Below the pieces are notes generated by a model. That model worked only from the letters and a program-made list of their open reading frames with translations. It searched no databases and was not told the origin of the DNA. A DNA stretch of 64,000 nt from Shinella pollutisoli. GTDB lineage: Bacteria; Pseudomonadota; Alphaproteobacteria; Rhizobiales; Rhizobiaceae. Both the position numbers and the translations under genes were made by a program. Below, in pieces: positions 1-64,000 of this stretch (its first letter is position 1; every line of letters starts with the position of its first letter). The stretch spans positions 124,001 through 188,000 of the forward strand of contig NZ_JANFDG010000001.1 in assembly GCF_024609765.1 (NCBI RefSeq). The letters run 5' to 3'.

Positions 1-51
1 AGAGGCGGCGGCGGGACGTTCATCGGAAGGCCGCAATCTGAGGAGGATGCA

Positions 52-369
52 GTGAACCACGACAATCCCTCTGCAACCGATGCGCCGGACGGCGGGATCC
101 GGGTTGTCGACCCTTCCGACGCCGTCACGGGCGTGGGCTTCGTGCTCGGCGCCATCGGCGCCGTCGTCGGCGCGATCGCGGCGCTGATCCTTTCCCCCTC
201 CCTCTCGGCGGCGACCGCGCTCTACTGTCTTCTCGCGGGCCTCGCCGGCGCCTCCGCGGGGATCGTCACCGGCGGCATGATCGGGGCGATCTTCGCGGTG
301 ATGCGCGGGCGGCGGGCGATGCCGGGGCCGCGGGAGGAGCCGGAGAGCGAACAGCGGACGCGAGGCTGA
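52..369 (+). CDS. Small glycine-rich membrane protein, unknown function
   Basis: A 105-residue protein read from a GTG start that has a strong AGGAGGA ribosome site 5 bases upstream. Residues ~25-47 and ~53-85 are hydrophobic, rich in Gly and Ala with small-residue spacing, so two transmembrane segments (glycine-zipper-like hairpin) are likely. The N terminus is acidic and the C terminus is charged (Arg, Glu). I do not recognise a named family. It is followed by a 262-base gap before the next start, so it is probably a separate unit. It could be a general envelope or stress protein; no function is assigned. Confidence 0.6.
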   Translation: MNHDNPSATDAPDGGIRVVDPSDAVTGVGFVLGAIGAVVGAIAALILSPSLSAATALYCLLAGLAGASAGIVTGGMIGAIFAVMRGRRAMPGPREEPESEQRTRG

Positions 370-631
370 TCCGCGCTTTAGCGGGAACCCGCTCCGCGAG
401 CCGGTGACGTGGCAATCACGAGGGTCCAGCCTCGCAGCAAAGCGGCCAGACGCGGTTGCCTCCATCGTCTCCCGCGACCGTCCACCGGCGCGAGGCTCGG
501 CGCCGGCAAGGCGGCCGAGGCAATTGCAATCGCAATATCCCGGCTATATCCTCGCCCGGCAAAGCGAGGACGACCTCCCCCGTCTCTACGGGCAAGTTGG
601 TTCGGGACGGCCCGGGCAATCGGGAGGACAA

Positions 632-1072
632 ATGCGCTCCGTCGCCGACCGGGTTCGTCACGCCGTCAGCTTCGAGATCCTCGGGCTCGCCCTGGTCACG
701 CCGCTCGGCGCGTGGGCATTCGGCATGCCGATGCACGATATCGGGATCGTCAGCATCGTCAGCGCCACGATCGCGACCGCCTGGAACTTCGTCTACAACT
801 ACCTGTTCGACCTCATCCTGCAACGGATCTCCGGCACGACGGCGAAAGGCGGCCTCGCGCGCATCTATCACGCAATCCTGTTCGAGATCGGCCTCCTGGC
901 GGTGCTCATGCCGTTCATCGCCTGGTATCTGAGCATCTCGCTCTGGCAGGCGCTGGCGATGGACCTCTCCTTCGCGCTTTTCTACATGGTCTACGCATAC
1001 GTCTTCAACTGGGCCTATGACCGCCTGTTTCCGCTGCCGGAGTGGACGGTCGAAACGCGGGAAACACGATGA
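632..1072 (+). CDS. PACE-family efflux protein (AceI-like, BTP domains)
   Basis: A 146-residue inner-membrane protein with four predicted transmembrane helices arranged as two repeats of the bacterial transmembrane pair (BTP) domain. Each repeat has an F-E-I-[GL] start and an aromatic/Asn-rich second helix (W-N-F-V-Y-N-Y in repeat 1, Y-V-F-N-W-A-Y-D-R in repeat 2), the signature of proteobacterial antimicrobial compound efflux transporters. Known members export chlorhexidine, other biocides and short diamines by proton antiport. ATG 632 is chosen because GGGAGG lies just upstream; the open frame extends further 5' but lacks membrane homology there. Its stop overlaps the MFS start (ATGA), so the two are translationally coupled. 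PACE genes are usually paired with a divergent LysR regulator; here only a LysR remnant lies nearby. Confidence 0.85.
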   Translation: MRSVADRVRHAVSFEILGLALVTPLGAWAFGMPMHDIGIVSIVSATIATAWNFVYNYLFDLILQRISGTTAKGGLARIYHAILFEIGLLAVLMPFIAWYLSISLWQALAMDLSFALFYMVYAYVFNWAYDRLFPLPEWTVETRETR

Positions 1073-2226
1073 CCGACCACGGCGCTCCGGCCGCCAGACG
1101 GCGCCTGCTCGGCTGGTTCATCGCCAACGGCACGCTGACCGTGCCGCAGGCGGCGGGTCCCGTCGCGTTCTCGCTGGTGGCCCTGGGCCTGACCGGCGAC
1201 ACCAGCGGCGGAGCGGCCATGATCCTCGCGATGACGATCGCCCAGGTCGTCGGCGCGGTTCCGCTGACGCGGCTCGGCAGGAACCGGCCTTCGGCGACGA
1301 TGCTGAAGCTTCTGGTCGCCGTGCGCACGGTGGCCCTCGCCTCGATCGTCGTGTGCATAGCCCAAGAGGCGCCCTTCCCGTGGCTCGTCCTGTTCGCGGC
1401 GGCCGCGGGCTCGGTGAACGGGGCCGCATACGGGTATCTGCGGGCCATCCTGAACGATCTCACACCGCCCGCCCGGCTGCCGCGGGCGCTCGGCATCGCG
1501 GCGACGCTCAACGAGGTGACCTTCGTGCTTGCGCCGGTCGCCGCGGCGGGCCTCGGCGCCCTCTCTCCCATCTTCGCCGTTCTGGCCCTGACGGTTCTTG
1601 GCGCCATGCCGGCGCTGCTGGTCCCGCGGGCCGGGTCAGCCCGGCCCGAACAGGTGCATCAGGCCGGCGGATCCATCCTCAGCCGCACGATCCTGCTGTG
1701 GCTCCTGTGTGCCGGAGCCGGCGGGGCCGCCGTCGCCGCCATCGAGATCGGCGCGGTCGCCCTGGCGCTCAGCTTCGGATACGAACCGGGCTGGGCGATC
1801 CTCTTCACGGTTCCCCTGTGCCTGGCTTCGGTGGCGGGCGGCACATGGACCAGCGTGCGGAACCGCATGGCGACGCGGAAAGTCGTCCTGCTCCAGCTTT
1901 CCACGATGACATTGGGATGCGCGCTTGCCGCGCTCGGCCCGTCTCTTGCAACGACCATCGCCGGAGCGGTGTTGATCGGCTCCGTCCTGGCTCCCCTGGC
2001 CACCTACTACTCGCTCGCCCTCGACATGCTTGCGCCCGCGCAGAGACGGCCGGAGGTGTTCGCCTTGCTGCGCACGGCGAACGCCACGGGCGTCATCTTC
2101 GCCAGTGCGGTTCTGACGATGGTGTCGCTGTCCATGGCATTGATCGTGGTCACCGGGCTGATGGGCACGGTCACCGTCATGGTGACAGCGGCTTCTTTCG
2201 GATCGCGAGCCCACCCTGGCGGGTGA
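1069..2226 (+). CDS. MFS-type transporter
   Basis: A 385-residue very hydrophobic protein with about 11-12 transmembrane helices, consistent with a major facilitator superfamily permease of ~390 residues. The loop after helix 2 carries L-T-R-L-G-R-N-R, resembling the MFS motif A loop, and a long loop near residues 180-200 separates the two halves. ATG 1069 is preferred over GTG 1042 because it overlaps the PACE stop in an ATGA arrangement. Substrate is unknown; pairing with a PACE exporter suggests efflux of a cationic or toxic compound. The last few residues (ending A-H-P-G-G) directly abut a broken LysR gene, so the C terminus may have been altered by the same rearrangement. Confidence 0.75.
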   Translation: MTDHGAPAARRRLLGWFIANGTLTVPQAAGPVAFSLVALGLTGDTSGGAAMILAMTIAQVVGAVPLTRLGRNRPSATMLKLLVAVRTVALASIVVCIAQEAPFPWLVLFAAAAGSVNGAAYGYLRAILNDLTPPARLPRALGIAATLNEVTFVLAPVAAAGLGALSPIFAVLALTVLGAMPALLVPRAGSARPEQVHQAGGSILSRTILLWLLCAGAGGAAVAAIEIGAVALALSFGYEPGWAILFTVPLCLASVAGGTWTSVRNRMATRKVVLLQLSTMTLGCALAALGPSLATTIAGAVLIGSVLAPLATYYSLALDMLAPAQRRPEVFALLRTANATGVIFASAVLTMVSLSMALIVVTGLMGTVTVMVTAASFGSRAHPGG

Positions 2227-2229
2227 CGG

Positions 2230-2481
2230 ATGTCCTACCAGCCGGCCATGCAGGCGGCGCTCGCCGGCGAGGGCGTCGTGCTCGGCTGGGCGCTGACAAG
2301 CCACCTGCTCCGGCGCAACAAGCGCCTCGTCCGGCCGCTGAAGGAGGAGGTGCGGACGGACAACGCCTTCTTCGTGATCGCGAACGATCGGGCGTCGAAG
2401 CTGGACGAGATGAAGCTCCTCGTCCAATGGGTGGTCGAGGAGGCGCAGGCCTCCCAGCGCGCTCCTTCCGCCGCCTCCTGA
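2230..2481 (+). pseudogene. C-terminal remnant of a LysR-family regulator
   Basis: An 83-codon open frame whose translation matches the end of the LysR substrate-binding domain of GcvA type: Y-Q-P-A-M-Q-A-A-L-A-G-E-G-V followed by L-G-W, then R-L-V-R-P-L and F-F-V-I-A, ending in a helix with W-V-V-E-E-A. LysR proteins are ~300 residues with an N-terminal winged helix; everything before the last third is missing. An in-frame stop lies one codon upstream of the ATG, so this is not the end of a frameshifted full gene in place. It starts 3 bases after the MFS stop. Best read as a deletion remnant of the regulator that once controlled the PACE/MFS pair; it might still be translated but could not bind DNA. 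Confidence 0.75.
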
Positions 2482-2545
2482 TATCAGGCTGCTTCATGTC
2501 GGGGGGACGGCGGGCGTCGTCCAACGCCCGGCGGTCCCCGATCCG

Positions 2546-4993
2546 TCACAGTCTCGTCCGCTCCGCCTTGGGGTCGTACATCGGGCGGAGCGAGGCCTCG
2601 GCCTGATAGCGCTTGCCGGCGATTTCGATCTCGTAGGCCGACGCGAGCACATCAGCCTCGGACTCGCCCTCGCACGGCACATACCCCATTCCGATCGCGC
2701 CGCCGAGATGATGGCCATAGTTCCCGGACGTGACGATGGAAACGATCTTCCCGTCGCGCACCAGCGCCTCGTTGTGGAAGAGAAGGGGTTCCGGGTCGCG
2801 CAGCCGGAACTGCAGCATCCGCCGCTTCAGCCCCGCCGCCTGCACCTTCAGGACCGCATCGCGGCCGATGAACTCGCCCTTGCCGGTCTTGACCGCAAAG
2901 CCGAGGCCCGCTTCCAGGACATGGTCCTCGTCGGTGATGTCGTGACCGAAATGGCGGAAGCCCTTCTCGATGCGGCAGCTATCCAGCGTGTGCAAGCCAC
3001 AGAGCTTCAGGCCGAGATCGTGTCCGGCCTCCTCGATCGTCTCGAAGACATGGGCGGCCTGGTCGGTGGAGACGTAGAGCTCCCAGCCGAGCTCCCCGAC
3101 ATAGGTGACGCGGTGCGCGCGGGCGAGCCCCATGCCGATCTCGATCTCCCGCGCCGTCCCGAAGGGGAAGGCATCGTTGGAGAAATCGTTCGGGCTGATG
3201 CGCGTGATGAGATCGCGCGACTTCGGCCCCATCAGGACGAGCACGGATTCCGAGGCGGTGACGTCGGTGATCACCACGAATTCCTCCGGGCGAAGCTGCT
3301 TGCGCATCCAGGCGAGGTCGCGCTGCAGCGTCGCGCCCGGAACTACGGCGAAGAAGGCCGTCGGCGAAAGCCGGGTGACGGTGAGGTCGCTCTCGATGCC
3401 GCCGCGCTCGTTGAGCATCTGCGTGTAGACGATCTTGCCGGGGGCGACGTCCATCTGGTTGGCGCACACGCGCTGCAGGAAGGTGAGCGCATCGCGGCCC
3501 TCCAAACGGATCTTGCCGAAGGAGGTCATGTCGAACAGGCCGACGCCGTGGCGAACAGCAAGGTGCTCTTCCTTCTGGTTCTCGAACCAGTTCTGCCGCT
3601 TCCACGAATAGCGGTATTCCCGTTCCTGTCCCTCTTTCGCGAACCAGTTGGCGCGCTCCCAGCCGGCGACTTCGCCGAAGACGGCGCCGCGGGCCTTCAG
3701 GTGCTCGTGCAGCGGCGAGCGGCGCACGCCGCGCGCCGTCGCCATCTGGCGATAGGGGAAATGGTCGGCATAAAGCAGGCCCAGCGTCTCGGAGACGCGG
3801 TCCTTGAGATAGGCGCGGTTCTTCTGGAACGGCTGGGCGCGGCGGATGTCGACCTCCCAGAGGTCGAAGGGCGGCTCGCCGTCGTTCATCCACTGGGCGA
3901 GCGCCATGCCCGCCCCGCCGGAGGAGACGATGCCGATGGAATTGTAGCCGGCGGCAACCCAGTAGCCCTTCAGCTCCGGCGCCTCGCCGAGATAGTAGCG
4001 GTCGTCGGGCGTAAAACTCTCCGGGCCGTTGAAGAAGGTGTGGATGCCGGCCGTCTCCAGCATCGGCATGCGGTTGACGGCCTTTTCGAGGATCGGCTCG
4101 AAATGCTCGAAATCCTCCGGCAGCTGGTCGAAGCAGAAGTCCTCGCTGATGCCTTCCATGCCCCACGGCTTGGCCTTCGGCTCGAAGGCGCCGAGCAGCA
4201 TCTTGCCGGCATCCTCCTTGTAATAGGCGCATTCGTCCGGGACGCGCAGGACAGGCAGGCGGGAGAGGCCCTCGATCGCCTCGGTGACGATGTAGAAATG
4301 CTCGCAGGCATGCAGCGGCAGGGTCACGCCGGAGCGCGCCGCCAGATCGCGTCCCCACATGCCGCCGCAATTGACGACGAGATCGGTCCCGATCGTTCCC
4401 TGCTCCTCACCGCGCGCCCAGGAAACACCGGTCACGCGCCCGTCGCGATCATGGACGGCGGTGACCTTCACGTTCTCGATGATCTTCGCGCCGCGCTGGC
4501 GGGCGCCCTTGGCGAGCGCCATGGCGATGTTGGCCGGGTCGCACTGGCCGTCGAGCGGCAGATGCACCGCCCCGCGCACGTCGGTGATGTTGAGATGCGG
4601 ATAGAGGGTCTTCACCTCCCGCGGTGAAATCTCGTGGACATCCACCTCGAAGGCACGCGCAAGGCTCGCCTGGCGATAGATCTCCTCCTTGCGCTCCTCG
4701 GTCAGCGCCACCGTGATGGAGCCGTTCTGGCGCATGCCGGTGGCGATCCCGGTCTCGGCTTCCAGCCTGACGTAGAGGTCGGCCGAGTATTTGGCGAGGC
4801 GCGTCATGTTCTGCGAGGCGCGCAGCTGGCCGATAAGGCCGGCCGCGTGCCAGGTCGTGCCGGAGGTGAGCTGCTTGCGCTCGAGCAGCACCACATCCGT
4901 CCAGCCGAGCTTGGCGAGGTGATAGGCGACGGAGCAGCCGGAGATACCGCCTCCGATGATGACGACTCGCGCTTTTTGCGGGATGTTGCTCAT
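2546..4993 (-). CDS. Dimethylglycine/sarcosine dehydrogenase-type FAD oxidoreductase with GcvT domain
   Basis: An 815-residue two-domain enzyme. Residues ~9-400 form a DAO-type FAD oxidoreductase: a Rossmann G-G-G-I-S-G-C-S motif near residue 14, then a site for covalent FAD and the amine substrate. Residues ~430-800 are a GcvT (aminomethyltransferase)-like folate domain with the characteristic G-E-L-G-W-E-L-Y block. This architecture is dimethylglycine dehydrogenase/sarcosine dehydrogenase, which oxidatively N-demethylates glycine betaine breakdown products and passes the C1 unit to tetrahydrofolate. Length fits the family. ATG 4993 is chosen because upstream in-frame residues are Arg/Pro-rich and not conserved-looking. 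It is transcribed away from the XRE-cupin regulator, with an operator-like palindrome between them. Exact substrate (dimethylglycine, sarcosine or another methylated amine) cannot be settled by eye. Confidence 0.85.
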   Translation of the reverse strand: MSNIPQKARVVIIGGGISGCSVAYHLAKLGWTDVVLLERKQLTSGTTWHAAGLIGQLRASQNMTRLAKYSADLYVRLEAETGIATGMRQNGSITVALTEERKEEIYRQASLARAFEVDVHEISPREVKTLYPHLNITDVRGAVHLPLDGQCDPANIAMALAKGARQRGAKIIENVKVTAVHDRDGRVTGVSWARGEEQGTIGTDLVVNCGGMWGRDLAARSGVTLPLHACEHFYIVTEAIEGLSRLPVLRVPDECAYYKEDAGKMLLGAFEPKAKPWGMEGISEDFCFDQLPEDFEHFEPILEKAVNRMPMLETAGIHTFFNGPESFTPDDRYYLGEAPELKGYWVAAGYNSIGIVSSGGAGMALAQWMNDGEPPFDLWEVDIRRAQPFQKNRAYLKDRVSETLGLLYADHFPYRQMATARGVRRSPLHEHLKARGAVFGEVAGWERANWFAKEGQEREYRYSWKRQNWFENQKEEHLAVRHGVGLFDMTSFGKIRLEGRDALTFLQRVCANQMDVAPGKIVYTQMLNERGGIESDLTVTRLSPTAFFAVVPGATLQRDLAWMRKQLRPEEFVVITDVTASESVLVLMGPKSRDLITRISPNDFSNDAFPFGTAREIEIGMGLARAHRVTYVGELGWELYVSTDQAAHVFETIEEAGHDLGLKLCGLHTLDSCRIEKGFRHFGHDITDEDHVLEAGLGFAVKTGKGEFIGRDAVLKVQAAGLKRRMLQFRLRDPEPLLFHNEALVRDGKIVSIVTSGNYGHHLGGAIGMGYVPCEGESEADVLASAYEIEIAGKRYQAEASLRPMYDPKAERTRL

Positions 4994-5179
4994 GGCGTTT
5001 TCCGAGGTTGCGGCCGCGGGGCGGCCGGATGGTTTGCGGTGAAGCGAGGATGCCGGCGGCCGGCAGCATAAGGGGGCCCGCCGCTCCGGGACACCTCGAA
5101 GAAAAAGGCGGCGAGCCGTCATCTCGACAGGAACCGGACGACTGCCGATCGGCACGAAATTGAACATCGATCTTCTACA

Positions 5180-5209
5180 TCTATAAAACGAATTTTTCAA
5201 GTGTGAAAA
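5180..5209 (-). promoter_or_regulatory. Predicted sigma70 promoter of the dehydrogenase with overlapping operator palindrome
   Basis: In the 351-base gap between the dehydrogenase and the XRE-cupin gene, the minus strand reads TTTCAC (5203-5208), 17 bases, TATAGA (5180-5185), a reasonable -35/-10 pair. The perfect palindrome TTTTCA-N4-TGAAAA (5194-5209) covers the -35 box. A further TTTTTCATG half-like element lies at ~5222-5230. This arrangement fits repression, most simply by the divergent XRE-cupin protein. The rest of the gap shows nothing else I can name. Confidence 0.5.
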
Positions 5210-5344
5210 TATTAAGTTGATTTTTCATGCCCAAGCCCTTATCGCCGATGCATCGAGGCGGCTGCACGAGGCGGTGGGGAACGCGCGTGTTGTCTCGATC
5301 GCGGAAGGGGGGATAATCATTCTCCGGCGAATGAAGGAACGACC

Positions 5345-5950
5345 ATGCCGCCACGCATATCGCAGAGCAACGACGCCTCCCCCGCGGACGCGCAGCCGCG
5401 CGAGGACGCCATCGGCGGGCAGATCCGCGAACTTCGGAAGGCCCGGGGACTGACGCTGCAGGAGGTGGCGGACGCGGCGGGGATTTCGGTCGGCTATCTC
5501 AGCCAGATCGAGCGGAACCAGTCGAAGCTGCCGATCGGCGTCCTGAAGAGGATCAGCACGGCCCTCGGCGTCCAGATCAACTGGTTCTTCCATGGCAGCG
5601 ACGTGCCCGCGGACGAGAAGGACATCATCGTCCGGGCGAACAACCGTCGCCGGCTGACGTTCACCGCGCTCGGGATCGAGGAGGAACTGCTATCCCCGAA
5701 CCTGAGCGGCCCGCTCGAGATGCTGATGAGCACGATCGATCCCGGAGCGGACAGTGGGGACTACAGCCACGAGGGCGTGGAGGCGGGGCTCGTGATCAGC
5801 GGGACGCTCGACCTCTGGGTCTCCGGCCAGTTCTTCCGCCTGAACGCAGGCGACAGCTTCTCGTTCAAGAGCACCGAAGTTCATCGCTGCGCCAATTCCG
5901 GCGAGGAGCCGACGAAGGTCGTCTGGGTGATCACGCCGCCTCAGTACTGA
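5345..5950 (+). CDS. XRE-family regulator with C-terminal cupin domain
   Basis: A 201-residue transcription factor. Residues ~25-80 form a lambda-repressor-like helix-turn-helix (I-R-E-L-R-K-A-R-G-L-T-L-Q-E-V-A, then G-Y-L-S-Q-I-E-R). Residues ~125-195 form a cupin_2 barrel (H-E-G-V-E-A-G-L-V, G-D-S-F-S-F, H-R-C-A-N). This architecture (PuuR/HipB-cupin type) senses small ligands, often amines or amino acids, and usually controls adjacent catabolic genes. ATG 5345 follows an AAGGA site; the 20 residues before the HTH are disordered-looking and hydrophilic. The gene is divergent from the dimethylglycine/sarcosine dehydrogenase, which is its most likely target. It converges on the Lrp gene, separated by a GC-rich hairpin. 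Confidence 0.85.
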   Translation: MPPRISQSNDASPADAQPREDAIGGQIRELRKARGLTLQEVADAAGISVGYLSQIERNQSKLPIGVLKRISTALGVQINWFFHGSDVPADEKDIIVRANNRRRLTFTALGIEEELLSPNLSGPLEMLMSTIDPGADSGDYSHEGVEAGLVISGTLDLWVSGQFFRLNAGDSFSFKSTEVHRCANSGEEPTKVVWVITPPQY

Positions 5951-5986
5951 GGCGCAGCCCGGACGGCACGAGCCTCGGGGCCGTCG

Positions 5987-6008
5987 GGGCCGCCGGTCGA
6001 GGCGGCCC
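5987..6008. terminator. GC-rich hairpin between convergent genes
   Basis: GGGCCGCC, a 6-base loop and GGCGGCCC form a perfect 8-bp stem in the 65-base gap between the converging XRE-cupin and Lrp genes. There is no U tract, so it is a terminator-like hairpin rather than a classical intrinsic terminator. Confidence 0.4.
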
Positions 6009-6015
6009 GCCGCGT

Positions 6016-6492
6016 TCAACGCTCGCCCCTGTGCCGCCTTGCGACCCTCGTCGCAAGCACGTCGCGGATCGAGAAACTCGAGTGGATGCGAAGCACGCCC
6101 GGCAGCTTGGCGAGAATTTCCTTGTGGATGCGCTCGAACTCGCCCGCATTGGCGACCTCGACGCGCAGCAGGTAATCCGACCCCCCGGTCATCAGGAAGC
6201 ATTCACGGATCTCCGGATGCCGGCGCACCGCGGCCTCGAAGCGGTCGAGGTGGTCCTCCGTCTGCCGCTCCAGCGTGATGTTGATGATGACGGCGATGGT
6301 CGCCTCCGCATGGCCCGCGTCGACCAGCGCCGTATAGCCGCGAATGACCCCGGCCTGCTCCATCAGCCGGATGCGCCTGAGGCACGCCGAGGGAGAAAGG
6401 CCGACCTCCGCCGCCAGGCCCGCATTGCTCATGCGCGCATCGAGGCGCAGGAGCCGGAGAATGTTGCGGTCGATCGCATCCAGCGCCGTCAT
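6016..6492 (-). CDS. Lrp/AsnC-family regulator, probable DadR-type
   Basis: A 158-residue regulator. Residues 3-60 hold the AsnC winged helix (L-D[10 protein letters not shown] at the start, then [10 protein letters not shown]-x-M-E as recognition helix and [10 protein letters not shown]). Residues ~70-145 are the RAM ligand-binding domain, with the M-T-G-G-S-D-Y-L-L turn typical of the family. Length is normal. It is divergent from dadA, the arrangement seen for DadR, which controls alanine and other D-amino-acid catabolism; a palindrome lies between them. I infer it activates or represses dadA in response to an amino acid. Confidence 0.85.
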
Positions 6493-6525
6493 TGCAGATC
6501 ATTCCAAATCGTCACCGTTCCTTGC

Positions 6526-6541
6526 AGAAATCATTATTTCT
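6526..6541. promoter_or_regulatory. Candidate Lrp/DadR operator
   Basis: A perfect palindrome AGAAAT-N4-ATTTCT sits in the 178-base gap between the divergent Lrp-type gene and dadA, 33 bases from the regulator start. AT-rich dyads of this size are typical Lrp-family sites. A second AT-rich stretch follows at ~6568-6590. Confidence 0.45.
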
Positions 6542-6670
6542 CACAACGTTCAACCGCTGTTTCGCCGGAAATTTCGCGATCGTTTCAATAGGCTCGCGCA
6601 AAGGCGGACGGCTCGGCACCGCAATCGCCGCCGGCCGCGACCGTCTCGACCTCTTTGCAGTGGGAACATC

Positions 6671-7921
6671 ATGAAAGTCATCGTTCTCGGCGCCGGCATC
6701 GTCGGCGTCACGTCCGCCTACCAGCTTGCCAGGGCAGGGCACGAGGTCACCGTCGTCGACCGCCAGCCCGGCCCGGCGCTGGAGACCAGCTTCGCCAATG
6801 CCGGCGAGGTCTCGTTCGGCTACTGCTCGCCCTGGGCCGCGCCCGGCATTCCGATGAAGGCCATGAAATGGCTGTTCATGCAGCACGCGCCGCTGATCCT
6901 GCGTCCCAAGGTCGACCTGGCCATGCTCTCCTGGATGGCGCAGATGCTGAGGAACTGCACCTCCGCCCGCTATGCGCTCAACAAGAGCCGCATGCTGCGC
7001 CTCGCCGACTACAGCCGCATCTCGCTTTCCGCGCTGCGCGAGGAGACGGGCATCGCCTATGACGAGCGCATGCAGGGCACGCTGCAGCTCTTCCGCACCC
7101 AGGCCCAGCTCGACGCCTCGGCGAAGGACGTCAAGGCGCTCGCCGCCGACGGCATTCCCTACGAGGTGCTCGACCGCGACGGCTGCATCCGCGTCGAGCC
7201 GGCGCTCGCCCATGTGCGCGAGAAGATCGTCGGCGGCCTGCTGACGCCGAAGGACGAGACCGGCGACTGCTTCAAGTTCGCCAATGCGCTGGCGGAAAAG
7301 GCCGAGGCGCTCGGCGTCACCTTCAACTACGGCAGCATCATCCGCGGGCTCGACGTGGAAGGCGGCCGCGTCACCGGCGTCGTCACCGCCCATGGCCGGC
7401 TTGCGGCCGATGCCGTGGTCGTGGCGCTCGGCAGCTTCTCGCCGCTCCTCGTGCGGCCGCACGGCATCCGCCTGCCGGTCTATCCGGTCAAGGGCTATTC
7501 GCTGACGATCCCGATCACCGACCCGTCGCGCGCGCCGGAATCGACCGTGATGGACGAGACCTACAAGATCGCCATCACGCGGCTCGGCGACCGCATCCGC
7601 GTCGGCGGCATGGCGGAGATCTCCGGCTATACCAACGACCTCGGCGAGCCCCGCCGCCTCACTCTCCAGCATTCCGTCATGGATCTCTTCCCCGGCGGCG
7701 ACGTGTCGAAGGCGAGCTTCTGGTCGGGCCTTCGCCCGATGACGCCGGACGGCACGCCGGTCATCGGCCCGACGAAGGTCGCCGGCCTGTTCCTCAACAC
7801 GGGCCACGGCACGCTCGGCTGGACGATGAGCTCGGGCTCCGCGCGGGTGATCGCCGACCTCGTCTCCGGCCGCAAGCCGGAGATCGACGCGACCGACCTG
7901 GCGGTCCGGCGATATGCGTGA
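6671..7921 (+). CDS. dadA: D-amino acid dehydrogenase (small subunit type)
   Basis: A 416-residue FAD enzyme that oxidatively deaminates D-amino acids, chiefly D-alanine, passing electrons to the respiratory chain at the inner membrane. The Rossmann FAD motif is at residues ~3-30 ([13 protein letters not shown]). The S-F-A-N-A-G-E-V segment at ~43-50 and the C-terminal H-G-T-L-G-W-T-M block are DadA signatures. Length matches DadA (~415-435). The start follows weak upstream context, but it is the first residue of the conserved FAD fold. No alanine racemase (dadX) follows; the next gene is convergent. Regulation by the divergent Lrp-family protein is likely. Confidence 0.9.
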
Positions 7922-7933
7922 GCCATGTTCCCA

Positions 7934-7973
7934 AGCCTGACCGGGCGGAAGCTCCCGGCCCGGCGCGGGCTTT
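7934..7973. terminator. Hairpin between dadA and the LuxR gene
   Basis: The 50-base gap between these convergent genes contains CCGGG-N8-CCCGG nested inside AGCC/GGGCT outer arms, followed on the plus strand by TTTATT. This is a plausible bidirectional intrinsic terminator. Confidence 0.45.
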
Positions 7974-8817
7974 ATTCCGGCGGCTTCGGTTGGCTCCTTA
8001 TCGCGCTCAGGTATCTCGAAAGAAGCTGCGTTTGCGACGAAATGCCGAGCTTCCTGTAGATGTTCCGCCGATGAACCTTGACCGTGCCGGTGGCGATGGC
8101 AAGCCGCAGTCCTATGGACTCGGAGGAGTGACCCTGCAGGACGAGCTCGATTATCTCCTTCTCCCGGTGCGTCAGGCGCAAATCCGTCCACGCCACATCG
8201 TCCGCCTGCAGGGAGCGATTCCCGGCCCGGCGCCTCGAGCCGGCTTCGGACCGGGAATCGAACAGCCGGTCTAGACCCTTCCAATACCACTGGACGATCC
8301 TGACGATGAGCGCCTCCGCCACCTTGAGGCGGCTCAACTCGTGCTGCCTGAACTGGCTGGAATTGTCGTTCCGCATGAATGAGACGCAGACGCAGATATC
8401 GTTCCCGGCGGGGATCAGGAACGCGACTTCGCCCACAAGGCCGGTTTTCGCGTAGTATTTCCGGTAATACTCGCTCTTGTAGAACCTGTCCGGGGCGAGC
8501 TCCTGCATCCTGTAGAGGCCCCATTTGCGTTCCCTGCTCGCCTGATAGAACGGATCGAGCAAGTAATGGCCGGACTGATACAGATCGACGAGGATCTTGC
8601 GCTCGTCCCCGCTGAACGTGCTGAACAGGTGGAGCGGCCTCTCGTCCCGCCGGAAGGAAAACACCACCAGACGATCGAAATGCAGGAGAGGCCTGACCGT
8701 CGCCTCGACGATGGCGCCGACCTCCCGGTCGGTCAACTCCGGCCTGCCGACGAGACCGGCGAGCCCCTCCAGGAGCATGCTCAGGCTTGCGTTGGGAAAC
8801 TGGTCGCTCTTGCTCAA
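7972..8817 (-). CDS. LuxR-family transcriptional regulator
   Basis: A 281-residue regulator. Residues ~212-270 form the GerE/LuxR helix-turn-helix (L-T-H-R-E-K-E-I-I-E-L, then G-T-V-K-V-H-R-R-N-I-Y-R-K-L-G). The N-terminal ~190 residues are a sensor region without the Trp/Asp pattern of acyl-homoserine-lactone receptors, so I do not call it a quorum sensor. The start listed is TTG 8817 because the hydrophilic N terminus reads well; ATG 8778 is an alternative, and neither has a clear ribosome site. It is divergent from a GMC oxidoreductase across 309 bases holding a palindrome, suggesting it regulates that enzyme. Confidence 0.75.
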   Translation of the reverse strand: MSKSDQFPNASLSMLLEGLAGLVGRPELTDREVGAIVEATVRPLLHFDRLVVFSFRRDERPLHLFSTFSGDERKILVDLYQSGHYLLDPFYQASRERKWGLYRMQELAPDRFYKSEYYRKYYAKTGLVGEVAFLIPAGNDICVCVSFMRNDNSSQFRQHELSRLKVAEALIVRIVQWYWKGLDRLFDSRSEAGSRRRAGNRSLQADDVAWTDLRLTHREKEIIELVLQGHSSESIGLRLAIATGTVKVHRRNIYRKLGISSQTQLLSRYLSAIRSQPKPPE

Positions 8818-8881
8818 GGCTTCACCGATGCGAGGCTGCAGTCCGGACGGCTATATCCTAAATCGCCATTCGACGAACCAA

Positions 8882-8899
8882 ATACCTCTCTCGGGGTAT
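8882..8899. promoter_or_regulatory. Candidate LuxR-type operator
   Basis: ATACC-N8-GGTAT, an 18-base dyad, lies in the 309-base gap between the divergent LuxR and GMC genes, 65 bases from the LuxR start. Size and symmetry fit a LuxR-family dimer site. The remainder of the gap, towards the GMC gene, shows only GC-rich leader sequence. Confidence 0.35.
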
Positions 8900-9126
8900 A
8901 TACGGCAACCTCACCGCGCGACTAGGGTAGAGGCAACGAACGGGGGACCGACGCGCAGCCGCCTGTCGCCACCCGCCGCGGGAACGGGGTCACATATCCG
9001 ACGAAGCCCTTTCGTCCCGTCGACATGCCGGCGGGCGGAGCGGCGCGCCGGCCGAACGCGCGGCATGTCCGGGCGGCTGGGCCGGAACGCCGGAGGCGGG
9101 CTTCCGTGCGAATGGAGGAGGAAGGC

Positions 9127-10839
9127 ATGGATCCGGACAGAAACGATTTCGACTATGTCATCGTCGGCGCCGGTTCGGCGGGCTGCGTGCTGGCCAACCG
9201 CCTTACCGAGGATCCGGACTGCCGCGTCCTGCTTCTGGAGGCCGGGTCGCGCGACGGGGCGCTGATGATGCGGATGCCGGCCGCCGTCTACAAGGTCTAT
9301 CTCGATCCCCGGTACAACTGGAACTATGCGAGCGAGCCCCAGAAGCAGTTGAAAGGCAGGCGGATTCCCGTGCCCCGCGGCCGCACCCTCGGCGGCTCCT
9401 CCTCCATCAACGCGATGGTGTATCTGCGCGGCCACCCCGCCGACTACGACTCCTGGGAGGCCCGCGGGCTGGAGGGCTGGAGCTTCAGGCATTGCCTCCC
9501 GTACTTCCGCCGGTCGGAAAACAGCGATCGCGGCGCGTCGCTCTACCACGGCGCGGACGGGCCGCTGCACGTCCAGCGCGGGAAGCTCTCGTCGAAGATC
9601 TTCGATGCGTTCCTGGAGAGCGCCTCTTCCGCCGGGCATCACGTGAGCGACGACCTGAACGGGCCCGGCCCCTTCGGCATCGGGCGCATGGATTCGACCA
9701 AGAAGAGGGGCGAGCGCTGCAGCGCCGCGGTCGGCTATCTCCATCCGGCGCGTTCCCGTCCGAACCTGACGATCCGGACCGGCGCCCTGGTGCATCGGAT
9801 CCTGTTTGCCGGCGACCGGGCGGAAGGGGTCCTCTTCAGCCACGGGGGGAACATGGTCAAGGCCTATGCCGGCAGGGAGGTCATCCTCAGCGGCGGCTCC
9901 ATCAACAGCCCGCAACTGCTGATGCTGTCGGGGATCGGGCCCGCCTCCCACCTGCTCCGCCACGGCATCGACGTGAAGCTGGACCGCCCTCTGGTCGGCG
10001 GCAACCTGCAGGACCATCTCGACTTCGGCATGACGGTGAAGCTCAACGAGCCGGTGTCCCATTCCTGGATGGGCAGCCTCGCCGGGAAAGCCAGGGTCGG
10101 CACGGAATGGCTGCTGCGCCAGACCGGACCCGCGGCGTCGAACGTCTGGGAGGTGGGCGGTTTCGCCCGCGCATTCCCGCAAACGCACCTGCCCGCCGTG
10201 CAGTATCACCTCTGCCCGATGAAGATCGACTATCACAATGACACCCTGCGCGTCACGAACGGCTTCACCCTGATGATCGCCCAGCTGCGCCAGCGCAGCA
10301 CCGGGCGCCTGTTCCTGCGGTCCGCCTCGCCGGCCGACGCGCCGGCGATCGATTTCCGCTTCCTCTCCGATCCGCGGGACATCGTCGAGATCCGGGAAGC
10401 CATCAAGGCGACGCGGGAGATCGTCGAGCAACCGCAGATACGGAAGCTCGGCTCCGTGGAAGCCAATCCCGGAGAGAGCCAGCGGACCGACGCCGAGATC
10501 GAGGACGCGATCAGGAGCTCGATCGAAACCGAATTCCATCCGAGCTGCACGTGCCGCATGGGGGCGGACGACGATTCCGTCGTCGACCCGCAGCTGCGGG
10601 TGCGGGGGATCGAGGGATTGAGGATCGTGGACGCGTCCGTCATGCCGGATGTCGTCGGTGCGAACCTGAACGCCACGGTCATCATGATCGCGGAGAAGGC
10701 GGCCGACATGATACGAGGACGGCCGCCGCTTCCCGAGGCGCCGATCGAGCGCTCCCCGCCGGCGGCCATCGCGGAAATCATGGAGCTTCGCGATCGATCG
10801 GAGCCGCTTCGGCCAGGCGACCTGCACCCCTATTGCTGA
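9127..10839 (+). CDS. GMC-family oxidoreductase (choline dehydrogenase-like)
   Basis: A 570-residue FAD enzyme of the glucose-methanol-choline family. Residues ~7-40 carry the FAD-binding motif (V-G-A-G-S-A-G-C-V-L-A, ending L-L-L-E-A-G). The GMC signature G-G-S-S-S-I-N-A-M-V-Y-L-R-G lies near residue 90. The C-terminal catalytic block has H-P-S-C near residue 475 and the D-A-S-V-M-P segment with N-A-T. Such enzymes oxidise primary alcohols; choline dehydrogenase is the nearest familiar member, but substrate is not fixed by these motifs. ATG 9127 is chosen over 9112 because the run GGAGGAGGAAG precedes it at ideal spacing. No betaine aldehyde dehydrogenase is adjacent, so a choline role is only an inference. 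The C-terminal ~30 residues are a Pro/Glu-rich extension. Confidence 0.85.
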   Translation: MDPDRNDFDYVIVGAGSAGCVLANRLTEDPDCRVLLLEAGSRDGALMMRMPAAVYKVYLDPRYNWNYASEPQKQLKGRRIPVPRGRTLGGSSSINAMVYLRGHPADYDSWEARGLEGWSFRHCLPYFRRSENSDRGASLYHGADGPLHVQRGKLSSKIFDAFLESASSAGHHVSDDLNGPGPFGIGRMDSTKKRGERCSAAVGYLHPARSRPNLTIRTGALVHRILFAGDRAEGVLFSHGGNMVKAYAGREVILSGGSINSPQLLMLSGIGPASHLLRHGIDVKLDRPLVGGNLQDHLDFGMTVKLNEPVSHSWMGSLAGKARVGTEWLLRQTGPAASNVWEVGGFARAFPQTHLPAVQYHLCPMKIDYHNDTLRVTNGFTLMIAQLRQRSTGRLFLRSASPADAPAIDFRFLSDPRDIVEIREAIKATREIVEQPQIRKLGSVEANPGESQRTDAEIEDAIRSSIETEFHPSCTCRMGADDDSVVDPQLRVRGIEGLRIVDASVMPDVVGANLNATVIMIAEKAADMIRGRPPLPEAPIERSPPAAIAEIMELRDRSEPLRPGDLHPYC

Positions 10840-10891
10840 CCGGATCGCCAGGCGGATGCGGCGCCTGCGGAATTGCGCGCCGCGAAAGCAG

Positions 10892-11422
10892 CTACGGACC
10901 GGCCAGCTTCGCGGCGATCTCCTCCACCAGCCGGTCGAGCGGCTGGTCGATGTCGACGGTCACGGCGCCCTCGTCGGGGCCGGGCGGCTCGAGCGCGGCG
11001 AACTGGCTGTCGAGGAGGCTCGCCGGCATGAAATGGCCGGAGCGGGCGCTCATGCGCCCGGCGATCAGCTCCTTCGTGCCGGAGAGATGGACGAAGGTGA
11101 CGGGAGCACCGGCCTCCTTGCGGATATGGTCGCGGTAGCGGCGCTTCAGCGCCGAGCAGCCCAGGATGACGGTGCCCTCGGCACGCGCGAGCTTCCGGCC
11201 GACCAGCGTCAGCCAGGGCCAGCGGTCCGCGTCGGTCAGCGGCTCGCCGCGGCTCATCTTGGCGATGTTCTCCGGCGGGTGCAGGTCGTCGCCGTCGACA
11301 TAGACCGCGCCGATCCGCCGGGCGAGCGCCGCGCCCACGGCCGACTTGCCGGAGCCGGCGACGCCCATCAGCACGAGACGCCGCGGCGTTTCCGGGAGGG
11401 ATGGTGACGCTGCCGTCGACAT
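10892..11422 (-). CDS. gntK: Gluconokinase
   Basis: A 176-residue cytoplasmic kinase that phosphorylates D-gluconate to 6-phosphogluconate. The Walker A loop G-V-A-G-S-G-K-S is near residue 20, followed by the gluconokinase-specific D-G-D-D-L-H-P-P-E-N-I-A-K-M block at ~43-56 and the C-S-A-L-K-R-R-Y-R-D segment near residue 90. Length fits GntK (~165-185). ATG 11422 is used; an in-frame GTG at 11440 would add six residues. The upstream gene on the same strand is a hydroxyacid dehydrogenase 123 bases away, so co-transcription is possible but not certain. No Entner-Doudoroff gene lies adjacent. Confidence 0.9.
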   Translation of the reverse strand: MSTAASPSLPETPRRLVLMGVAGSGKSAVGAALARRIGAVYVDGDDLHPPENIAKMSRGEPLTDADRWPWLTLVGRKLARAEGTVILGCSALKRRYRDHIRKEAGAPVTFVHLSGTKELIAGRMSARSGHFMPASLLDSQFAALEPPGPDEGAVTVDIDQPLDRLVEEIAAKLAGP

Positions 11423-11545
11423 GGGACCGTATCCGTTCACGAGAAAAGCACCGGAAAAGAGGCGGAAGCACGGGCGGCTTCGCCGTCTCCTCCGGACCTG
11501 CCGTTTGTCGCCGGCTTTTCGCGCCGGTTCAACCGAAATCGGGTT

Positions 11546-12430
11546 TCACGTCCCGGCCGGGAGGCCGTTCCGGTCGAGCAGCTCCAGGAAAAGCGCCGCA
11601 TGGTCGAGCTCGCCGTGGCCCATGTCGTGGACGAGGCGATGGAACCGGTCGCGGAGCGCCGAGACGAGCGGCAGCGCGATGCCGAGCGCGCGCGCCTCGT
11701 CGAGAATGTTGTCGAGGTCCTTGAGCTGGATCGAGGCGCGGCCGCCGGGCGCGAAGTCGCCGGTCTCCATGCGCTCGCCGTGCTGGCGCAGGATGATCGA
11801 ATCGGCAAAGCCCCCTTCGAGCGCCTGCCGGAAGAGACGGGGATCGGCCCCCGCCCGGCGCACGAGCAGCGTCGCCTCGGCCACCGCACCGATGGTGATG
11901 GCGACGATCGCCTGGTTGGCGAGCTTGGACAATTGCCCGGCGCCGGCCGGACCGACCAGGACCGGCCGGCCCATGGCCCGCAGGACCGGCTCGGCGCGGG
12001 CGAAGTCCGCCGGATCGCCGCCGACCATGATGGCGAGGTCCGCGGCCTCCGCGCCCCGGGTGCCGCCGCTCACCGGCGCGTCGAGGTGGCCGATGCCGGC
12101 GGCCGCGAGCCGCCCGGCATGGTCGCGCGCCTCGCGCGGGCGGATCGAGCTCATGTCGATCACCAGCGTTCCCGCCGCCATCGCCGCCGCGCAGCCCCGG
12201 CCGAACAAAAGATCGCTCACAGCCTCGCCGTCCGACAGCATGGTGACGACGATCCCCGCGCCGCGCACCGCGTCCTGCGGCGCCGGCGCGATGCGCGCGC
12301 CGGCCGCGCCGAGCGGCAGCGCCTTGTCCTGCGTGCGGTTCCAGACCGTCAGGCCGAAGCCGGCCTTAAGCAGGTTGCGGGCCATCGGCTCTCCCATCAG
12401 GCCGGTGCCGAGAAAGGCGATCTTCGTCAT
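11546..12430 (-). CDS. 3-hydroxyisobutyrate dehydrogenase-family NAD(P) oxidoreductase
   Basis: A 294-residue beta-hydroxyacid dehydrogenase. Residues ~4-16 hold the dinucleotide motif I-A-F-L-G-T-G-L-M-G. The substrate motif D-A-P-V-S-G-G-T-R-G is near residue 115 and the catalytic Lys lies in the G-Q-L-S-K-L-A-N-Q block near residue 165. Members act on 3-hydroxyisobutyrate, tartronate semialdehyde, or related small hydroxyacids. Placement upstream of gluconokinase suggests sugar-acid metabolism (GarR/GlxR-like) rather than valine degradation, for which a better placed paralogue exists at 51.9-52.7 kb. Substrate is therefore inferred only. The start is the ATG directly before the Rossmann strand. 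Confidence 0.8.
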   Translation of the reverse strand: MTKIAFLGTGLMGEPMARNLLKAGFGLTVWNRTQDKALPLGAAGARIAPAPQDAVRGAGIVVTMLSDGEAVSDLLFGRGCAAAMAAGTLVIDMSSIRPREARDHAGRLAAAGIGHLDAPVSGGTRGAEAADLAIMVGGDPADFARAEPVLRAMGRPVLVGPAGAGQLSKLANQAIVAITIGAVAEATLLVRRAGADPRLFRQALEGGFADSIILRQHGERMETGDFAPGGRASIQLKDLDNILDEARALGIALPLVSALRDRFHRLVHDMGHGELDHAALFLELLDRNGLPAGT

Positions 12431-12600
12431 GGTTTCGTTCCCGTTTGCAGCGGCCGGCAGCATAGGGCGACATCCGGCCGGCGATGAAGAGGCGACCGCG
12501 CCGTTTTTCCGCCGGTCCACGTATCATTTGCCGCACGCCCGATCGATTTACGCCGGCGCGGCGCCGTGCTAACCATCATCGCGCCCGACAGGAGGGACGA

Positions 12601-12978
12601 ATGGGAAGAACAACGCGCAAAGGACATGGAGCGATCGCCCTGCTGGCGGCCCTCGCCTTTGCCGTGCAGTTCTTCCTGACGGCCTGGGCGGCGGCCGCCA
12701 TGCCGGCCGGCCCCGGGCTCGACGCCTTCGGCAATCCGCTCTGCATCACCGGCCAGGACCACGGCGGCTCGTCCGACGACCGCACGGCCCTGCCGACCTG
12801 CTGCATGCTCGGCTGCAACGCCGCCTCGCCCCTGGCGTTCGCGCCGGACGGCGAGACGGCCTCCTTCGTTCCCCCGTCCGTTCTTTCCTATCTCCTTGCC
12901 GCGCCCCGCCGGACGGTCTCCGTCGAGACGGCGGACTATCGTCCCGGCAATCCCCGCGCTCCACCGCAGGCGGCCTGA
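12601..12978 (+). CDS. Small secreted/anchored Cys-containing protein of the copper module (DUF2946-like)
   Basis: A 125-residue protein with an N-terminal hydrophobic segment (residues ~9-36, A-I-A-L-L-A-A-L-A-F then F-F-L-T-A-W-A) that is a signal anchor or signal peptide. The mature part contains C-I-T-G near residue 50 and a Cys-rich C-C-M-L-G-C near residue 62, resembling DUF2946-type proteins encoded beside copper genes. A GGAGGGA ribosome site is placed 4 bases before ATG. It is followed by a YcnI-like protein and CopCD, supporting a periplasmic copper role, perhaps metal binding by the Cys pairs. The family assignment is by resemblance and order, not a firm domain match. Confidence 0.6.
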   Translation: MGRTTRKGHGAIALLAALAFAVQFFLTAWAAAAMPAGPGLDAFGNPLCITGQDHGGSSDDRTALPTCCMLGCNAASPLAFAPDGETASFVPPSVLSYLLAAPRRTVSVETADYRPGNPRAPPQAA

Positions 12979-13105
12979 CCGGCCCGCGCGCTGCCCATCC
13001 ACGCAATATCCCTCCATGACCGGAGACCGGTGCGTGCATGCGACTGCGCGGGACGAGAACTGCCGAACCTGCCGGCGGTGCCGGCGCATTTCCAAGGAGA
13101 TTCCC

Positions 13106-13633
13106 ATGAACAAGCTCATTCTCGCCGCCGGCGCCCTCATTCTGGCCGCGGCTCCCGCATTCGCCCATGTCACGCTCGACAAGGGGGAAGCCCCGGTCGG
13201 CTCCACCTACAAGGCGGTATTCCGCGTGCCGCACGGTTGCGAGGGTCTCGCCACCAACGTGGTGCGCGTGCGCATTCCCGAGGGCGTCATCGCCGTCAAG
13301 CCGATGCCCAAGCCCGGCTGGACGCTGGAGAAGATCAAGGGCAAATATGCCAAGACCTACGACTATCACGGCACGCCGACCGGCGAAGGCATGCAGGAGA
13401 TCGTCTGGAAGGGCGGCAATCTCGGCGACGACGAATATGACGAGTTCATCCTGCGCGGCTATATAACGCCGGATCTCGCGGTCGGCAGCACGCTCTATTT
13501 CCCGGTCGTCCAGGAATGCGGGGCGGACAAGGCCGAGCGCTGGATCGAGATCCCGGCCGAAGGGCAGACGAGCGACGACCTCGAACTGCCCGCCCCGGGC
13601 GTGAAGCTCATCGAGAAGACCGGCGGCCACTGA
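13106..13633 (+). CDS. YcnI-like (DUF1775) periplasmic copper-associated protein
   Basis: A 175-residue exported protein with a clear Sec signal peptide (residues 1-20, M-N-K-L-I-L-A-A then cleavage after A-F-A). The mature protein begins H-V-T-L, placing a His at the new N terminus as in YcnI domain proteins, where that His helps bind Cu(II). The conserved F-R-V-P-H-G-C block is near residue 43, and a Trp-containing P-K-P-G-W segment follows. AAGGAG precedes the ATG. It sits 26 bases before the CopC-CopD fusion, the usual neighbour of YcnI genes, so a role in copper trafficking in the periplasm is well supported by both domain and context. Confidence 0.85.
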   Translation: MNKLILAAGALILAAAPAFAHVTLDKGEAPVGSTYKAVFRVPHGCEGLATNVVRVRIPEGVIAVKPMPKPGWTLEKIKGKYAKTYDYHGTPTGEGMQEIVWKGGNLGDDEYDEFILRGYITPDLAVGSTLYFPVVQECGADKAERWIEIPAEGQTSDDLELPAPGVKLIEKTGGH

Positions 13634-13659
13634 GCGTTCGCCGGGTCGGGGGGACGGGC

Positions 13660-15252
13660 ATGATCCGCAGGCTTGTGCATCTCGCGCGGCTCGTGCCGCT
13701 CGTGCTTCTGGCGCTGACCATGCAGGTCGCCGCCGCGTCGGCCCATGCCTCGCTGACGGGCTCGGAGCCCGCCGACGGGACGGTGGTGGCGGCAGCACCC
13801 GAGGCCTACTCGCTGACCTTCAGCGAGCCGGTCTCGCCGCTGTCGCTGCGGCTGGTGGGGCCGAACGGCGGCGCGGTCGAGCTCGACCGGTTCGATCTCG
13901 TCGACCGGACGCTCAGGATCGCCGCCCCCGCCGGCATCGGCCGGGGAACCCATGTGCTGAGCTGGCGCGTCGTCTCGGAGGACGGGCATCCCGTCGGCGG
14001 CGCGCTCGTCTTCTCGATCGGTGCGCCGAGCGAGGGGGTGCCGCAGGTCGCCGACGGCAGCGACCGCGGGGTGCAGGCCGGCCTCTGGCTTTGCAAGATC
14101 GCGCTCTTCCTCGGCCTCTTCGCAGGCTGCGGCGGCGTCTTCGCCCGCCGCGTGCTGATGCCCGGCATCGTTTCGGGCCGCGGCTTCGTCGCGGCCATGC
14201 TTCTGCTCGGCGCGGCCGGAACCGTTCTCTCCATCGGCTTCCAGGGTCGCGACGCGCTGGGGGCCGGCCACCTCGGCGACATCGCCGTCTGGTCGGCCGG
14301 CCTCGCCACCAGTTACGGCCGCACCGTCGCCGCCGCGCTCGTCGCCTTCGCGCTTGCCGGCACGGCCCTGCGGCTGACGGGGCGTGCCGCCACCGCCGCG
14401 GCGTCCGCGGTACTCCTTCTCGCGGGCCTCGCCCCGGCGCTGAGCGGGCACGCCAGCGCCGCCGCGCCGCAGGTGCTGATGCGGCCCGCCGTCTTCCTGC
14501 ATGCGGCCGGGATCGCCGTCTGGATCGGCGCGCTGGTGCCGCTCGGCCTCGCGCTCAGCCGCGGCGAGGCCGGAGCCGCCGCGGCACTGCGGCGCTTTTC
14601 GCGCGCCATCGCCCCGATGGTCGCCGTGCTCGTGCTTGCCGGCATCGCGCTTGCCGTCGTGCAGGTCGGGCAGCCCGGCGCACTCCTCGACACGGCCTAC
14701 GGACAGGTCTTCCTCGTGAAGCTGGCGCTGCTCGCCGTCCTCTTCCTCCTCGCCGCGATGAACCGCTGGGGGCTGACGGCGAAGGCCGAAGCCGGCGATC
14801 CGGCGGCGACGCGCCGTCTCGCCCGCTCGATTGCGGCGGAATCGCTGATCGTCCTCCTCGTCTTCGGCGCGGCGGCGACCTGGCGCTTCACGCCGCCGCC
14901 GCGCGTGCTTACCGCCGCCGCGGCCGTCCCGGCCACCGTGCATATCCACAGCGACAAGGCGATGGCCGAAATCGTCGTGACGCCGGGGCGTGCGGGACCG
15001 GTTTCCGTGACGGCGACGCTGCTCACCCATGCCTTCGAGCCCATGGAGGCGAAGGGAGTCTCCTTCGTCTTCTCCAATCCGGCGGCCGGCATCGAGCCGT
15101 TCAAGCGGCAGGCCGAACGGCAGGCGGACGGCACGTGGCGGAGCGGCGACGTCGTCCTGCCGCTCGCCGGCGAATGGAGCCTGCGCGTCGACGTGCTCGT
15201 CAGCGATTTCGAGATCCTGCGCCTTACGGGCACGCTCGCCGTCCGGCCGTGA
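13660..15252 (+). CDS. CopC-CopD fusion, copper-binding and membrane transport protein
   Basis: A 530-residue protein. Residues 1-29 are a signal peptide ending S-A-H-A; the mature N terminus H-A-S-L starts the CopC beta-barrel (to ~130), with the E-D-G-H-P-V-G-G motif near residue 109 that supplies a copper-site Asp/His. Residues ~150-430 carry about eight transmembrane helices of CopD, including the H-A-A-G-I-A-V-W-I-G-A-L block. The last ~95 residues form an extra periplasmic beta domain. Such fusions (YcnJ-like) import or handle copper. It follows the YcnI-like gene closely, in one operon with it. The C-terminal extension beyond CopD is also seen in YcnJ-type proteins. Confidence 0.85.
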   Translation: MIRRLVHLARLVPLVLLALTMQVAAASAHASLTGSEPADGTVVAAAPEAYSLTFSEPVSPLSLRLVGPNGGAVELDRFDLVDRTLRIAAPAGIGRGTHVLSWRVVSEDGHPVGGALVFSIGAPSEGVPQVADGSDRGVQAGLWLCKIALFLGLFAGCGGVFARRVLMPGIVSGRGFVAAMLLLGAAGTVLSIGFQGRDALGAGHLGDIAVWSAGLATSYGRTVAAALVAFALAGTALRLTGRAATAAASAVLLLAGLAPALSGHASAAAPQVLMRPAVFLHAAGIAVWIGALVPLGLALSRGEAGAAAALRRFSRAIAPMVAVLVLAGIALAVVQVGQPGALLDTAYGQVFLVKLALLAVLFLLAAMNRWGLTAKAEAGDPAATRRLARSIAAESLIVLLVFGAAATWRFTPPPRVLTAAAAVPATVHIHSDKAMAEIVVTPGRAGPVSVTATLLTHAFEPMEAKGVSFVFSNPAAGIEPFKRQAERQADGTWRSGDVVLPLAGEWSLRVDVLVSDFEILRLTGTLAVRP

Positions 15253-15338
15253 AACCGCCTGTCCTCTTTGCGCCGGACGGATGTCGCTTTCATGTGATCC
15301 CCGGCTCCGGGTCCGTGGTTTTATCAATTCCGTTCAAG

Positions 15339-15510
15339 GTGCTCTCCGACGATTTGCCGGAGGGATAATTGGGAAGCCGGTTCAATGCCGGCGCTGCCCC
15401 CGCAACGGTAGCGGAGCCTGACGTCGCGACGGAAGCCACTGGGCGAAAGCCTGGGAAGGCGTCGCGGCAGTCCCGGAAGGGACGGCTCCGGAGCCCGGAA
15501 ACCAGCCTCG
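15339..15510 (+). promoter_or_regulatory. Cobalamin riboswitch
   Basis: The leader shows the ordered conserved blocks of the adenosylcobalamin aptamer: GGTGCT at 15339, GGGAAGCCGG at 15371, the B12 box GCTGCCCCCGCAAC at 15393-15406, GCCACTG at 15435-15441, GGGAAGGCG at 15453, and GAGCCCGGAAACC near 15491-15503. All read on the plus strand, so it controls the gbcA-like gene that begins 137 bases further on. Cobalamin riboswitches normally shut off expression when B12 is plentiful. A GC hairpin with a T-rich tail follows and can serve as the expression platform. The CopCD gene lies upstream and is not the target. Bases 15253-15338 hold the presumed promoter, which I cannot pinpoint. Confidence 0.9.
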
Positions 15511-15573
15511 GACCATCGAAACCCGACTGATCGCGGTGGGCGGTCAAGAGGCGGAACGTCGCGGCAGGCCCAT

Positions 15574-15601
15574 GCGGGCCGGCATGCCCGCGGCCTTCTT
15601 T
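15574..15601 (+). terminator. Terminator hairpin of the riboswitch expression platform
   Basis: GCGGGC (15574-15579), a 6-base loop, and GCCCGC (15586-15591) are followed by GGCCTTCTTT. The upstream GGCAGGCCCATG overlaps the stem and could form an alternative pairing. Its place between aptamer and first gene supports transcription attenuation. Confidence 0.55.
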
Positions 15602-15647
15602 CCTCCATCACCACCAGTTCAGTCCTTGTACCCTTGCGAGGACGGAC

Positions 15648-16892
15648 ATGGACGCACGCAACGAAATGCTGAAGCTCATCCGCAACCGGCGCGAAGGCTT
15701 CAGCCTGGCGCAGCCCTTCTACATCGACCCCGACTTCTACCGGCTCGACCTGGAGCTGATCTGGTATCGCGACTGGCTCTTCGTCGGCCACGACTGCGAG
15801 ATCCCGAAGGCCGGCGGCTATTTCACGCTGCAGGTCGGCGACTATCCGGTGGTCGTGGTGCGCGGGCGCGACGGCGAGATCCGCGCCTTCCACAATTCCT
15901 GCCGCCACCGCGGCAGCCGCGTCTGCACCACGCACAAGGGCACGGCCGCGCGTCTCGTCTGCCCCTACCACCAGTGGACCTATGACCTCGACGGCAAGCT
16001 GGTCTTCGCCCGCCACATGGGCGACGACTTCTGCAAGGACGATTTCGGCCTGAAGCCCGTCGCCTGCGAGAGCGTCGCCGGCTACGTCTTCATCTGTCTC
16101 GCCGACCAGCCGGCCGACTTCGCGCCGTTCCGCGCGCTGATGGAGCCCTATTTCAGGCCGCACAATCTCGTCGACGCGAAGGTCGCGCACGAGGCGACGA
16201 TCATCGAGAAGGGCAACTGGAAGCTCGTCTGGGAGAACAACCGCGAGTGCTACCATTGCGCCGCCAACCATCCGGATCTCTGCAAGACCTATCCGGAGGC
16301 GCCGACCATCACGGGCGTCAGCGGCGCGCAGGACGACCCGGAGATCGCCGAGCACTGGGCGCGCTGCGAGGCGGCCGGCCTGCCCTCGCAGTTCCGCATC
16401 GATGAAGCCGGGCAGTACCGGGCGACGCGTGCGCCGCTCTTGCGCGACGCCGTCAGCTACACGGCGACCGGCCGGCGCGCCGTGCGCCGCAACCTCTCCG
16501 ACCGGGTCTCGGCCGAGCGCATCGGCACGCTGCTCCTCTACCACTACCCGACGACCTGGAACCACATCCTCGGCGACCATGCCATCACCTTCCGCGTGCT
16601 GCCGCTCAGCGCCACCGAGACGGCGGTGACGACGAAATGGCTGGTGCACAAGGACGCGGTCGAAGGCGTCGACTACGACCTTGCCGAGCTGATCCACGTC
16701 TGGACCGAGACCAACGACGAGGACCGGCGGATCGTCGAGGAGAACGCCTTCGGCATCAAGTCGCCCGCCTACGAGCCCGGCCCCTATTCCGGGATCCACG
16801 AGGGCGGCGTGATGCAGTTCGTCGACTGGTATGCGCGCTTCATCGAGCCGCGGCTTGCCGACGGCAAGCCGTCGCTGCGCAGCGTCGCCTGA
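15648..16892 (+). CDS. gbcA: Rieske non-heme iron oxygenase, GbcA-like (glycine betaine demethylase oxygenase)
   Basis: A 414-residue oxygenase alpha subunit. The Rieske [2Fe-2S] site is C-R-H near residue 85 and C-P-Y-H near residue 105. The mononuclear iron site follows in N-N-R-E-C-Y-H-C-A-A-N-H near residue 200, giving the H-x4-H pair. The W-x-L-V-W-E-N-N-R-E-C-Y-H-C block is typical of GbcA, which with GbcB removes a methyl group from glycine betaine to give dimethylglycine and formaldehyde. Related enzymes demethylate proline betaine or carnitine-type quaternary amines, so the substrate is inferred. The reductase gene follows after 13 bases. It is the first gene after the cobalamin riboswitch. 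A dimethylglycine dehydrogenase-type gene lies 11 kb away in the same window. Confidence 0.8.
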   Translation: MDARNEMLKLIRNRREGFSLAQPFYIDPDFYRLDLELIWYRDWLFVGHDCEIPKAGGYFTLQVGDYPVVVVRGRDGEIRAFHNSCRHRGSRVCTTHKGTAARLVCPYHQWTYDLDGKLVFARHMGDDFCKDDFGLKPVACESVAGYVFICLADQPADFAPFRALMEPYFRPHNLVDAKVAHEATIIEKGNWKLVWENNRECYHCAANHPDLCKTYPEAPTITGVSGAQDDPEIAEHWARCEAAGLPSQFRIDEAGQYRATRAPLLRDAVSYTATGRRAVRRNLSDRVSAERIGTLLLYHYPTTWNHILGDHAITFRVLPLSATETAVTTKWLVHKDAVEGVDYDLAELIHVWTETNDEDRRIVEENAFGIKSPAYEPGPYSGIHEGGVMQFVDWYARFIEPRLADGKPSLRSVA

Positions 16893-16905
16893 CCGGGAGC
16901 AAGCC

Positions 16906-17994
16906 ATGAACGCGATGCCCGACCTTTCCCTCTACCGCCATCTCGACGAGATGGCGCCGTGGAACGACCGCCTCCAGGTGCTGGAGGTGACCGGCGTGAT
17001 CGACGAGGCGCCGGACGTGAAGACCTTCACCTTCCGCTCCGACGCGCAGACCTGGTTCCGCTACCGGCCCGGCCAGTTCGTGACGCTGGAGCTGCCGACG
17101 GCGGACGGTCCGCTGATGCGCACCTACACGCTCTCGTCCTCGCCCTCGCGGCCCTTCTCGCTCTCGGTGACGGTGAAGGCGCAGCCGGGCAGCGTCGGCA
17201 CGCGCTGGATGTTCGACAATCTCGTGCGGGGCTCGCGCATCCGCGCGCGCGGCCCCGCCGGCGACTTCTCCCACCACAACCATCCGGCCTCGAAATATCT
17301 CTTCATCTCGGCCGGCTCCGGCGTGACGCCGATGATGTCGATGCTGCGCTGGTTCAACGACTGCGCGCCCTGGACCGACGTCGCCTTCATCAACTGCGCG
17401 CGCCGGCCGGAGGAGATCATCTTCCGCAAGGAGCTGGAGCTGCTCGGCGGCAAGATGCCGGGCCTGTCGCTCGGCTTCATGATCGAGGAGCGCTCCAGCC
17501 GGGAAAGCTGGTTCGGCCACATGGGCCGCATCGACGCCGTGCGCCTGCCGCTGCTCTCTCCGGATTTCCACGAGCGGGAGGTGTTCTGCTGCGGGCCGGA
17601 GCCCTTCATGCGCGCGGTGCGCAGCATGCTGGAATCGGCCGGCTTCGACATGGCGCATTACCATCAGGAGAGTTTTGGCGCGCCGCCCGTCGAGACGCCT
17701 CCTGCCGCCGTGCCGGATCAGGCGGATGCGGCGGCCATGGCGATCCGCTTTTCGGATTCGGGCGTCGAAGGGCGGTGCCTTCCCGGCCAGACGGTGCTGC
17801 AGGCCGCGCGCGCCAACGGCGTGCGCATCTCGGCGGCCTGCGAATTCGGCCTGTGCGGCACCTGCCGCGTCAGGAAAGTCTCCGGCGAGGTGGAGATGAG
17901 CCACAACGGCGGCATCCTCGACGAGGAGATCGCCGAGGGCTACATCCTCGCCTGCTGCTCGAAGCCGCTGTCGCCGCTGGAAATAGAGGCGTGA
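16906..17994 (+). CDS. gbcB: Ferredoxin reductase, GbcB-like partner of the Rieske oxygenase
   Basis: A 362-residue electron-transfer protein. Residues ~18-125 form the FAD domain (R-T-Y-T-L-S-S-S-P motif near residue 73), ~130-245 the NAD domain (S-A-G-S-G-V-T-P-M near residue 137 and C-C-G-P-E-P-F-M near residue 226). Residues ~280-362 form a plant-type [2Fe-2S] ferredoxin with C-E-F-G-L-C-G-T-C and a distal C-C near the end. It passes electrons from NAD(P)H to the oxygenase encoded just upstream. Order and domain layout match GbcB. The ribosome site GGGAGC lies before the ATG. A strong hairpin after the stop ends the operon. Confidence 0.85.
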   Translation: MNAMPDLSLYRHLDEMAPWNDRLQVLEVTGVIDEAPDVKTFTFRSDAQTWFRYRPGQFVTLELPTADGPLMRTYTLSSSPSRPFSLSVTVKAQPGSVGTRWMFDNLVRGSRIRARGPAGDFSHHNHPASKYLFISAGSGVTPMMSMLRWFNDCAPWTDVAFINCARRPEEIIFRKELELLGGKMPGLSLGFMIEERSSRESWFGHMGRIDAVRLPLLSPDFHEREVFCCGPEPFMRAVRSMLESAGFDMAHYHQESFGAPPVETPPAAVPDQADAAAMAIRFSDSGVEGRCLPGQTVLQAARANGVRISAACEFGLCGTCRVRKVSGEVEMSHNGGILDEEIAEGYILACCSKPLSPLEIEA

Positions 17995-18001
17995 GGAGAG
18001 A

Positions 18002-18031
18002 CGCCGCGCGAAAGAGGAAATCCGCGCGGCG
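18002..18031. terminator. Bidirectional hairpin after gbcB-like gene
   Basis: CGCCGCGCG (18002-18010) pairs perfectly with CGCGCGGCG (18023-18031) across a 12-base loop, in the 46-base gap between the converging gbcB-like gene and the DUF3597 gene. It lacks a U tract. Confidence 0.5.
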
Positions 18032-18040
18032 CCGTCGATA

Positions 18041-18481
18041 TCAATCGAGCAGGTCGGCCGGCACCTTGCCGCCGTTTTCCGAGAGCTTGCGGATCACCTG
18101 CTTGTGCAGCCACACGTTCATGGTGGCGGAGTCGGACGTGTCGCCGGTGTAGCCGAGCTCGGCGGCGAGCTCCTTGCGGGCGCCGAGGCTGCTGTCGAGC
18201 TTCAGCGCCTTCATCAGGTCGACGATGGAATGTTTCCAGTCGAGCTTCTGGCCGCTCGCCTTGACCGCCGCATCGAGGATCGCGGCGACATCGACCGCAG
18301 AGGCCGCGGCACCGCCGGTATTGGCGGACTTGGCTTCGGCGGCCGGCGCAGCGGCTTCAGCCTTCTTTTCCGTCACGGGGGTCACGGGCGTCGCCGCGGC
18401 GGCTTCCCCTGCTTCCGCGCTCGCCGGCGCCGCCTTGGCCTGCCCGAAGATGGCATTCTTGATCGAAGAGAAAATTCCCAT
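18041..18481 (-). CDS. DUF3597-family protein
   Basis: A 146-residue protein. The N terminus M-G-I-F-S-S-I-K-N-A-I-F-G is an amphipathic helix, followed by ~50 residues of Ala/Pro/Glu/Lys low-complexity linker. Residues ~65-146 form the DUF3597 domain (V-D-V-A-A-I-L-D, L-D-W-K-H-S-I-V-D-L-M-K-A-L, then R-K-E-L-A-A-E-L-G-Y). The domain resembles small peptidoglycan- or osmotic-stress associated helical modules, but function is unknown. GGGAG lies before the ATG. It stands alone, downstream of macB on the same strand, with a hairpin between. Confidence 0.8.
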   Translation of the reverse strand: MGIFSSIKNAIFGQAKAAPASAEAGEAAAATPVTPVTEKKAEAAAPAAEAKSANTGGAAASAVDVAAILDAAVKASGQKLDWKHSIVDLMKALKLDSSLGARKELAAELGYTGDTSDSATMNVWLHKQVIRKLSENGGKVPADLLD

Positions 18482-18543
18482 TCCGTTACTCCCTGTTTCT
18501 ATCCGGCCGGCAGCAGATCGCAGAGCCGCCGTCCCACTATGCT

Positions 18544-18570
18544 AGGCCCTGTCCATGATGAACAGGGCCT
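18544..18570 (-). terminator. Hairpin downstream of macB
   Basis: AGGCCCTGT and ACAGGGCCT form a perfect 9-bp stem with a 9-base loop, 33 bases after the macB stop. There is no U tract on the minus strand, so termination is suggested rather than certain. Confidence 0.4.
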
Positions 18571-18602
18571 GAATGCTTTAACTGGAAGAAGAAAAGGCAA
18601 AA

Positions 18603-20537
18603 TCAATCCGCGCCCAGCGCCACGGCCGGCTCGAGATGCGAGGCGTGCCGCGCCGGCAGGTAGCCGAAGACGAGGCCGGTCAGGAAGGCGCAGGCGAAGG
18701 CGAGCGCCACCGGCCCCGGCGTGAAGCTCACCGGCAGGCCGAAGGCGCCGGCCGCAGCACCGACGCCGAGCCCGAGCACGACGCCGATCGCCCCGCCGAT
18801 CGCCGAGACGACCAGCGCCTCTATGATGAACTGCACGAGGATGTCGCGCCGGCGCGCGCCGGTCGCCATGCGCACGCCGATCTCGCGGGTGCGCTCGCGC
18901 ACGCTGACCAGCATGATGTTCATCACCCCGATGCCGCCGACGAGCAGCGAGATCGCCGCGACGGAGCCGAGGAAGACCTTCATCGTGTTGGAGGTCTCGG
19001 TGAAGGCCTCGCGCACCGAGGACATGTTGGTGATCTGCGTGTCCTGCTTCTTGTGGCGCTCGTCGAGCAGCGCCTGGATCGCATCCTGCGTCGCGTCGAT
19101 CGCCGCGGCGTCCTGCACCTGCACGGTGATGGTGCGCACGTTGCGCTGGCCGAAAAGGCGCATGCTGCCGGTCGAGAGCGGCACGAGGATCGTGTCGTCC
19201 TGGTCGTTGCCGCCGGCACTCGCCCCCATCTCCGCCATCACGCCGATCACCTGGAAGGGGATCTTGTTGACGAGCACGTAGCGGCCGAGCGGGTTCTGGC
19301 CGTCGGCGAAGAGCGTCTTCGCCACCGTCTGGCCGAGCACGGCGACGGGCGCGTAACCCTCCATGTCCGCGGCGTTGATGAACTCGCCCGAGGCCACGCT
19401 CCACGATTTCGCCTGCGGGAACTGCGGCACCGTGCCGTTGGCCGTCGTCTGGTAGTCGACGTTGCCGTAGCGCAGCGTCACCGTCGATGTCATCTCCGGC
19501 ACCGCGAAGGCGACGTTCGGCAGTTCGAGGATCGCGTCCGCATCGGCCGGGATCAGCGACACCGGCATGCTGCCCCCGCCACGGAAATTCGCCATGCTGG
19601 GCCGCACGAGCAGCAGGTCGGAGCCCATGGCGGAGATGCGGTCGAGCACGGAATTCTGCGCGCCCGTGCCGATCGCCAGCATCGCCACCACCGAGCCGAC
19701 GCCGATGACGATGCCGAGCAGCGTCAGCACCGTGCGGAAGAAATTGGCATAGAGAGCGCGCAGCGCCATGCGGACGGCCTCGGAGACGTCGGCGATGGCC
19801 GCCGCCGCTCCCTCCGCGCCGGCCTGCTTCGGCTGCACCGTCTCGGCGGCACGCGCCTTGCGCCGGTCGGAGAGGATGCGGCCGTCGCGGATCTCGATCA
19901 GCCGGTCGGCCTCCTCGGCGACCTCGCGCGAGTGGGTGATGAGGATGACGGTGTGGCCCTCGCGATGCATGCGACGGAGCAGCGCCATCACCTCCTCGCC
20001 GCTCTGGCTGTCGAGCGCGCCGGTCGGCTCGTCGGCAAGGATGACGCGGCCGCCGTTCATCAGCGCGCGGGCGATCGAGACGCGCTGCTGCTGGCCGCCG
20101 GAAAGCTGGTTGGGGCGGTGGTCGAGCCGGTCGCCGAGCTTCAGCGAGGACAAGAGCGCCTCGGCCCGCTCCTGCCGGTCGCGCGCCGACATGCCGGCAT
20201 AGACGGCCGGCACCTCGACGTTCTCGCGGGCGCTTGCCGTCGGGATGAGGTTGTAGCTCTGGAAGACGAAGCCGAAGGTGCGCCGTCTCAGCGCCGCGAG
20301 CTCGTCGTTGTCGAAGTCCGCGACCGGCTCGCCGTCGATCAGGTATTCCCCGCTCGTCGGCCGGTCGAGACAGCCGAGGATGTTCATCAGCGTCGACTTG
20401 CCCGAACCGGACTGGCCGATGATCGCCACGAACTCGCCGGCCTCGATGTCGAGCGAGATGTCGTGCAGCACCTCGACGGCGAAACCGTCGTTGAAGAAGG
20501 TCTTGGTGACGTTCTTGAGCGAGATCAGGGCGGGCAT
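18603..20537 (-). CDS. macB: MacB-type ABC exporter, ATPase-permease
   Basis: A 644-residue inner-membrane ABC exporter. Residues ~5-230 are the ATPase: Walker A G-Q-S-G-S-G-K-S near residue 43, signature L-S-G-G-Q-Q-Q-R near residue 145, Walker [10 protein letters not shown] membrane helix near 270-295, a large periplasmic MacB_PCD domain (~300-500) and three C-terminal helices (FtsX domain, [15 protein letters not shown]) complete the MacB plan. With MacA and an outer-membrane TolC, MacB exports macrolides, toxins or siderophores. ATG 20537 lies 10 bases after the macA stop. Substrate here is unknown; no outer-membrane channel gene is adjacent. Confidence 0.9.
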
Positions 20538-20547
20538 CGGCGTCACC

Positions 20548-21828
20548 TCAGAACATCGGCGGCATGCGCATGCCGCGCTGCGAGCGGTCGGAGCGACCGG
20601 ACGATCCCGAGCCTTCGGAGCCGGCATTGACGACGACGCGCTCGCCCTCCTCGAGACCGCTCACGATCTCGGTGCTGACGCGGTTGCGGATGCCGGGCTC
20701 GACGCTGCGGGTCTCGGTCTTGCCGGTGGCGGTGACGACCGTCACCTCCGCCTGCCGCTTGCCGCCCTCGCCGCGCGTCATCTGCACGGCGCCGGTCGGC
20801 ACCAGGAGCACGTCGCGCGCCGCCTCCTCGACGAAGAACACCTGCGCGCTCATCGACATCATCAGCTCGCCGTCCGGGTTCGGCACGTCGAAGAGGGCGT
20901 TGTAGAGCACGACGTTGTTTTCCGTCGTCGGCAGCGGCTGGATCTGGCGCAGCGTTCCGGTGAAACGCTTGCCGGGCTGGCCGAGCAGGGTGAAATAGGC
21001 GTCCATGCCGACCTCGAGCTTGCCGACGTCGGCCTCGGAGACCTCCGCGCGCACGGTCATCGTCGAGAGGTCGGCGATGGTGACGATGGTCGGCGCGGTC
21101 TGGCTGGCGTTCAGCGTCTGGCCTTCCTTGGCCGGATTGTCGGCGATGGTGCCGGCCATCGGCGCGTAGATCTTGGTATAGCCGAGGTCGACCTCGTCGC
21201 CGGCAAGCGTCGCCTGCTGCTTGCGGATCTGCGCCTCGACCGCCTGTACATCCGCCGCGGCGGCGGCGAGATCGGCCTCCGCCTGGTCGAGCGTCGCCTT
21301 CGAGGCGGTGTTGCCGGCGACAAGGTTCCTCTGGCGCTCGAGATTCGCCTGCTTGAAGGCGAGCTGCGCCTTCTTCGAGGCAAGCTGGGCTTCGAGATAG
21401 GCGAGCTCCGCCCGGTTGATCTCCATGCGGTTCTCGATGGTCGCCGGATCGATCTCGGCGATCAGGTCGCCGCGCTCCACCCGGTCGCCGATCGCCACAT
21501 GCAGCGCCTTCAGCTGGCCGGAGACCTGTGCGCCGGCGTCGACGGACTTCACCGCCTCCAGCATGCCGACGGCGGTGACGGCGTTCTCGATGTCGCCGCG
21601 CGTGACCGGCTGGGTGAGGAGCGTGGCGGTCGCGGGTGCGGGGGAATAGACCGTCCAGCCGTACCAGGCCGCACCGGCCAGCACGCCGACGACCGGCAGC
21701 CAGAACCACAGCCGCGAGCGGCGCTTGCGGCGTACCGGCGGCGCGGCGACGGGGATGAACGTCACGTTGGAGGAGCTTTCGCCCGGCGCGGGCGTTTCGT
21801 TCCTTGCGGTTCCGGCTGCTTTCTTCAT
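20548..21828 (-). CDS. macA: MacA-type periplasmic adaptor of the MacAB exporter
   Basis: A 426-residue membrane-fusion protein. After a disordered N terminus (~1-32) with an R-R-K-R-R-S-R-basic stretch, one membrane anchor spans ~40-62. A split biotinyl-lipoyl domain (D-A-G-A-Q-V-S-G-Q near residue 100 and [12 protein letters not shown]) brackets a long coiled-coil (Glu/Ala/Lys/Gln-rich, ~145-225), then beta-barrel and membrane-proximal domains follow; the C terminus is Gly/Ser/Arg-rich. ATG 21828 is used; ATG 21870 is an alternative adding 14 residues but has no ribosome site. A sigma70-like promoter lies ~90 bases upstream. It joins MacB to a TolC-type channel. Confidence 0.9.
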
Positions 21829-21914
21829 CGGCGTTCCGTCCGTTCCTGCCGCGCCTCCGGCGGCCTCCATTCACAGATGGCACTACGAGACCCCGCGGAG
21901 AAGCCGTTGGGATC

Positions 21915-21944
21915 ATTATATTTTCGTAATGTTCTGCGGGTGAA
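21915..21944 (-). promoter_or_regulatory. Predicted sigma70 promoter of macAB
   Basis: On the minus strand TTCACC (21939-21944), an 18-base spacer and a consensus TATAAT (21915-21920) lie 87 bases before the macA ATG. The AT-rich -10 stands out from the GC-rich surroundings. Confidence 0.5.
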
Positions 21945-21959
21945 CGTGACGGATTGCCG

Positions 21960-21987
21960 CTGAACGGGCGCTGAACACCCCGTTCAG
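21960..21987 (-). terminator. Hairpin overlapping the DUF779 stop codon
   Basis: CTGAACGGG (21960-21968) and CCCGTTCAG (21979-21987) form a perfect 9-bp stem that includes the stop codon of the DUF779 gene. It separates the aldehyde dehydrogenase operon from the macAB promoter. No U tract. Confidence 0.4.
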
Positions 21988-22334
21988 GGAACGTTGCAGA
22001 CCGTGGAGCGGGTGAGGAAGCGCTTCTCGCGGCCGTTGTCGAGCGAGAACATGCCGCCGCGGCCGGGCACGACGTCGATCACGAGGTCGGTGTGCTTCCA
22101 GGCCTCGTATTGCGAGGCGCTGATATAGACCGGGGTGTCGCCGATCGTGCCGAGCAGTACGTCGCGGTCGCCGACGATGAAATCGCCGCGCGGATAGCAC
22201 ATCGGCGAGGAGCCGTCGCAACAGCCGCCCGACTGGTGGAACAGCACCGGCCCGTGATCGGCGATGATCTCGTCGAGAAGCGCAATCGCCTCCGGCGTCG
22301 CGGAGACCTTCCCGAGGGAAACCTTGTCGTCCAT
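21984..22334 (-). CDS. DUF779-family protein
   Basis: A 116-residue protein of the DUF779 family, usually encoded directly after an NAD aldehyde dehydrogenase. Conserved blocks are visible: H-Q-S-G-G-C-C-D-G-S-S-P-M-C near residue 33, with three cysteines that could bind metal, and S-x-x-Q-Y-E-A-W near residue 74, followed by D-V-V-P-G-R-G-G-M-F-S-L. It starts 61 bases after the aldehyde dehydrogenase stop with a GGAGGAGGA ribosome site. Family function is not established; constant pairing suggests an accessory to the dehydrogenase. A hairpin lies in the gap, possibly adjusting expression relative to the enzyme. Confidence 0.85.
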   Translation of the reverse strand: MDDKVSLGKVSATPEAIALLDEIIADHGPVLFHQSGGCCDGSSPMCYPRGDFIVGDRDVLLGTIGDTPVYISASQYEAWKHTDLVIDVVPGRGGMFSLDNGREKRFLTRSTVCNVP

Positions 22335-22356
22335 GACATCCTCCTCCCCGATGGAA

Positions 22357-22383
22357 ACGGCGGCGGGATCGCCCCGCCGCCGT
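22357..22383 (-). other. Intercistronic hairpin between aldehyde dehydrogenase and DUF779 genes
   Basis: ACGGCGGCGGG (22357-22367) and CCCGCCGCCGT (22373-22383) form a perfect 11-bp stem with a 5-base loop, 12 bases after the aldehyde dehydrogenase stop. This may lower or stabilise the downstream part of the transcript. Confidence 0.5.
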
Positions 22384-22395
22384 CCGTTCGCGATC

Positions 22396-23913
<1,518 letters not shown>

Positions 23914-24020
23914 GTCTTCCTCCCAGAAAGCGGCGCCGCTCCATTGCGGCGCGTCGGCAGTGAGTGTCCCCCGCCTTTCCCGGGATGTCAGCCCGCCGCC
24001 CGAAGATCGCCGGGCCGGCC

Positions 24021-24038
24021 TGTCGCAAACCTGCGACA
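24021..24038 (-). promoter_or_regulatory. Candidate activator site upstream of the aldehyde dehydrogenase gene
   Basis: TGTCGCA-N4-TGCGACA is a perfect 7+7 dyad 108 bases upstream of the aldehyde dehydrogenase ATG. Between it and the ATG the minus strand has GGGACACTCACTGCC, with the GG-N10-GC spacing of a sigma54 promoter but a poor -24 element. Dyads with GC-rich TGTCGC arms are common upstream sites of AcoR-type activators. Confidence 0.45.
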
Positions 24039-24056
24039 CTGTGCGCTGCAAAAATC

Positions 24057-25025
24057 CTAGTCGGCGCCGCGCAGGCCGAATCTCGCGAGCTTGCGGTGCA
24101 GGGTGGCACGCGAGACGCCGAGCCTGCGGGCGGCCGCGCTGACATTGCCGCCCGAGGCCGCGAGCGCGCGTTCGAGGATCGCCCGCTCGGCCTGGCGGAG
24201 GTCGTCGACGTAGCCCGACTCGCCGCCGAGCAGGCGGGCGGCCGGCAGGGGCCGCGCCAGCGTCTCCGGCGTCAGGCCGAAGGCGAGGCGCGCCGAGCGC
24301 GTCGCACCGATGACGAGATCGTCGCCGTCGACGGCAAGAAGCGCGTTCGGCATCCGCTCGGCGGTCGGCGCGACGACGATGCGGGCGTCCGGAAAGGCAA
24401 GCCGGAAATTCTCCGCCTCGATGCGGCGCACCGCGTCGCCGACGGCGATGGCGATCAGGTTGACGAAGCCTTCCGTCAGGTCCGCCCGGCAGGAGGAGAC
24501 GTCGAGGGCCGCGGCGAGGTTACCCTCGTGGTCGTAGATCGGGGCGGTGGTGCAGGACAGAAGCGTGTTGCGCGTGAAGAAATGCTGGTCGCGGTCGATC
24601 GTCAGCGCACGCTGCTCGGCAAGGCAGGTGCCGATGCCGTTCGTGCCCTCGCTCTTCTCGCTCCAGACCGTGCCGGTCCACAGGCCCCATTCCCGGAACG
24701 TCTCGTCGTCGGCGACGGCTCCCCGGCGCTCGACCGGCACGCCGTCGCGGTCGGCGAGGAGCACGCAGCAGCCGGTGCCGCCGACGGCGAGATAGAGCCG
24801 GTCGAGGCTCGACTGGGCCGCGCGGACGAGCGGCTCGATGCGCTGGCGCGCCTCCGTCAGCTCGGACTGGGTCAGGCGCCGCGGCGGGCTGCGTTCGGTC
24901 GGGTCGAGGCTGTAGAGCGCCGCCGAGCGCTGCCAGGAGGCGACGAGGGCGGAGCGCGCGGCACCATCCGCCTCGATGGCGGCGTGGATCCTGTCGGCAT
25001 GTCGAGCAAATGCGGATGCACTCAT
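24057..25025 (-). CDS. GAF-Fis regulator (AcoR-like, without AAA+ domain)
   Basis: A 322-residue transcription factor. Residues ~55-210 form a GAF-like sensor, with [10 protein letters not shown] near residue 128 as in the AcoR family, and C-T-T-A-P-I-Y-D near residue 158. Residues ~275-320 form a Fis-type helix-turn-helix ([27 protein letters not shown]). AcoR proteins are ~650 residues with a central AAA+ ATPase containing the G-A-F-T-G-A loop that contacts sigma54; none is present here. It probably regulates the aldehyde dehydrogenase gene 143 bases downstream. Without AAA+ it cannot activate sigma54 by the standard mechanism. Confidence 0.8.
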
Positions 25026-25233
25026 CGGCTCCTCCCGAGCTTGCTCCCCGCGCCCCGCCGGACCATCGTCCGTTCCTCCCGGGGCGCCGCCGCGCATGCC
25101 GTTTCGCATGCGGAAAGCGCGGCTCCGAAGAGATACACATTCCGCACCCGCTCGAAAAGGCCGGCCCGTTGGCTGCCCGGAAATATAACGCCGCAGGCCG
25201 ACCCTGTACAGCGCGCCCCACCCGCCTGCGACC

Positions 25234-27204
25234 TTAGGCCCCGCTCCGCGCGAAGGCGAGCGCCGGCAGGGGGACGACGGAGGTTCCTCCAGCCTTCCAG
25301 GTGAGGTCGCAGAAATCGGCGTCCGCCGGCGCGTAGCCGATCGGCAGGTCGAGCAGCAGCGCCTTGATCGCCGCCAGGTCCCCCGCCTCGCAGGCCGATT
25401 CCAGCGCGGCGAGCCGTCCCTGCAGCGTCGCCCACGGCAGGGCCTGCTCCATCGCGGTCAGGATGCGCGGATGCTGCGTCGGCATGGCGCCGCCGCCGAC
25501 CAGCAGTTCCTCGTAGAGCTTCTCGCCCGGGCGCAGGTCGGTGAAGACGATCTCGATCTCGCCGGCCTCCAGCGGCCGGCCGTTCGGACGCTCTCCCGCG
25601 AGCACCGGGTTCAACCCGCTGAGGCGCACCATCTTCATGGCGAGGTCGGCGATCCGCACAGGCTCGCCCATGTCGAGCACGAAGACGTCGCCGCCGCGCG
25701 CCATCGCACCCGCCTGGATGACGAGCTGGGCGGCCTCGGGAATGGTCATGAAATAGCGGTTGATCTCGGGATGCGTGACCGTCACCGGCCCGCCGGCGGC
25801 GATCTGCCGGCGGAACAGCGGGATCACCGAGCCGGAGGAGCCGAGCACGTTGCCGAAGCGGACCATCGAGAAGCGGGTACCCTTCTGCTCGCCGGCAAGC
25901 GCCTGGCAGACGAGCTCCGCCATGCGCTTGGCCGCGCCCATGACGTTGGTCGGCCGCACCGCCTTGTCGGTGGAGATCAGGATGAAGGCCTGCACGCCGG
26001 CGGCCACCGCCGCGCGGGCGGCGGCGAGCGTGCCGAAGACGTTGTTGCGGATACCCTCGACGACGTTCTGCTCGACCAGCGGCACATGCTTGTAGGCGGC
26101 GGCGTGATAGACCGTGTCCACCGCGAAGCGGCGCAGGATCGCCTCCATCCGCCCATGGTCGCGCACCGAGCCGACGAGCGGCGCGATCTCGACCCGAAGG
26201 CCCGCCCGGCCGGCCGTCTGGCGCAGTTCCTGGTCGATCGTGTAGAGGCCGAATTCCGAGATGTCCATGAGCAGCAGCCGGACCGGGCCGAGATGCAGGA
26301 TCTGCCGGCTGAGCTCGCTGCCGATGGAGCCGCCGGCGCCGGTGACGAGCACGGTCTTGCCGCGGATATCGGCGTCGAGCAGGTCCTGGCGCGGCGGCAC
26401 GGGATCGCGGCCGAGCAGATCCTCGATCGACACGTCGGCGATCTCGCTGATCTTCGCCCTGCCCGACACGAGATCGGCCATGCCGGGGATGGTCTGGATC
26501 TGGAGGGGAAGGGTCTCCAGCCTCCGGAGGATCGCCGCCCTCTGGCCGGGGCTGGCGCTCGGCATGGCGAGCAGCACGCTCTGCGCACCGTAGGTCTCGA
26601 TGATCCACGGCAACCGGTCCGGCGAATGGACGGGGATGGCGCCGACCACCGTGCCCTGCAGCAGCGGGGAATCGTCGACGAAGGCGACCGGCGCGTATTC
26701 CGGCCCCTCGCGCAGGGAGGAGAGCACCTGCCGCCCGGATTCGCCGGCGCCGTAGATCACCACCCGCGTCTTGCGGCGCGACTCGCGGCTGAGGAAGAGC
26801 GCGCGCACCGCAAAGCGCACCCCGCCGATCAGCATCAGCGCGATCGGCACGTAGATCGCCGGCACGGAGCGGGGGATCGGCAGGCCGGCGAAGAAGATCG
26901 CCAGTTGCAGGACCGAGGCCGAGGCCGCGATGCCGAGGAAGACCGTCGGCAGCGCCCGAAGGCCGATGAAGCGGATGAGGATGCGGTAGAAGCCGAGGCG
27001 GGCGAACACGAGCAGGCTGACGGGCACCAGCACGAGGAGCGCGTACCAGACGCGGTGATTGCCGATGAAGTCGAAACTGTCGAGCCGCAGGATCATCGCC
27101 GTGAAGAAGCTGAGGGCGACGAGGACGGAATCCAGCAATACCTGGACGAGGCGCTTCTGCCAGCGCCGCAACTTGAACATCGTGGAAAGAAACCGATAAA
27201 TCAT
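25234..27204 (-). CDS. Membrane nucleoside-diphosphate-sugar epimerase/dehydratase (CapD/WbpM-like)
   Basis: A 656-residue membrane enzyme for polysaccharide biosynthesis. Residues ~15-125 hold four transmembrane helices; ~140-260 form a first Rossmann fold (V-I-Y-G-A-G-E-S-G near residue 152). Residues ~290-580 form the catalytic SDR domain with T-G-A-G-G-S-I-G-S-E near residue 296 and the active-site block H-A-A-A-Y-K-H-V-P-L near residue 376, followed by S-T-D-K-A. In WbpM/PglF-like enzymes this domain performs C4/C6 dehydration of UDP-GlcNAc. A TDKA instead of TDKA-Tyr active site is usual for this class. No glycosyltransferases or other polysaccharide genes flank it, so it is an isolated member. 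Start is the ATG 27204 before the first helix. Confidence 0.85.
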   Translation of the reverse strand: MIYRFLSTMFKLRRWQKRLVQVLLDSVLVALSFFTAMILRLDSFDFIGNHRVWYALLVLVPVSLLVFARLGFYRILIRFIGLRALPTVFLGIAASASVLQLAIFFAGLPIPRSVPAIYVPIALMLIGGVRFAVRALFLSRESRRKTRVVIYGAGESGRQVLSSLREGPEYAPVAFVDDSPLLQGTVVGAIPVHSPDRLPWIIETYGAQSVLLAMPSASPGQRAAILRRLETLPLQIQTIPGMADLVSGRAKISEIADVSIEDLLGRDPVPPRQDLLDADIRGKTVLVTGAGGSIGSELSRQILHLGPVRLLLMDISEFGLYTIDQELRQTAGRAGLRVEIAPLVGSVRDHGRMEAILRRFAVDTVYHAAAYKHVPLVEQNVVEGIRNNVFGTLAAARAAVAAGVQAFILISTDKAVRPTNVMGAAKRMAELVCQALAGEQKGTRFSMVRFGNVLGSSGSVIPLFRRQIAAGGPVTVTHPEINRYFMTIPEAAQLVIQAGAMARGGDVFVLDMGEPVRIADLAMKMVRLSGLNPVLAGERPNGRPLEAGEIEIVFTDLRPGEKLYEELLVGGGAMPTQHPRILTAMEQALPWATLQGRLAALESACEAGDLAAIKALLLDLPIGYAPADADFCDLTWKAGGTSVVPLPALAFARSGA

Positions 27205-27588
27205 TTCCGCGCCTTCACAAACATCGACGGCACCAAGGAAGATCGCGCCGGCTTCCCGCATGAATACTGTCGGGATGTGCGGAACCTGCCTGACGGTGAT
27301 CCGGTGCTGTCGAATTACGCTGCGCTTTGAGCATTGGCCGGATGCCCTTGCGGGACGGTCCGGTAAAAATTTCCGTATAAAGCATTGCAGGCGGGCAAAA
27401 GCCCGGCCGATATATCGCCTGGAAGTCGAAGAAGCGGGAAACCCCCGATCCCCGAGACTTCTTTTATTACATCTCCGCCGGTTTTACCAGATATGGGACA
27501 GTCGAAACGGCATCGGTGTGCCGTTTAACTTCCCTTAGCGTTAATGGCGGGGCGGATGCCGGGCAGGAAACACGTTGACGGGCCGTCG
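27205..27588. other. Intergenic region between the epimerase and DMT genes
   Basis: A 384-base gap on one strand holds the leader of the epimerase gene. It contains a perfect 8-bp hairpin (AAACGGCA 27505-27512, TGCCGTTT 27519-27526), likely the end of the DMT gene transcript or an operator, and an AT-rich stretch near 27360-27385 that could be a promoter. I see no convincing gene. Confidence 0.4.
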
Positions 27589-28452
27589 TCAGCGGGCGAA
27601 CCGGCGAGCGCCCGCGACGCAGAGGACGACGGCGAGCGTGGTGACGACCATCATGCCGCTGACTGCCTCGCCGAGGAGGCCCGCGGCGAGCAGGAGCCCG
27701 AAGAAGGGCTGGAGCAGCTGCAACTGCCCGACCGCGGCGATGCCGCCGCGCGCGAGGCCGCGATACCAGAAGACGAAGCCGACCAGCATGCTGAAGACGG
27801 AGACGTAGGCGAGACCCGCCCAGGACGCGCCGGCGATGCCGAGCCATTCGCCCGGCAGCGTCAGCAGGGCGACGAGCGCCATCGGCGGCAGCGAGAGGAT
27901 CAGCGCCCAGGAGATCACCTGCCAGCCGCCGAGCGTGCGCGAAAGCCGCGCCCCTTCCGCATAGGCGAGCCCGCAGACGACGATCGCCGCGACCATCAGC
28001 AGGTCGCCGGCAAGCGACGCGCCGCCGCCGTGGACGAGCGCGAAGCCCACCACCGCCGCACTGCCGGCGCCGGAGAAGAGCCAGAAGAGCGGCCGCGGCC
28101 GCTCCCCGCCGCGCAGCACGCCGAAGAGCGCGGTGGCGAGCGGCAGGAGGCCGATGAAGACGATGGAGCGGGCGGAGGTGATGTGCTGCAGGGCGAGCGC
28201 CGTCAGCAGCGGGAAGCCGACGACGCAGCCGCCGGCGACGATCGCGAGCGACGGAAGGTCGCCGCGCGCCGGCCGCGCCTGGCGCAGCGCGAGGAGCAGC
28301 GCCGCGCCGAGCAGGGCGGCGACCACGGCGCGGGCGGAGGTGAGGAACAGCGGCGGGAAATCCGCGACCGCGACCCGCGTCGCCGGCAGCGAGCCGCTGA
28401 AGATGACGACGCCGAGCAGCCCGCTGCCCCAGCCTTCCATGGACGATTTCAT
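27589..28452 (-). CDS. DMT/EamA-family transporter
   Basis: A 287-residue inner-membrane protein with ten transmembrane helices in two EamA repeats (~8-135 and ~145-285). The first repeat has F-S-G-S-L-P-A-T-R-V-A and the second S-V-F-S-M-L-V-G-F-V-F-W-Y-R-G-L-A, both EamA signatures. Members export amino acids or metabolites. It is divergent from a MocR regulator across a region with a palindromic repeat, and MocR proteins commonly control a neighbouring transporter, so export of an amino acid or amine under that regulator is likely. ATG 28452 begins at the first helix; the substrate cannot be read from sequence. Confidence 0.8.
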   Translation of the reverse strand: MKSSMEGWGSGLLGVVIFSGSLPATRVAVADFPPLFLTSARAVVAALLGAALLLALRQARPARGDLPSLAIVAGGCVVGFPLLTALALQHITSARSIVFIGLLPLATALFGVLRGGERPRPLFWLFSGAGSAAVVGFALVHGGGASLAGDLLMVAAIVVCGLAYAEGARLSRTLGGWQVISWALILSLPPMALVALLTLPGEWLGIAGASWAGLAYVSVFSMLVGFVFWYRGLARGGIAAVGQLQLLQPFFGLLLAAGLLGEAVSGMMVVTTLAVVLCVAGARRFAR

Positions 28453-28484
28453 AGCGCCTCGCTTTCCGCCCCTTGTTGCCAGCG

Positions 28485-28671
28485 CTATCGCATATGGAAT
28501 TCCGGGGGTGCCTTCCGCCCCTTCTCCCCGGCGGGGAGAAGGTCGCGGCAGCGGGATAAGGGGGTGAGCGAAACGAAACATGGCCCGCTTGCCCCCTCAT
28601 CCGGCCCTTCGGGCCACCTTCTCCCCGCCGGGGAGAAGGGGAAAACGGCAACGTTGCGCCATATGCGATAG
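28485..28671. repeat. Palindromic intergenic repeat element bounded by 13-base inverted repeats
   Basis: CTATCGCATATGG (28485-28497) and CCATATGCGATAG (28659-28671) are perfect inverted copies. Between them lie two 22-24-base REP-like palindromes built on CTTCTCCCC and GGGGAGAAG (near 28519-28541 and 28617-28639) and a CCGGCCCTTCGGGCC hairpin near 28603-28617. The inner part resembles rhizobial palindromic intergenic elements; a related sequence occurs at 36270-36440. The element fills the DMT-MocR gap. Confidence 0.65.
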
Positions 28672-28717
28672 TCCTGCCCTTGTTATGGGCGGACGGCTGG
28701 CGCGGACAGGTACGGAT

Positions 28718-28743
28718 CGATACAATTCAAACGAACTGTATCG
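28718..28743 (+). promoter_or_regulatory. Candidate MocR operator
   Basis: CGATACA (28718-28724) and TGTATCG (28737-28743) are inverted repeats spaced 12 bases apart, 32 bases before the MocR start. Position and spacing suit autoregulation by a GntR/MocR protein and control of the divergent transporter. Confidence 0.5.
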
Positions 28744-28774
28744 GTTCATCGGGCAATACGATCTGGAGGAAACC

Positions 28775-30166
28775 ATGGCGGAGGTGGGAACGCGCACGGC
28801 GGATGTGATGGCGGCGGTCAGGGCGAAGATCGCCGCCCGCGCGCTCGCGCCCGGCGACCGCCTGCCCTCGATCCGCCGTTTCGCGGCGACGATGGGCGTG
28901 TCGCCCTCCACCGTGGTCGAGGCCTACGACCGGCTCGCCGCCGAAGGGCTAATCCGGGCGCAGCGCGGCTCCGGCTTCTACGTCTCCTCCCACGCTCTGC
29001 CGCCGCTGAAGCTCGCCGAGGACGGCGCGCCGCGGGCGCGGACGGTCGATCCGTTCTGGGTGTCGCGCCAGTCGCTCGACGCCGACGAGGCCGTACCCAA
29101 GCCCGGCTGCGGCTGGCTGCCGGCGGACTGGATGCCGAACGAGGCGCTGCGGCGGGCGATCCGCACGCTGGCACGCGGCGGGGACGACATGCTCTCCTAT
29201 TACGGCAACACGCGCGGCTCCCCCGTCCTGCGCCGCCTGCTGCTCGCCCGCTTCGCGGAGGAGGGCATCGAGGTCGCGCCCGACCAGCTCATGCTGACGA
29301 GCACGGGCACGCAGGCGCTCGACCTCGTCTGCCGCTTCATGCTGCGCCCGGGCGACACGGTGCTGATCGACGATCCCTGCTACTTCAACTTCCAGGCGCT
29401 GCTGAAGGCGCATCAGGTGAAGATCGTCGGCGTGCCCTACACGCCGGCGGGGCCGGACGTCGCGGCCTTCGAGCGCCTGCTCGAGGCGGAGCGGCCGCGG
29501 CTCTACCTCACCAATTCGGCGCTACACAACCCGACCGGCGCGACGCTCTCGCCGCAGATCGCCCATCGCGTTCTGAACCTTGCCGCCCGGCACGAGACGA
29601 CCATCGTCGAGGACGACATCTTCGCCGATTTCGAGCCGGAGCCCTCGACCCGTCTTGCCGCCCTTGACGGGCTCGACAGGGTGGTGCGGATCGGCAGCTT
29701 TTCCAAGACGCTCTCGGCCTCGGTGCGCTGCGGCTATGTCGCGGCGCGGGCCGACTGGATCGAAGGCCTCGTCGACCTGCAGGTCGCCACCAATTTCGGC
29801 GGCCCGAGCCCGGTCTCGGCGGAGCTGATCGCCCATGTGCTCGCCGGCGGGGGCTACCGCAAGCACATGGAGGAGCTGCGGCGGAGGCTCGTGCGGGCGC
29901 GGCGCGAGACGGCGGACCGGCTGCAAAGGCTCGGTATCGAACCGTGGCTTTCGCCGCGCGGCGGCTTCTATCTCTGGTGCACGCTGCCCGAGGGGCGCGA
30001 CAGCACCGGGGTCGCGCAGGCCGCCTTCGCCATGGGCGTCGTGCTCGCGCCCGGCAACGTCTTCAGCCCGTCGCAGGGGGCCTCCCGCTTCATGCGCTTC
30101 AACGTCGCCCACATGGCGGACCCGCGCATCGACCGGGTGCTGGCGACCGCATTGGCAGGAGATTAA
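28775..30166 (+). CDS. MocR-type regulator (GntR HTH fused to PLP aminotransferase fold)
   Basis: A 463-residue regulator. Residues ~5-70 form a GntR winged helix (L-A-P-G-D-R-L-P-S-I-R-R-F-A-A, then S-P-S-T-V-V-E-A-Y-D-R-L). Residues ~110-460 form a type I aminotransferase fold: S-T-G-T-Q-A-L-D near residue 172, Y-L-T-N-S-A-L-H-N-P-T-G near residue 245, and the PLP lysine in G-S-F-S-K-T-L-S near residue 308. MocR proteins use PLP plus an amino compound as effector. GGAGG lies 6 bases before ATG. It is divergent from a DMT transporter, its likely target, and overlaps the IclR gene end by 4 bases in convergent orientation. Confidence 0.9.
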   Translation: MAEVGTRTADVMAAVRAKIAARALAPGDRLPSIRRFAATMGVSPSTVVEAYDRLAAEGLIRAQRGSGFYVSSHALPPLKLAEDGAPRARTVDPFWVSRQSLDADEAVPKPGCGWLPADWMPNEALRRAIRTLARGGDDMLSYYGNTRGSPVLRRLLLARFAEEGIEVAPDQLMLTSTGTQALDLVCRFMLRPGDTVLIDDPCYFNFQALLKAHQVKIVGVPYTPAGPDVAAFERLLEAERPRLYLTNSALHNPTGATLSPQIAHRVLNLAARHETTIVEDDIFADFEPEPSTRLAALDGLDRVVRIGSFSKTLSASVRCGYVAARADWIEGLVDLQVATNFGGPSPVSAELIAHVLAGGGYRKHMEELRRRLVRARRETADRLQRLGIEPWLSPRGGFYLWCTLPEGRDSTGVAQAAFAMGVVLAPGNVFSPSQGASRFMRFNVAHMADPRIDRVLATALAGD

Positions 30167-30966
30167 GCTGACCGGGCGGAGGAGAGGTCGGCGGCCAGCG
30201 CCCGCAGCCGCGAGAGCGCGCGGTTGCGCGTCTCGTTGCCGGTATCGCCGGGGTGCTCGATATAGGCGCAGGTGAGCACGGCGACCGCGTCCCCGCCCGG
30301 GTCGCAGATCGGCGCGCTGAGGTCGGTGACGCCGACGAGGTAGCTCGACGGGCCGGCGCGGTAACCGGCCTTGCGGACGGCGTCGAGGTCGGCCGTGATC
30401 GTCCGCAGCCGTTCCTCCGCATGGGCGACGCCCCAGAGCGCCAGCATCTCCGCCCGCCGCTCGGGGCGCTGGAAGGCGATCAGCGCCTGGCCGGAGCCGG
30501 TGGTGAAGAGATCGAGCTGGCCGCCGATGCGCGCGCGGAACTCCCAATGGCTGATGGGTGTCGCCTGGGCGACGATGACGCCCGTGCCGGCCTCGGGCAC
30601 GACGAGATGGCAGGACTGTCCCGTCTCGCGGGCGAACTCGTCCATCGGCGGCTGCGCCTGGGCGACGAGGCGGCGCAGCGGCGGATAGCGGTTGGCAAGC
30701 AGGAAGAGCTTCATCGTCAGCGCATAGCGGTCGCCGCCCTCCAGCCGGGCCACGTAGCCGCGCGCGACGAGGCGCTCCAGCATGCGGAAGATCTGCGAGG
30801 GGCTGAGGCCCATCTGCCGCACGATCTCCGTGCGTGTCAGGCCGCCGCTCTGGTCGGCGAGGATTTCAAGGATATCGAGGCCCTTGTCGAGCGCCGGCGC
30901 ACGGTAGCGGCTGGCCGCGCCCGCCCCCTCGTCCTCGCCGTCGTCGTCCTGCCGGTTCGCGCTCAT
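30163..30966 (-). CDS. IclR-family regulator of the fucose locus
   Basis: A 267-residue regulator. After an acidic N terminus, residues ~24-85 form the IclR winged helix (L-D-I-L-E-I-L-A, then S-P-S-Q-I-F-R-M-L-E-R-L). Residues ~95-260 are the effector domain, with G-Q-S-C-H-L-V-V near residue 114 and G-S-G-Q-A-L-I-A-F near residue 156. It is divergent from the SDR that begins the fucose-type operon, with direct repeats in the 133-base gap. IclR proteins often regulate the adjacent sugar operon and bind its intermediate. The 3' end overlaps the MocR gene end by 4 bases. Confidence 0.85.
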   Translation of the reverse strand: MSANRQDDDGEDEGAGAASRYRAPALDKGLDILEILADQSGGLTRTEIVRQMGLSPSQIFRMLERLVARGYVARLEGGDRYALTMKLFLLANRYPPLRRLVAQAQPPMDEFARETGQSCHLVVPEAGTGVIVAQATPISHWEFRARIGGQLDLFTTGSGQALIAFQRPERRAEMLALWGVAHAEERLRTITADLDAVRKAGYRAGPSSYLVGVTDLSAPICDPGGDAVAVLTCAYIEHPGDTGNETRNRALSRLRALAADLSSARSA

Positions 30967-31038
30967 CGGCCACCCCTCGCCTCTTCCGCGGACTTAGCCC
31001 TGCGAACGGGAAACTGCAAGATTCCTGTTGCAATGACA

Positions 31039-31066
31039 TTTCATATGTGGATAACGTGTTCATATA
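31039..31066 (+). promoter_or_regulatory. Candidate operator/promoter of the fucose operon
   Basis: TTCATATG (31040) and TTCATATA (31059) are near-identical direct repeats spaced 19 bases apart. The AT-rich CATATAAAAATTT with TATAAA could be a -10 box. It lies 34 bases before the first SDR gene start and 73 bases from the IclR start. Confidence 0.4.
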
Positions 31067-31099
31067 AAAATTTCAAGGCGACGGTCTCGGGAGGAAATC

Positions 31100-31837
31100 A
31101 TGCGGCTTCGAGGCAAGACGATCCTGGTGACGGCGGCCGGCCAGGGCATCGGCCGGGCGAGCGCGATCGCCTGCCGGAACGAGGGCGCCCGCGTCATCGC
31201 CACCGACCTCAACGGCGGCCTGCTTTCCGGCCTCGACGGCATCGAGACCTCGGCGCTCGACGTGACCGACGCGGAGGCCGTCAAGGCGATCGCCGCCAGG
31301 GCCGGCCGGCTCGACGGCCTGTTCAACTGCGCGGGCTACGTCCACAACGGCTCGATCCTCGACGTCACCGACGAGGCCTGGGCCTTCAGCTTCGACCTCA
31401 ACGTCACCGCCATGATGCGGCTCACCCGCGCCTGCCTGCCGGGCATGCTGGAACGTGCGGCCGAGACGGGCACGGCCTCGATCCTCAACATGGCCTCGAT
31501 GGCCTCCTCGATCAAAGGCTTCGTCAACCGCACCGCCTACGGCGCCAGCAAGGCCGCCGTGATCGGGCTCACCAAGGCCATCGCCGCCGATTTCGTCAAG
31601 CAGGGCATCCGCTGCAACGCGCTCTGCCCCGGCACGGTCGACACGCCGTCGCTGCGCGGGCGCATCGCCGCCTCGGCCGATCCGGCGCAGGCCGAGAAGG
31701 ATTTCATCGCCCGCCAGCCGATGGGGCGGCTGGCAACGGTGGACGACATCACGCCGATGGTCGTCTTCCTGCTCTCCGACGAGAGCCGCTTCGTCTCCGG
31801 GCAGGCGATGCTCGTCGACGGAGGCGTGACCATCTGA
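31100..31837 (+). CDS. SDR oxidoreductase, probable 2-keto-3-deoxy-L-fuconate dehydrogenase
   Basis: A 245-residue short-chain dehydrogenase. NAD motif T-A-A-G-Q-G-I-G-R near residue 11, D-V-T-D near residue 54, N-C-A-G near residue 76, catalytic Ser in the M-A-S-M-A-S block and Y-G-A-S-K near residue 151, with C-P-G-T-V-D-T-P at ~177. The short glycine loop and length match 2-keto-3-deoxy-L-fuconate 4-dehydrogenases. That is the fourth step of non-phosphorylated L-fucose breakdown, giving 2,4-diketo-3-deoxy-L-fuconate. Assignment rests partly on neighbours (lactonase, fuconate dehydratase, sugar ABC transporter). GGAGG precedes the start. It is the first gene of the operon. Confidence 0.8.
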
Positions 31838-31872
31838 TTGCGGCCAGGGTTGCGGCCTTGGGAGGGGCGGCG

Positions 31873-32703
31873 ATGCAGATCATCGATGCACATTGCCATT
31901 TCTGGCGGCTCGCGCGCGGCGACTACGGCTGGCTCGCCGGCAAAGGCGGTCCGCTCGCGCCGATCCGCCGCGATTTCCTGCCGGCCGACTACCCGGCGGA
32001 GGACGCGCAGCTGATCGCCGTGCAGGCGGCACCGACGCTCGCCGAAACGGATTTCTTGCTGTCGCTCGCCGACGACGACCCGCGTATTCTCGGCGTCGTC
32101 GGCTGGGTGGACATGACCGACCCGGCCTCCGTCGAGACCTTGCGCATCCGCGCGGAGAACCCCGCCTTCAAGGGCATCCGCCCGATGCTGCAGGATATCG
32201 AGGACACGGACTGGCTGCTGACGGCGCCCCGCGCCGACGTTCTCTCCGCGCTCCGCGATCTCGGCCTGCGCTTCGACGCGCTGGTGACGGAGCGTCACTT
32301 GGCCGGCCTCCTGCGCTTCGCCGAGCGCGAGGCCGGCCTTCCCCTCATCGTCGACCATGCCGCCAAGCCGCAGCCGGGCGACCGGTCCGGTTGGGAAGAG
32401 GGTCTTCGCGCGCTCGCCCGCCTGCCGCACGTCCATTGCAAGCTCTCCGGCCTGCTGACGGAATTCTCGCCCGAGATGCTCAGGGACCCGCTCGGCGAAT
32501 TGCAGCCGATCTTCGACCGCCTGCTCGACTGGTTCGGGCCGGAACGCCTGATCTGGGGCAGCGACTGGCCGGTGCTGACGCTCGCCGCCGGCTACGCGGA
32601 ATGGCAGTCCTTGACGGAAGAACTCCTAGGCGGGCTTTCCGCCGGCGAACAAGCCGCTATCATGGCGGACAACGCGGCGCGTTTCTACGGGGTGGAGCCA
32701 TGA
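31873..32703 (+). CDS. Amidohydrolase-family lactonase, probable L-fuconolactonase
   Basis: A 276-residue amidohydrolase_2 (cog3618-type) protein. The N-terminal metal motif is I-D-A-H-C-H-F-W near residue 4; other ligand or catalytic blocks are D-H-A-A-K-P near residue 159, H-C-K-L-S-G-L near residue 182 and W-G-S-D-W-P-V near residue 226. These match L-fucono-1,5-lactonase and related sugar lactonases, which hydrolyse the lactone formed from the sugar by dehydrogenase. It overlaps the ABC ATPase start (ATGA). Assignment to fucose rather than rhamnose is inferred from the fuconate dehydratase in the same operon. Confidence 0.8.
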
Positions 32704-34205
32704 GCGAACTGGTCAGGATGGAAGCCATCGACAAGAGCTTCCCCGGCGTCCACGCGCTGAAATCGGTGAACTTCGACCTCCATTCCGGCGAGGTCCACGC
32801 GCTGATGGGCGAGAACGGCGCCGGCAAGTCGACCTTGATGAAGGTGCTCTCCGGCGTCTACGAGCCGGACAGCGGCCGCGTCTTCGTCGACGGGCAGGAG
32901 GTGAAGCTTCCGACCCCGAAGGCGGCGCAGGACCTCGGCATCGGCATCATCCATCAGGAGCTGGCGCTGATGCGCGACCTGACCGTCGCGCAGAACATCT
33001 GGATCGGCCGCGAGCCGCGCCTTTCCTTCGGCCGCATCGACGAGGCGAAGCTCAACGCCGACGCGGCGGCGATCTTCGCCAGCATGCACATCAGGATGGA
33101 CCCGCGCACGCCGGTCGAGGGGCTGACCATCGCCCGCCAGCAGATGGTCGAGATCGCCAAGGCGCTGAGCTACCGCTCGCGCGTGCTGATCATGGACGAG
33201 CCGACGGCGGCGCTGAACGACGCCGAGATCGCCGAGCTCTTCGCCATCATCCGCCGCCTCAAGGCCGAGGGCGTCGGCATCATCTACATCAGCCACAAGA
33301 TGGACGAGATCAAGCAGATCTCCGACCGCGTGACGGTGATGCGCGACGGCGCCTATGTCGGCACGGTCGTGGCGGACGAGACGCCGATCTCGAAGATCAT
33401 CTCGATGATGGTCGGCCGCGAGCTGAAGGACGAGGCGGTGACGATCCCCGACCTTTCCCGCGCCGAGACGGCGCTGGAGGTGATCGACGTCAGCCGCGGC
33501 AAGGAGCTCAAGAACATCAGCTTCAGCCTGAAGAAGGGCGAGATCCTCGGCTTCGCCGGCCTGATGGGCGCCGGGCGCACGGAGCTCGCCCGCGCCATCT
33601 TCGGCGCCGAGCCGATCGACAGCGGCGAGATCCGCGTGCACGGCAGGCCGGTGCGCATCAACAGCCCGGCGGAGGCCGTGCGCGCCGGCATCGGCTACCT
33701 TTCCGAGGACCGCAAGCATTACGGCCTCGCGCTCGGCATGGACGTGCGCGCCAACATCGCCATGGCGAGCCTGCGCCGCCATTCCGACGCGATCGGCCGC
33801 ATCGACGAGGCCGCGCTCGCGAAGATCGCCAAAGACTATATCGCCAAGCTCGCCATCCGCACGCCGAGCGACCGGCAGGAGCTGCGGCTGCTATCGGGCG
33901 GCAACCAGCAGAAGGTCGTCATCGCCAAATGGCTGCTGCGCGACTGCGACATCCTGATCTTCGACGAGCCGACGCGCGGCATCGACGTGGGCGCCAAGGC
34001 GGAGATCTACCGCCTGCTCAACGAGCTCGCCGCGCAGGGCAAGGCGATCATCGTCATCTCCAGCGAGCTGCCGGAAGTGCTGCGCCTCTCCCACCGCATC
34101 GCGGTGATGTGCGAGGGCCGGCTCACCGGCATCCTGCCGGGCGGCGCAGACCAGGAGAAGATCATGGCACTGGCAACGGAACGCAACGGCAAGACCGCGG
34201 CTTGA
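32700..34205 (+). CDS. Sugar ABC transporter ATPase (RbsA/MglA type, double domain)
   Basis: A 501-residue protein with two ATPase halves, typical of carbohydrate uptake class 2 systems. Half 1 has Walker A G-E-N-G-A-G-K-S near residue 38 and Walker B V-L-I-M-D-E-P-T; half 2 (from ~255) lacks a classical Walker A, having [10 protein letters not shown], but keeps L-S-G-G-N-Q-Q-K and [11 protein letters not shown]. This degenerate second site is normal in RbsA-type proteins. It energises uptake through the permease encoded next. Coupled to the lactonase gene by a 4-base overlap. Confidence 0.9.
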
Positions 34206-34221
34206 GGGGGAAGACGAGACC

Positions 34222-35199
34222 ATGAGCGCAAGGGAAAGCGGACTGGGCGGTAACGCGCAGCAGAAACTCCTGGCCTTCGCCAGCCTGATCGTGCTGGTGA
34301 TCGGCTTCTCGCTGGCAAGCCCCAACTTCTTCCAGGTCTCCAACATCATGGCGATCCTGCAGGCGACCTCGGTCAACGGGGTGCTCGCTGTCGGCGTGAC
34401 GCTGATCATCATCACCGGCGGCATCGACCTGTCCATCGGCACGCTGATGACCTTCTGCGCGGTGATGACCGGCGTGGTGCTGACCTGGCTGGGAATGCCG
34501 CTGCCGCTCGGCGTGCTGACGGCGGTCGGCACGGGCGCGCTCTGCGGCTTCGTCTCGGGCGGCCTCGTGGCGCGCATGAAGATCCCGCCCTTCATCGCCA
34601 CGCTCGGCATGATGCTGGTGCTGAAGGGCCTGTCGCTGATCGTCACGGGCACCAAGCCGATCTACTTCAACGACACGCCCGGCTTCACCACGATCGCCCA
34701 GGGTTCGCTGATCGGCCAGATCATCCCGCTCCCCGTGCCGAACGGCGTGCTCGTGCTGTTCATCGTCGCCGGCGTCGCCGCCTGGATCCTCGGCCGCACC
34801 GTGCTCGGCCGCTACACCTTTGCTTTGGGTTCCAACGAGGAGGCGGTCCGGCTTTCCGGCGTCAACACCGAGTTCTGGAAGATCGCGATCTACACGCTCG
34901 CCGGCGCCATCTGCGGCATCGCGGGCCTGCTCATCGCCAGCCGCCTCAATTCCGCCCAGCCGGCGCTCGGCCTCGGCTACGAGCTGGAGGCGATCGCCGC
35001 CGTGGTGATCGGCGGCACCAGCCTTTCGGGCGGCCGCGGCACCATCCTCGGCACGCTGATCGGCGCGCTGATCATGTCGGTGCTGACCAACGGGCTGCGC
35101 GTGCTCTCGGTCGCGCCGGAATGGCAGACGGTCGTCACCGGCGCGATCATCATCGTCGCGGTCTATGCCGACCAGATGCGGCGCCGCGGGCGCAGCTGA
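34222..35199 (+). CDS. Sugar ABC transporter permease (RbsC type)
   Basis: A 325-residue permease with eight to ten transmembrane helices. The segment I-I-T-G-G-I-D-L-S-I-G near residue 65 is the RbsC signature, and the late G-G-T-S-L-S-G-G-R-G-T near residue 260 is the conserved cytoplasmic coupling region. It forms the membrane channel for the sugar, probably L-fucose in this operon. It starts 16 bases after the ATPase gene. A GC hairpin lies between it and the binding-protein gene. Confidence 0.9.
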   Translation: MSARESGLGGNAQQKLLAFASLIVLVIGFSLASPNFFQVSNIMAILQATSVNGVLAVGVTLIIITGGIDLSIGTLMTFCAVMTGVVLTWLGMPLPLGVLTAVGTGALCGFVSGGLVARMKIPPFIATLGMMLVLKGLSLIVTGTKPIYFNDTPGFTTIAQGSLIGQIIPLPVPNGVLVLFIVAGVAAWILGRTVLGRYTFALGSNEEAVRLSGVNTEFWKIAIYTLAGAICGIAGLLIASRLNSAQPALGLGYELEAIAAVVIGGTSLSGGRGTILGTLIGALIMSVLTNGLRVLSVAPEWQTVVTGAIIIVAVYADQMRRRGRS

Positions 35200-35205
35200 A
35201 ACGAC

Positions 35206-35223
35206 GGGCGGGACCTCCCGCCC
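35206..35223 (+). other. Intercistronic hairpin before the binding-protein gene
   Basis: GGGCGGGA and TCCCGCCC form a perfect 8-bp stem with a 2-base centre, 50 bases before the binding-protein ATG. Such hairpins often protect the mRNA of the following abundant cistron. Confidence 0.5.
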
Positions 35224-35273
35224 CTCGCACGTGCCTACCTTCGCATGAAACCGTGAACACCAAGGAGGAAACC

Positions 35274-36218
35274 ATGTTCACAAGACGCACCCTGCTCGGC
35301 GCCGTCGCCGCGCTCTCGCTGATGACCGGCGCCACCGGCGCCGTCGCCCAGGACAAGCTCTACGTGCCGCTGATCTCCAAGGGCTTCCAGCACCAGTTCT
35401 GGCAGGCCGTGAAGGTGGGCGCCGACAAGGCGGGCGCCGAGCTCGGCGTCGAGGTGACGTTCGAGGGCCCGGACAACGAAAGCCAGGTCGACAAGCAGAT
35501 CGACATGCTGGCGGCCGCACTCGCCAAGAAGCCGGCAGCGATCGGCTTCGCCGCGCTCGACAGCCAGGCGGCCATCCCGCTCCTCAAGCAGGCGCAGGAA
35601 GCCAACATCCCGGTCATCGCCTTCGACTCGGGCGTCGACAGCGACATCCCGCTCGCCACCGCCTCGACGGACAACCTGGCGGCCGCGGCGCTCGCCGCCG
35701 ACAAGATGGCCGAGCTGATCGGCGGCGAAGGCAAGGTCGCCGTCGTGGCGCACGACCAGACGTCGCGCACCGGCGTCGACCGCCGCGACGGCTTCGTCAA
35801 CCGCATCAAGGAATCCCATCCGAACATCGAGGTCGTCACCATCGAATACGGCGGCGGCGACCACCTGAAGTCGACGGAGATCACCAAGGCGATCCTGACC
35901 GCCAACCCCGACATCAAGGGCATCTTCGGCACCAACGAAGGCTCGGCCATCGGCGTCGTCAACGGCGTGAAGGAATCCGGCGCCAAGGTCGTGGTCGTCG
36001 GCTACGACTCCGGCAAGGCCCAGAAGGATGCGATCCGCGAGGGCGTGATGGCCGGCGCCATCACCCAGAACCCGGTCGGCATCGGCTACGAGACGGTCAA
36101 GGCCGCCGTCGCCGCCGCCAAGGGCGAGACGGTCGAGAAGAACATCGACACCGGCTTCTACTGGTACGACAAGACCAACATCGACAACCCGGAGATTTCC
36201 GCGGTCCTCTACGACTGA
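35274..36218 (+). CDS. Periplasmic sugar-binding protein of the fucose-type ABC transporter
   Basis: A 314-residue exported protein. The signal peptide (1-24, M-F-T-R-R-T-L-L-G-A then cleavage after A-V-A-Q) precedes a type I periplasmic binding fold. Conserved PBP regions include L-I-S-K-G-F-Q-H-Q-F-W, F-D-S-G-V-D-S-D near residue 118 and G-T-N-E-G-S-A-I-G-V near residue 220. It captures the sugar and docks on the RbsC-type permease. Ribosome site AAGGAGG lies 6 bases before ATG. It is bracketed by hairpins, consistent with its high expression need. Confidence 0.9.
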   Translation: MFTRRTLLGAVAALSLMTGATGAVAQDKLYVPLISKGFQHQFWQAVKVGADKAGAELGVEVTFEGPDNESQVDKQIDMLAAALAKKPAAIGFAALDSQAAIPLLKQAQEANIPVIAFDSGVDSDIPLATASTDNLAAAALAADKMAELIGGEGKVAVVAHDQTSRTGVDRRDGFVNRIKESHPNIEVVTIEYGGGDHLKSTEITKAILTANPDIKGIFGTNEGSAIGVVNGVKESGAKVVVVGYDSGKAQKDAIREGVMAGAITQNPVGIGYETVKAAVAAAKGETVEKNIDTGFYWYDKTNIDNPEISAVLYD

Positions 36219-36228
36219 TCCATACCTT

Positions 36229-36250
36229 GCCGGGGGCTTCGGCCCCCGGC
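36229..36250 (+). terminator. GNRA/UUCG-type hairpin after the binding-protein gene
   Basis: GCCGGGGGC, TTCG and GCCCCCGGC form a perfect 9-bp stem with a UUCG tetraloop starting 10 bases after the stop. There is no U tract; outer arms CCATAC and GTATGG extend it. It may stabilise the upstream message or partly terminate transcription. Confidence 0.6.
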
Positions 36251-36269
36251 GATCCGTATGGGAGAGGCG

Positions 36270-36440
36270 AGAGGCGCTTTGCCCCTCATTCCCCTGCCGG
36301 GACCTTCTTTCCGCAAGCGGGGAGAAGGCGGAAAACGGCACGGCATAAGTTCCTCGCCCCGCTTGCGGGAGAGGATGCCGGCAGGCAGGTGAGGGCAGCA
36401 CCCCCAAGGCTTGCAGCGCCCCTTCCCTCTCCCATGCACT
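36270..36440. repeat. Palindromic intergenic repeat related to the one at 28.5 kb
   Basis: This block, between the binding protein and fuconate dehydratase genes, has the same CCTTCTTTCC/GGGGAGAAGG hairpin, CCCCTCAT start and GGAAAACGGCA tail as the 28.5 kb element, plus a CCGCTTGCGGGAG hairpin. No terminal inverted repeats like those of the first copy are seen. It is an interspersed rhizobial-type element. Confidence 0.55.
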
Positions 36441-36480
36441 CTCCGCCGGCAACGGCGCCGACATGAAAAGGTAAGACGAC

Positions 36481-39418
<2,938 letters not shown>

Positions 39419-39773
39419 CTTGATGTTTGCCAAGTGGATACGAAGGATAGGCGGCCTGCCTTGCCCGAGGCTCGCCCGGCGGCTGCGACCGATGGTCCCG
39501 TTCCTGCGTCGGGCGTGCCGGAATTGCGCAACTTTCGTCCATAAGCAGCAAAAAAACGGCATTGTGCCGCGGAATATTCAGGAAGCGTAAATGATTTCAT
39601 CCCTAAATTGGGGGCATCCGAGCGAGGGATTCAACCTCCGGCCGGCATGACGCCGGGTTCGGCCGCCACCCTTTCATGTATCCCATGAGGCCCATCGTGA
39701 GCCAGATCGTTTGCGCCCGCCGGCACCGGCGGGGCGACCGTCGCCGTGTGTCCTGACGACAGGATATCCCGTG
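39419..39773. other. 355-base intergenic region before the chemoreceptor operon
   Basis: This gap separates the AraC gene (minus) and a small gene (plus). It contains a classical intrinsic terminator reading leftward at 39550-39569 and a CCGCCGG-CA-CCGGCGG dyad near 39717-39733. No coding gene is convincing. Confidence 0.4.
39550..39569 (-). terminator. Intrinsic terminator on the minus strand without an upstream gene
   Basis: On the minus strand CGGCA-CAA-TGCCG (39569-39557) is followed by seven T residues (39556-39550), an intrinsic terminator form. No minus-strand gene lies to its right for nearly 3 kb, so it may end a small RNA or the leader of the AraC gene. Confidence 0.55.
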
Positions 39774-40019
39774 ATGGCCGACATCATCTCCCTCTCCGCC
39801 CATCTGTCCGACCGGCTGCAGAACCAGCGGCACATCGACATGCTCGCGGCCCTCGGCGAGGGACAGGCGCGCTTCGACTACCTCGCCGTGACGCGGGCCC
39901 TGCTGGACCAGAGCATGCACGACCTCGGCCGCATCCGGCAGGAGCTTCGCACGTTGGTCGCCGCCTGCGAGGACACCGGCCCGGACGGCCTGCCCGGCGG
40001 AGGAGACACGCCGGCCTGA
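39774..40019 (+). CDS. Small helical protein of the chemoreceptor operon, unknown
   Basis: An 81-residue, mostly helical, charged protein (M-A-D-I-I-S-L-S-A-H-L-S-D-R-L, then D-Y-L-A-V-T-R-A-L-L-D-Q-S and R-I-R-Q-E-L-R-T-L-V). It has no membrane segment; a Gly/Pro-rich tail follows. An AGGA site lies ~10 bases before ATG 39774. It precedes the chemoreceptor by 120 bases on the same strand. I do not recognise the family; the spaced Leu residues suggest a coiled-coil or protein-binding helix. Confidence 0.55.
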   Translation: MADIISLSAHLSDRLQNQRHIDMLAALGEGQARFDYLAVTRALLDQSMHDLGRIRQELRTLVAACEDTGPDGLPGGGDTPA

Positions 40020-40139
40020 CCGGGGCCGGACAGCACATCCGACACGAGCGGCTCGGTCGCCCGCAAGGCAGGCGCGGACAGAGGCCTGCCTCCCCTTACC
40101 CTTCCCCTTCCCCCAAGAACCGCCACGGGAAACATCGCA

Positions 40140-42029
40140 ATGGCTAGAGCAACCGGTTTGAAGATCATGACCCGCCTGGGCCTCGGCTTCGGCTTCGTCC
40201 TCCTCCTGATGCTGGCCCTGACCTTCCAGTCGATCCGAGAGGTCAACCACATCAGCGGCAACCTTCAGGTCACCAACGAGGTGAACAGCGTCAAGCAGCG
40301 CTTCGCCATCAACTTCCGCGGCAGCGTGCACGACCGCGCCATCGCGATCCGCGACGTGGTGCTGGCCGGCGACGCCGCCGACCGCGAGGCCTCCGTCATC
40401 CTCATCGAGAAGCTCGCCGCCGCCTATGCCGAAAACGAGGTGAAGCTCGACGCGATGCTGGCCGCGCCGGACGGCGCCACGCCGGTGGAGCGCGGCATCG
40501 CCGCCGAGATCGCCGAGGTGCAGGCGAAGACCAATCCGCTCGTCACTCGGATCATCGACCTGACGCGCGGCGGCAGCACCGCCGAGGCGGAAGCCATCCT
40601 GCTTTCCTCCGCCCGCCCGCTCTTCGTCGACTGGCTCGCCGCCATCAACAAGTTCATCGACTACCAGGAGAACCTGAACAAGACGATCGGCGAGGACGTC
40701 TCGCATTCGGCGAGCAGCTTCCAGCGCCTGTCGCTGACCGGCCTGTCGATCGCGCTGGCGCTCGCCGCGGCCGCCGCCTATGTCGTCAGCCGCTCGGTCA
40801 CCCTGCCGATCGCCCGCCTCCAGGCCATGCTGATGCGCATGGCCTCCGGCGAGATGGATTCCGACCTCGAGCTCGCCAAGCGGCGCGACGAGATCGGCGG
40901 CCTCGCCAAGGCGGTCGAGGAGGTGCGCTCGGCGATCGTCGCCAATGCCGAACGGCAGGCGGACGCCGCCCGTGCGGCCAGCGAACGGGCCCAGCAGGAG
41001 ATGGAGCGCGCGCGCCGCGAGGGACAGGAGAAGATCGTCGCGGAAGTGGTCGACAAGCTCGGCGCCGGCCTGGAACGGCTGTCGCAGTGCAATATCCGCA
41101 TGACGATCGACGAGCCCTTCTCCGAGCCCTTCGACGGCCTGCGCCGCGACTTCAACGACTCCATCGCCACCTTCCAGGAGACCCTGTCGCAGGTCATGCA
41201 GCGCACCCGCGCGATCTACGAGAACGGCATCGAGATGCGCGAGGCGGCCATGCAGCTCGCCGACCGCACGCAGAAGCAGGCGGCCTCGCTGGAGGAGACC
41301 TCCGCCTCGCTCGAACAGGTGACCGTCACGGTGCGGCTTTCGACCGACCGCACCCAGGAGACCCGCAAGCTGGTGAAGCAGGCCCGCGACTGTGCCGACG
41401 CCTCCAGCGCCATCGTCGGCGACACCGTCATGGCGATGCAGCGCATCGAGAGCGCCTCGCAGGAGATCTCCTCGATCATCGGCGTCATCGACGAGATCGC
41501 CTTCCAGACCAACCTGCTTGCATTGAACGCCGGGGTGGAGGCTGCCCGTGCGGGCGACGCCGGCAAGGGCTTCGCCGTCGTCGCCACCGAGGTGCGCGAG
41601 CTCGCCCAGCGCTCGGCCAAGGCCGCCAAGGAGATCAAGGCGCTGATCGGCAACTCCAACACCGAGGTCGACGCCGGCGTGCGGCTCGTCGGCGAGACGG
41701 GCGAGGCGCTTGCCCGCATCGGCAACTTCGTCAATTCCATCGACCAGCATATCGACGCGATCGCCTCGGCGGCCGAGGAACAGACGGCCGGATTGCAGCA
41801 GATCAATGCGGCCGTCAGCGAAATCGACAGGATGACGCAGCAGAACGCCGGCATGGTGGATCGGACCACGACGATCAGCCACACGCTCGCGGAAGGCTCG
41901 ACGATGCTCACCGAACTCGTCAACCGCTTCAAGCTGAACCGGCGCTCGACCATACGGGAGCCGGGGACGACCGCCGCGCTCGCCGGCCCCGCGCATGCGG
42001 CGGCCGGACGAGACCAGCGCGCCGCCTGA
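40140..42029 (+). CDS. Methyl-accepting chemotaxis protein
   Basis: A 629-residue chemoreceptor. TM1 (~8-30) and TM2 (~193-213) enclose a periplasmic four-helix-bundle sensor (~32-190). A HAMP domain follows (~215-265), then a cytoplasmic coiled coil with the MA signalling tip [20 protein letters not shown] near residue 455. Adaptation helices flank it. The C terminus is disordered and lacks an N-W-E-T-F tail, so CheR recruitment by tail is not expected. It signals through CheA/CheW, none of which is nearby, so it is an orphan receptor. The ligand is unknown. Confidence 0.9.
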
Positions 42030-42099
42030 CACCAGCATCGAGAGCGCCGGCGAAAGCCGGCGCTTTCATCCGATTTCCGCCGAACGATCCGATCCGAAG

Positions 42100-42324
42100 A
42101 TGGTCAGCGAACATTCACTCGACACCGCGATCAACGCCCTGATCGACGAACTGCTGGCACTGGGCTGCGAAGTCGTCGCCATCGGCCGGGGCTACTGCAT
42201 CAGCGAGCCGGAAGGCATGGAGCCGATCGTCAAGCGCGTGCTCGACGGCTTCGGCCCGCGCGACCACCTGATGCCGCTCTTCAACGCCATCCTGCGCGAG
42301 CGCGGGCTCTCCATCGACATCTAG
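42100..42324 (+). CDS. Small alpha/beta protein after the chemoreceptor, unknown
   Basis: A 74-residue protein (D-T-A-I-N-A-L-I-D-E-L-L-A-L-G-C-E-V-V-A-I-G, then R-D-H-L-M-P-L-F-N-A-I-L). It begins 70 bases after the chemoreceptor stop and ends at the convergent LuxR gene (3 bases overlap). The helix-strand pattern suggests a folded domain. I do not recognise it. Codon use is like its neighbours. ATG 42100 has a weak ribosome site (GAAGA), so the start is approximate. Confidence 0.5.
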   Translation: MVSEHSLDTAINALIDELLALGCEVVAIGRGYCISEPEGMEPIVKRVLDGFGPRDHLMPLFNAILRERGLSIDI

Positions 42325-43067
42325 CTTATGAGCCGGCGCCGGATCGCCTCCGCCACGGCCTGGGAGCGGTTGTTGGCACCGAGCTTCTTCACCGCCGCCT
42401 TGATATAGGTGTTGACGGTGTCGTTCTGGTAGCCGGTCGCCTCGGCGATCTCGCCGCTGGTGAGCCCGCGGCTGGCATGCGACAGGCAGGCGATCTCTCC
42501 CTTCGACAGGCGCAGCTGCTGCGCGGCGAAGCGCTCCATCAGCGGCCGCGTGATCACGGTGTGGATCGGCTCGGCGATCAGCTCGAGGAAGGCGACCTCG
42601 TCACGGTCGAACGGCGTCGCCCGCGTGAAGAACACCGCGCCGTAGACGGTGTCGTCGCGCCGGATCGGCACGAGCGTCCGGTTGTGCACGCCGAACAGCT
42701 CCGACAGGTATGCAAGGCGCGCCGGCGGCGGCGACAGGGCGTAGACGTCCCTCTCCTCCACGGTCTTCCGCGTCTTCACGGCCGCCAGGAGAACGGGGTC
42801 GGCGAGGGCCAGGCGCTCGGCCTCGTAGGTGTCGACGAAGGCCGGCGGCAGGTCGGTATCGACCGACTGGCCCTCGCCGAAACGATAGTGCTCCACGTCG
42901 AGACCGAGGACCGCGATATGGTCGAAGGCGATGGCCCGGCGAAAGCGGTCCAGCACGTCGTTGCGGCCGAAATGGCGCAGACAGGGAACCGAACGCAGAT
43001 CGGGGAAGCGGTCGAGGGCATTCGGTGCCCCGACGAATAGCGCACTGATCGGCATCAGTCCTCTCAT
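42321..43067 (-). CDS. LuxR-family transcriptional regulator (VisN/VisR-like length)
   Basis: A 248-residue regulator. Residues ~185-245 form the LuxR helix-turn-helix (L-S-K-G-E-I-A-C-L-S-H-A-S-R-G-L-T-S-G-E-I-A, then N-D-T-V-N-T-Y-I-K-A-A-V-K-K-L-G). The N-terminal ~170 residues form an autoinducer-binding-like fold with E-H-Y-R-F-G-E-G and D-P-V-L-L, without the full set of AHL-contact residues. Location by a chemoreceptor resembles rhizobial motility regulators of similar size, but I would not name it so. Start 43067 or 43055 are both possible. It converges on a small gene. Confidence 0.75.
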   Translation of the reverse strand: MRGLMPISALFVGAPNALDRFPDLRSVPCLRHFGRNDVLDRFRRAIAFDHIAVLGLDVEHYRFGEGQSVDTDLPPAFVDTYEAERLALADPVLLAAVKTRKTVEERDVYALSPPPARLAYLSELFGVHNRTLVPIRRDDTVYGAVFFTRATPFDRDEVAFLELIAEPIHTVITRPLMERFAAQQLRLSKGEIACLSHASRGLTSGEIAEATGYQNDTVNTYIKAAVKKLGANNRSQAVAEAIRRRLIS

Positions 43068-43229
43068 TCCTTGCTTCGGTCAAATCTGTTGGGCGATGGT
43101 TAGGCAAACGTTAAAGCGCGCCCGTGAAATCTCGCGTGCCGTCCCGCCATGCGGCGCGATCCGGAACAAGCCGGCCTTCCCGGTGTTACGTCCGCATACC
43201 GTTCCCGATCACGCGAAGGAGACCCCACC

Positions 43230-43430
43230 ATGGCCATCGACAAACCGAAGGACGGTGCCCCGGGCACCACGGAACAATCGCCCCGCTGGGAAGGCCCCGA
43301 GGCGACCCGGCCGCGCGGCTACCTGCCGGCCAAGGACGACCCGGATCACGACCGCGACGCCGCCGGGGAGACCAACAAGGACCCCGTGCGCAGCAAGGTC
43401 GGCGACGCGCTGAAGACCCGCGGCGACTGA
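43230..43430 (+). CDS. Small hydrophilic protein beside the Ku/LigD island
   Basis: A 66-residue strongly hydrophilic protein, rich in Asp, Lys, Pro and Gly, with no predicted fold (D-K-P-K-D-G-A-P-G-T-T-E-Q at the start and D-D-P-D-H-D-R-D near residue 38). GAAGGAG lies 10 bases before ATG 43230. It precedes ku by 66 bases on the same strand. Probably disordered; its function is unknown. It could be a stress-induced small protein in the repair/stress island. Confidence 0.5.
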   Translation: MAIDKPKDGAPGTTEQSPRWEGPEATRPRGYLPAKDDPDHDRDAAGETNKDPVRSKVGDALKTRGD

Positions 43431-43496
43431 GCCCCGCCGCCCGGAACAAATCGTCCGGGCGGGCGTTGGCAGACGGTTGGAACCGGAGGGTTGGAC

Positions 43497-44339
43497 GTGG
43501 CGCCCAGAGCGAACTGGAAAGGCTTCCTGAAGATCGGCGACCTCGCCTGCGCCGTCGCCCTCTATACCGCCGCCTCGACGAGCGAGCGCGTCGCCTTCCA
43601 CATGGTCAACCGCGCGACCGGCCACCGGCTGCAGCGCCAGTTCGTCGATAGCGGCACCGGCAAGCCGGTCGAGCGCGAAGACCAGGCGAAGGGATACGAG
43701 GCGGCGGCGAACGACTATATCGTGCTCGAAGCCGACGAGGTGGCGGCCGCCGTTCCCGAGAGCGACAAGACGCTCGCGGTCTCCGCCTTCCTCGACTGCG
43801 AGGACATCGACGATCTCTTCTTCGACAAGCCCTATTATCTCGCGCCGGCCGACAAGGCGGCGGCGGAGGCCTTCGCGCTGATGCGCGAGGGGATGCGCAA
43901 GCGCAGCGTCGCCGCGATCGCCCGCACCGTGCTCTTCCGCCGCGTGCGCACCCTGTTGATCCGCCCGCACGACGCGGGCATGATCGCCACGACGCTCAAC
44001 TTCGACTACGAGGTGCGCTCCGCGGCCGAGGCCTTCGCCGACATTCCGCAGATCGACATCGGCGGCGAGATGCTGGAGCTCGCCGAGCACATCATCGGCA
44101 AGAAGCGCGGCCGCTTCGATCCCGCCGCCTTCGACGACCGCTATGACGCGGCACTCGCCGAACTGGTCCGGGCCAAGATCGAGGGCCGGGCGATCAAGGC
44201 CCCGCCCGCCCCGAAGGAGGGCAAGGTCATCGACCTGATGGAGGCGCTGCGCGCGAGCGCCGGCGAGGCGGACGGCAGGAAGGGCAAGCGGAAGGCGGCG
44301 AAATCCGCGCCGGCCGCCAAGCGGCGCAAGGCGGGCTGA
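43497..44339 (+). CDS. ku: Ku DNA end-binding protein
   Basis: A 280-residue bacterial Ku. The N terminus W-K-G-F-L-K-I-G and the H-M-V-N-R-A-T-G-H-R, V-E-R-E-D-Q-A-K-G-Y-E blocks (~20-70) are typical; a central ring-forming core runs to ~230 and a Lys/Arg/Ala-rich C-terminal tail (~255-280) is thought to stimulate LigD. GTG 43497 is chosen because GGAGGG lies 7 bases before it. Ku dimers encircle double-strand ends and recruit LigD for non-homologous end joining. It is 3 bases from ligD, in operon with it. A second ku lies on the other side of ligD. Confidence 0.9.
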   Translation: MAPRANWKGFLKIGDLACAVALYTAASTSERVAFHMVNRATGHRLQRQFVDSGTGKPVEREDQAKGYEAAANDYIVLEADEVAAAVPESDKTLAVSAFLDCEDIDDLFFDKPYYLAPADKAAAEAFALMREGMRKRSVAAIARTVLFRRVRTLLIRPHDAGMIATTLNFDYEVRSAAEAFADIPQIDIGGEMLELAEHIIGKKRGRFDPAAFDDRYDAALAELVRAKIEGRAIKAPPAPKEGKVIDLMEALRASAGEADGRKGKRKAAKSAPAAKRRKAG

Positions 44340-44342
44340 TCC

Positions 44343-46871
44343 ATGGCGACACTCGACGTCTACCGGCAGAAGCGCGATTTCTCGACCACGCCCGAGCCGA
44401 AGGGCCGCAAGGCGCGCGCCCGCGGCAACAGCTTCGTCATCCAGAAGCACGACGCCACCCGCCTGCACTACGATTTCCGGCTGGAGATGGACGGCGTGCT
44501 GAAGAGCTGGGCGGTGACGCGCGGCCCGAGCCTCGTGCCGGGCGACAAGCGGCTCGCCGTCCATGTCGAGGACCACCCGCTCGACTACGGCGGCTTCGAG
44601 GGCACGATCCCCAAGGGCGAATACGGCGGCGGCACCGTGCTCCTCTGGGACCGCGGCACCTGGACGCCGCTCGGCGATGTCGCCAAAGCCTATGCCAAGG
44701 GCCATCTCGAATTCGAGCTGTCCGGCGAGAAGCTGCACGGGCGCTGGCACCTCATCCGCATGCAGGGCAAGCCGCGCGAGAAGCGCGAGAACTGGCTGCT
44801 GATCAAGGGCGACGACGACTTCGCCCGCGCGGCCGACGAGCCGGACATCCTGGAGGAGCGGCCGGAATCGGTGAAGACCGGCCGCGACCTCGCCGACATC
44901 GCCGGGGAGGCGCCCGGCTGGTCCTCGAAGACCGGCCGCATCCGCAAGACGGCCAAAAAAAATCCGCCGCCGCCCGAGCCGGAGGACGAGGCGCTGCCGG
45001 ACCCGTCCGGCGCGAAGGGCGCCCGCAAGGCCGCGCTTCCCGATTTCATCGAGCCGATGCTCGCCACGCTCGCCGCCGCGCCGCCGCCCGGCGAGCAATG
45101 GCTGCACGAGATCAAGTTCGACGGCTACCGCCTTCAGGCGCGGATCGAGGCGGGGCGGGTGAAGCTGCTCACCCGCAGCGGCCTCGACTGGACGAAGAAA
45201 TTCGGCAAGACGGTCCCCGACGCGCTGCGGGCGCTGCCGGTCGGCACCGCCATCATCGACGGCGAGCTGGTGGTGGAGACGGCTGCCGGCGCCTCGGATT
45301 TCTCCGCGCTCCAGGCCGACCTCTCCGACGGGCGCAGCGACCGCTTCGTCTTCTATGCCTTCGACCTTCTCCATCTCGACGGCTACGACCTCACGCGCCT
45401 GCCGCTCGTCGAGCGCAAGGCCATGCTGGAGCCGCTGGTGGCGGAGGCCGGCGGGGCGCTGCGCTACAGCGCGCATTTCTCCGAAAGCGGCGAGATGGTG
45501 AAGCGCCACGCCTGCCGCCTCAGCCTGGAGGGGGTCGTCTCCAAGCTTCGCAACGCGCCCTACCGCGCCGGCCGCACAAAGAGCTGGATCAAGTCGAAAT
45601 GCTCGGCCCGGCAGGAATTCGTGATCGGCGGCTTCATCCCCTCGACCGTGTCGCGCAAGGCGATCGGCTCGCTGGTGCTCGGCGTCAACGAGGAGGGCGC
45701 GCTCACCCCGGTCGGCCGCGTCGGCACCGGCTTCACCGGCAGCGTCGCCGCCCAGCTCTTCAAGCGGCTCGACGGGCTGCGCGCCGAGAAGAGCCCCTTC
45801 TCCCGCCCGCTCAACGCCGAGGAGGGCCGCGGCGGCGTGCGCTACGTGCGGCCGGAGCTCGTGGCCGAGGTCGAGTTCCGCGCCTGGACGGCGGACGGGC
45901 ACCTGCGCCACGCCTCCTTCCGCGGCCTGCGCGAGGACAAGCCGGCGACCGATGTCGTGCGCGAGACCCCTTCCGGCAAGGCGCCGCCGAAGGAGAAGCC
46001 GCAGCGCCGCACCGTGCGGCTTACCCATCCCGACCGGATCTACTGGCCGGACGAGGGCGTGACGAAGGAGGGGCTCGCCGACTACTACACCGAGGTCTGG
46101 CGCCATATCGCGCCGCACATCGTCGGGCGGCCGCTCGCGCTCCTGCGCGCGCCCTCCGGCATCGACGGCCAGAAATTCTTCCAGAAACACGCCTGGAAGG
46201 GCGTCAATCCGAATATCCGCCTCGTGCAGGATCCCGAGGAGAAGGACGGCGAGCCGCTGATCGCCATCGACGATTTCGACGGGCTGATGGGACTGGTGCA
46301 GTCGGCGGTGCTGGAGATCCATCCCTGGGGCTCGACGCTCGACGACTGGGAACGGCCGGACCGGATCATCATGGACCTCGATCCCGGCGAGGGCGTCGCC
46401 TGGCCGGCAGTCCTCGCCGCGGCGCAGGAGACGCGCGAGCGGCTTGAGGCGACGGGGCTTGCCGCCTTCGTCAAGACCTCCGGCGGCAAGGGCCTGCACG
46501 TCGTCGCCCCGCTCGAACCCTCCGCCGACTGGCCGCAGGTCAAGGCCTTCTGCAAGGCGCTCGCCGACGCCATGGCGTCCGACAGCCCGGACGCCTACGT
46601 CTCGACGATCAGCAAGGCGAAGCGGCGCGGCAAGATCCTGATCGACTACCTGCGCAACCAGCGCGGCATGACGGCCGTCGCCCCCTATTCCACCCGCGCC
46701 CGGCCGGGTGCGGCCGTCTCCATGCCGCTCGCCTGGGAGGAACTGGGACCGGAGATCGGCCCGGCCTATTTCACGGTGGAGAACACGCCGACCCGGCTCG
46801 CGGCGCTGAAGGCGGACCCCTGGGCGGATTTCACGGCGTCGGCGCGCAGGCTGCGGAAGGACAAGCCCTGA
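44343..46871 (+). CDS. ligD: Multifunctional DNA ligase D (phosphoesterase-ligase-polymerase)
   Basis: An 842-residue ligase of non-homologous end joining. Domain order is PE (residues ~25-190, with H-Y-D-F-R-L-E near residue 40 and G-E-Y-G-G-G-T-V), ATP-dependent ligase (~220-530, adenylated Lys 258 in E-I-K-F-D-G-Y-R, and E-G-V-V-S-K near residue 396), then primase-like polymerase (~560-842, M-D-L-D-P-G-E-G metal site near residue 678). The PE-LIG-POL order and length are typical of Rhizobium/Pseudomonas LigD. It trims, fills and seals ends held by Ku. It directly follows ku and converges with the second ku. Confidence 0.95.
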   Translation: MATLDVYRQKRDFSTTPEPKGRKARARGNSFVIQKHDATRLHYDFRLEMDGVLKSWAVTRGPSLVPGDKRLAVHVEDHPLDYGGFEGTIPKGEYGGGTVLLWDRGTWTPLGDVAKAYAKGHLEFELSGEKLHGRWHLIRMQGKPREKRENWLLIKGDDDFARAADEPDILEERPESVKTGRDLADIAGEAPGWSSKTGRIRKTAKKNPPPPEPEDEALPDPSGAKGARKAALPDFIEPMLATLAAAPPPGEQWLHEIKFDGYRLQARIEAGRVKLLTRSGLDWTKKFGKTVPDALRALPVGTAIIDGELVVETAAGASDFSALQADLSDGRSDRFVFYAFDLLHLDGYDLTRLPLVERKAMLEPLVAEAGGALRYSAHFSESGEMVKRHACRLSLEGVVSKLRNAPYRAGRTKSWIKSKCSARQEFVIGGFIPSTVSRKAIGSLVLGVNEEGALTPVGRVGTGFTGSVAAQLFKRLDGLRAEKSPFSRPLNAEEGRGGVRYVRPELVAEVEFRAWTADGHLRHASFRGLREDKPATDVVRETPSGKAPPKEKPQRRTVRLTHPDRIYWPDEGVTKEGLADYYTEVWRHIAPHIVGRPLALLRAPSGIDGQKFFQKHAWKGVNPNIRLVQDPEEKDGEPLIAIDDFDGLMGLVQSAVLEIHPWGSTLDDWERPDRIIMDLDPGEGVAWPAVLAAAQETRERLEATGLAAFVKTSGGKGLHVVAPLEPSADWPQVKAFCKALADAMASDSPDAYVSTISKAKRRGKILIDYLRNQRGMTAVAPYSTRARPGAAVSMPLAWEELGPEIGPAYFTVENTPTRLAALKADPWADFTASARRLRKDKP

Positions 46872-46900
46872 GGCATCGCGGGCGCGGAAAGACGCTTCGC

Positions 46901-46916
46901 GCATCCGTCCGGATGC
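46901..46916. terminator. Bidirectional hairpin between ligD and second ku
   Basis: GCATCC, GTCC and GGATGC form a 6-bp stem with a 4-base loop in the 51-base gap between these convergent genes. No U tract is present. Confidence 0.35.
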
Positions 46917-46922
46917 GGCGCC

Positions 46923-47720
46923 CTAGCGTTTCCCGCCTTCGGCCTTGAGGCTGCGGCGCAGCGCATCCATGATGTTGACCACGTTGCCGGCGGGCTCCGG
47001 CGCGGCCTTCGGCCTGGCGGGACGCTTCCTGCCCTTCTTCTTGGCGGCGATGATCTCCAGCAGGCGGTCCTGCACCGGGTCGGTCACCATGGCCGGCTCC
47101 CAGCCGCGCCTCTGCCTGTCGATCAGCTTGCCGACGAGGGCAAGGGCCTTGGCCTCCGGCCTGGCGCCGTCCGCCTTGCCGAAATAATCGGCCGCCTCGC
47201 GCACCTCGTCGCCGTAGCGCAGCGTCCAGACGACGATGCCGCGGTCGCGCGGCTCCAGCATCACCGCCCGTTCGCGCCGGTAGAGGACGAGCCGGGCGAT
47301 GCCGACGGTGCCGGTGGAGGCCATCGCCTGGCGGATCACGGCGAAGGCCTCCTCGCCCACCTTGTCGTCCGGCAGGAGGAAATGCGGCGTGTCATACCAG
47401 ATCCAGCCGATCGATTCCTTCGGCACGAACATCTCGATGTCGATGGTGCGCGTGCTTTCCAATGCCACCGCCGCGATCTCCTCGTCGTCGAGAACGATAT
47501 AGTCGTCCTCGCCGCGCTGGTAGCCCTTCGCCTCGTCCTCCTCGTCGACCGGCTTGCCGGTGACGGAATCGACGTAGCGGGCGACGACGGGATTGCCGGT
47601 GCGGCGGTTGAGGGTGCGGAAGCGGACCTTCTCCTCCTCGGAGACGGCCGGCATCATCGCCACGGGGCAGGTCACCAGCGACAGCTTCAGATAGCCTTTC
47701 CAGAAGGTGCGCGGGGCCAC
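46923..47720 (-). CDS. ku: Second Ku DNA end-binding protein
   Basis: A 265-residue Ku paralogue. W-K-G-Y-L-K-L-S-L-V-T-C-P-V at the N terminus and the V-D-E-E-D-E-A-K-G-Y-Q-R-G-E-D-D-Y block near residue 55 are Ku signatures; its tail (K-K-K-G-R-K-R near residue 230) is basic. GTG 47720 is chosen because GAGAGGG is ~8 bases upstream and it overlaps the preceding stop by one base (TAGTG). It may form heterodimers with, or act separately from, the first Ku. Its operon partners are a 73-residue protein and topoisomerase IB, a different arrangement from ku-ligD. Confidence 0.9.
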   Translation of the reverse strand: MAPRTFWKGYLKLSLVTCPVAMMPAVSEEEKVRFRTLNRRTGNPVVARYVDSVTGKPVDEEDEAKGYQRGEDDYIVLDDEEIAAVALESTRTIDIEMFVPKESIGWIWYDTPHFLLPDDKVGEEAFAVIRQAMASTGTVGIARLVLYRRERAVMLEPRDRGIVVWTLRYGDEVREAADYFGKADGARPEAKALALVGKLIDRQRRGWEPAMVTDPVQDRLLEIIAAKKKGRKRPARPKAAPEPAGNVVNIMDALRRSLKAEGGKR

Positions 47721-47941
47721 TAGCGTTCCCTCTCGAGCGGCAGGTGCCGCGACATGGCGAAGCGCTCGGCGAAGACGAGGTCTTCCTGCGTCACGATCGG
47801 CACGGGATCGGAGAGCATCGCCAGCAGGGTCTCGCGCGGGATGGACTCGTCCTCCAGCACCTCCATCAGCGCGCCGCGGGTCTCGCGTTCGGCCCTTAGC
47901 AGCGCCGCGAGCGCCAGTATCAGTCTGTCCTTGCCGTCCAT
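47720..47941 (-). CDS. Small helical protein coupled to second ku, unknown
   Basis: A 73-residue protein (M-D-G-K-D-R-L-I-L-A-L-A-A-L-L-R-A-E-R-E-T-R-G-A-L-M then charged). It has two helices and a short acidic middle (E-V-L-E-D-E-S-I). Its stop overlaps the second ku start (TAGTG), indicating translational coupling. I do not recognise a family. Presence between topoisomerase IB and ku suggests a DNA-repair accessory role, but this is inference only. Confidence 0.55.
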   Translation of the reverse strand: MDGKDRLILALAALLRAERETRGALMEVLEDESIPRETLLAMLSDPVPIVTQEDLVFAERFAMSRHLPLERER

Positions 47942-47965
47942 ACGGGCCTCCCGCTCGTCGCGTTG

Positions 47966-49024
47966 CTAACGCGCGCGCGGCGGCTTGGTTCCGGCGGCGC
48001 GGCGGCGGCGGGCGTTGCGCCGGCTTTCCAGGAAGCGGAGCAGCCGCGCCTCCTCTTGCCGCAGGCCGGGCTTCGGCGGCGGCGGCCGGCGCAGCGCGGG
48101 GCGGATCGTCTCCGGCTCCCGCGCGAGCGCCAGGATGTCGGGATGGATGTAGCTCGACCGGCAGATCGCCGGCGTGTTGTGCAGCGTCTCGGCGGCATGC
48201 GTCGCCATCGCCCGGACCGTCGGCCGCTCGCCCGCCTCGATCGCCTGGCGGGCGAGCCCGAAGGCGGCGAGACTGCCGGCCCAGGTGCGGAAGGTCTTCG
48301 CCGAGACGGGCAGGCCGGAGATATCCGCCAGATAGGCGTTGAGCCGGCCGGAATCGATCGGATGCACGAGGTCGGCCTCGTCCTTCCAGACGAAGAGCTG
48401 CCGGCCGGGCAGGTCGGCGCATTGCTCGAGGAGACGCTGCAGGCGGGGATGGCGCAGGCTGCGCCGCACCCTCCTGCCGCCCTTGGCAACGAAGCGCAGC
48501 TCGATGCGCCCGTCCGAGAGCGAGACGTGGCGCTTGAGGAGCGTCGTCGCGCCGAAGGTGCGGTTCTCTTGCGCATAGACGCGGTTGCCGACGCGAAGCT
48601 GCGCCTCGTCGAGAAGCACGACGATCGCCGCCAGCATCGTCTCGGCCGCGCCCGCCGGGCCGTCGAGGTCGCGGCGCACCGCGCGCCGCAGCCGCGGCAG
48701 CGCCCGGCCGAAGGCGATGAGCTGGGCGAACTTGTCGCCGCTCTTCAGCGCGCTCCAGTCGCGGTGGTAGCGGTACTGCTTGCGGCCGCGGGAATCGTAT
48801 CCCGTCGCCTGCAGGTGGCCGTTCTCGTCGATGCAGATCCAGACGTTCTCGTAGGCCGGCGGCAGGCCGAGGGCGGCGATCCGCGCCTTCACCGCTGCGT
48901 CGCGCACAAGCGAGCCGTCCGGCAGGCGATAGCAGAAGCTCCGCCCCGTCCGGTGGCGGCGGATGCCCGGCTCGCTGTCCGAGACGTAGACGAGCCCGAC
49001 CTCATTCAGTGCGTCCTCCTGCAT
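47966..49024 (-). CDS. DNA topoisomerase IB (eukaryotic-like type)
   Basis: A 352-residue type IB topoisomerase, which nicks and swivels DNA through a 3'-phosphotyrosine. Visible catalytic blocks are K-Q-Y-R-Y-H near residue 100, the S-A-K-T-F-R-T-W-A region near residue 265, and the active-site Tyr in C-R-S-S-Y-I-H-P near residue 318. Poxvirus-like bacterial enzymes of ~350 residues share this plan. ATG 49024 is chosen because it lies 11 bases after the glgC-like stop. The C-terminal tail is Arg-rich. The gene precedes the 73-residue gene and second ku in what looks like one operon. Confidence 0.9.
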   Translation of the reverse strand: MQEDALNEVGLVYVSDSEPGIRRHRTGRSFCYRLPDGSLVRDAAVKARIAALGLPPAYENVWICIDENGHLQATGYDSRGRKQYRYHRDWSALKSGDKFAQLIAFGRALPRLRRAVRRDLDGPAGAAETMLAAIVVLLDEAQLRVGNRVYAQENRTFGATTLLKRHVSLSDGRIELRFVAKGGRRVRRSLRHPRLQRLLEQCADLPGRQLFVWKDEADLVHPIDSGRLNAYLADISGLPVSAKTFRTWAGSLAAFGLARQAIEAGERPTVRAMATHAAETLHNTPAICRSSYIHPDILALAREPETIRPALRRPPPPKPGLRQEEARLLRFLESRRNARRRRAAGTKPPRAR

Positions 49025-49035
49025 GGCACGACCGT

Positions 49036-50313
49036 TCAGCCGAGCGGCAGCCTCCCGCCGGCGGCGACCGCCGCGGCCGGGCCCGAGCGCCATCCCTGCA
49101 GGATGCGGCGCGTTTCCCGCCGCCGGTCGAGCATGCGCCGGTCGACGAGCACGACGCCGCCCGGCGTGCGGCGGAACCAGCGGGCGTCCTCCTCCGCGTC
49201 CTCACCGATCACGAGTGCGCCCGAAAGGCGCGCGTCCGGCGCGACCACGCAGTTGCAGATCCGCACCCCGCGCTCGACCACCGCGCCCGGCATCAGCACG
49301 CTGCGCAGCACGCGCGCGCCCTCGCCGAGGACGACGCGGGGGCCGACGACCGACTGCGCGACGAGGCCGGCCGGCTCGGAATCCGGGAAGACCAGCGAGC
49401 CGCCCTCGCGGCGCTCGCCCATCCAGCCGACGTGCAGCGGCCAGCCGTCGAGGTCGAGGCCGCCCTGCCCCGGACCGCGCAGCAGGTCCATGTTGGCCTC
49501 GTGCAGGGCGTCGATCGTGCCCACGTCGCGCCAGTAGCCGGGCCGCCCGCCGTCGCCCGGCGCGGCGAAGCGATGGGCGAAGGCGTTGCCGCCGGCGATC
49601 AGCCTCGGCAGCACGTCCCTACCGAAGTCGCGGCTCGAACGCGGATCGGCCGCGTCGGCCGTCAGCGCCGCCCGCAGCAGCGGCCAGTCGAAGACGTAGA
49701 TGCCCATGCTGGCGAGCGACCGGTCCGGCCGGTCGGGCAGCGTTGCGGGCGCGGCCGGCTTCTCGGCGAATTCAACGATGCGGCCCTCCCCGTCCGTGCC
49801 GAGGATGCCGAAGCCGTGCGCGAGCGACACCGGCACGACCTCCGCCGCGACGGTCACGTCGGCTCCGGAGGCGACGTGGTCGGCGAGAAGCCGCTCGTAG
49901 TCCATCTGATAGATATGGTCGGCGGCGAGCACGAGCACGTGGCGCGGCGCGCGGGCGTCGATTGCGGCGATGTTGCGATAGACGGCGTCGGCCGTGCCCC
50001 TGTAGCCGGTCTGCTCGTCGCCGCCGCTCGACAGGGTCTCGATCGAGCCGCCGTGAACGGCGAAGCGGGCGCGCCAGCGCGAGCGGACATGGCTCACCAG
50101 CCGGGCCGGACGGTACTGCGTGGCGACCAGCGCATGCCGCAGGCCCGAGTTCAACACGTTCGCCAATGCGAAGTCGATGATCCGCGAGGAGCCGGCGAAG
50201 GACACCGCGGGCTTGCACTCGTCGTCGGTCAGCTCGTGCAGTCGGGTTCCCCGCCCGCCGGCCAGAACGAAGGCAAGGCACGAGCGGGAGAGCGGCGAGG
50301 TGCTGGAGATCAT
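49036..50313 (-). CDS. GlgC-like nucleotidyltransferase (ADP-glucose pyrophosphorylase paralogue)
   Basis: A 425-residue protein. The N-terminal nucleotidyltransferase fold shows the pyrophosphorylase loop A-G-G-R-G-T-R-L-H-E-L-T near residue 17, C-K-P-A-V-S-F-A-G, and G-T-A-D-A-V-Y near residue 105. A left-handed beta-helix follows (V-G-P-R-V-V-L-G-E-G-A-R-V near residue 320). It synthesises ADP-glucose or another NDP-sugar in known relatives. Divergence from housekeeping GlgC and location next to topoisomerase IB and ku, away from glycogen genes, suggest a specialised paralogue, perhaps for stress-related glucan/trehalose. ATG 50313 has only a weak ribosome site. Confidence 0.75.
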   Translation of the reverse strand: MISSTSPLSRSCLAFVLAGGRGTRLHELTDDECKPAVSFAGSSRIIDFALANVLNSGLRHALVATQYRPARLVSHVRSRWRARFAVHGGSIETLSSGGDEQTGYRGTADAVYRNIAAIDARAPRHVLVLAADHIYQMDYERLLADHVASGADVTVAAEVVPVSLAHGFGILGTDGEGRIVEFAEKPAAPATLPDRPDRSLASMGIYVFDWPLLRAALTADAADPRSSRDFGRDVLPRLIAGGNAFAHRFAAPGDGGRPGYWRDVGTIDALHEANMDLLRGPGQGGLDLDGWPLHVGWMGERREGGSLVFPDSEPAGLVAQSVVGPRVVLGEGARVLRSVLMPGAVVERGVRICNCVVAPDARLSGALVIGEDAEEDARWFRRTPGGVVLVDRRMLDRRRETRRILQGWRSGPAAAVAAGGRLPLG

Positions 50314-50453
50314 GGAGGGAATATCCTGTGGCGGCGCGCGATGATGGCAATGAACGCGCCGGGCGGCGGAAAGTTCCCCGGCGGGCCCTTGCCGGCGGCG
50401 GAATCCGGCCAATATCACTCCCGTCCCGACGAATTGCCCGAAGGAGACCGGCG

Positions 50454-50750
50454 ATGGCCGAAAGCAAGAAGAAATGGTCCCAGGACGTCACCGAGAACAG
50501 CGATGCGATGGACCTCGAGGAGGGCGTCTTCAAGCAGCGCAGCGCCAGGAAGATCGCCCAGTCGCTGCGGCGCTCGGCCGAGGCGAGCGACCGGCGCAAG
50601 TCGAGCCCGTTCCAGTCGGCCATGTCCATGCTCACCTTCTACATCAACCGCGCCGGCGACCAGCTTTCCGACAGCCGCCGCGCGACGCTGGAGAAGGCCA
50701 AGGACGAGCTGCGCAAGGATTTCGACAAGGCGCCGAAATCGGACGGATGA
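50454..50750 (+). CDS. DUF3175-family protein
   Basis: A 98-residue protein matching the DUF3175 family: K-K-K-W-S-Q-D-V-T-E-N-S-D-A-M-D-L-E-E-G-type start (residues ~5-24), S-A-R-K-I-A-Q-S-L-R-R-S-A-E-A-S near residue 33, and F-Y-I-N-R-A-G-D near residue 61. GAAGGAGA lies 8 bases before ATG. It is divergent from the glgC-like gene and is followed by a cupin gene 7 bases on. The family is uncharacterised; members are common beside Ku/LigD and stress genes in soil alpha- and betaproteobacteria as far as I recall. Confidence 0.8.
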   Translation: MAESKKKWSQDVTENSDAMDLEEGVFKQRSARKIAQSLRRSAEASDRRKSSPFQSAMSMLTFYINRAGDQLSDSRRATLEKAKDELRKDFDKAPKSDG

Positions 50751-50757
50751 GGAGCGC

Positions 50758-51276
50758 ATGACCGAGCCGGAGACGCTCGTCTTTTCCGCCAGCGAATGGG
50801 TGCCCAACCACCCGTTCCTGCCGGTGCTCGCCTATCGCGCGGTCTTCCCGCCGGAAGAGGACGACCGGGCGGCGGCGTTCGAGCGGCGGTTCGGCGCGGC
50901 CGGATGGCGCGGGCTCTGGCGCAACGGCGTCTTCGCCTACCAGCACTATCATTCCGGCGCGCACGAGGTGCTGGGCATTGCCGGGGGAGAGGCCGAGCTC
51001 CTGATCGGCGGACCGACGGGCGCCCGCCTTTCGGTCCGGGCCGGCGATTGCCTCGTGCTTCCCGCCGGCACCGGCCACCGGCGGCTGTCGGCCAGCGGCG
51101 ATTTCCTCGTCGTCGGCGGCTATCCGCCCGGCCAGCACGCCGACATCCTCACGACCGAGGCGACGATCGACCAGCTGGCGGCCATAGAGGCCCTGCCGGT
51201 TCCGGAGAGCGATCCCCTCTACGGCGCGGACGGGCCGCTCGTGACGATCTGGCGGCGCGCCGCGGCCCGGGCCTGA
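50758..51276 (+). CDS. Small cupin-domain protein (YjlB-like)
   Basis: A 172-residue cupin. H-Y-H-S-G-A-H-E-V-L-G near residue 61 and G-D-C-L-V-L-P-A-G-T-G-H-R near residue 95 are the paired metal-ligand motifs of the double-stranded beta-helix. It resembles YjlB-like proteins. AGGAGC lies before ATG 50758, 7 bases after the DUF3175 stop, so the two are co-transcribed. Metal-bound enzyme or sensor activity is unknown. It converges with the BON-domain gene, sharing no bases. Confidence 0.75.
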   Translation: MTEPETLVFSASEWVPNHPFLPVLAYRAVFPPEEDDRAAAFERRFGAAGWRGLWRNGVFAYQHYHSGAHEVLGIAGGEAELLIGGPTGARLSVRAGDCLVLPAGTGHRRLSASGDFLVVGGYPPGQHADILTTEATIDQLAAIEALPVPESDPLYGADGPLVTIWRRAAARA

Positions 51277-51771
51277 CTATTCGTCGGCATCGCGCGGCAT
51301 GTGGCTGTCGACGCCGCGCGACGACAGGCCGTCCGCACGCACGTCGCGCACGCCCGCCATGGCGCGGACGAGCGCGATCAGGTGGCCGCGGTCCTCGTCG
51401 CTATCGACCGACCCTTCGATATGGGCGACGCCGTGGCGGACGGCGATCTCCAGCGAGGCCATGTCGATGCGTCCGTCCTCCTCCAGCCGCTCGGTGATAC
51501 GGTTCTCCAGGTCGTCGTCGGCGATGGTGTCCTCCGTGCCGTCGGAGAAGGGCAGCGGCGCGCCGTGGATCTCCTGCGCATCCGGGTCGCCGGAAATGTC
51601 GACGCCCTCGTTCTCGATCTCCTCGAAGTTCGCCGCCGTCGTGCCGTAGGGGGCGTTGCGCCGGGCCTTGGGATCCTCGTCCTGGTCCGCATAGGGCCAG
51701 CCGTCGCGGATATCGCGCTGCTCGTAGTCGCGGAAATCCTCCTCGCGGGAGGTGTTCTTCGGGTCGCTCAT
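51277..51771 (-). CDS. BON-domain protein
   Basis: A 164-residue protein. The N-terminal ~85 residues are highly charged and disordered (Asp, Glu, Arg). Residues ~88-150 form a BON domain (I-T-E-R-L-E-E-D-G-R-I-D, I-A-V-R-H-G-V-A-H-I-E-G-S-V-D, then V-R-A-M-A-G-V-R-D-V). BON modules associate with membranes or osmotic-stress proteins. No signal peptide is visible, so it may be cytoplasmic. It stands alone downstream of the cupin gene (convergent), in the stress-related region. Confidence 0.8.
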   Translation of the reverse strand: MSDPKNTSREEDFRDYEQRDIRDGWPYADQDEDPKARRNAPYGTTAANFEEIENEGVDISGDPDAQEIHGAPLPFSDGTEDTIADDDLENRITERLEEDGRIDMASLEIAVRHGVAHIEGSVDSDEDRGHLIALVRAMAGVRDVRADGLSSRGVDSHMPRDADE

Positions 51772-51858
51772 GGCTTTTCTCCTCGGGGCCCGCCGCCCAG
51801 AGGGCGACGCCTGCCGAAGAAACCGGAGAGGCGGCGCCTTTGTTCCGCCGGCGTCTCC

Positions 51859-52746
51859 TCAGCCCGCCTGTGGCCCCCGCAGCATCTCGACGATGGCCGA
51901 GAAGTCGCGCGCACCGTGGCCCTGCTTCTCGAACAGGCCGTAGAGCTGCGCCGCCTCCGCGCCGAGCGGCGTGGCAGCACCCGTGGCAAGCGCCGCCTCC
52001 TGCGCGAGCAGCAGGTCCTTCAGCATCAGCGCCGCGGCGAAGCCGGGCCTGTAGCCGTTGTTGGCGGGCGAAGCCGGAACCGGGCCGGGGACCGGGCAAT
52101 AGGACGTGAGCGACCAGCATTGGCCTGAGGAGGTGGAAGCGACGTCGAAGAGCGCCTGGTGCGACAGCCCGAGCTTCTCGCCCAGCGCAAAGGCCTCGCA
52201 GACGCCGATCATCGAGATGCCGAGGATCATGTTGTTGCAGATCTTCGCGGCCTGCCCGGCGCCGGGGCCGCCGCAATGCACGCTCTTGCGGCCCATGGCG
52301 GCGAGAATCGGCTCCGCCTGCCGGAAGGCCGCCTGCGAGCCGCCGGCCATGAAGGTGAGCGTGGCGGCGGCCGCGCCCCCGGTGCCGCCGGAGACCGGCG
52401 CGTCGAGCGACGGGCAGCCGCGCGCGGCGGCGAGCGCATGCGCCTTGCGCGCGCTCTCGACATCGATGGTCGAGCTGTCGATCATCAGCGTGCCGTCCGC
52501 GACGAGGCCGCAGAGCTCCTGCCAGACGGAGAGCACATGCGCCCCCTTCGGCAGCATGGTGACGACGCACGCGGCCCCCTCGACCGCCTCTGCGAGCGTC
52601 GCCGCCGCGACGACGCCGGTCGCGGCGGCGGCCGCCCGCGAGGCTTCGGACAGGTCGAAGCCCGCGACGGCGTGGCCCGCCTTCACCAGATTGGCCGCCA
52701 TCGGGCCGCCCATGTTGCCGAGGCCCACGAATGCGATCGTCGTCAT
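51859..52746 (-). CDS. mmsB: 3-hydroxyisobutyrate dehydrogenase
   Basis: A 295-residue NAD enzyme converting 3-hydroxyisobutyrate to methylmalonate semialdehyde in valine degradation. The dinucleotide motif F-V-G-L-G-N-M-G-G-P-M is near residue 5, D-A-P-V-S-G-G-T-G-G near residue 117 and the catalytic G-A-G-Q-A-A-K-I-C-N-N near residue 165 with Lys. Length matches MmsB. It begins one base after the hydroxyisobutyryl-CoA hydrolase-like gene stop in the same operon, which fixes its pathway better than the paralogue near 12 kb. Confidence 0.9.
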   Translation of the reverse strand: MTTIAFVGLGNMGGPMAANLVKAGHAVAGFDLSEASRAAAAATGVVAAATLAEAVEGAACVVTMLPKGAHVLSVWQELCGLVADGTLMIDSSTIDVESARKAHALAAARGCPSLDAPVSGGTGGAAAATLTFMAGGSQAAFRQAEPILAAMGRKSVHCGGPGAGQAAKICNNMILGISMIGVCEAFALGEKLGLSHQALFDVASTSSGQCWSLTSYCPVPGPVPASPANNGYRPGFAAALMLKDLLLAQEAALATGAATPLGAEAAQLYGLFEKQGHGARDFSAIVEMLRGPQAG

Positions 52747-52747
52747 G

Positions 52748-53809
52748 TCATCCTCCTTGCGGAAAAAGGCTGCCGCCGCCCGCGAAATAGGCGTCGACCG
52801 CCGCGTCGCTCACCGCGTCGAGGGTGGCCGGCGACCATTTCGGGGCGCGGTCCTTGTCGATCAGCGCGGCGCGCACGCCCTCGTAGAAATCGTGCTGCGT
52901 CAGGAGATGGACGGCGGCGGCGAACTCGCGGTCGAGGCATTCCTCCAGGCCGGCGCTGTCGCGGCCGAGCCGCAGCAGCCTCAGCGTGAGCTTGAGGCTC
53001 GTCGGCGAGCGGCGGCCGATCGTGGCGAGCGCCTCGGCGGCGAAGGGGTCGGCTTCCGCCGCAAGCGCCGTCAGGATCTCCGCCACGCTGTCGAAGCGGA
53101 ACGTGCGGTCGACCAGCGCGGCGTTCCGGGCGAGCACGCCGCCTTCGACCGGCACTGCGAACCGCGCGGCCGTCTCGACGGCGCGATCCTGCCCCGCATC
53201 CGGCGGCAGGCCCGCCAGCGCCGCCACCAGTTCGCCGAGCCGGGCGGACGGCACCAGAAGGTCTGCAAGGCCCGCGTGGATCGCGTCCGCCGCCCCGATC
53301 TCGCTGCCGGCAAGCCCCATCCAGGTGCCCGCCTCGCCGGGCGCGCGCGGCAGAAGCCAGGTCGCGCCGACATCCGGGAAGTAGCCGATGCCGGTCTCCG
53401 GCATGGCGAGGCGTGTGCGCTCGGTGACGATGCGCAGGCTGCCGTGCGCGGAAAGACCGACGCCGCCGCCCATGGTGATGCCGTCCATCAGCGCGACATA
53501 GGGTTTCGGGTAGCGGGCGATGAGCGCGTTGAGCGGGAACTCCTCGCGCCAGAAGCGCGTCGCCTCCGGGTCGCCCCGCCGGCCGAGGTCGTGGACGATG
53601 CGCACGTCGCCGCCCGCGCAGAGGCCGCGCTCGCCCTCCCCCGTCAGCACGACGCAGGAGATGGAGGCGTCCGTCGCATGGCGGACGAGCGCGGCCTTCA
53701 TCGCGCGCACCATCGGCAGGGTCAGGCTGTTCAGCGCGCGCGGCCGGTCGAGGCGGACGATCGCCGCCGATCCCTGCCGTTCGAAGCGGACGTGCTCTGC
53801 GTCCTCCAT
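52748..53809 (-). CDS. Enoyl-CoA hydratase/3-hydroxyisobutyryl-CoA hydrolase
   Basis: A 353-residue crotonase-fold protein. The oxyanion segments are G-L-C-A-G-G-D-V-R near residue 63 and D-G-I-T-M-G-G-G-V-G-L near residue 113; the catalytic region P-E-T-G-I-G-Y-F-P-D-V-G is near residue 138. The longer C terminus (~350 residues, not ~260) and that P-D-V-G block distinguish 3-hydroxyisobutyryl-CoA hydrolase from plain hydratases. It frees 3-hydroxyisobutyrate for MmsB, the next gene. It ends the transporter/valine operon's enzyme pair and starts 5 bases after the LivM gene stop. Confidence 0.85.
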   Translation of the reverse strand: MEDAEHVRFERQGSAAIVRLDRPRALNSLTLPMVRAMKAALVRHATDASISCVVLTGEGERGLCAGGDVRIVHDLGRRGDPEATRFWREEFPLNALIARYPKPYVALMDGITMGGGVGLSAHGSLRIVTERTRLAMPETGIGYFPDVGATWLLPRAPGEAGTWMGLAGSEIGAADAIHAGLADLLVPSARLGELVAALAGLPPDAGQDRAVETAARFAVPVEGGVLARNAALVDRTFRFDSVAEILTALAAEADPFAAEALATIGRRSPTSLKLTLRLLRLGRDSAGLEECLDREFAAAVHLLTQHDFYEGVRAALIDKDRAPKWSPATLDAVSDAAVDAYFAGGGSLFPQGG

Positions 53810-53814
53810 CGCGG

Positions 53815-54816
53815 TTACCGCCGGTAGGCGAAGCCTAGCCGCCGACCGAGCCGCGAGGCATAGAACTCGCCGACGAGGCCGCGCCGGAAGAGCAGCACGC
53901 AGGCCATGAAGACGACGCCCGTGACGATCGTGACGGGGAAGTCGGAGGTCGCGAGGTAGTGCTGCAGCGTCACGACGAGGCCGGCGCCGAAGACCGGGCC
54001 GATCAGCGTGCCGATGCCGCCGAGCAGCGTCATCAGGATCACCTCGCCCGACATCTGCCAGGTGACGTCGGTCAGCGTCGCGAACTGGAAGACCAGCGCC
54101 TTGGTGCCGCCGGCAAGCCCCGCCAGCGCCGCCGACATGACGAAGGCGCCGAGCTTGTAATATTGCACCGAATAGCCGAGCGAGACGGCACGCTGCTCGT
54201 TCTCGCGGATCGACTTCAGGATCATGCCGAAGGGCGAGTTGACGAAGCGCCAGATGACGAGGAGCCCGACCAGGAAGACGGCGAGCGTGAAATAATACAT
54301 GTTGGTGGAGGTCGACAGGTCGAGGAGGCCAAGGAAATGGCCGCGCGGCACGCCCTGGATGCCGTCCTCGCCCTTGGTGAACTCCGCCTGCAGGCAGAAG
54401 AAATAGAACATCTGCGCGAGCGCCAGCGTGATCATCGCGAAGTAGATGCCCTGCCGGCGGATGGCGAAGAAGCCGATGACGAGGCCGAGGAGTGCGGCGC
54501 CGAGGACGCCGACGAGGATGCCGAGCTCCGGCGTCAGGTGCCATTCCTTGACCGCATGCGCCGTGAAATAGGCGGCGCCCCCGAAGAAGGCGGCATGGCC
54601 GAAGGAGAGCAGGCCCGTATAGCCGATCAGCAGGTTGAAGGCGCAGGCGAAGAGCGCGAAGCAGAGCAGCTTCATCAGGAAGACGGGGTAGAGGAAGAGC
54701 GGCGCCACGGCGAGCGCGGCGAGCCCCGCCAGCAGGAAGCCGATGCGGATCGACTGCGCCGTGGCACTCCGCTCGCCGCTTGCCGTCGTTTCGACCATGT
54801 CCGCCATGTCAGGCAT
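53815..54816 (-). CDS. livM: Branched-chain amino acid ABC permease LivM-type
   Basis: A 333-residue permease with about ten transmembrane helices. Signature blocks are L-L-S-F-G-H-A-A-F-F-G near residue 69, R-R-Q-G-I-Y-F-A-M-I-T-L-A near residue 120 and G-G-I-G-T-L-I-G-P-V near residue 265. The N terminus is Met/Asp/Ala-rich and cytoplasmic. It pairs with LivH. Its start overlaps the LivH stop by 8 bases. It probably imports valine/leucine/isoleucine given the downstream valine enzymes. Confidence 0.9.
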   Translation of the reverse strand: MPDMADMVETTASGERSATAQSIRIGFLLAGLAALAVAPLFLYPVFLMKLLCFALFACAFNLLIGYTGLLSFGHAAFFGGAAYFTAHAVKEWHLTPELGILVGVLGAALLGLVIGFFAIRRQGIYFAMITLALAQMFYFFCLQAEFTKGEDGIQGVPRGHFLGLLDLSTSTNMYYFTLAVFLVGLLVIWRFVNSPFGMILKSIRENEQRAVSLGYSVQYYKLGAFVMSAALAGLAGGTKALVFQFATLTDVTWQMSGEVILMTLLGGIGTLIGPVFGAGLVVTLQHYLATSDFPVTIVTGVVFMACVLLFRRGLVGEFYASRLGRRLGFAYRR

Positions 54817-55696
54817 CCTTTCCGAAGAGGCCGGCCGGCCGCAGCAGGAGCACGATGGCCATGATGACGAAGATGACGATGTTGGACGCCTCCGGGTAGA
54901 ACACCTTGGTCAGGCCCTCGGCGATGCCGAGCATGTAGCCGGTGACGATGGCGCCGAGGATCGAGCCCATGCCGCCGACCACCACCACCGCGAAGACGAC
55001 GATGATGAGGTTGGTGCCCATCAGCGGCGAGACCTGGTAGATCGGCGCGGCGAGCACGCCGGCGAAGGCGGCGAGTGCCGCGCCGAAGCCGTAGGTGAGC
55101 GTGAGTAGGAGCGGCACGTTGATGCCGAAGGCCTGCACGAGCACGGTGTTCTCGGTCGCGGCGCGCAGGTACGCGCCGAGCTTGGTCTTCTCGATCAGCA
55201 GCCAGGTGCCGAGGCAGGTGACGAGCGAGACGGCGACCACCCAGCCGCGGTAGTTCGGCAGGAACATGAAGCCGAGATTGGTGCCGCCGGAAAGCGCCGG
55301 CGGCACCGAATAGGGCTGGCCGGCCGCGCCGTAGAGATAGCGGAACGTGCCCTCGATCGTCAGCGCCAGGCCGAAGGTGAAGAGCAGGCCGTAGAGCGGA
55401 TCGAGATCGTAGAGCCGGCTCAGCATGGTGCGCTCGACCAGCGCGCCGAACAGGCCGACGACGAGCGGCGCGATCGCCAGCGCCAGCCAGTAGTCGACGC
55501 CGAGATATTGCAGGAGCAGCAGCGCGACGAAGGCGCCGAGCATGTATTGCGCGCCGTGGGCGAAGTTGATCACGCGGAGCAGGCCGAAGATGACGGCGAG
55601 CCCCAGGCTCAGCATCGCGTAGAACGAGCCGTTGATGAGGCCGATCAGCAGCTGGCCGAGGAAGGCGGCGAGCGGAATGCCGAAGATCGTCGTCAT
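54809..55696 (-). CDS. livH: Branched-chain amino acid ABC permease LivH-type
   Basis: A 295-residue permease with eight or more transmembrane helices. Conserved blocks are N-G-S-F-Y-A-M-L-S-L-G-L-A-V-I-F-G near residue 22, N-F-A-H-G-A-Q-Y-M near residue 43 and V-V-V-G-G-M-G-S-I near residue 237. It forms the channel with LivM. The gene starts 4 bases after the LivF stop and overlaps livM. Confidence 0.9.
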   Translation of the reverse strand: MTTIFGIPLAAFLGQLLIGLINGSFYAMLSLGLAVIFGLLRVINFAHGAQYMLGAFVALLLLQYLGVDYWLALAIAPLVVGLFGALVERTMLSRLYDLDPLYGLLFTFGLALTIEGTFRYLYGAAGQPYSVPPALSGGTNLGFMFLPNYRGWVVAVSLVTCLGTWLLIEKTKLGAYLRAATENTVLVQAFGINVPLLLTLTYGFGAALAAFAGVLAAPIYQVSPLMGTNLIIVVFAVVVVGGMGSILGAIVTGYMLGIAEGLTKVFYPEASNIVIFVIMAIVLLLRPAGLFGKDA

Positions 55697-55700
55697 GGCG

Positions 55701-56402
55701 TCACACTCCCAGCACCTTGTTGAGCGTCGTCATGCGGTCCGGCAGCTCCGCGACCGGGAAATCCGCCACCATCCGGCCGTGCTCCATCAGGTAGAAGCGG
55801 TCGGCGATGCGGCTGGCGAAACGGAAGTTCTGCTCGACGAGCAGGATCGTCATGCCGCGCGCCTTGAGCTTCTGCAGCACCTCGCCGATGCGCTGGACGA
55901 TGACCGGGGCAAGACCCTCGGTCGGCTCGTCGAGAATCAGGAGGCGCACGCCGGTGCGGAGGATGCGCGCCATGGCCAACATCTGCTGCTCGCCGCCGGA
56001 GAGCTTGGTGCCCTGGCTCGCGCGCCGTTCGAGGAGGTTGGGGAAGAGGTCGTAGATCTCCTCCAGCGGCATGCCGCCGTCGGCCACCACCGGCGGCAGG
56101 GTGAGGTTCTCCTCCACCGTCAGGCTCGCGAAGATGCCGCGCTCCTCCGGCACGAAGCCGATGCCGGCATGGGCGGTGCGGTGGAGCGGCACCGAGAGCA
56201 TGTCGCGGCCGGCGAAGCGGATCTCGCCCTTGCGCGCGCGGATGATGCCCATGATGGTGCGCAGCGTCGTCGTCTTGCCGACGCCATTGCGGCCGAGGAT
56301 GGTGATCGTCTCGCCCTCGCCGACCGTCATGTCGACGCCGTGCAGGACGTGGCTTTCGCCGTACCAGGCATGGAGGTCGGCGACCTGAAGAAGCGCTCCC
56401 AT
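55701..56402 (-). CDS. livF: Branched-chain amino acid ABC ATPase LivF-type
   Basis: A 233-residue ATPase. Walker A is G-R-N-G-V-G-K-T-T near residue 37, signature L-S-G-G-E-Q-Q-M-L-A near residue 132 and Walker B L-L-I-L-D-E-P-T-E-G near residue 152. The short length and T-E-G-L-A-P block mark LivF rather than LivG. It works with LivG in the paired ATPase dimer. It starts one base after the livG gene stop. Confidence 0.9.
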   Translation of the reverse strand: MGALLQVADLHAWYGESHVLHGVDMTVGEGETITILGRNGVGKTTTLRTIMGIIRARKGEIRFAGRDMLSVPLHRTAHAGIGFVPEERGIFASLTVEENLTLPPVVADGGMPLEEIYDLFPNLLERRASQGTKLSGGEQQMLAMARILRTGVRLLILDEPTEGLAPVIVQRIGEVLQKLKARGMTILLVEQNFRFASRIADRFYLMEHGRMVADFPVAELPDRMTTLNKVLGV

Positions 56403-56403
56403 G

Positions 56404-57186
56404 TCAGGCCTCCTCCGTGCCCATGTAGGCGGCGCGCACCCGCGGGTCCTCGCTGACCGTACGGTAGTCGCCCTCCGCGAGGATCTCGCCGCGCTGGAGC
56501 ACGGTGACGTGGTCGCAGATGTCGGCGACGACCTTGAGATTGTGCTCGACCATCAGCACGGCGCGGTCGCGGGCGACGTTGCGGATGATGCCGGCGACGA
56601 CGGCGACGTCCTCGCCGCCCATGCCGGCCATCGGCTCATCGAGGAGCAGCACCTTCGGATCGAGCGCCAGCGTGGTGGCGATCTCCAGCACGCGCTTGCG
56701 CCCGTAGGAGAGGTCCGCCGCCATGGCGTTGCGCGCCTCGGAGAGGCCGACGGCGGCGATCAGCCGGTCGGCGCGCTCGTTCAGGCTGTCGAGCGCCGAC
56801 AGCGGCCGCCAGAACTGCGTGGCGAGCCCGTTCGGCCGCTGCAGGGCGACGCGCACGTTGTCGAGCACGGTCAGATGCGGGAAGACCGCGGAGATCTGGA
56901 ACGAGCGCACCAGGCCCATGCGGGCGACGCGGTCGGGCGGCAGCCGGGTGATGTCGGTGCCCATGAAGGTGATCGTGCCGCCGGTCGGCGTCAGGAACTT
57001 GGTCAAGAGGTTGAAGACCGTCGTCTTGCCGGCGCCGTTCGGCCCGATCAGCGCGTGGACGCGCGCATGGTGCACGTCGAGATCGACATTGCGCACGGCG
57101 CTGAAGGCGCCGAAGCTCATGCTGAGGCCGCGGGCGGACAAGACCGTCCGCGGCTCCTTTCTGCTTTCTGGCACGGCGAACGTCAT
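56404..57186 (-). CDS. livG: Branched-chain amino acid ABC ATPase LivG-type
   Basis: A 260-residue ATPase. Walker A G-P-N-G-A-G-K-T-T is near residue 48, then F-N-L-L-T-K-F; signature-like L-S-Y-G-R-K-R (degenerate, as in LivG) and V-L-L-L-D-E-P-M-A-G-M near residue 170. The R-S-F-Q-I segment near residue 95 is a LivG mark. It follows the binding-protein gene by 17 bases. Its start is ATG 57186. Confidence 0.9.
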   Translation of the reverse strand: MTFAVPESRKEPRTVLSARGLSMSFGAFSAVRNVDLDVHHARVHALIGPNGAGKTTVFNLLTKFLTPTGGTITFMGTDITRLPPDRVARMGLVRSFQISAVFPHLTVLDNVRVALQRPNGLATQFWRPLSALDSLNERADRLIAAVGLSEARNAMAADLSYGRKRVLEIATTLALDPKVLLLDEPMAGMGGEDVAVVAGIIRNVARDRAVLMVEHNLKVVADICDHVTVLQRGEILAEGDYRTVSEDPRVRAAYMGTEEA

Positions 57187-57203
57187 CGTCGCGGACCGGC
57201 GCT

Positions 57204-58409
57204 CTACTGCGCGGCCAGGTCGCAGCCGCTCTTGGCCGGATCGATGAAGGCCTGGTCGCCCGGGATGGTGGCGAGCACCTTGTAGTAATCCCACGCCACG
57301 TCGCTCTCGCCCGGCTTCTTCACTTCCATCAGGTACATGTCGTGGATCATGCGGCCGTTGGCGCCGACCTTGCCGTTCTCGGCGAAGATGTCGTTGACCG
57401 GCATCTCGTGCAGCGCCTTGGCGACGGCCTCCGTCTCGTCGGTGCCGGCCTTCTCGATCGCCTTCAGGTATTGCAGCACCGAGGAATAGGTGCCGGCATG
57501 GACCATGTTCGGCATGGCGCCGGTGCGCTCGAAGAAGCGCTTGCCGAATTCCACCGTCTCCGGCGTGCGGTTCCAGTAGAAGCCTTCCGTCAGCGTCAGG
57601 CCCTGCGCCGCTTCCAGCCCGAGGCCGTGCACCTCTGCGAGCGTGAAGAGCAGGGCCGCGAGCCGCTGGCCGCCGGCGACGATGCCGAACTCGGCCGCCT
57701 GCTTGATCGAGTTGGAGGTGTCGAGGCCGGCGTTGGCGAGACCGATCACCTTGGCGCCCGACGACTGCGCCTGCAGGAGGAAGGACGAGTAGTCGGTGGT
57801 CGCCAGCGGATGGCGCACCGCGCCCGTGACCGTACCGCCGTTCGCCTTGACGAACTCGGCCGTGTTCTCCTCCAGCGAATAGCCGAAGGCGTAGTCGGCG
57901 GTCAGGAAGAACCAGCTGTCGCCGCCCTCCTTCACCAGTGCGCCGCCCGTGCCGACGGCGAGCGAATAGGTGTCGTAGGCCCAGTGGAAGCCGTAGGGGC
58001 TGCACTGCGCGCCCGTGAGCTCGGTGGTCGCCGCACCGGTGACGATGTCGATCTTCTTCTTCTCCCTGGAGATCGCCTGCACGGCGAGCGCGACGGAGGA
58101 CGTCGTCAGCTCCATGATCGAATCGACCTGCTCGGTGTCGTACCATTGCCGGGCGATGTTGGAGGCGATGTCCGGCTTGTTCTGGTGGTCGGCGGTGATG
58201 ACCTCCACCGGCGCGTCGAGCACCTTGCCGCCGAAGTCCTCGACCGCCATCTTCGCGGCCTCGTAGGAATACTTGCCGCCGAAATTGGCATAGACGCCGG
58301 ACTGGTCGTTCAGGATGCCGATCTTCACGACGCCGTCGGAGACGTCCGCATAGGCCGCCGTCGAGCTTGCGAGCAACACCGCCATCGATGCCATCAGTTT
58401 CTTGTGCAT
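57204..58409 (-). CDS. Branched-chain amino acid/amide ABC binding protein (LivJ-like)
   Basis: A 401-residue exported protein with a signal peptide (1-21, M-H-K-K-L-M-A-S-M-A-V-L-L-A, cleavage after A-Y-A). The mature protein has the type I periplasmic binding fold: G-I-L-N-D-Q-S-G-V-Y-A near residue 31 and V-A-L-A-V-Q-A-I-S-R-E near residue 105. It resembles HAAT/urea-amide-type binding proteins, so the substrate could be a branched-chain amino acid or a related compound. GAGGAGA precedes ATG. It is the first gene of the operon, divergent from the LysR gene. Confidence 0.85.
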   Translation of the reverse strand: MHKKLMASMAVLLASSTAAYADVSDGVVKIGILNDQSGVYANFGGKYSYEAAKMAVEDFGGKVLDAPVEVITADHQNKPDIASNIARQWYDTEQVDSIMELTTSSVALAVQAISREKKKIDIVTGAATTELTGAQCSPYGFHWAYDTYSLAVGTGGALVKEGGDSWFFLTADYAFGYSLEENTAEFVKANGGTVTGAVRHPLATTDYSSFLLQAQSSGAKVIGLANAGLDTSNSIKQAAEFGIVAGGQRLAALLFTLAEVHGLGLEAAQGLTLTEGFYWNRTPETVEFGKRFFERTGAMPNMVHAGTYSSVLQYLKAIEKAGTDETEAVAKALHEMPVNDIFAENGKVGANGRMIHDMYLMEVKKPGESDVAWDYYKVLATIPGDQAFIDPAKSGCDLAAQ

Positions 58410-58540
58410 GAGTTCTCCTCCCAGAGACCGCAGATTGCCAATCTGTTCAAAAACGCCCGGACGCCTCCTCAAGCAACCGGCCTTCCTCGCAGTTTCCGGA
58501 ATTTCCGAATTGACACAAGAGCAAACGGACGGCTATTTCC

Positions 58541-58567
58541 GAACAGGGCCTGTTCATTTTTGAACAG
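58541..58567. promoter_or_regulatory. Overlapping LysR-type operators
   Basis: GAACAG-GGC-CTGTTC (58541-58555) overlaps CTGTTCA-TTTT-TGAACAG (58550-58567), two perfect dyads sharing CTGTTC, immediately before the LysR start. A third CTGTTCA half-site lies at 58443-58449. The pattern fits autorepression plus activation of the divergent transporter operon. Confidence 0.6.
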
Positions 58568-58576
58568 ACGGGATCG

Positions 58577-59497
58577 ATGAACACGCACCCGCAATTCACC
58601 TGGGACGACCTGCAGTTCTTCCTCGCCGTCGCGCGGACCGGCCATCTTTCGGCTGCCGCCCGCCAGTTGCGCACGAGCCACGCGACGGTGTCGCGGCGCA
58701 TCGACCGGCTGGAATTCACCCTCAAGGTCAAGCTCTTCGAGCGCAACGCGCGCGGCTACATCCTGACGCCGGTGGGCCAGCGCTTCGTCGAGACGGCCGA
58801 GCGGATCGAGGGAGAGACGGAACGGCTGCAGGCCGACATCTCCTCGGGCGCCACCGCACAGCGCGGCGTCGTGCGGCTGAGCGCACCGGAAGGCTTTTCC
58901 AACTTCTTCTTCACCGAGCGCCTGCCCGCCTTCACGCAGCAGTGCCCGGCGATCTCGCTGGAGCTGGTGACGATCCAGCAGATCATGTCGCTGTCGCGCA
59001 AGGAGGCGGACGTCGCCGTGACGCTCGATCCGCCGAAGGCCGGCCCCTATTTCTCCGAGAAGATCCTCGACTACAGCCTGCACGTCTACGGCGCCCGCTC
59101 CTATCTCGCGGCGAGCCGGCCGATCGCCACGCGCGACGACCTGCTCGCCCACCCGTTCATCGGCTACATCGAGGACATGATCTTCAATCCGGGGCTCGAC
59201 TATCTCGGCGACGTGCATCGCGGCATCAAGCCGGCCTTCCAGAGCTCCAGCATCTTCGCCCAGCTGACGGCGACGCGGAGCGGGCTCGGCCTCTGCGTGC
59301 TGCCGCACTTCATCGCGTCGCGCTATCCGGAGCTGGAGATCGTGCTGCCGCAGGCGACGGAGCTCCGGCGCAGCTACTGCCTCGTCTGCCACCGCGACCT
59401 GCGCGACGTCCCGCGCATCCGCAGCGTCATCAACTATATCGAGACGACCGTGCGCGCGAACGCCGCCGCCTTCGTCCGCAACCCGCGGGCCGACTGA
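58577..59497 (+). CDS. LysR-family regulator of the Liv/valine operon
   Basis: A 306-residue regulator. Residues ~7-65 form the LysR winged helix (F-F-L-A-V-A-R-T-G-H-L-S-A-A-A-R-Q-L, then T-V-S-R-R-I-D-R-L-E). Residues ~90-300 are the periplasmic-binding-like effector domain (V-R-L-S-A-P-E-G-F near residue 97). It is divergent from the transporter operon; overlapping dyads lie in front of it, so it is likely to activate the operon and repress itself. ATG 58577 is 9 bases after the second dyad. An intrinsic terminator follows the stop. Confidence 0.9.
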   Translation: MNTHPQFTWDDLQFFLAVARTGHLSAAARQLRTSHATVSRRIDRLEFTLKVKLFERNARGYILTPVGQRFVETAERIEGETERLQADISSGATAQRGVVRLSAPEGFSNFFFTERLPAFTQQCPAISLELVTIQQIMSLSRKEADVAVTLDPPKAGPYFSEKILDYSLHVYGARSYLAASRPIATRDDLLAHPFIGYIEDMIFNPGLDYLGDVHRGIKPAFQSSSIFAQLTATRSGLGLCVLPHFIASRYPELEIVLPQATELRRSYCLVCHRDLRDVPRIRSVINYIETTVRANAAAFVRNPRAD

Positions 59498-59524
59498 GGC
59501 CGAGGGGCGCAAAGGCCTCTTTTT
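59496..59524 (+). terminator. Intrinsic terminator after LysR gene
   Basis: GAGGCC, a 12-base loop and GGCCTC are followed by five T residues (59520-59524). The stem overlaps the stop codon. Confidence 0.75.
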
Positions 59525-59655
59525 GCGGGCGTTTGCAGGCGGAACGGCAGGTTATTCCCTTAGGGATATCCCCGAATTGCCCCCGAAAGGACAACCTTGA
59601 TACCCGGGAACAACCAGCATCAACACGGCAGACCGACAGGTCCGGAGGAGGGCAG

Positions 59656-60780
59656 ATGAAACACTCGTTGTCAGCGTATCACCACATGAAAAGGCGCACC
59701 TTCCTCAAGGGAATGGGTGCCGCGGCCGTGAGCGCGGCCGCTCCCCTGCCGGCCTTCGCGGCCAAGGAGCAGCTCGCCTACATGTGCTGGGAAGGCTACG
59801 ACGCCCAGGCCATCCTCGAGCCGTTCTCGGCCAAGCACGACGTCGCCTTCAGCGTCGACATCATCACGGACTCGCCGGGCGGCTTCGCCAAGCTCGCGGC
59901 CGGCGGATACCGCGACTGCGACATCGTCTCGTCCGACCTGCCCTGGATCCAGCGCATGGGCCCGGCGGGCTTCGCCCGCTATCTCGACCCGGCGGAGTTC
60001 GCCGAGCAGTATGCCGGCTTCTACCCCGAGTTCCAGGCGCCGTTCGACCCGCTGCTGTTCGACGGCAAGATCACCGGCCTGCCCTCGCGCTGGGGCTGGG
60101 TCGGCCCGTCCGTCAACCTCGACCACGACAAGGTCGAGAACTGGCGCTCGCTCGACCCGGTCTTCGACCCGGCCTACCGCGACAAGATCTGCCTTCTCGA
60201 CTGGGGCGAGTGGCCGATCCTGCCGCTCGTGCTCCATGCCGGCATCAACCCCTGGGACGAACTCGACGAGGACGCGCTTGCCGAAATTCGCAAGGTCATC
60301 GCCGCCGCGCTGAAGAACACCCGCGCCATCGTCGGCGACATGGCGATCGCCCAGAAGGGCCTGCTCGACGGCTCGCTCTACGGGCTCATCGGCGGCGGCA
60401 CCTACACGACGCTGAACCTGCGCGTGCGCGGGCACCTCAACGTCGTCTCGGTCATCCCCGAAGAGCGGGACGGGCTCAAGCAGGGCATCATCTGGATGGA
60501 GGCGACGGGGCTCGTCGACAACGGCCGCAATCCCGAGGTCGCCAAGGAGTTCCTGAAATACATCGTCGCCCCCGAGACGGCCCGCAAGCTCGCGATCACC
60601 GCGGCGACCAGCAACCTCGTGCCCACCAAGGCGACCGAGGACCTGTTCACGGCCGAGGAGCGCGTCGCCCTGCAGCTCGACTATGTGCCGACGGCGCGCG
60701 CGGGCTCGAACTTCCTGCGCCCCATCCCCAACATCGACGACTTCCTGGCGATCTGGAGCGAGGAGCTTTCCGCGCGCTGA
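59656..60780 (+). CDS. Polyamine-type ABC transporter binding protein
   Basis: A 374-residue exported protein. The N terminus carries a twin-arginine-like signal (K-R-R-T-F-L-K-G-M-G-A-A-A near residue 12), with processing near A-F-A-A. The mature part resembles PotD/PotF: Y-M-C-W-E-G-Y-D near residue 42, D-I-V-S-S-D-L-P-W near residue 91 and G-W-V-G-P-S near residue 150. It binds putrescine, spermidine or a related cation in the periplasm. ATG 59656 has GGAGG at 6 bases; ATG 59686 is possible. It heads a four-gene transporter operon. Confidence 0.8.
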   Translation: MKHSLSAYHHMKRRTFLKGMGAAAVSAAAPLPAFAAKEQLAYMCWEGYDAQAILEPFSAKHDVAFSVDIITDSPGGFAKLAAGGYRDCDIVSSDLPWIQRMGPAGFARYLDPAEFAEQYAGFYPEFQAPFDPLLFDGKITGLPSRWGWVGPSVNLDHDKVENWRSLDPVFDPAYRDKICLLDWGEWPILPLVLHAGINPWDELDEDALAEIRKVIAAALKNTRAIVGDMAIAQKGLLDGSLYGLIGGGTYTTLNLRVRGHLNVVSVIPEERDGLKQGIIWMEATGLVDNGRNPEVAKEFLKYIVAPETARKLAITAATSNLVPTKATEDLFTAEERVALQLDYVPTARAGSNFLRPIPNIDDFLAIWSEELSAR

Positions 60781-60839
60781 CGACCTCGCCGCCCGGCGGA
60801 CCGGCCGGGCGGCGCCTCCTTCCCGAAAGGACGCCCTCC

Positions 60840-61940
60840 GTGTCTCAACCGATCATCGACTCGCGATCCATCTCCAAGAACTACGGTTCGTTCCGGGCGC
60901 TCACCGACATCTCGCTCACCATCCGCAAGGGCGAGTTCATCGCGCTCGTCGGCCCCTCCGGCTGCGGCAAGACCTCGTTCCTGAAGATCCTCGCGGGCTT
61001 CGAGCAGGCCTCCTCCGGCGAGCTCTTCATCGAGGACCGGGAAATGAGCGACGTTCCGGCCGCGGCCCGCCCGACCCGGATGGTGTTCCAGAAGCTGGCG
61101 CTCTTCCCGCACAAGACGGTCGAGGAGAACATCAGCTTCCCGCTCAGGATCGCCAAAGTGCCCGCCGCCGAACGGGCAGAGCGCGTGCGCGGGATGATGG
61201 ACCTGATGCACCTGCGGCACGAGTACCTGACGCACTACCCCGCCCAGCTTTCCGGCGGCGAGCAGCAGCGCGTGGCGCTGGCGCGCGCGCTCGTCTCGCG
61301 CCCCGGCGTGCTGCTCCTCGACGAGCCGATGAGCGCGCTCGACGCCAAGCTCAAGAAATCGCTGCAGGCCGAGCTGAAGAAGCTCCATCGCGAGCTCGGC
61401 ACCAGCTTCGTGCTGGTCACGCACGATCTGGAGGAGGCGATGATGCTGGCGGACCGGATCTGCGTGATGGTCGGCGGGCGGATCGTCCAGCTCGGCGTGC
61501 CGCTCGACATCTACCGCCGCCCCGCCAACCGCTTCGTCGCCGGCTTCATCGGCGAGACGAACTTCCTGCCCGTGTCGGTCGCGAGCACCGCCGATGGCCT
61601 CTCGGTCCGGCCGCTGCGCGGCGACCAGACCGCGGCCCTCCTCGGCGCCGACCGGGTTTCCCCCGAGGCGCACGGCGATGCCGGGCTGCTCCTGATCCGC
61701 CCGGAGGACGGCGAGATCCTCTCCGGCGCGCCCTCACCCGGCATGTGGACGATCGCCGGCACCGTCGACGAGAAGTTCACCAAGGGCTCCTCGACCCAGT
61801 ACCGCATCCGCACGGAGGCGCTGGACGTGCCCTTCGTGCTCGAGAGCTCCGGCTTCGACACCGCCCACATCCCCGTCGGCGCGCCCGTGAGCGTCGGCTT
61901 CCATCCGGCGAAGTCCTACCTCCTGGGGGACCGGCCATGA
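60840..61940 (+). CDS. Polyamine-type ABC transporter ATPase (PotA/PotG-like)
   Basis: A 366-residue ATPase. Walker A G-P-S-G-C-G-K-T is near residue 38, signature L-S-G-G-E-Q-Q-R near residue 138, Walker B V-L-L-L-D-E-P-M-S-A-L. A C-terminal TOBE domain (~290-366) is typical of PotA/PotG. It starts at GTG 60840, with AAAGGA 8 bases upstream. Its stop overlaps the first permease start (ATGA). It energises import. Confidence 0.85.
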   Translation: MSQPIIDSRSISKNYGSFRALTDISLTIRKGEFIALVGPSGCGKTSFLKILAGFEQASSGELFIEDREMSDVPAAARPTRMVFQKLALFPHKTVEENISFPLRIAKVPAAERAERVRGMMDLMHLRHEYLTHYPAQLSGGEQQRVALARALVSRPGVLLLDEPMSALDAKLKKSLQAELKKLHRELGTSFVLVTHDLEEAMMLADRICVMVGGRIVQLGVPLDIYRRPANRFVAGFIGETNFLPVSVASTADGLSVRPLRGDQTAALLGADRVSPEAHGDAGLLLIRPEDGEILSGAPSPGMWTIAGTVDEKFTKGSSTQYRIRTEALDVPFVLESSGFDTAHIPVGAPVSVGFHPAKSYLLGDRP

Positions 61941-62821
61941 GGGTCCTCGACCGCAGCTGGCAGGACAGGGGCGTGTTGCTGAACTCGCTCCCGCTGCTGA
62001 CGCTCCTCACCCTGTTCTTCATCGGCCCGATCCTGCTGACGCTGCTCCTGACCTTCCAGGAGATGCGCTCCTACCAGCTGCAATGGGTCTGGTCGCTGCG
62101 CGTCTGGTCGGAGGTCTTCAGCAAGTACAGCTACTGGGTGGTGATCGGCCGCACCGTCTCGATGGCCTTCCTCAGCACCTTTCTCTGCATCCTGATCGCC
62201 TATCCGGCGGCCTATGCGCTGGCGACGCGGCTGAAGAACTATGCAAGCCACATCCAGATCCTGATCATCTTCTCCTTCCTGACCGACGCGGTGCTGAAGA
62301 CCTTCGGCTGGGTGCTGGTGCTCGACCGCAACGGCATCGGCAACTGGCTACTCCAGCATCTCGGGCTCGGCGACGAGGCGCTCAACTTTCTCTTCACGCC
62401 GCGCGCCACGCTGCTCGGCGTCGTCTACAATCTCTCGGTCTATCCGCTCTTCACCATCTATCTCTCGTTGAAGCGCATCGACCGCGACCTGATCCTCGCC
62501 GCCTACGACGCAGGTGCCAGCAAGTGGCAGACCTTCCGCGAGGTGACGTTGCCGCTGTCGCGGCCCGGCCTCTATGCGGGTGCCGTGCTCGTCTTCGTGC
62601 TGACGCTCGGCACCTTCCTCGAATCGAAGGTGCTCGGCGGCGGCAAGTCGCCGCTCGCACCGGAGCTGATCCGCCAGACCTTCGAGACCCGCGTCAACTG
62701 GCCGCTCGGCGCCGCGCTGACGGTGGTCCTCGTGGCGATCGCGACGATCGTGCTCGCCGTCGCCGTCCGGCTCGTGCAGCGGACGCGGCAGGAACAGGCC
62801 GCGAAGGGAGCCGAGGCATGA
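61937..62821 (+). CDS. Polyamine-type ABC transporter permease (PotB/PotH-like)
   Basis: A 294-residue permease with six transmembrane helices. The cytoplasmic EAA-type loop is A-A-Y-D-A-G-A-S-K-W-Q-T-F-R-E-V-T-L-P-L-S near residue 190. It starts in overlap with the ATPase gene and overlaps the second permease start. It makes half of the channel for the operon's substrate. Confidence 0.85.
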   Translation: MRVLDRSWQDRGVLLNSLPLLTLLTLFFIGPILLTLLLTFQEMRSYQLQWVWSLRVWSEVFSKYSYWVVIGRTVSMAFLSTFLCILIAYPAAYALATRLKNYASHIQILIIFSFLTDAVLKTFGWVLVLDRNGIGNWLLQHLGLGDEALNFLFTPRATLLGVVYNLSVYPLFTIYLSLKRIDRDLILAAYDAGASKWQTFREVTLPLSRPGLYAGAVLVFVLTLGTFLESKVLGGGKSPLAPELIRQTFETRVNWPLGAALTVVLVAIATIVLAVAVRLVQRTRQEQAAKGAEA

Positions 62822-63654
62822 GGAACCCGCTTACGAACAGGCTCCTCGACATCGGGCTTTCCGGCTGGATGATCGCGCTGCTGGTCTTCCTCTACATCCC
62901 GATCGTCACGCTCGCCTTCTTCTCCTTCGCCGACAGCCGGGTCCTCACCTTCCCCGTCCAGGGCTTCACCCTCAACTGGTACCGGGAGCTGTTCGAGCGG
63001 CCGGACTTCCTGCCGGCCTTGCGCACCTCGGCGCTGGTCGCCGTCGCGACGATGCTCGTCAGCACGGTGCTCGGCACCTGCGGCGCCATCCTGTGGATGC
63101 GCTACCGCTTCCGCTTCAAGCAGGCGCTCCAGGCGCTCACCTTCCTGCCGGTCCTCTTCCCGCAGCTCCTGCTCGGCGTCATGCTGCTCCTGTGGTTCTC
63201 GGTGCTCGGTACGGTGTTCGACTTCCGCCTCGGTATCCCGACGCTGATCATCGGCCACGTCATCTACGTGACGCCCTTCGTCATGATCATCGTCGCGGTG
63301 CAGCTCTACGGCTTCGACGACACGGTGGAGGACGCCGCGCGGGACGCCGGCGCCTCGGACTGGCGGGTGCTGGTCGAGATCACCCTGCCGATGATCTGGC
63401 CGGGCATCTCCGCCGCCATGATCATGGCCTTCCTGCTCTCCTGGGGGAATTTCTACCTCTCCTATTCGCTGAACGGCTCGATGCGCACCTTGCCGATCTT
63501 CATCTATTCGGGCATCACGGTCGGCTCGTCGCCGATCTATCCGGCGCTGGCGACGCTGAACTTCATCCCGGCGATGGGCCTCGTCGTCCTCGCCGATTTC
63601 CTGCGCCGGCGTGCGCTGCGCCGCGACACGGGCGCGGCAAAGGAGGAGAGCTGA
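62818..63654 (+). CDS. Polyamine-type ABC transporter permease (PotC/PotI-like)
   Basis: A 278-residue permease with six transmembrane helices. The EAA loop is A-A-R-D-A-G-A-S-D-W-R-V-L-V-E-I-T-L-P-M near residue 175. The F-P-V-Q-G-F-T-L-N-W-Y segment near residue 47 is typical of PotC. It is coupled by 4 bases to the previous permease, and its stop touches the amidotransferase start. Confidence 0.85.
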   Translation: MRNPLTNRLLDIGLSGWMIALLVFLYIPIVTLAFFSFADSRVLTFPVQGFTLNWYRELFERPDFLPALRTSALVAVATMLVSTVLGTCGAILWMRYRFRFKQALQALTFLPVLFPQLLLGVMLLLWFSVLGTVFDFRLGIPTLIIGHVIYVTPFVMIIVAVQLYGFDDTVEDAARDAGASDWRVLVEITLPMIWPGISAAMIMAFLLSWGNFYLSYSLNGSMRTLPIFIYSGITVGSSPIYPALATLNFIPAMGLVVLADFLRRRALRRDTGAAKEES

Positions 63655-64000
63655 ATGCAGGTGGGCATATTGGAGGTGGGCCGTCCGCCCGAGGAACTGG
63701 GCGGGCGTTTCGCCTCCTATCCCGAAATGGCGGCCGAATGGCTCGGCTGCGCCCCTGGGACCGCGACCGTCTATCCGCTCATCGACGGCGTCCCGCCGCC
63801 CGCGACGGAGGACAACGACCTGTGGGTCATCACCGGCTCGCGCCACGGCGTCTACGAGGATCATGCCTTCATCCCACCGCTCAAGGATTTCATCCGCGCC
63901 GCCTTCGCCAACGGCCGCCGGCTGGTCGGCATCTGCTTCGGCCATCAGGCGATCGCCAGCGCGCTCGGCGGCGAGGTGATCCGCTCGCCGATGGGATGGG
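63655..64000 (+). CDS. Class I glutamine amidotransferase-like protein (partial, runs past window end)
   Basis: The first 115 codons of a class I GATase. The nucleophile elbow G-I-C-F-G-H-Q is near residue 93, with W-V-I-T-G-S-R near residue 57. The catalytic His and Glu must lie beyond the window. It directly follows the polyamine-type ABC genes with one base between. Relatives such as PuuD hydrolyse gamma-glutamyl-GABA in putrescine breakdown, others are GMP synthase-like; the C-terminal part is needed to tell. Its presence supports a polyamine or amino-acid substrate for the transporter. Confidence 0.75.
   Translation, partial: MQVGILEVGRPPEELGGRFASYPEMAAEWLGCAPGTATVYPLIDGVPPPATEDNDLWVITGSRHGVYEDHAFIPPLKDFIRAAFANGRRLVGICFGHQAIASALGGEVIRSPMGW

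Follow-up and report, generated by a model that had tools for sequence, protein, structure and literature searches.

A cobalamin riboswitch precedes a GbcA/GbcB-like Rieske oxygenase operon in Shinella pollutisoli and co-occurs with MttB-superfamily genes in its relatives

The classical B12-independent isozymes are encoded by metE and nrd. Among demethylases, the systems closest to the proteins reported here are GbcAB of Pseudomonas and Chromohalobacter, and Stc2, the stachydrine demethylase of S. meliloti; both combine a Rieske oxygenase with a reductase and are similar in sequence to the pair described below. Isozymes of B12-dependent enzymes have been presented as one class of cobalamin regulons, in a paper whose main text contains neither the word betaine nor the word dioxygenase (PMC3766115). 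For metE, PMC9600662 gives the rule that the riboswitch is found where metH is also present, and that there is none in B. subtilis, which has metE but no metH. PMC12478193 describes MtgBCDE, reported in S. meliloti, as a system by which aerobic bacteria couple the demethylation of glycine betaine to the synthesis of methionine; GbcAB is named there as a route of other bacteria, and the word riboswitch occurs only in the title of a reference. Additionally, three cobalamin riboswitches on the S. meliloti chromosome are given by their neighbouring locus tags in the accessible part of PMC2573895. Among the open-literature matches listed, a set without supplements and most subscription papers, none connects a betaine monooxygenase with a cobalamin riboswitch.

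The window (the whole stretch of S. pollutisoli DNA that was analysed, 64 kb) was scanned with cmscan at the Rfam gathering scores. A single match above gathering was obtained, namely the RF00174 aptamer shown in Table 1, which covers positions 1-189 of the 189 of the model with an E value of 1e-25. It starts 19 bases upstream of the position proposed in the initial annotation (15339), its end lies 123 bases before the start codon (ATG) of the Rieske ORF, which runs in the same direction, and its 5' neighbour is a CopC-CopD gene ending at 15252. The initial annotation had recognized a co-directional cobalamin riboswitch before the Rieske gene and had named an Infernal search with the Rfam models as the check; the full-length match on the + strand, far above the cut-off, bears out this reading. 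In an alignment of 37 leaders, which takes in two decayed riboswitch copies, 93.8% of the cells in the RF00174 helices pair, and changes on both sides are found in 32 of the 52 consensus pairs; the covariation score was 0.381, compared with 0.173 for shuffled and at most 0.133 for slid alignments. By model score and covariation, the RNA before the Rieske gene is confirmed as a complete cobalamin riboswitch, of which adenosylcobalamin is the predicted ligand. A DUF1775 gene and the CopC-CopD fusion gene (13106-15252) lie directly upstream on the same strand as the operon. Moreover, the words TGTCGC and TGTCGT occur before the riboswitch (for example in L088, L105, L115 and L146) at 2.0 per 400 bases of leader, as against 0.24 in mononucleotide shuffles, with one at 15282-15286 of the window; they are also found in leaders that have no riboswitch, and are perhaps a candidate binding site of a regulator.

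Table 1. Features of the riboswitch leader and of the Rieske operon. Positions are those of the window.
Feature	Position	Strand	Basis
Cobalamin riboswitch aptamer (RF00174)	15320..15524	+	106.7 bits, cut-off 31.5; covariation in 37 leaders
Proposed antisequestor, 5' strand (GACTGA ... GGTGG)	15525..15539	+	RNAalifold pairing with 15611-15624
P13-like hairpin TGATCGC-GGTGG-GCGGTCA, candidate kissing-loop hairpin	15528..15546	+	Conserved in intact leaders
Proposed antisequestor, 3' strand (CCACC ... TCAGTC)	15611..15628	+	Overlaps anti-Shine-Dalgarno GTCCTTG 15622-15628
Shine-Dalgarno region CGAGGAC	15637..15643	+	MFE pairing with GTCCTTG 15622-15628
GbcA-like Rieske oxygenase, betaine demethylase candidate, 414 residues	15648..16892	+	NCBIfam GbcA; Pfam Rieske and Ring_hydroxyl_A
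GbcB-like reductase, FAD, NAD and 2Fe-2S domains	16906..17994	+	NCBIfam GbcB; Pfam domains

The two genes of the operon are separated by 13 bases, and the GbcA-type architecture, with Rieske and catalytic domains and an adjoining reductase gene, is present. As already proposed in the initial annotation, the proteins are GbcA/GbcB-like, the best NCBIfam match of the oxygenase being GbcA (508 bits, under the curated equivalog cut-off of 670) and that of the reductase being GbcB (378.7 bits, under the curated cut-off of 500); since both scores lie under their cut-offs, this label is right and the plain name GbcA is not established. The closest solved proteins to the oxygenase are Stc2 (546 bits; 232 of 390 residues identical, 59%) and the Ruegeria protein 3n0q (533 bits). 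Stc2 itself scores 493 bits on the GbcA model, and therefore this model cannot separate the two activities. The oxygenase of the window falls, in a quick protein tree with long branches, outside a clade of seven rows (support 100) that consists of Stc2, 3n0q and five genome rows (G207, G141, G090, G098 and G002), and in none of these five was a cobalamin riboswitch detected before the oxygenase. The place of the Stc2 clade in the tree is unsure, because it falls between long-branch rows that bear the riboswitch. Judging from the sequences and the gene neighbours, glycine betaine would be the likeliest substrate of the Rieske pair. The same genome encodes a second Rieske oxygenase, 42% identical to the first (G000:C41:21781-22980; L118:5761-7011, minus strand), which reaches 412 bits on the GbcA model, under its cut-off, and shares a 27.8-kb contig with one MttB gene.

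The initial annotation had suggested a search for MtgB or MttB elsewhere, and an MtgB-like gene is indeed found in the same genome, near a betaine transporter. Four PF06253 genes are present in all; the product of the one on contig 27 matches S. meliloti 4yyc with 1089.6 bits, 2qne with 416.8 bits and the solved glycine betaine methyltransferase 9yce with 415.6 bits, and with 146.7 bits for trimethylamine methyltransferase it is closer to the glycine betaine type. The genes around it (L140) encode an OpuAC betaine-binding protein, a ProV-family ATPase (351 bits, cut-off 327), a two-domain B12-binding protein, a methyl-THF:corrinoid methyltransferase (393 bits, cut-off 259), a BHMT-like protein (571 bits, cut-off 338) and MTHFR. 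The Shinella genome thus has a B12-dependent counterpart with the module set described for MtgBCDE (PMC12478193). The Rieske pair and the MtgB-like enzyme may act on the same substrate. On contig 4 of the same genome, Rfam PYLIS_3 (pyrrolysine insertion sequence mttB) was matched with 47.1 bits (L142:5100-5198, minus strand) within a gene of the MttB superfamily, the open reading frame of which has no internal stop; the match probably reflects shared gene descent and not the use of pyrrolysine.

Cobalamin riboswitches have a P13 hairpin whose loop is complementary to the aptamer. A candidate P13-like hairpin with a GGNGG loop was identified in 106 of 115 intact leaders, and 104 of these form 6 or 7 of the 7 stem pairs; at position 5 of the stem, A-T is found in 65 and G-C in 38, a covarying exchange. 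The pairing of GACTGA...GGTGG with CCACC...TCAGTC is part of the RNAalifold consensus of the 37 leaders of the window's clade, in which these proposed antisequestor strands hardly vary and show no covariation, and the GTCCTTG/CGAGGAC hairpin of the MFE fold also takes in the start codon. The P13-like, antisequestor and anti-Shine-Dalgarno helices are mutually exclusive. In the same 37 leaders, two blocks are near-invariant, namely CGACTGATCGCGGTGGGCGGTCAAG, which follows the aptamer, and CACCACCAGTTCAGTCCTTG, close to the Shine-Dalgarno sequence; the part between them, which contains a terminator-like hairpin, varies among relatives. The longest complement to the Shine-Dalgarno sequence measured 6.49, compared with 5.15 in shuffled sequences, in 91 leaders with an intact riboswitch, and 5.09 compared with 4.94 in 22 leaders without one (p 4e-5, kinship ignored). 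In this helix test, 30 of 150 leaders were excluded as they have no Shine-Dalgarno-like word in the last 22 bases, and the start codons of the 150-row set were picked by length and are not all correct. The terminator-like hairpin that the initial annotation had placed between aptamer and gene does exist (15573-15592, 7 pairs, with the T-rich tail GCCTTCTTTC); a simple scan of 15200-15700 returned 2 such sites, compared with 0.4 (sd 0.6) in shuffles. Control, however, looks translational rather than exerted through this hairpin, and the riboswitch would probably act on translation of the Rieske gene, with the helix formed in the presence of ligand assigned by analogy to the usual behaviour of such switches.

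In the relatives, RF00174 was detected with Rfam directly upstream of the Rieske gene and on the same strand in 14 of 16 named loci (absent in L070 and L077). Using a covariance model built from the 37 leaders, the riboswitch was found before the Rieske gene in 70 of 80 named loci, 13 of the 70 being training sequences of the model; these loci are the top 80 among more than 590 pattern matches, come mostly from Mesorhizobium and mostly share a common Mesorhizobium gene order. Covariance models were used because a text-pattern search overlooked one riboswitch (L071) and two decayed copies (L102 and L106). Conservation in relatives, which the initial annotation had named as a check, is therefore seen at this position, and the alternative offered there, placement of the riboswitch by rearrangement, is contradicted by it. 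Two gene neighbourhoods, each a single case, can be mentioned here. Downstream of the unit in Labrys (L051) lie a gene for glutathione-independent formaldehyde dehydrogenase (714.5 bits, cut-off 637) and cobF (312 bits, cut-off 196), and upstream of it a divergent B12 receptor-like gene (score below its cut-off) that has its own riboswitch. In Mesorhizobium sp. J18 (L061, 1-8917), the unit comes after nrdAB and before a riboswitch-bearing metE, so that the genes for B12-independent enzymes are grouped as in an island.

Should the Rieske pair stand in for a corrinoid-dependent methyltransferase at low B12, the riboswitch is expected only where the methyltransferase exists. The first family sample comprised 101 genomes, 46 of which have a Rieske match at E 1e-60, 33 of these with at least 64% identity; strong PF06253 (MttB) matches are present in 71 of the 101, and an MtgB-like orthologue in the same 71. 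The second sample, of 364 genomes and overlapping the first, has a Rieske orthologue (E 1e-180) in 178 and an MtgB orthologue in 254. The survey covered 153 of the 178 oxygenase genomes, that is, the 33 of the first sample and 120 further leaders with the gene; the other 25 are G706, whose gene contains a stop codon, and 24 genomes beyond the coordinates listed, 23 of them without an MtgB orthologue and all but one belonging to four genera that each have one genome in the survey. Riboswitches were called with Rfam in the first 33 and with the 37-leader covariance model in the 120, and were considered intact when the conserved core words were present in order. Among the 121 MttB-positive genomes of this one family, the riboswitch is intact in 115, decayed in one (G061) and missing in five (G759, G762, G786, G604 and G537), whereas among the 32 MttB-negative genomes it is intact in none, decayed in six and missing in 26. 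Riboswitch state and MttB presence thus agree in 147 of the 153 genomes, and the isozyme rule (riboswitch kept with a B12-dependent partner, missing without one) fits; the isozyme logic put forward in the initial annotation is supported by a prediction that could have failed.

The six decayed MttB-negative copies (G094, G783, G651, G729, G599 and G693) belong to one genus; the core of the B12 box is lost in them, and the aptamer ends are still recognized by the 37-leader model, with 80.8 to 109.8 bits. It is important to mention that G759, of the same genus, is MttB-positive without a riboswitch, which the isozyme model does not predict. G658 has an intact riboswitch and no MtgB orthologue, but it contains four PF06253 matches, one of them nearly full-length, and was counted as MttB-positive in the final 153-genome tally; at E 1e-30, PF06253 was absent in the other 21 MtgB-negative genomes of the second batch. 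This re-check covered 33 of the 153 genomes, namely the MtgB-negative or discordant ones and a few others. Among named genomes, which are partly those of the family survey, the riboswitch is present in 40 of 42 MttB-positive and 0 of 8 MttB-negative ones. In other families (nine oxygenase genomes out of 384 searched), five genomes are MttB-positive with the riboswitch, two are MttB-negative without it, and G207 and G141 are MttB-positive yet without it. At 56-60% identity within the family, G090 and G098 are MttB-positive and G002 is MttB-negative, all three without the riboswitch. Additionally, between 1 and 5 RF00174 matches were found in each of the 11 MttB-negative genomes of the first sample (one of the three of G094 being its decayed copy), so that B12 control as such is retained where MttB is lost.

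Fisher values for the association (about 1e-27) ignore kinship, and contrasts were therefore counted on trees, the all-branch pairings being made with a custom script. In the quick protein tree of 171 rows with both traits, 12 independent MttB contrasts were obtained, in 7-10 of which the riboswitch changes the same way and in 0 the opposite way (sign p 0.002-0.016); without the Stc2-clade rows, the figures are 11 contrasts, 7-10 and 0. The family sample alone gives 9 contrasts, mostly 6-8 the same way and 0 opposite (p 0.008-0.031). When only well-supported branches of the 150-row family tree were used, 5 contrasts remained, on average 4.6 the same way and 0 opposite, with a median p of 0.0625, significance on such branches being out of reach for a family sample of this size; on the well-supported branches of the larger tree, as it stood before G658 was corrected, the riboswitch changed the same way in 6.1 of 9 contrasts, with a median p of 0.031.

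We consider it quite likely that the operon encodes an O2-dependent betaine demethylase that, under B12 shortage, takes over from the corrinoid-dependent betaine methyltransferase (MtgB together with MtgC and MtgD), with translational control by the riboswitch. B12 would turn the operon off, probably for as long as the supply sustains a B12-dependent enzyme that would do the same job. With adenosylcobalamin bound, the aptamer and the P13 hairpin would hold each other, the strand CCACC...TCAGTCCTTG would be free and GTCCTTG would mask the Shine-Dalgarno sequence, so that translation would be off, and the methyl groups of betaine would pass to tetrahydrofolate and methionine via MtgBCD. Without B12, GACTGA...GGTGG would pair with CCACC...TCAGTC and open the Shine-Dalgarno sequence, and the Rieske pair would take off the methyl group as formaldehyde.

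The substrate and the mode of control are the points at which this explanation could be varied. With the isozyme logic unchanged, the shared substrate might be stachydrine (proline betaine) or some other quaternary amine, the B12-dependent partner then being a different MttB paralogue; the close solved proteins Stc2 and its Ruegeria relative, the four PF06253 genes of the genome and the failure of the GbcA model to split Stc2 from the window's protein all point in this direction. We regard such a substrate as unlikely, as the Stc2 clade excludes the window's protein and its five genome rows have no riboswitch, albeit in an unsure branching order, and as the MtgB-like orthologue, which adjoins a betaine transporter, is found in the very genomes that have any strong MttB match. 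Similarly improbable is the isozyme explanation with transcription termination at 15573-15592 as the control: the 7-pair hairpin with its T-rich tail passes the simple scan, in which such sites are commoner than in shuffles, but its region varies among relatives, while the P13 and Shine-Dalgarno blocks are near-invariant in the window's clade.

Two further proposals can be considered. The oxygenase might feed B12 synthesis, through conversion of betaine to glycine and 5-aminolevulinate or through its methyl groups, and be repressed by B12 like a biosynthetic gene; betaine increases B12 yield in fermentations according to PMC8123684, and cobF lies downstream of the unit in Labrys. This proposal does not predict the absence or decay of the riboswitch in genomes without MttB, which (in the first sample) retain other cobalamin riboswitches; it is disfavoured by the MttB dependence, and we give it very little weight. 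Arrival of the riboswitch by rearrangement, without any function for the oxygenase, is suggested by the unusual target and by nothing else, and is scarcely credible: a rearrangement or chance origin is contradicted by covariation and by the position conserved in the named loci, and of the nine oxygenase genomes from other families, five carry the riboswitch at this same place.

Substitution of the Rieske pair for MtgBCD would follow the rule known for metE, in that the B12-independent enzyme of a pair is regulated and the same dependence on the partner is found for MttB and the Rieske gene. What sets the present case apart is a catabolic target, an O2-dependent Rieske demethylase, and an MttB-superfamily system as its partner. 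The nrd riboswitch, which precedes a class I ribonucleotide reductase, likewise targets a B12-independent isozyme and is present in the same genome, but nrd serves essential biosynthesis and the window's operon the use of betaine. A catabolic O2-dependent enzyme is a new kind of target for the known logic and joins the B12-independent isozymes under cobalamin riboswitches. Moreover, the co-occurrence provides evidence of a genetic kind, obtained independently of biochemistry, that the Rieske pair shares one job with the MttB-superfamily enzymes of aerobic alphaproteobacteria, which bears on betaine use by soil and plant-associated bacteria, and riboswitch decay can point to functional partners. 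With somewhat more confidence than doubt, we extend the explanation to a large alphaproteobacterial group in which B12 status would set the fate of betaine methyl groups, either kept via MtgBCD as methyl-THF and methionine or burned to formaldehyde; the riboswitch of the Rieske gene would make this choice alongside those of metE and nrd, and would decay once the B12 route is lost.

The Shinella genome (5.22 Mb, 79 contigs) contains six RF00174 matches, and at least two of the six precede B12-independent isozymes, namely metE (530 bits, over a stretch truncated where the locus ends) and nrdH, which is followed by the large and small chains of ribonucleotide reductase. Of the other four, one is the riboswitch of the window's operon, and three are located 5' of cbtA, of metH and of a gene for an EitA-like ABC binding protein (score below its cut-off). 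The match before metH (G000:C23:182037-182259, minus strand; L117:6038-6260) scores 128.6 bits and is separated from the gene by an unassigned 85-codon ORF; a B12 riboswitch before this B12-dependent enzyme is unexpected.
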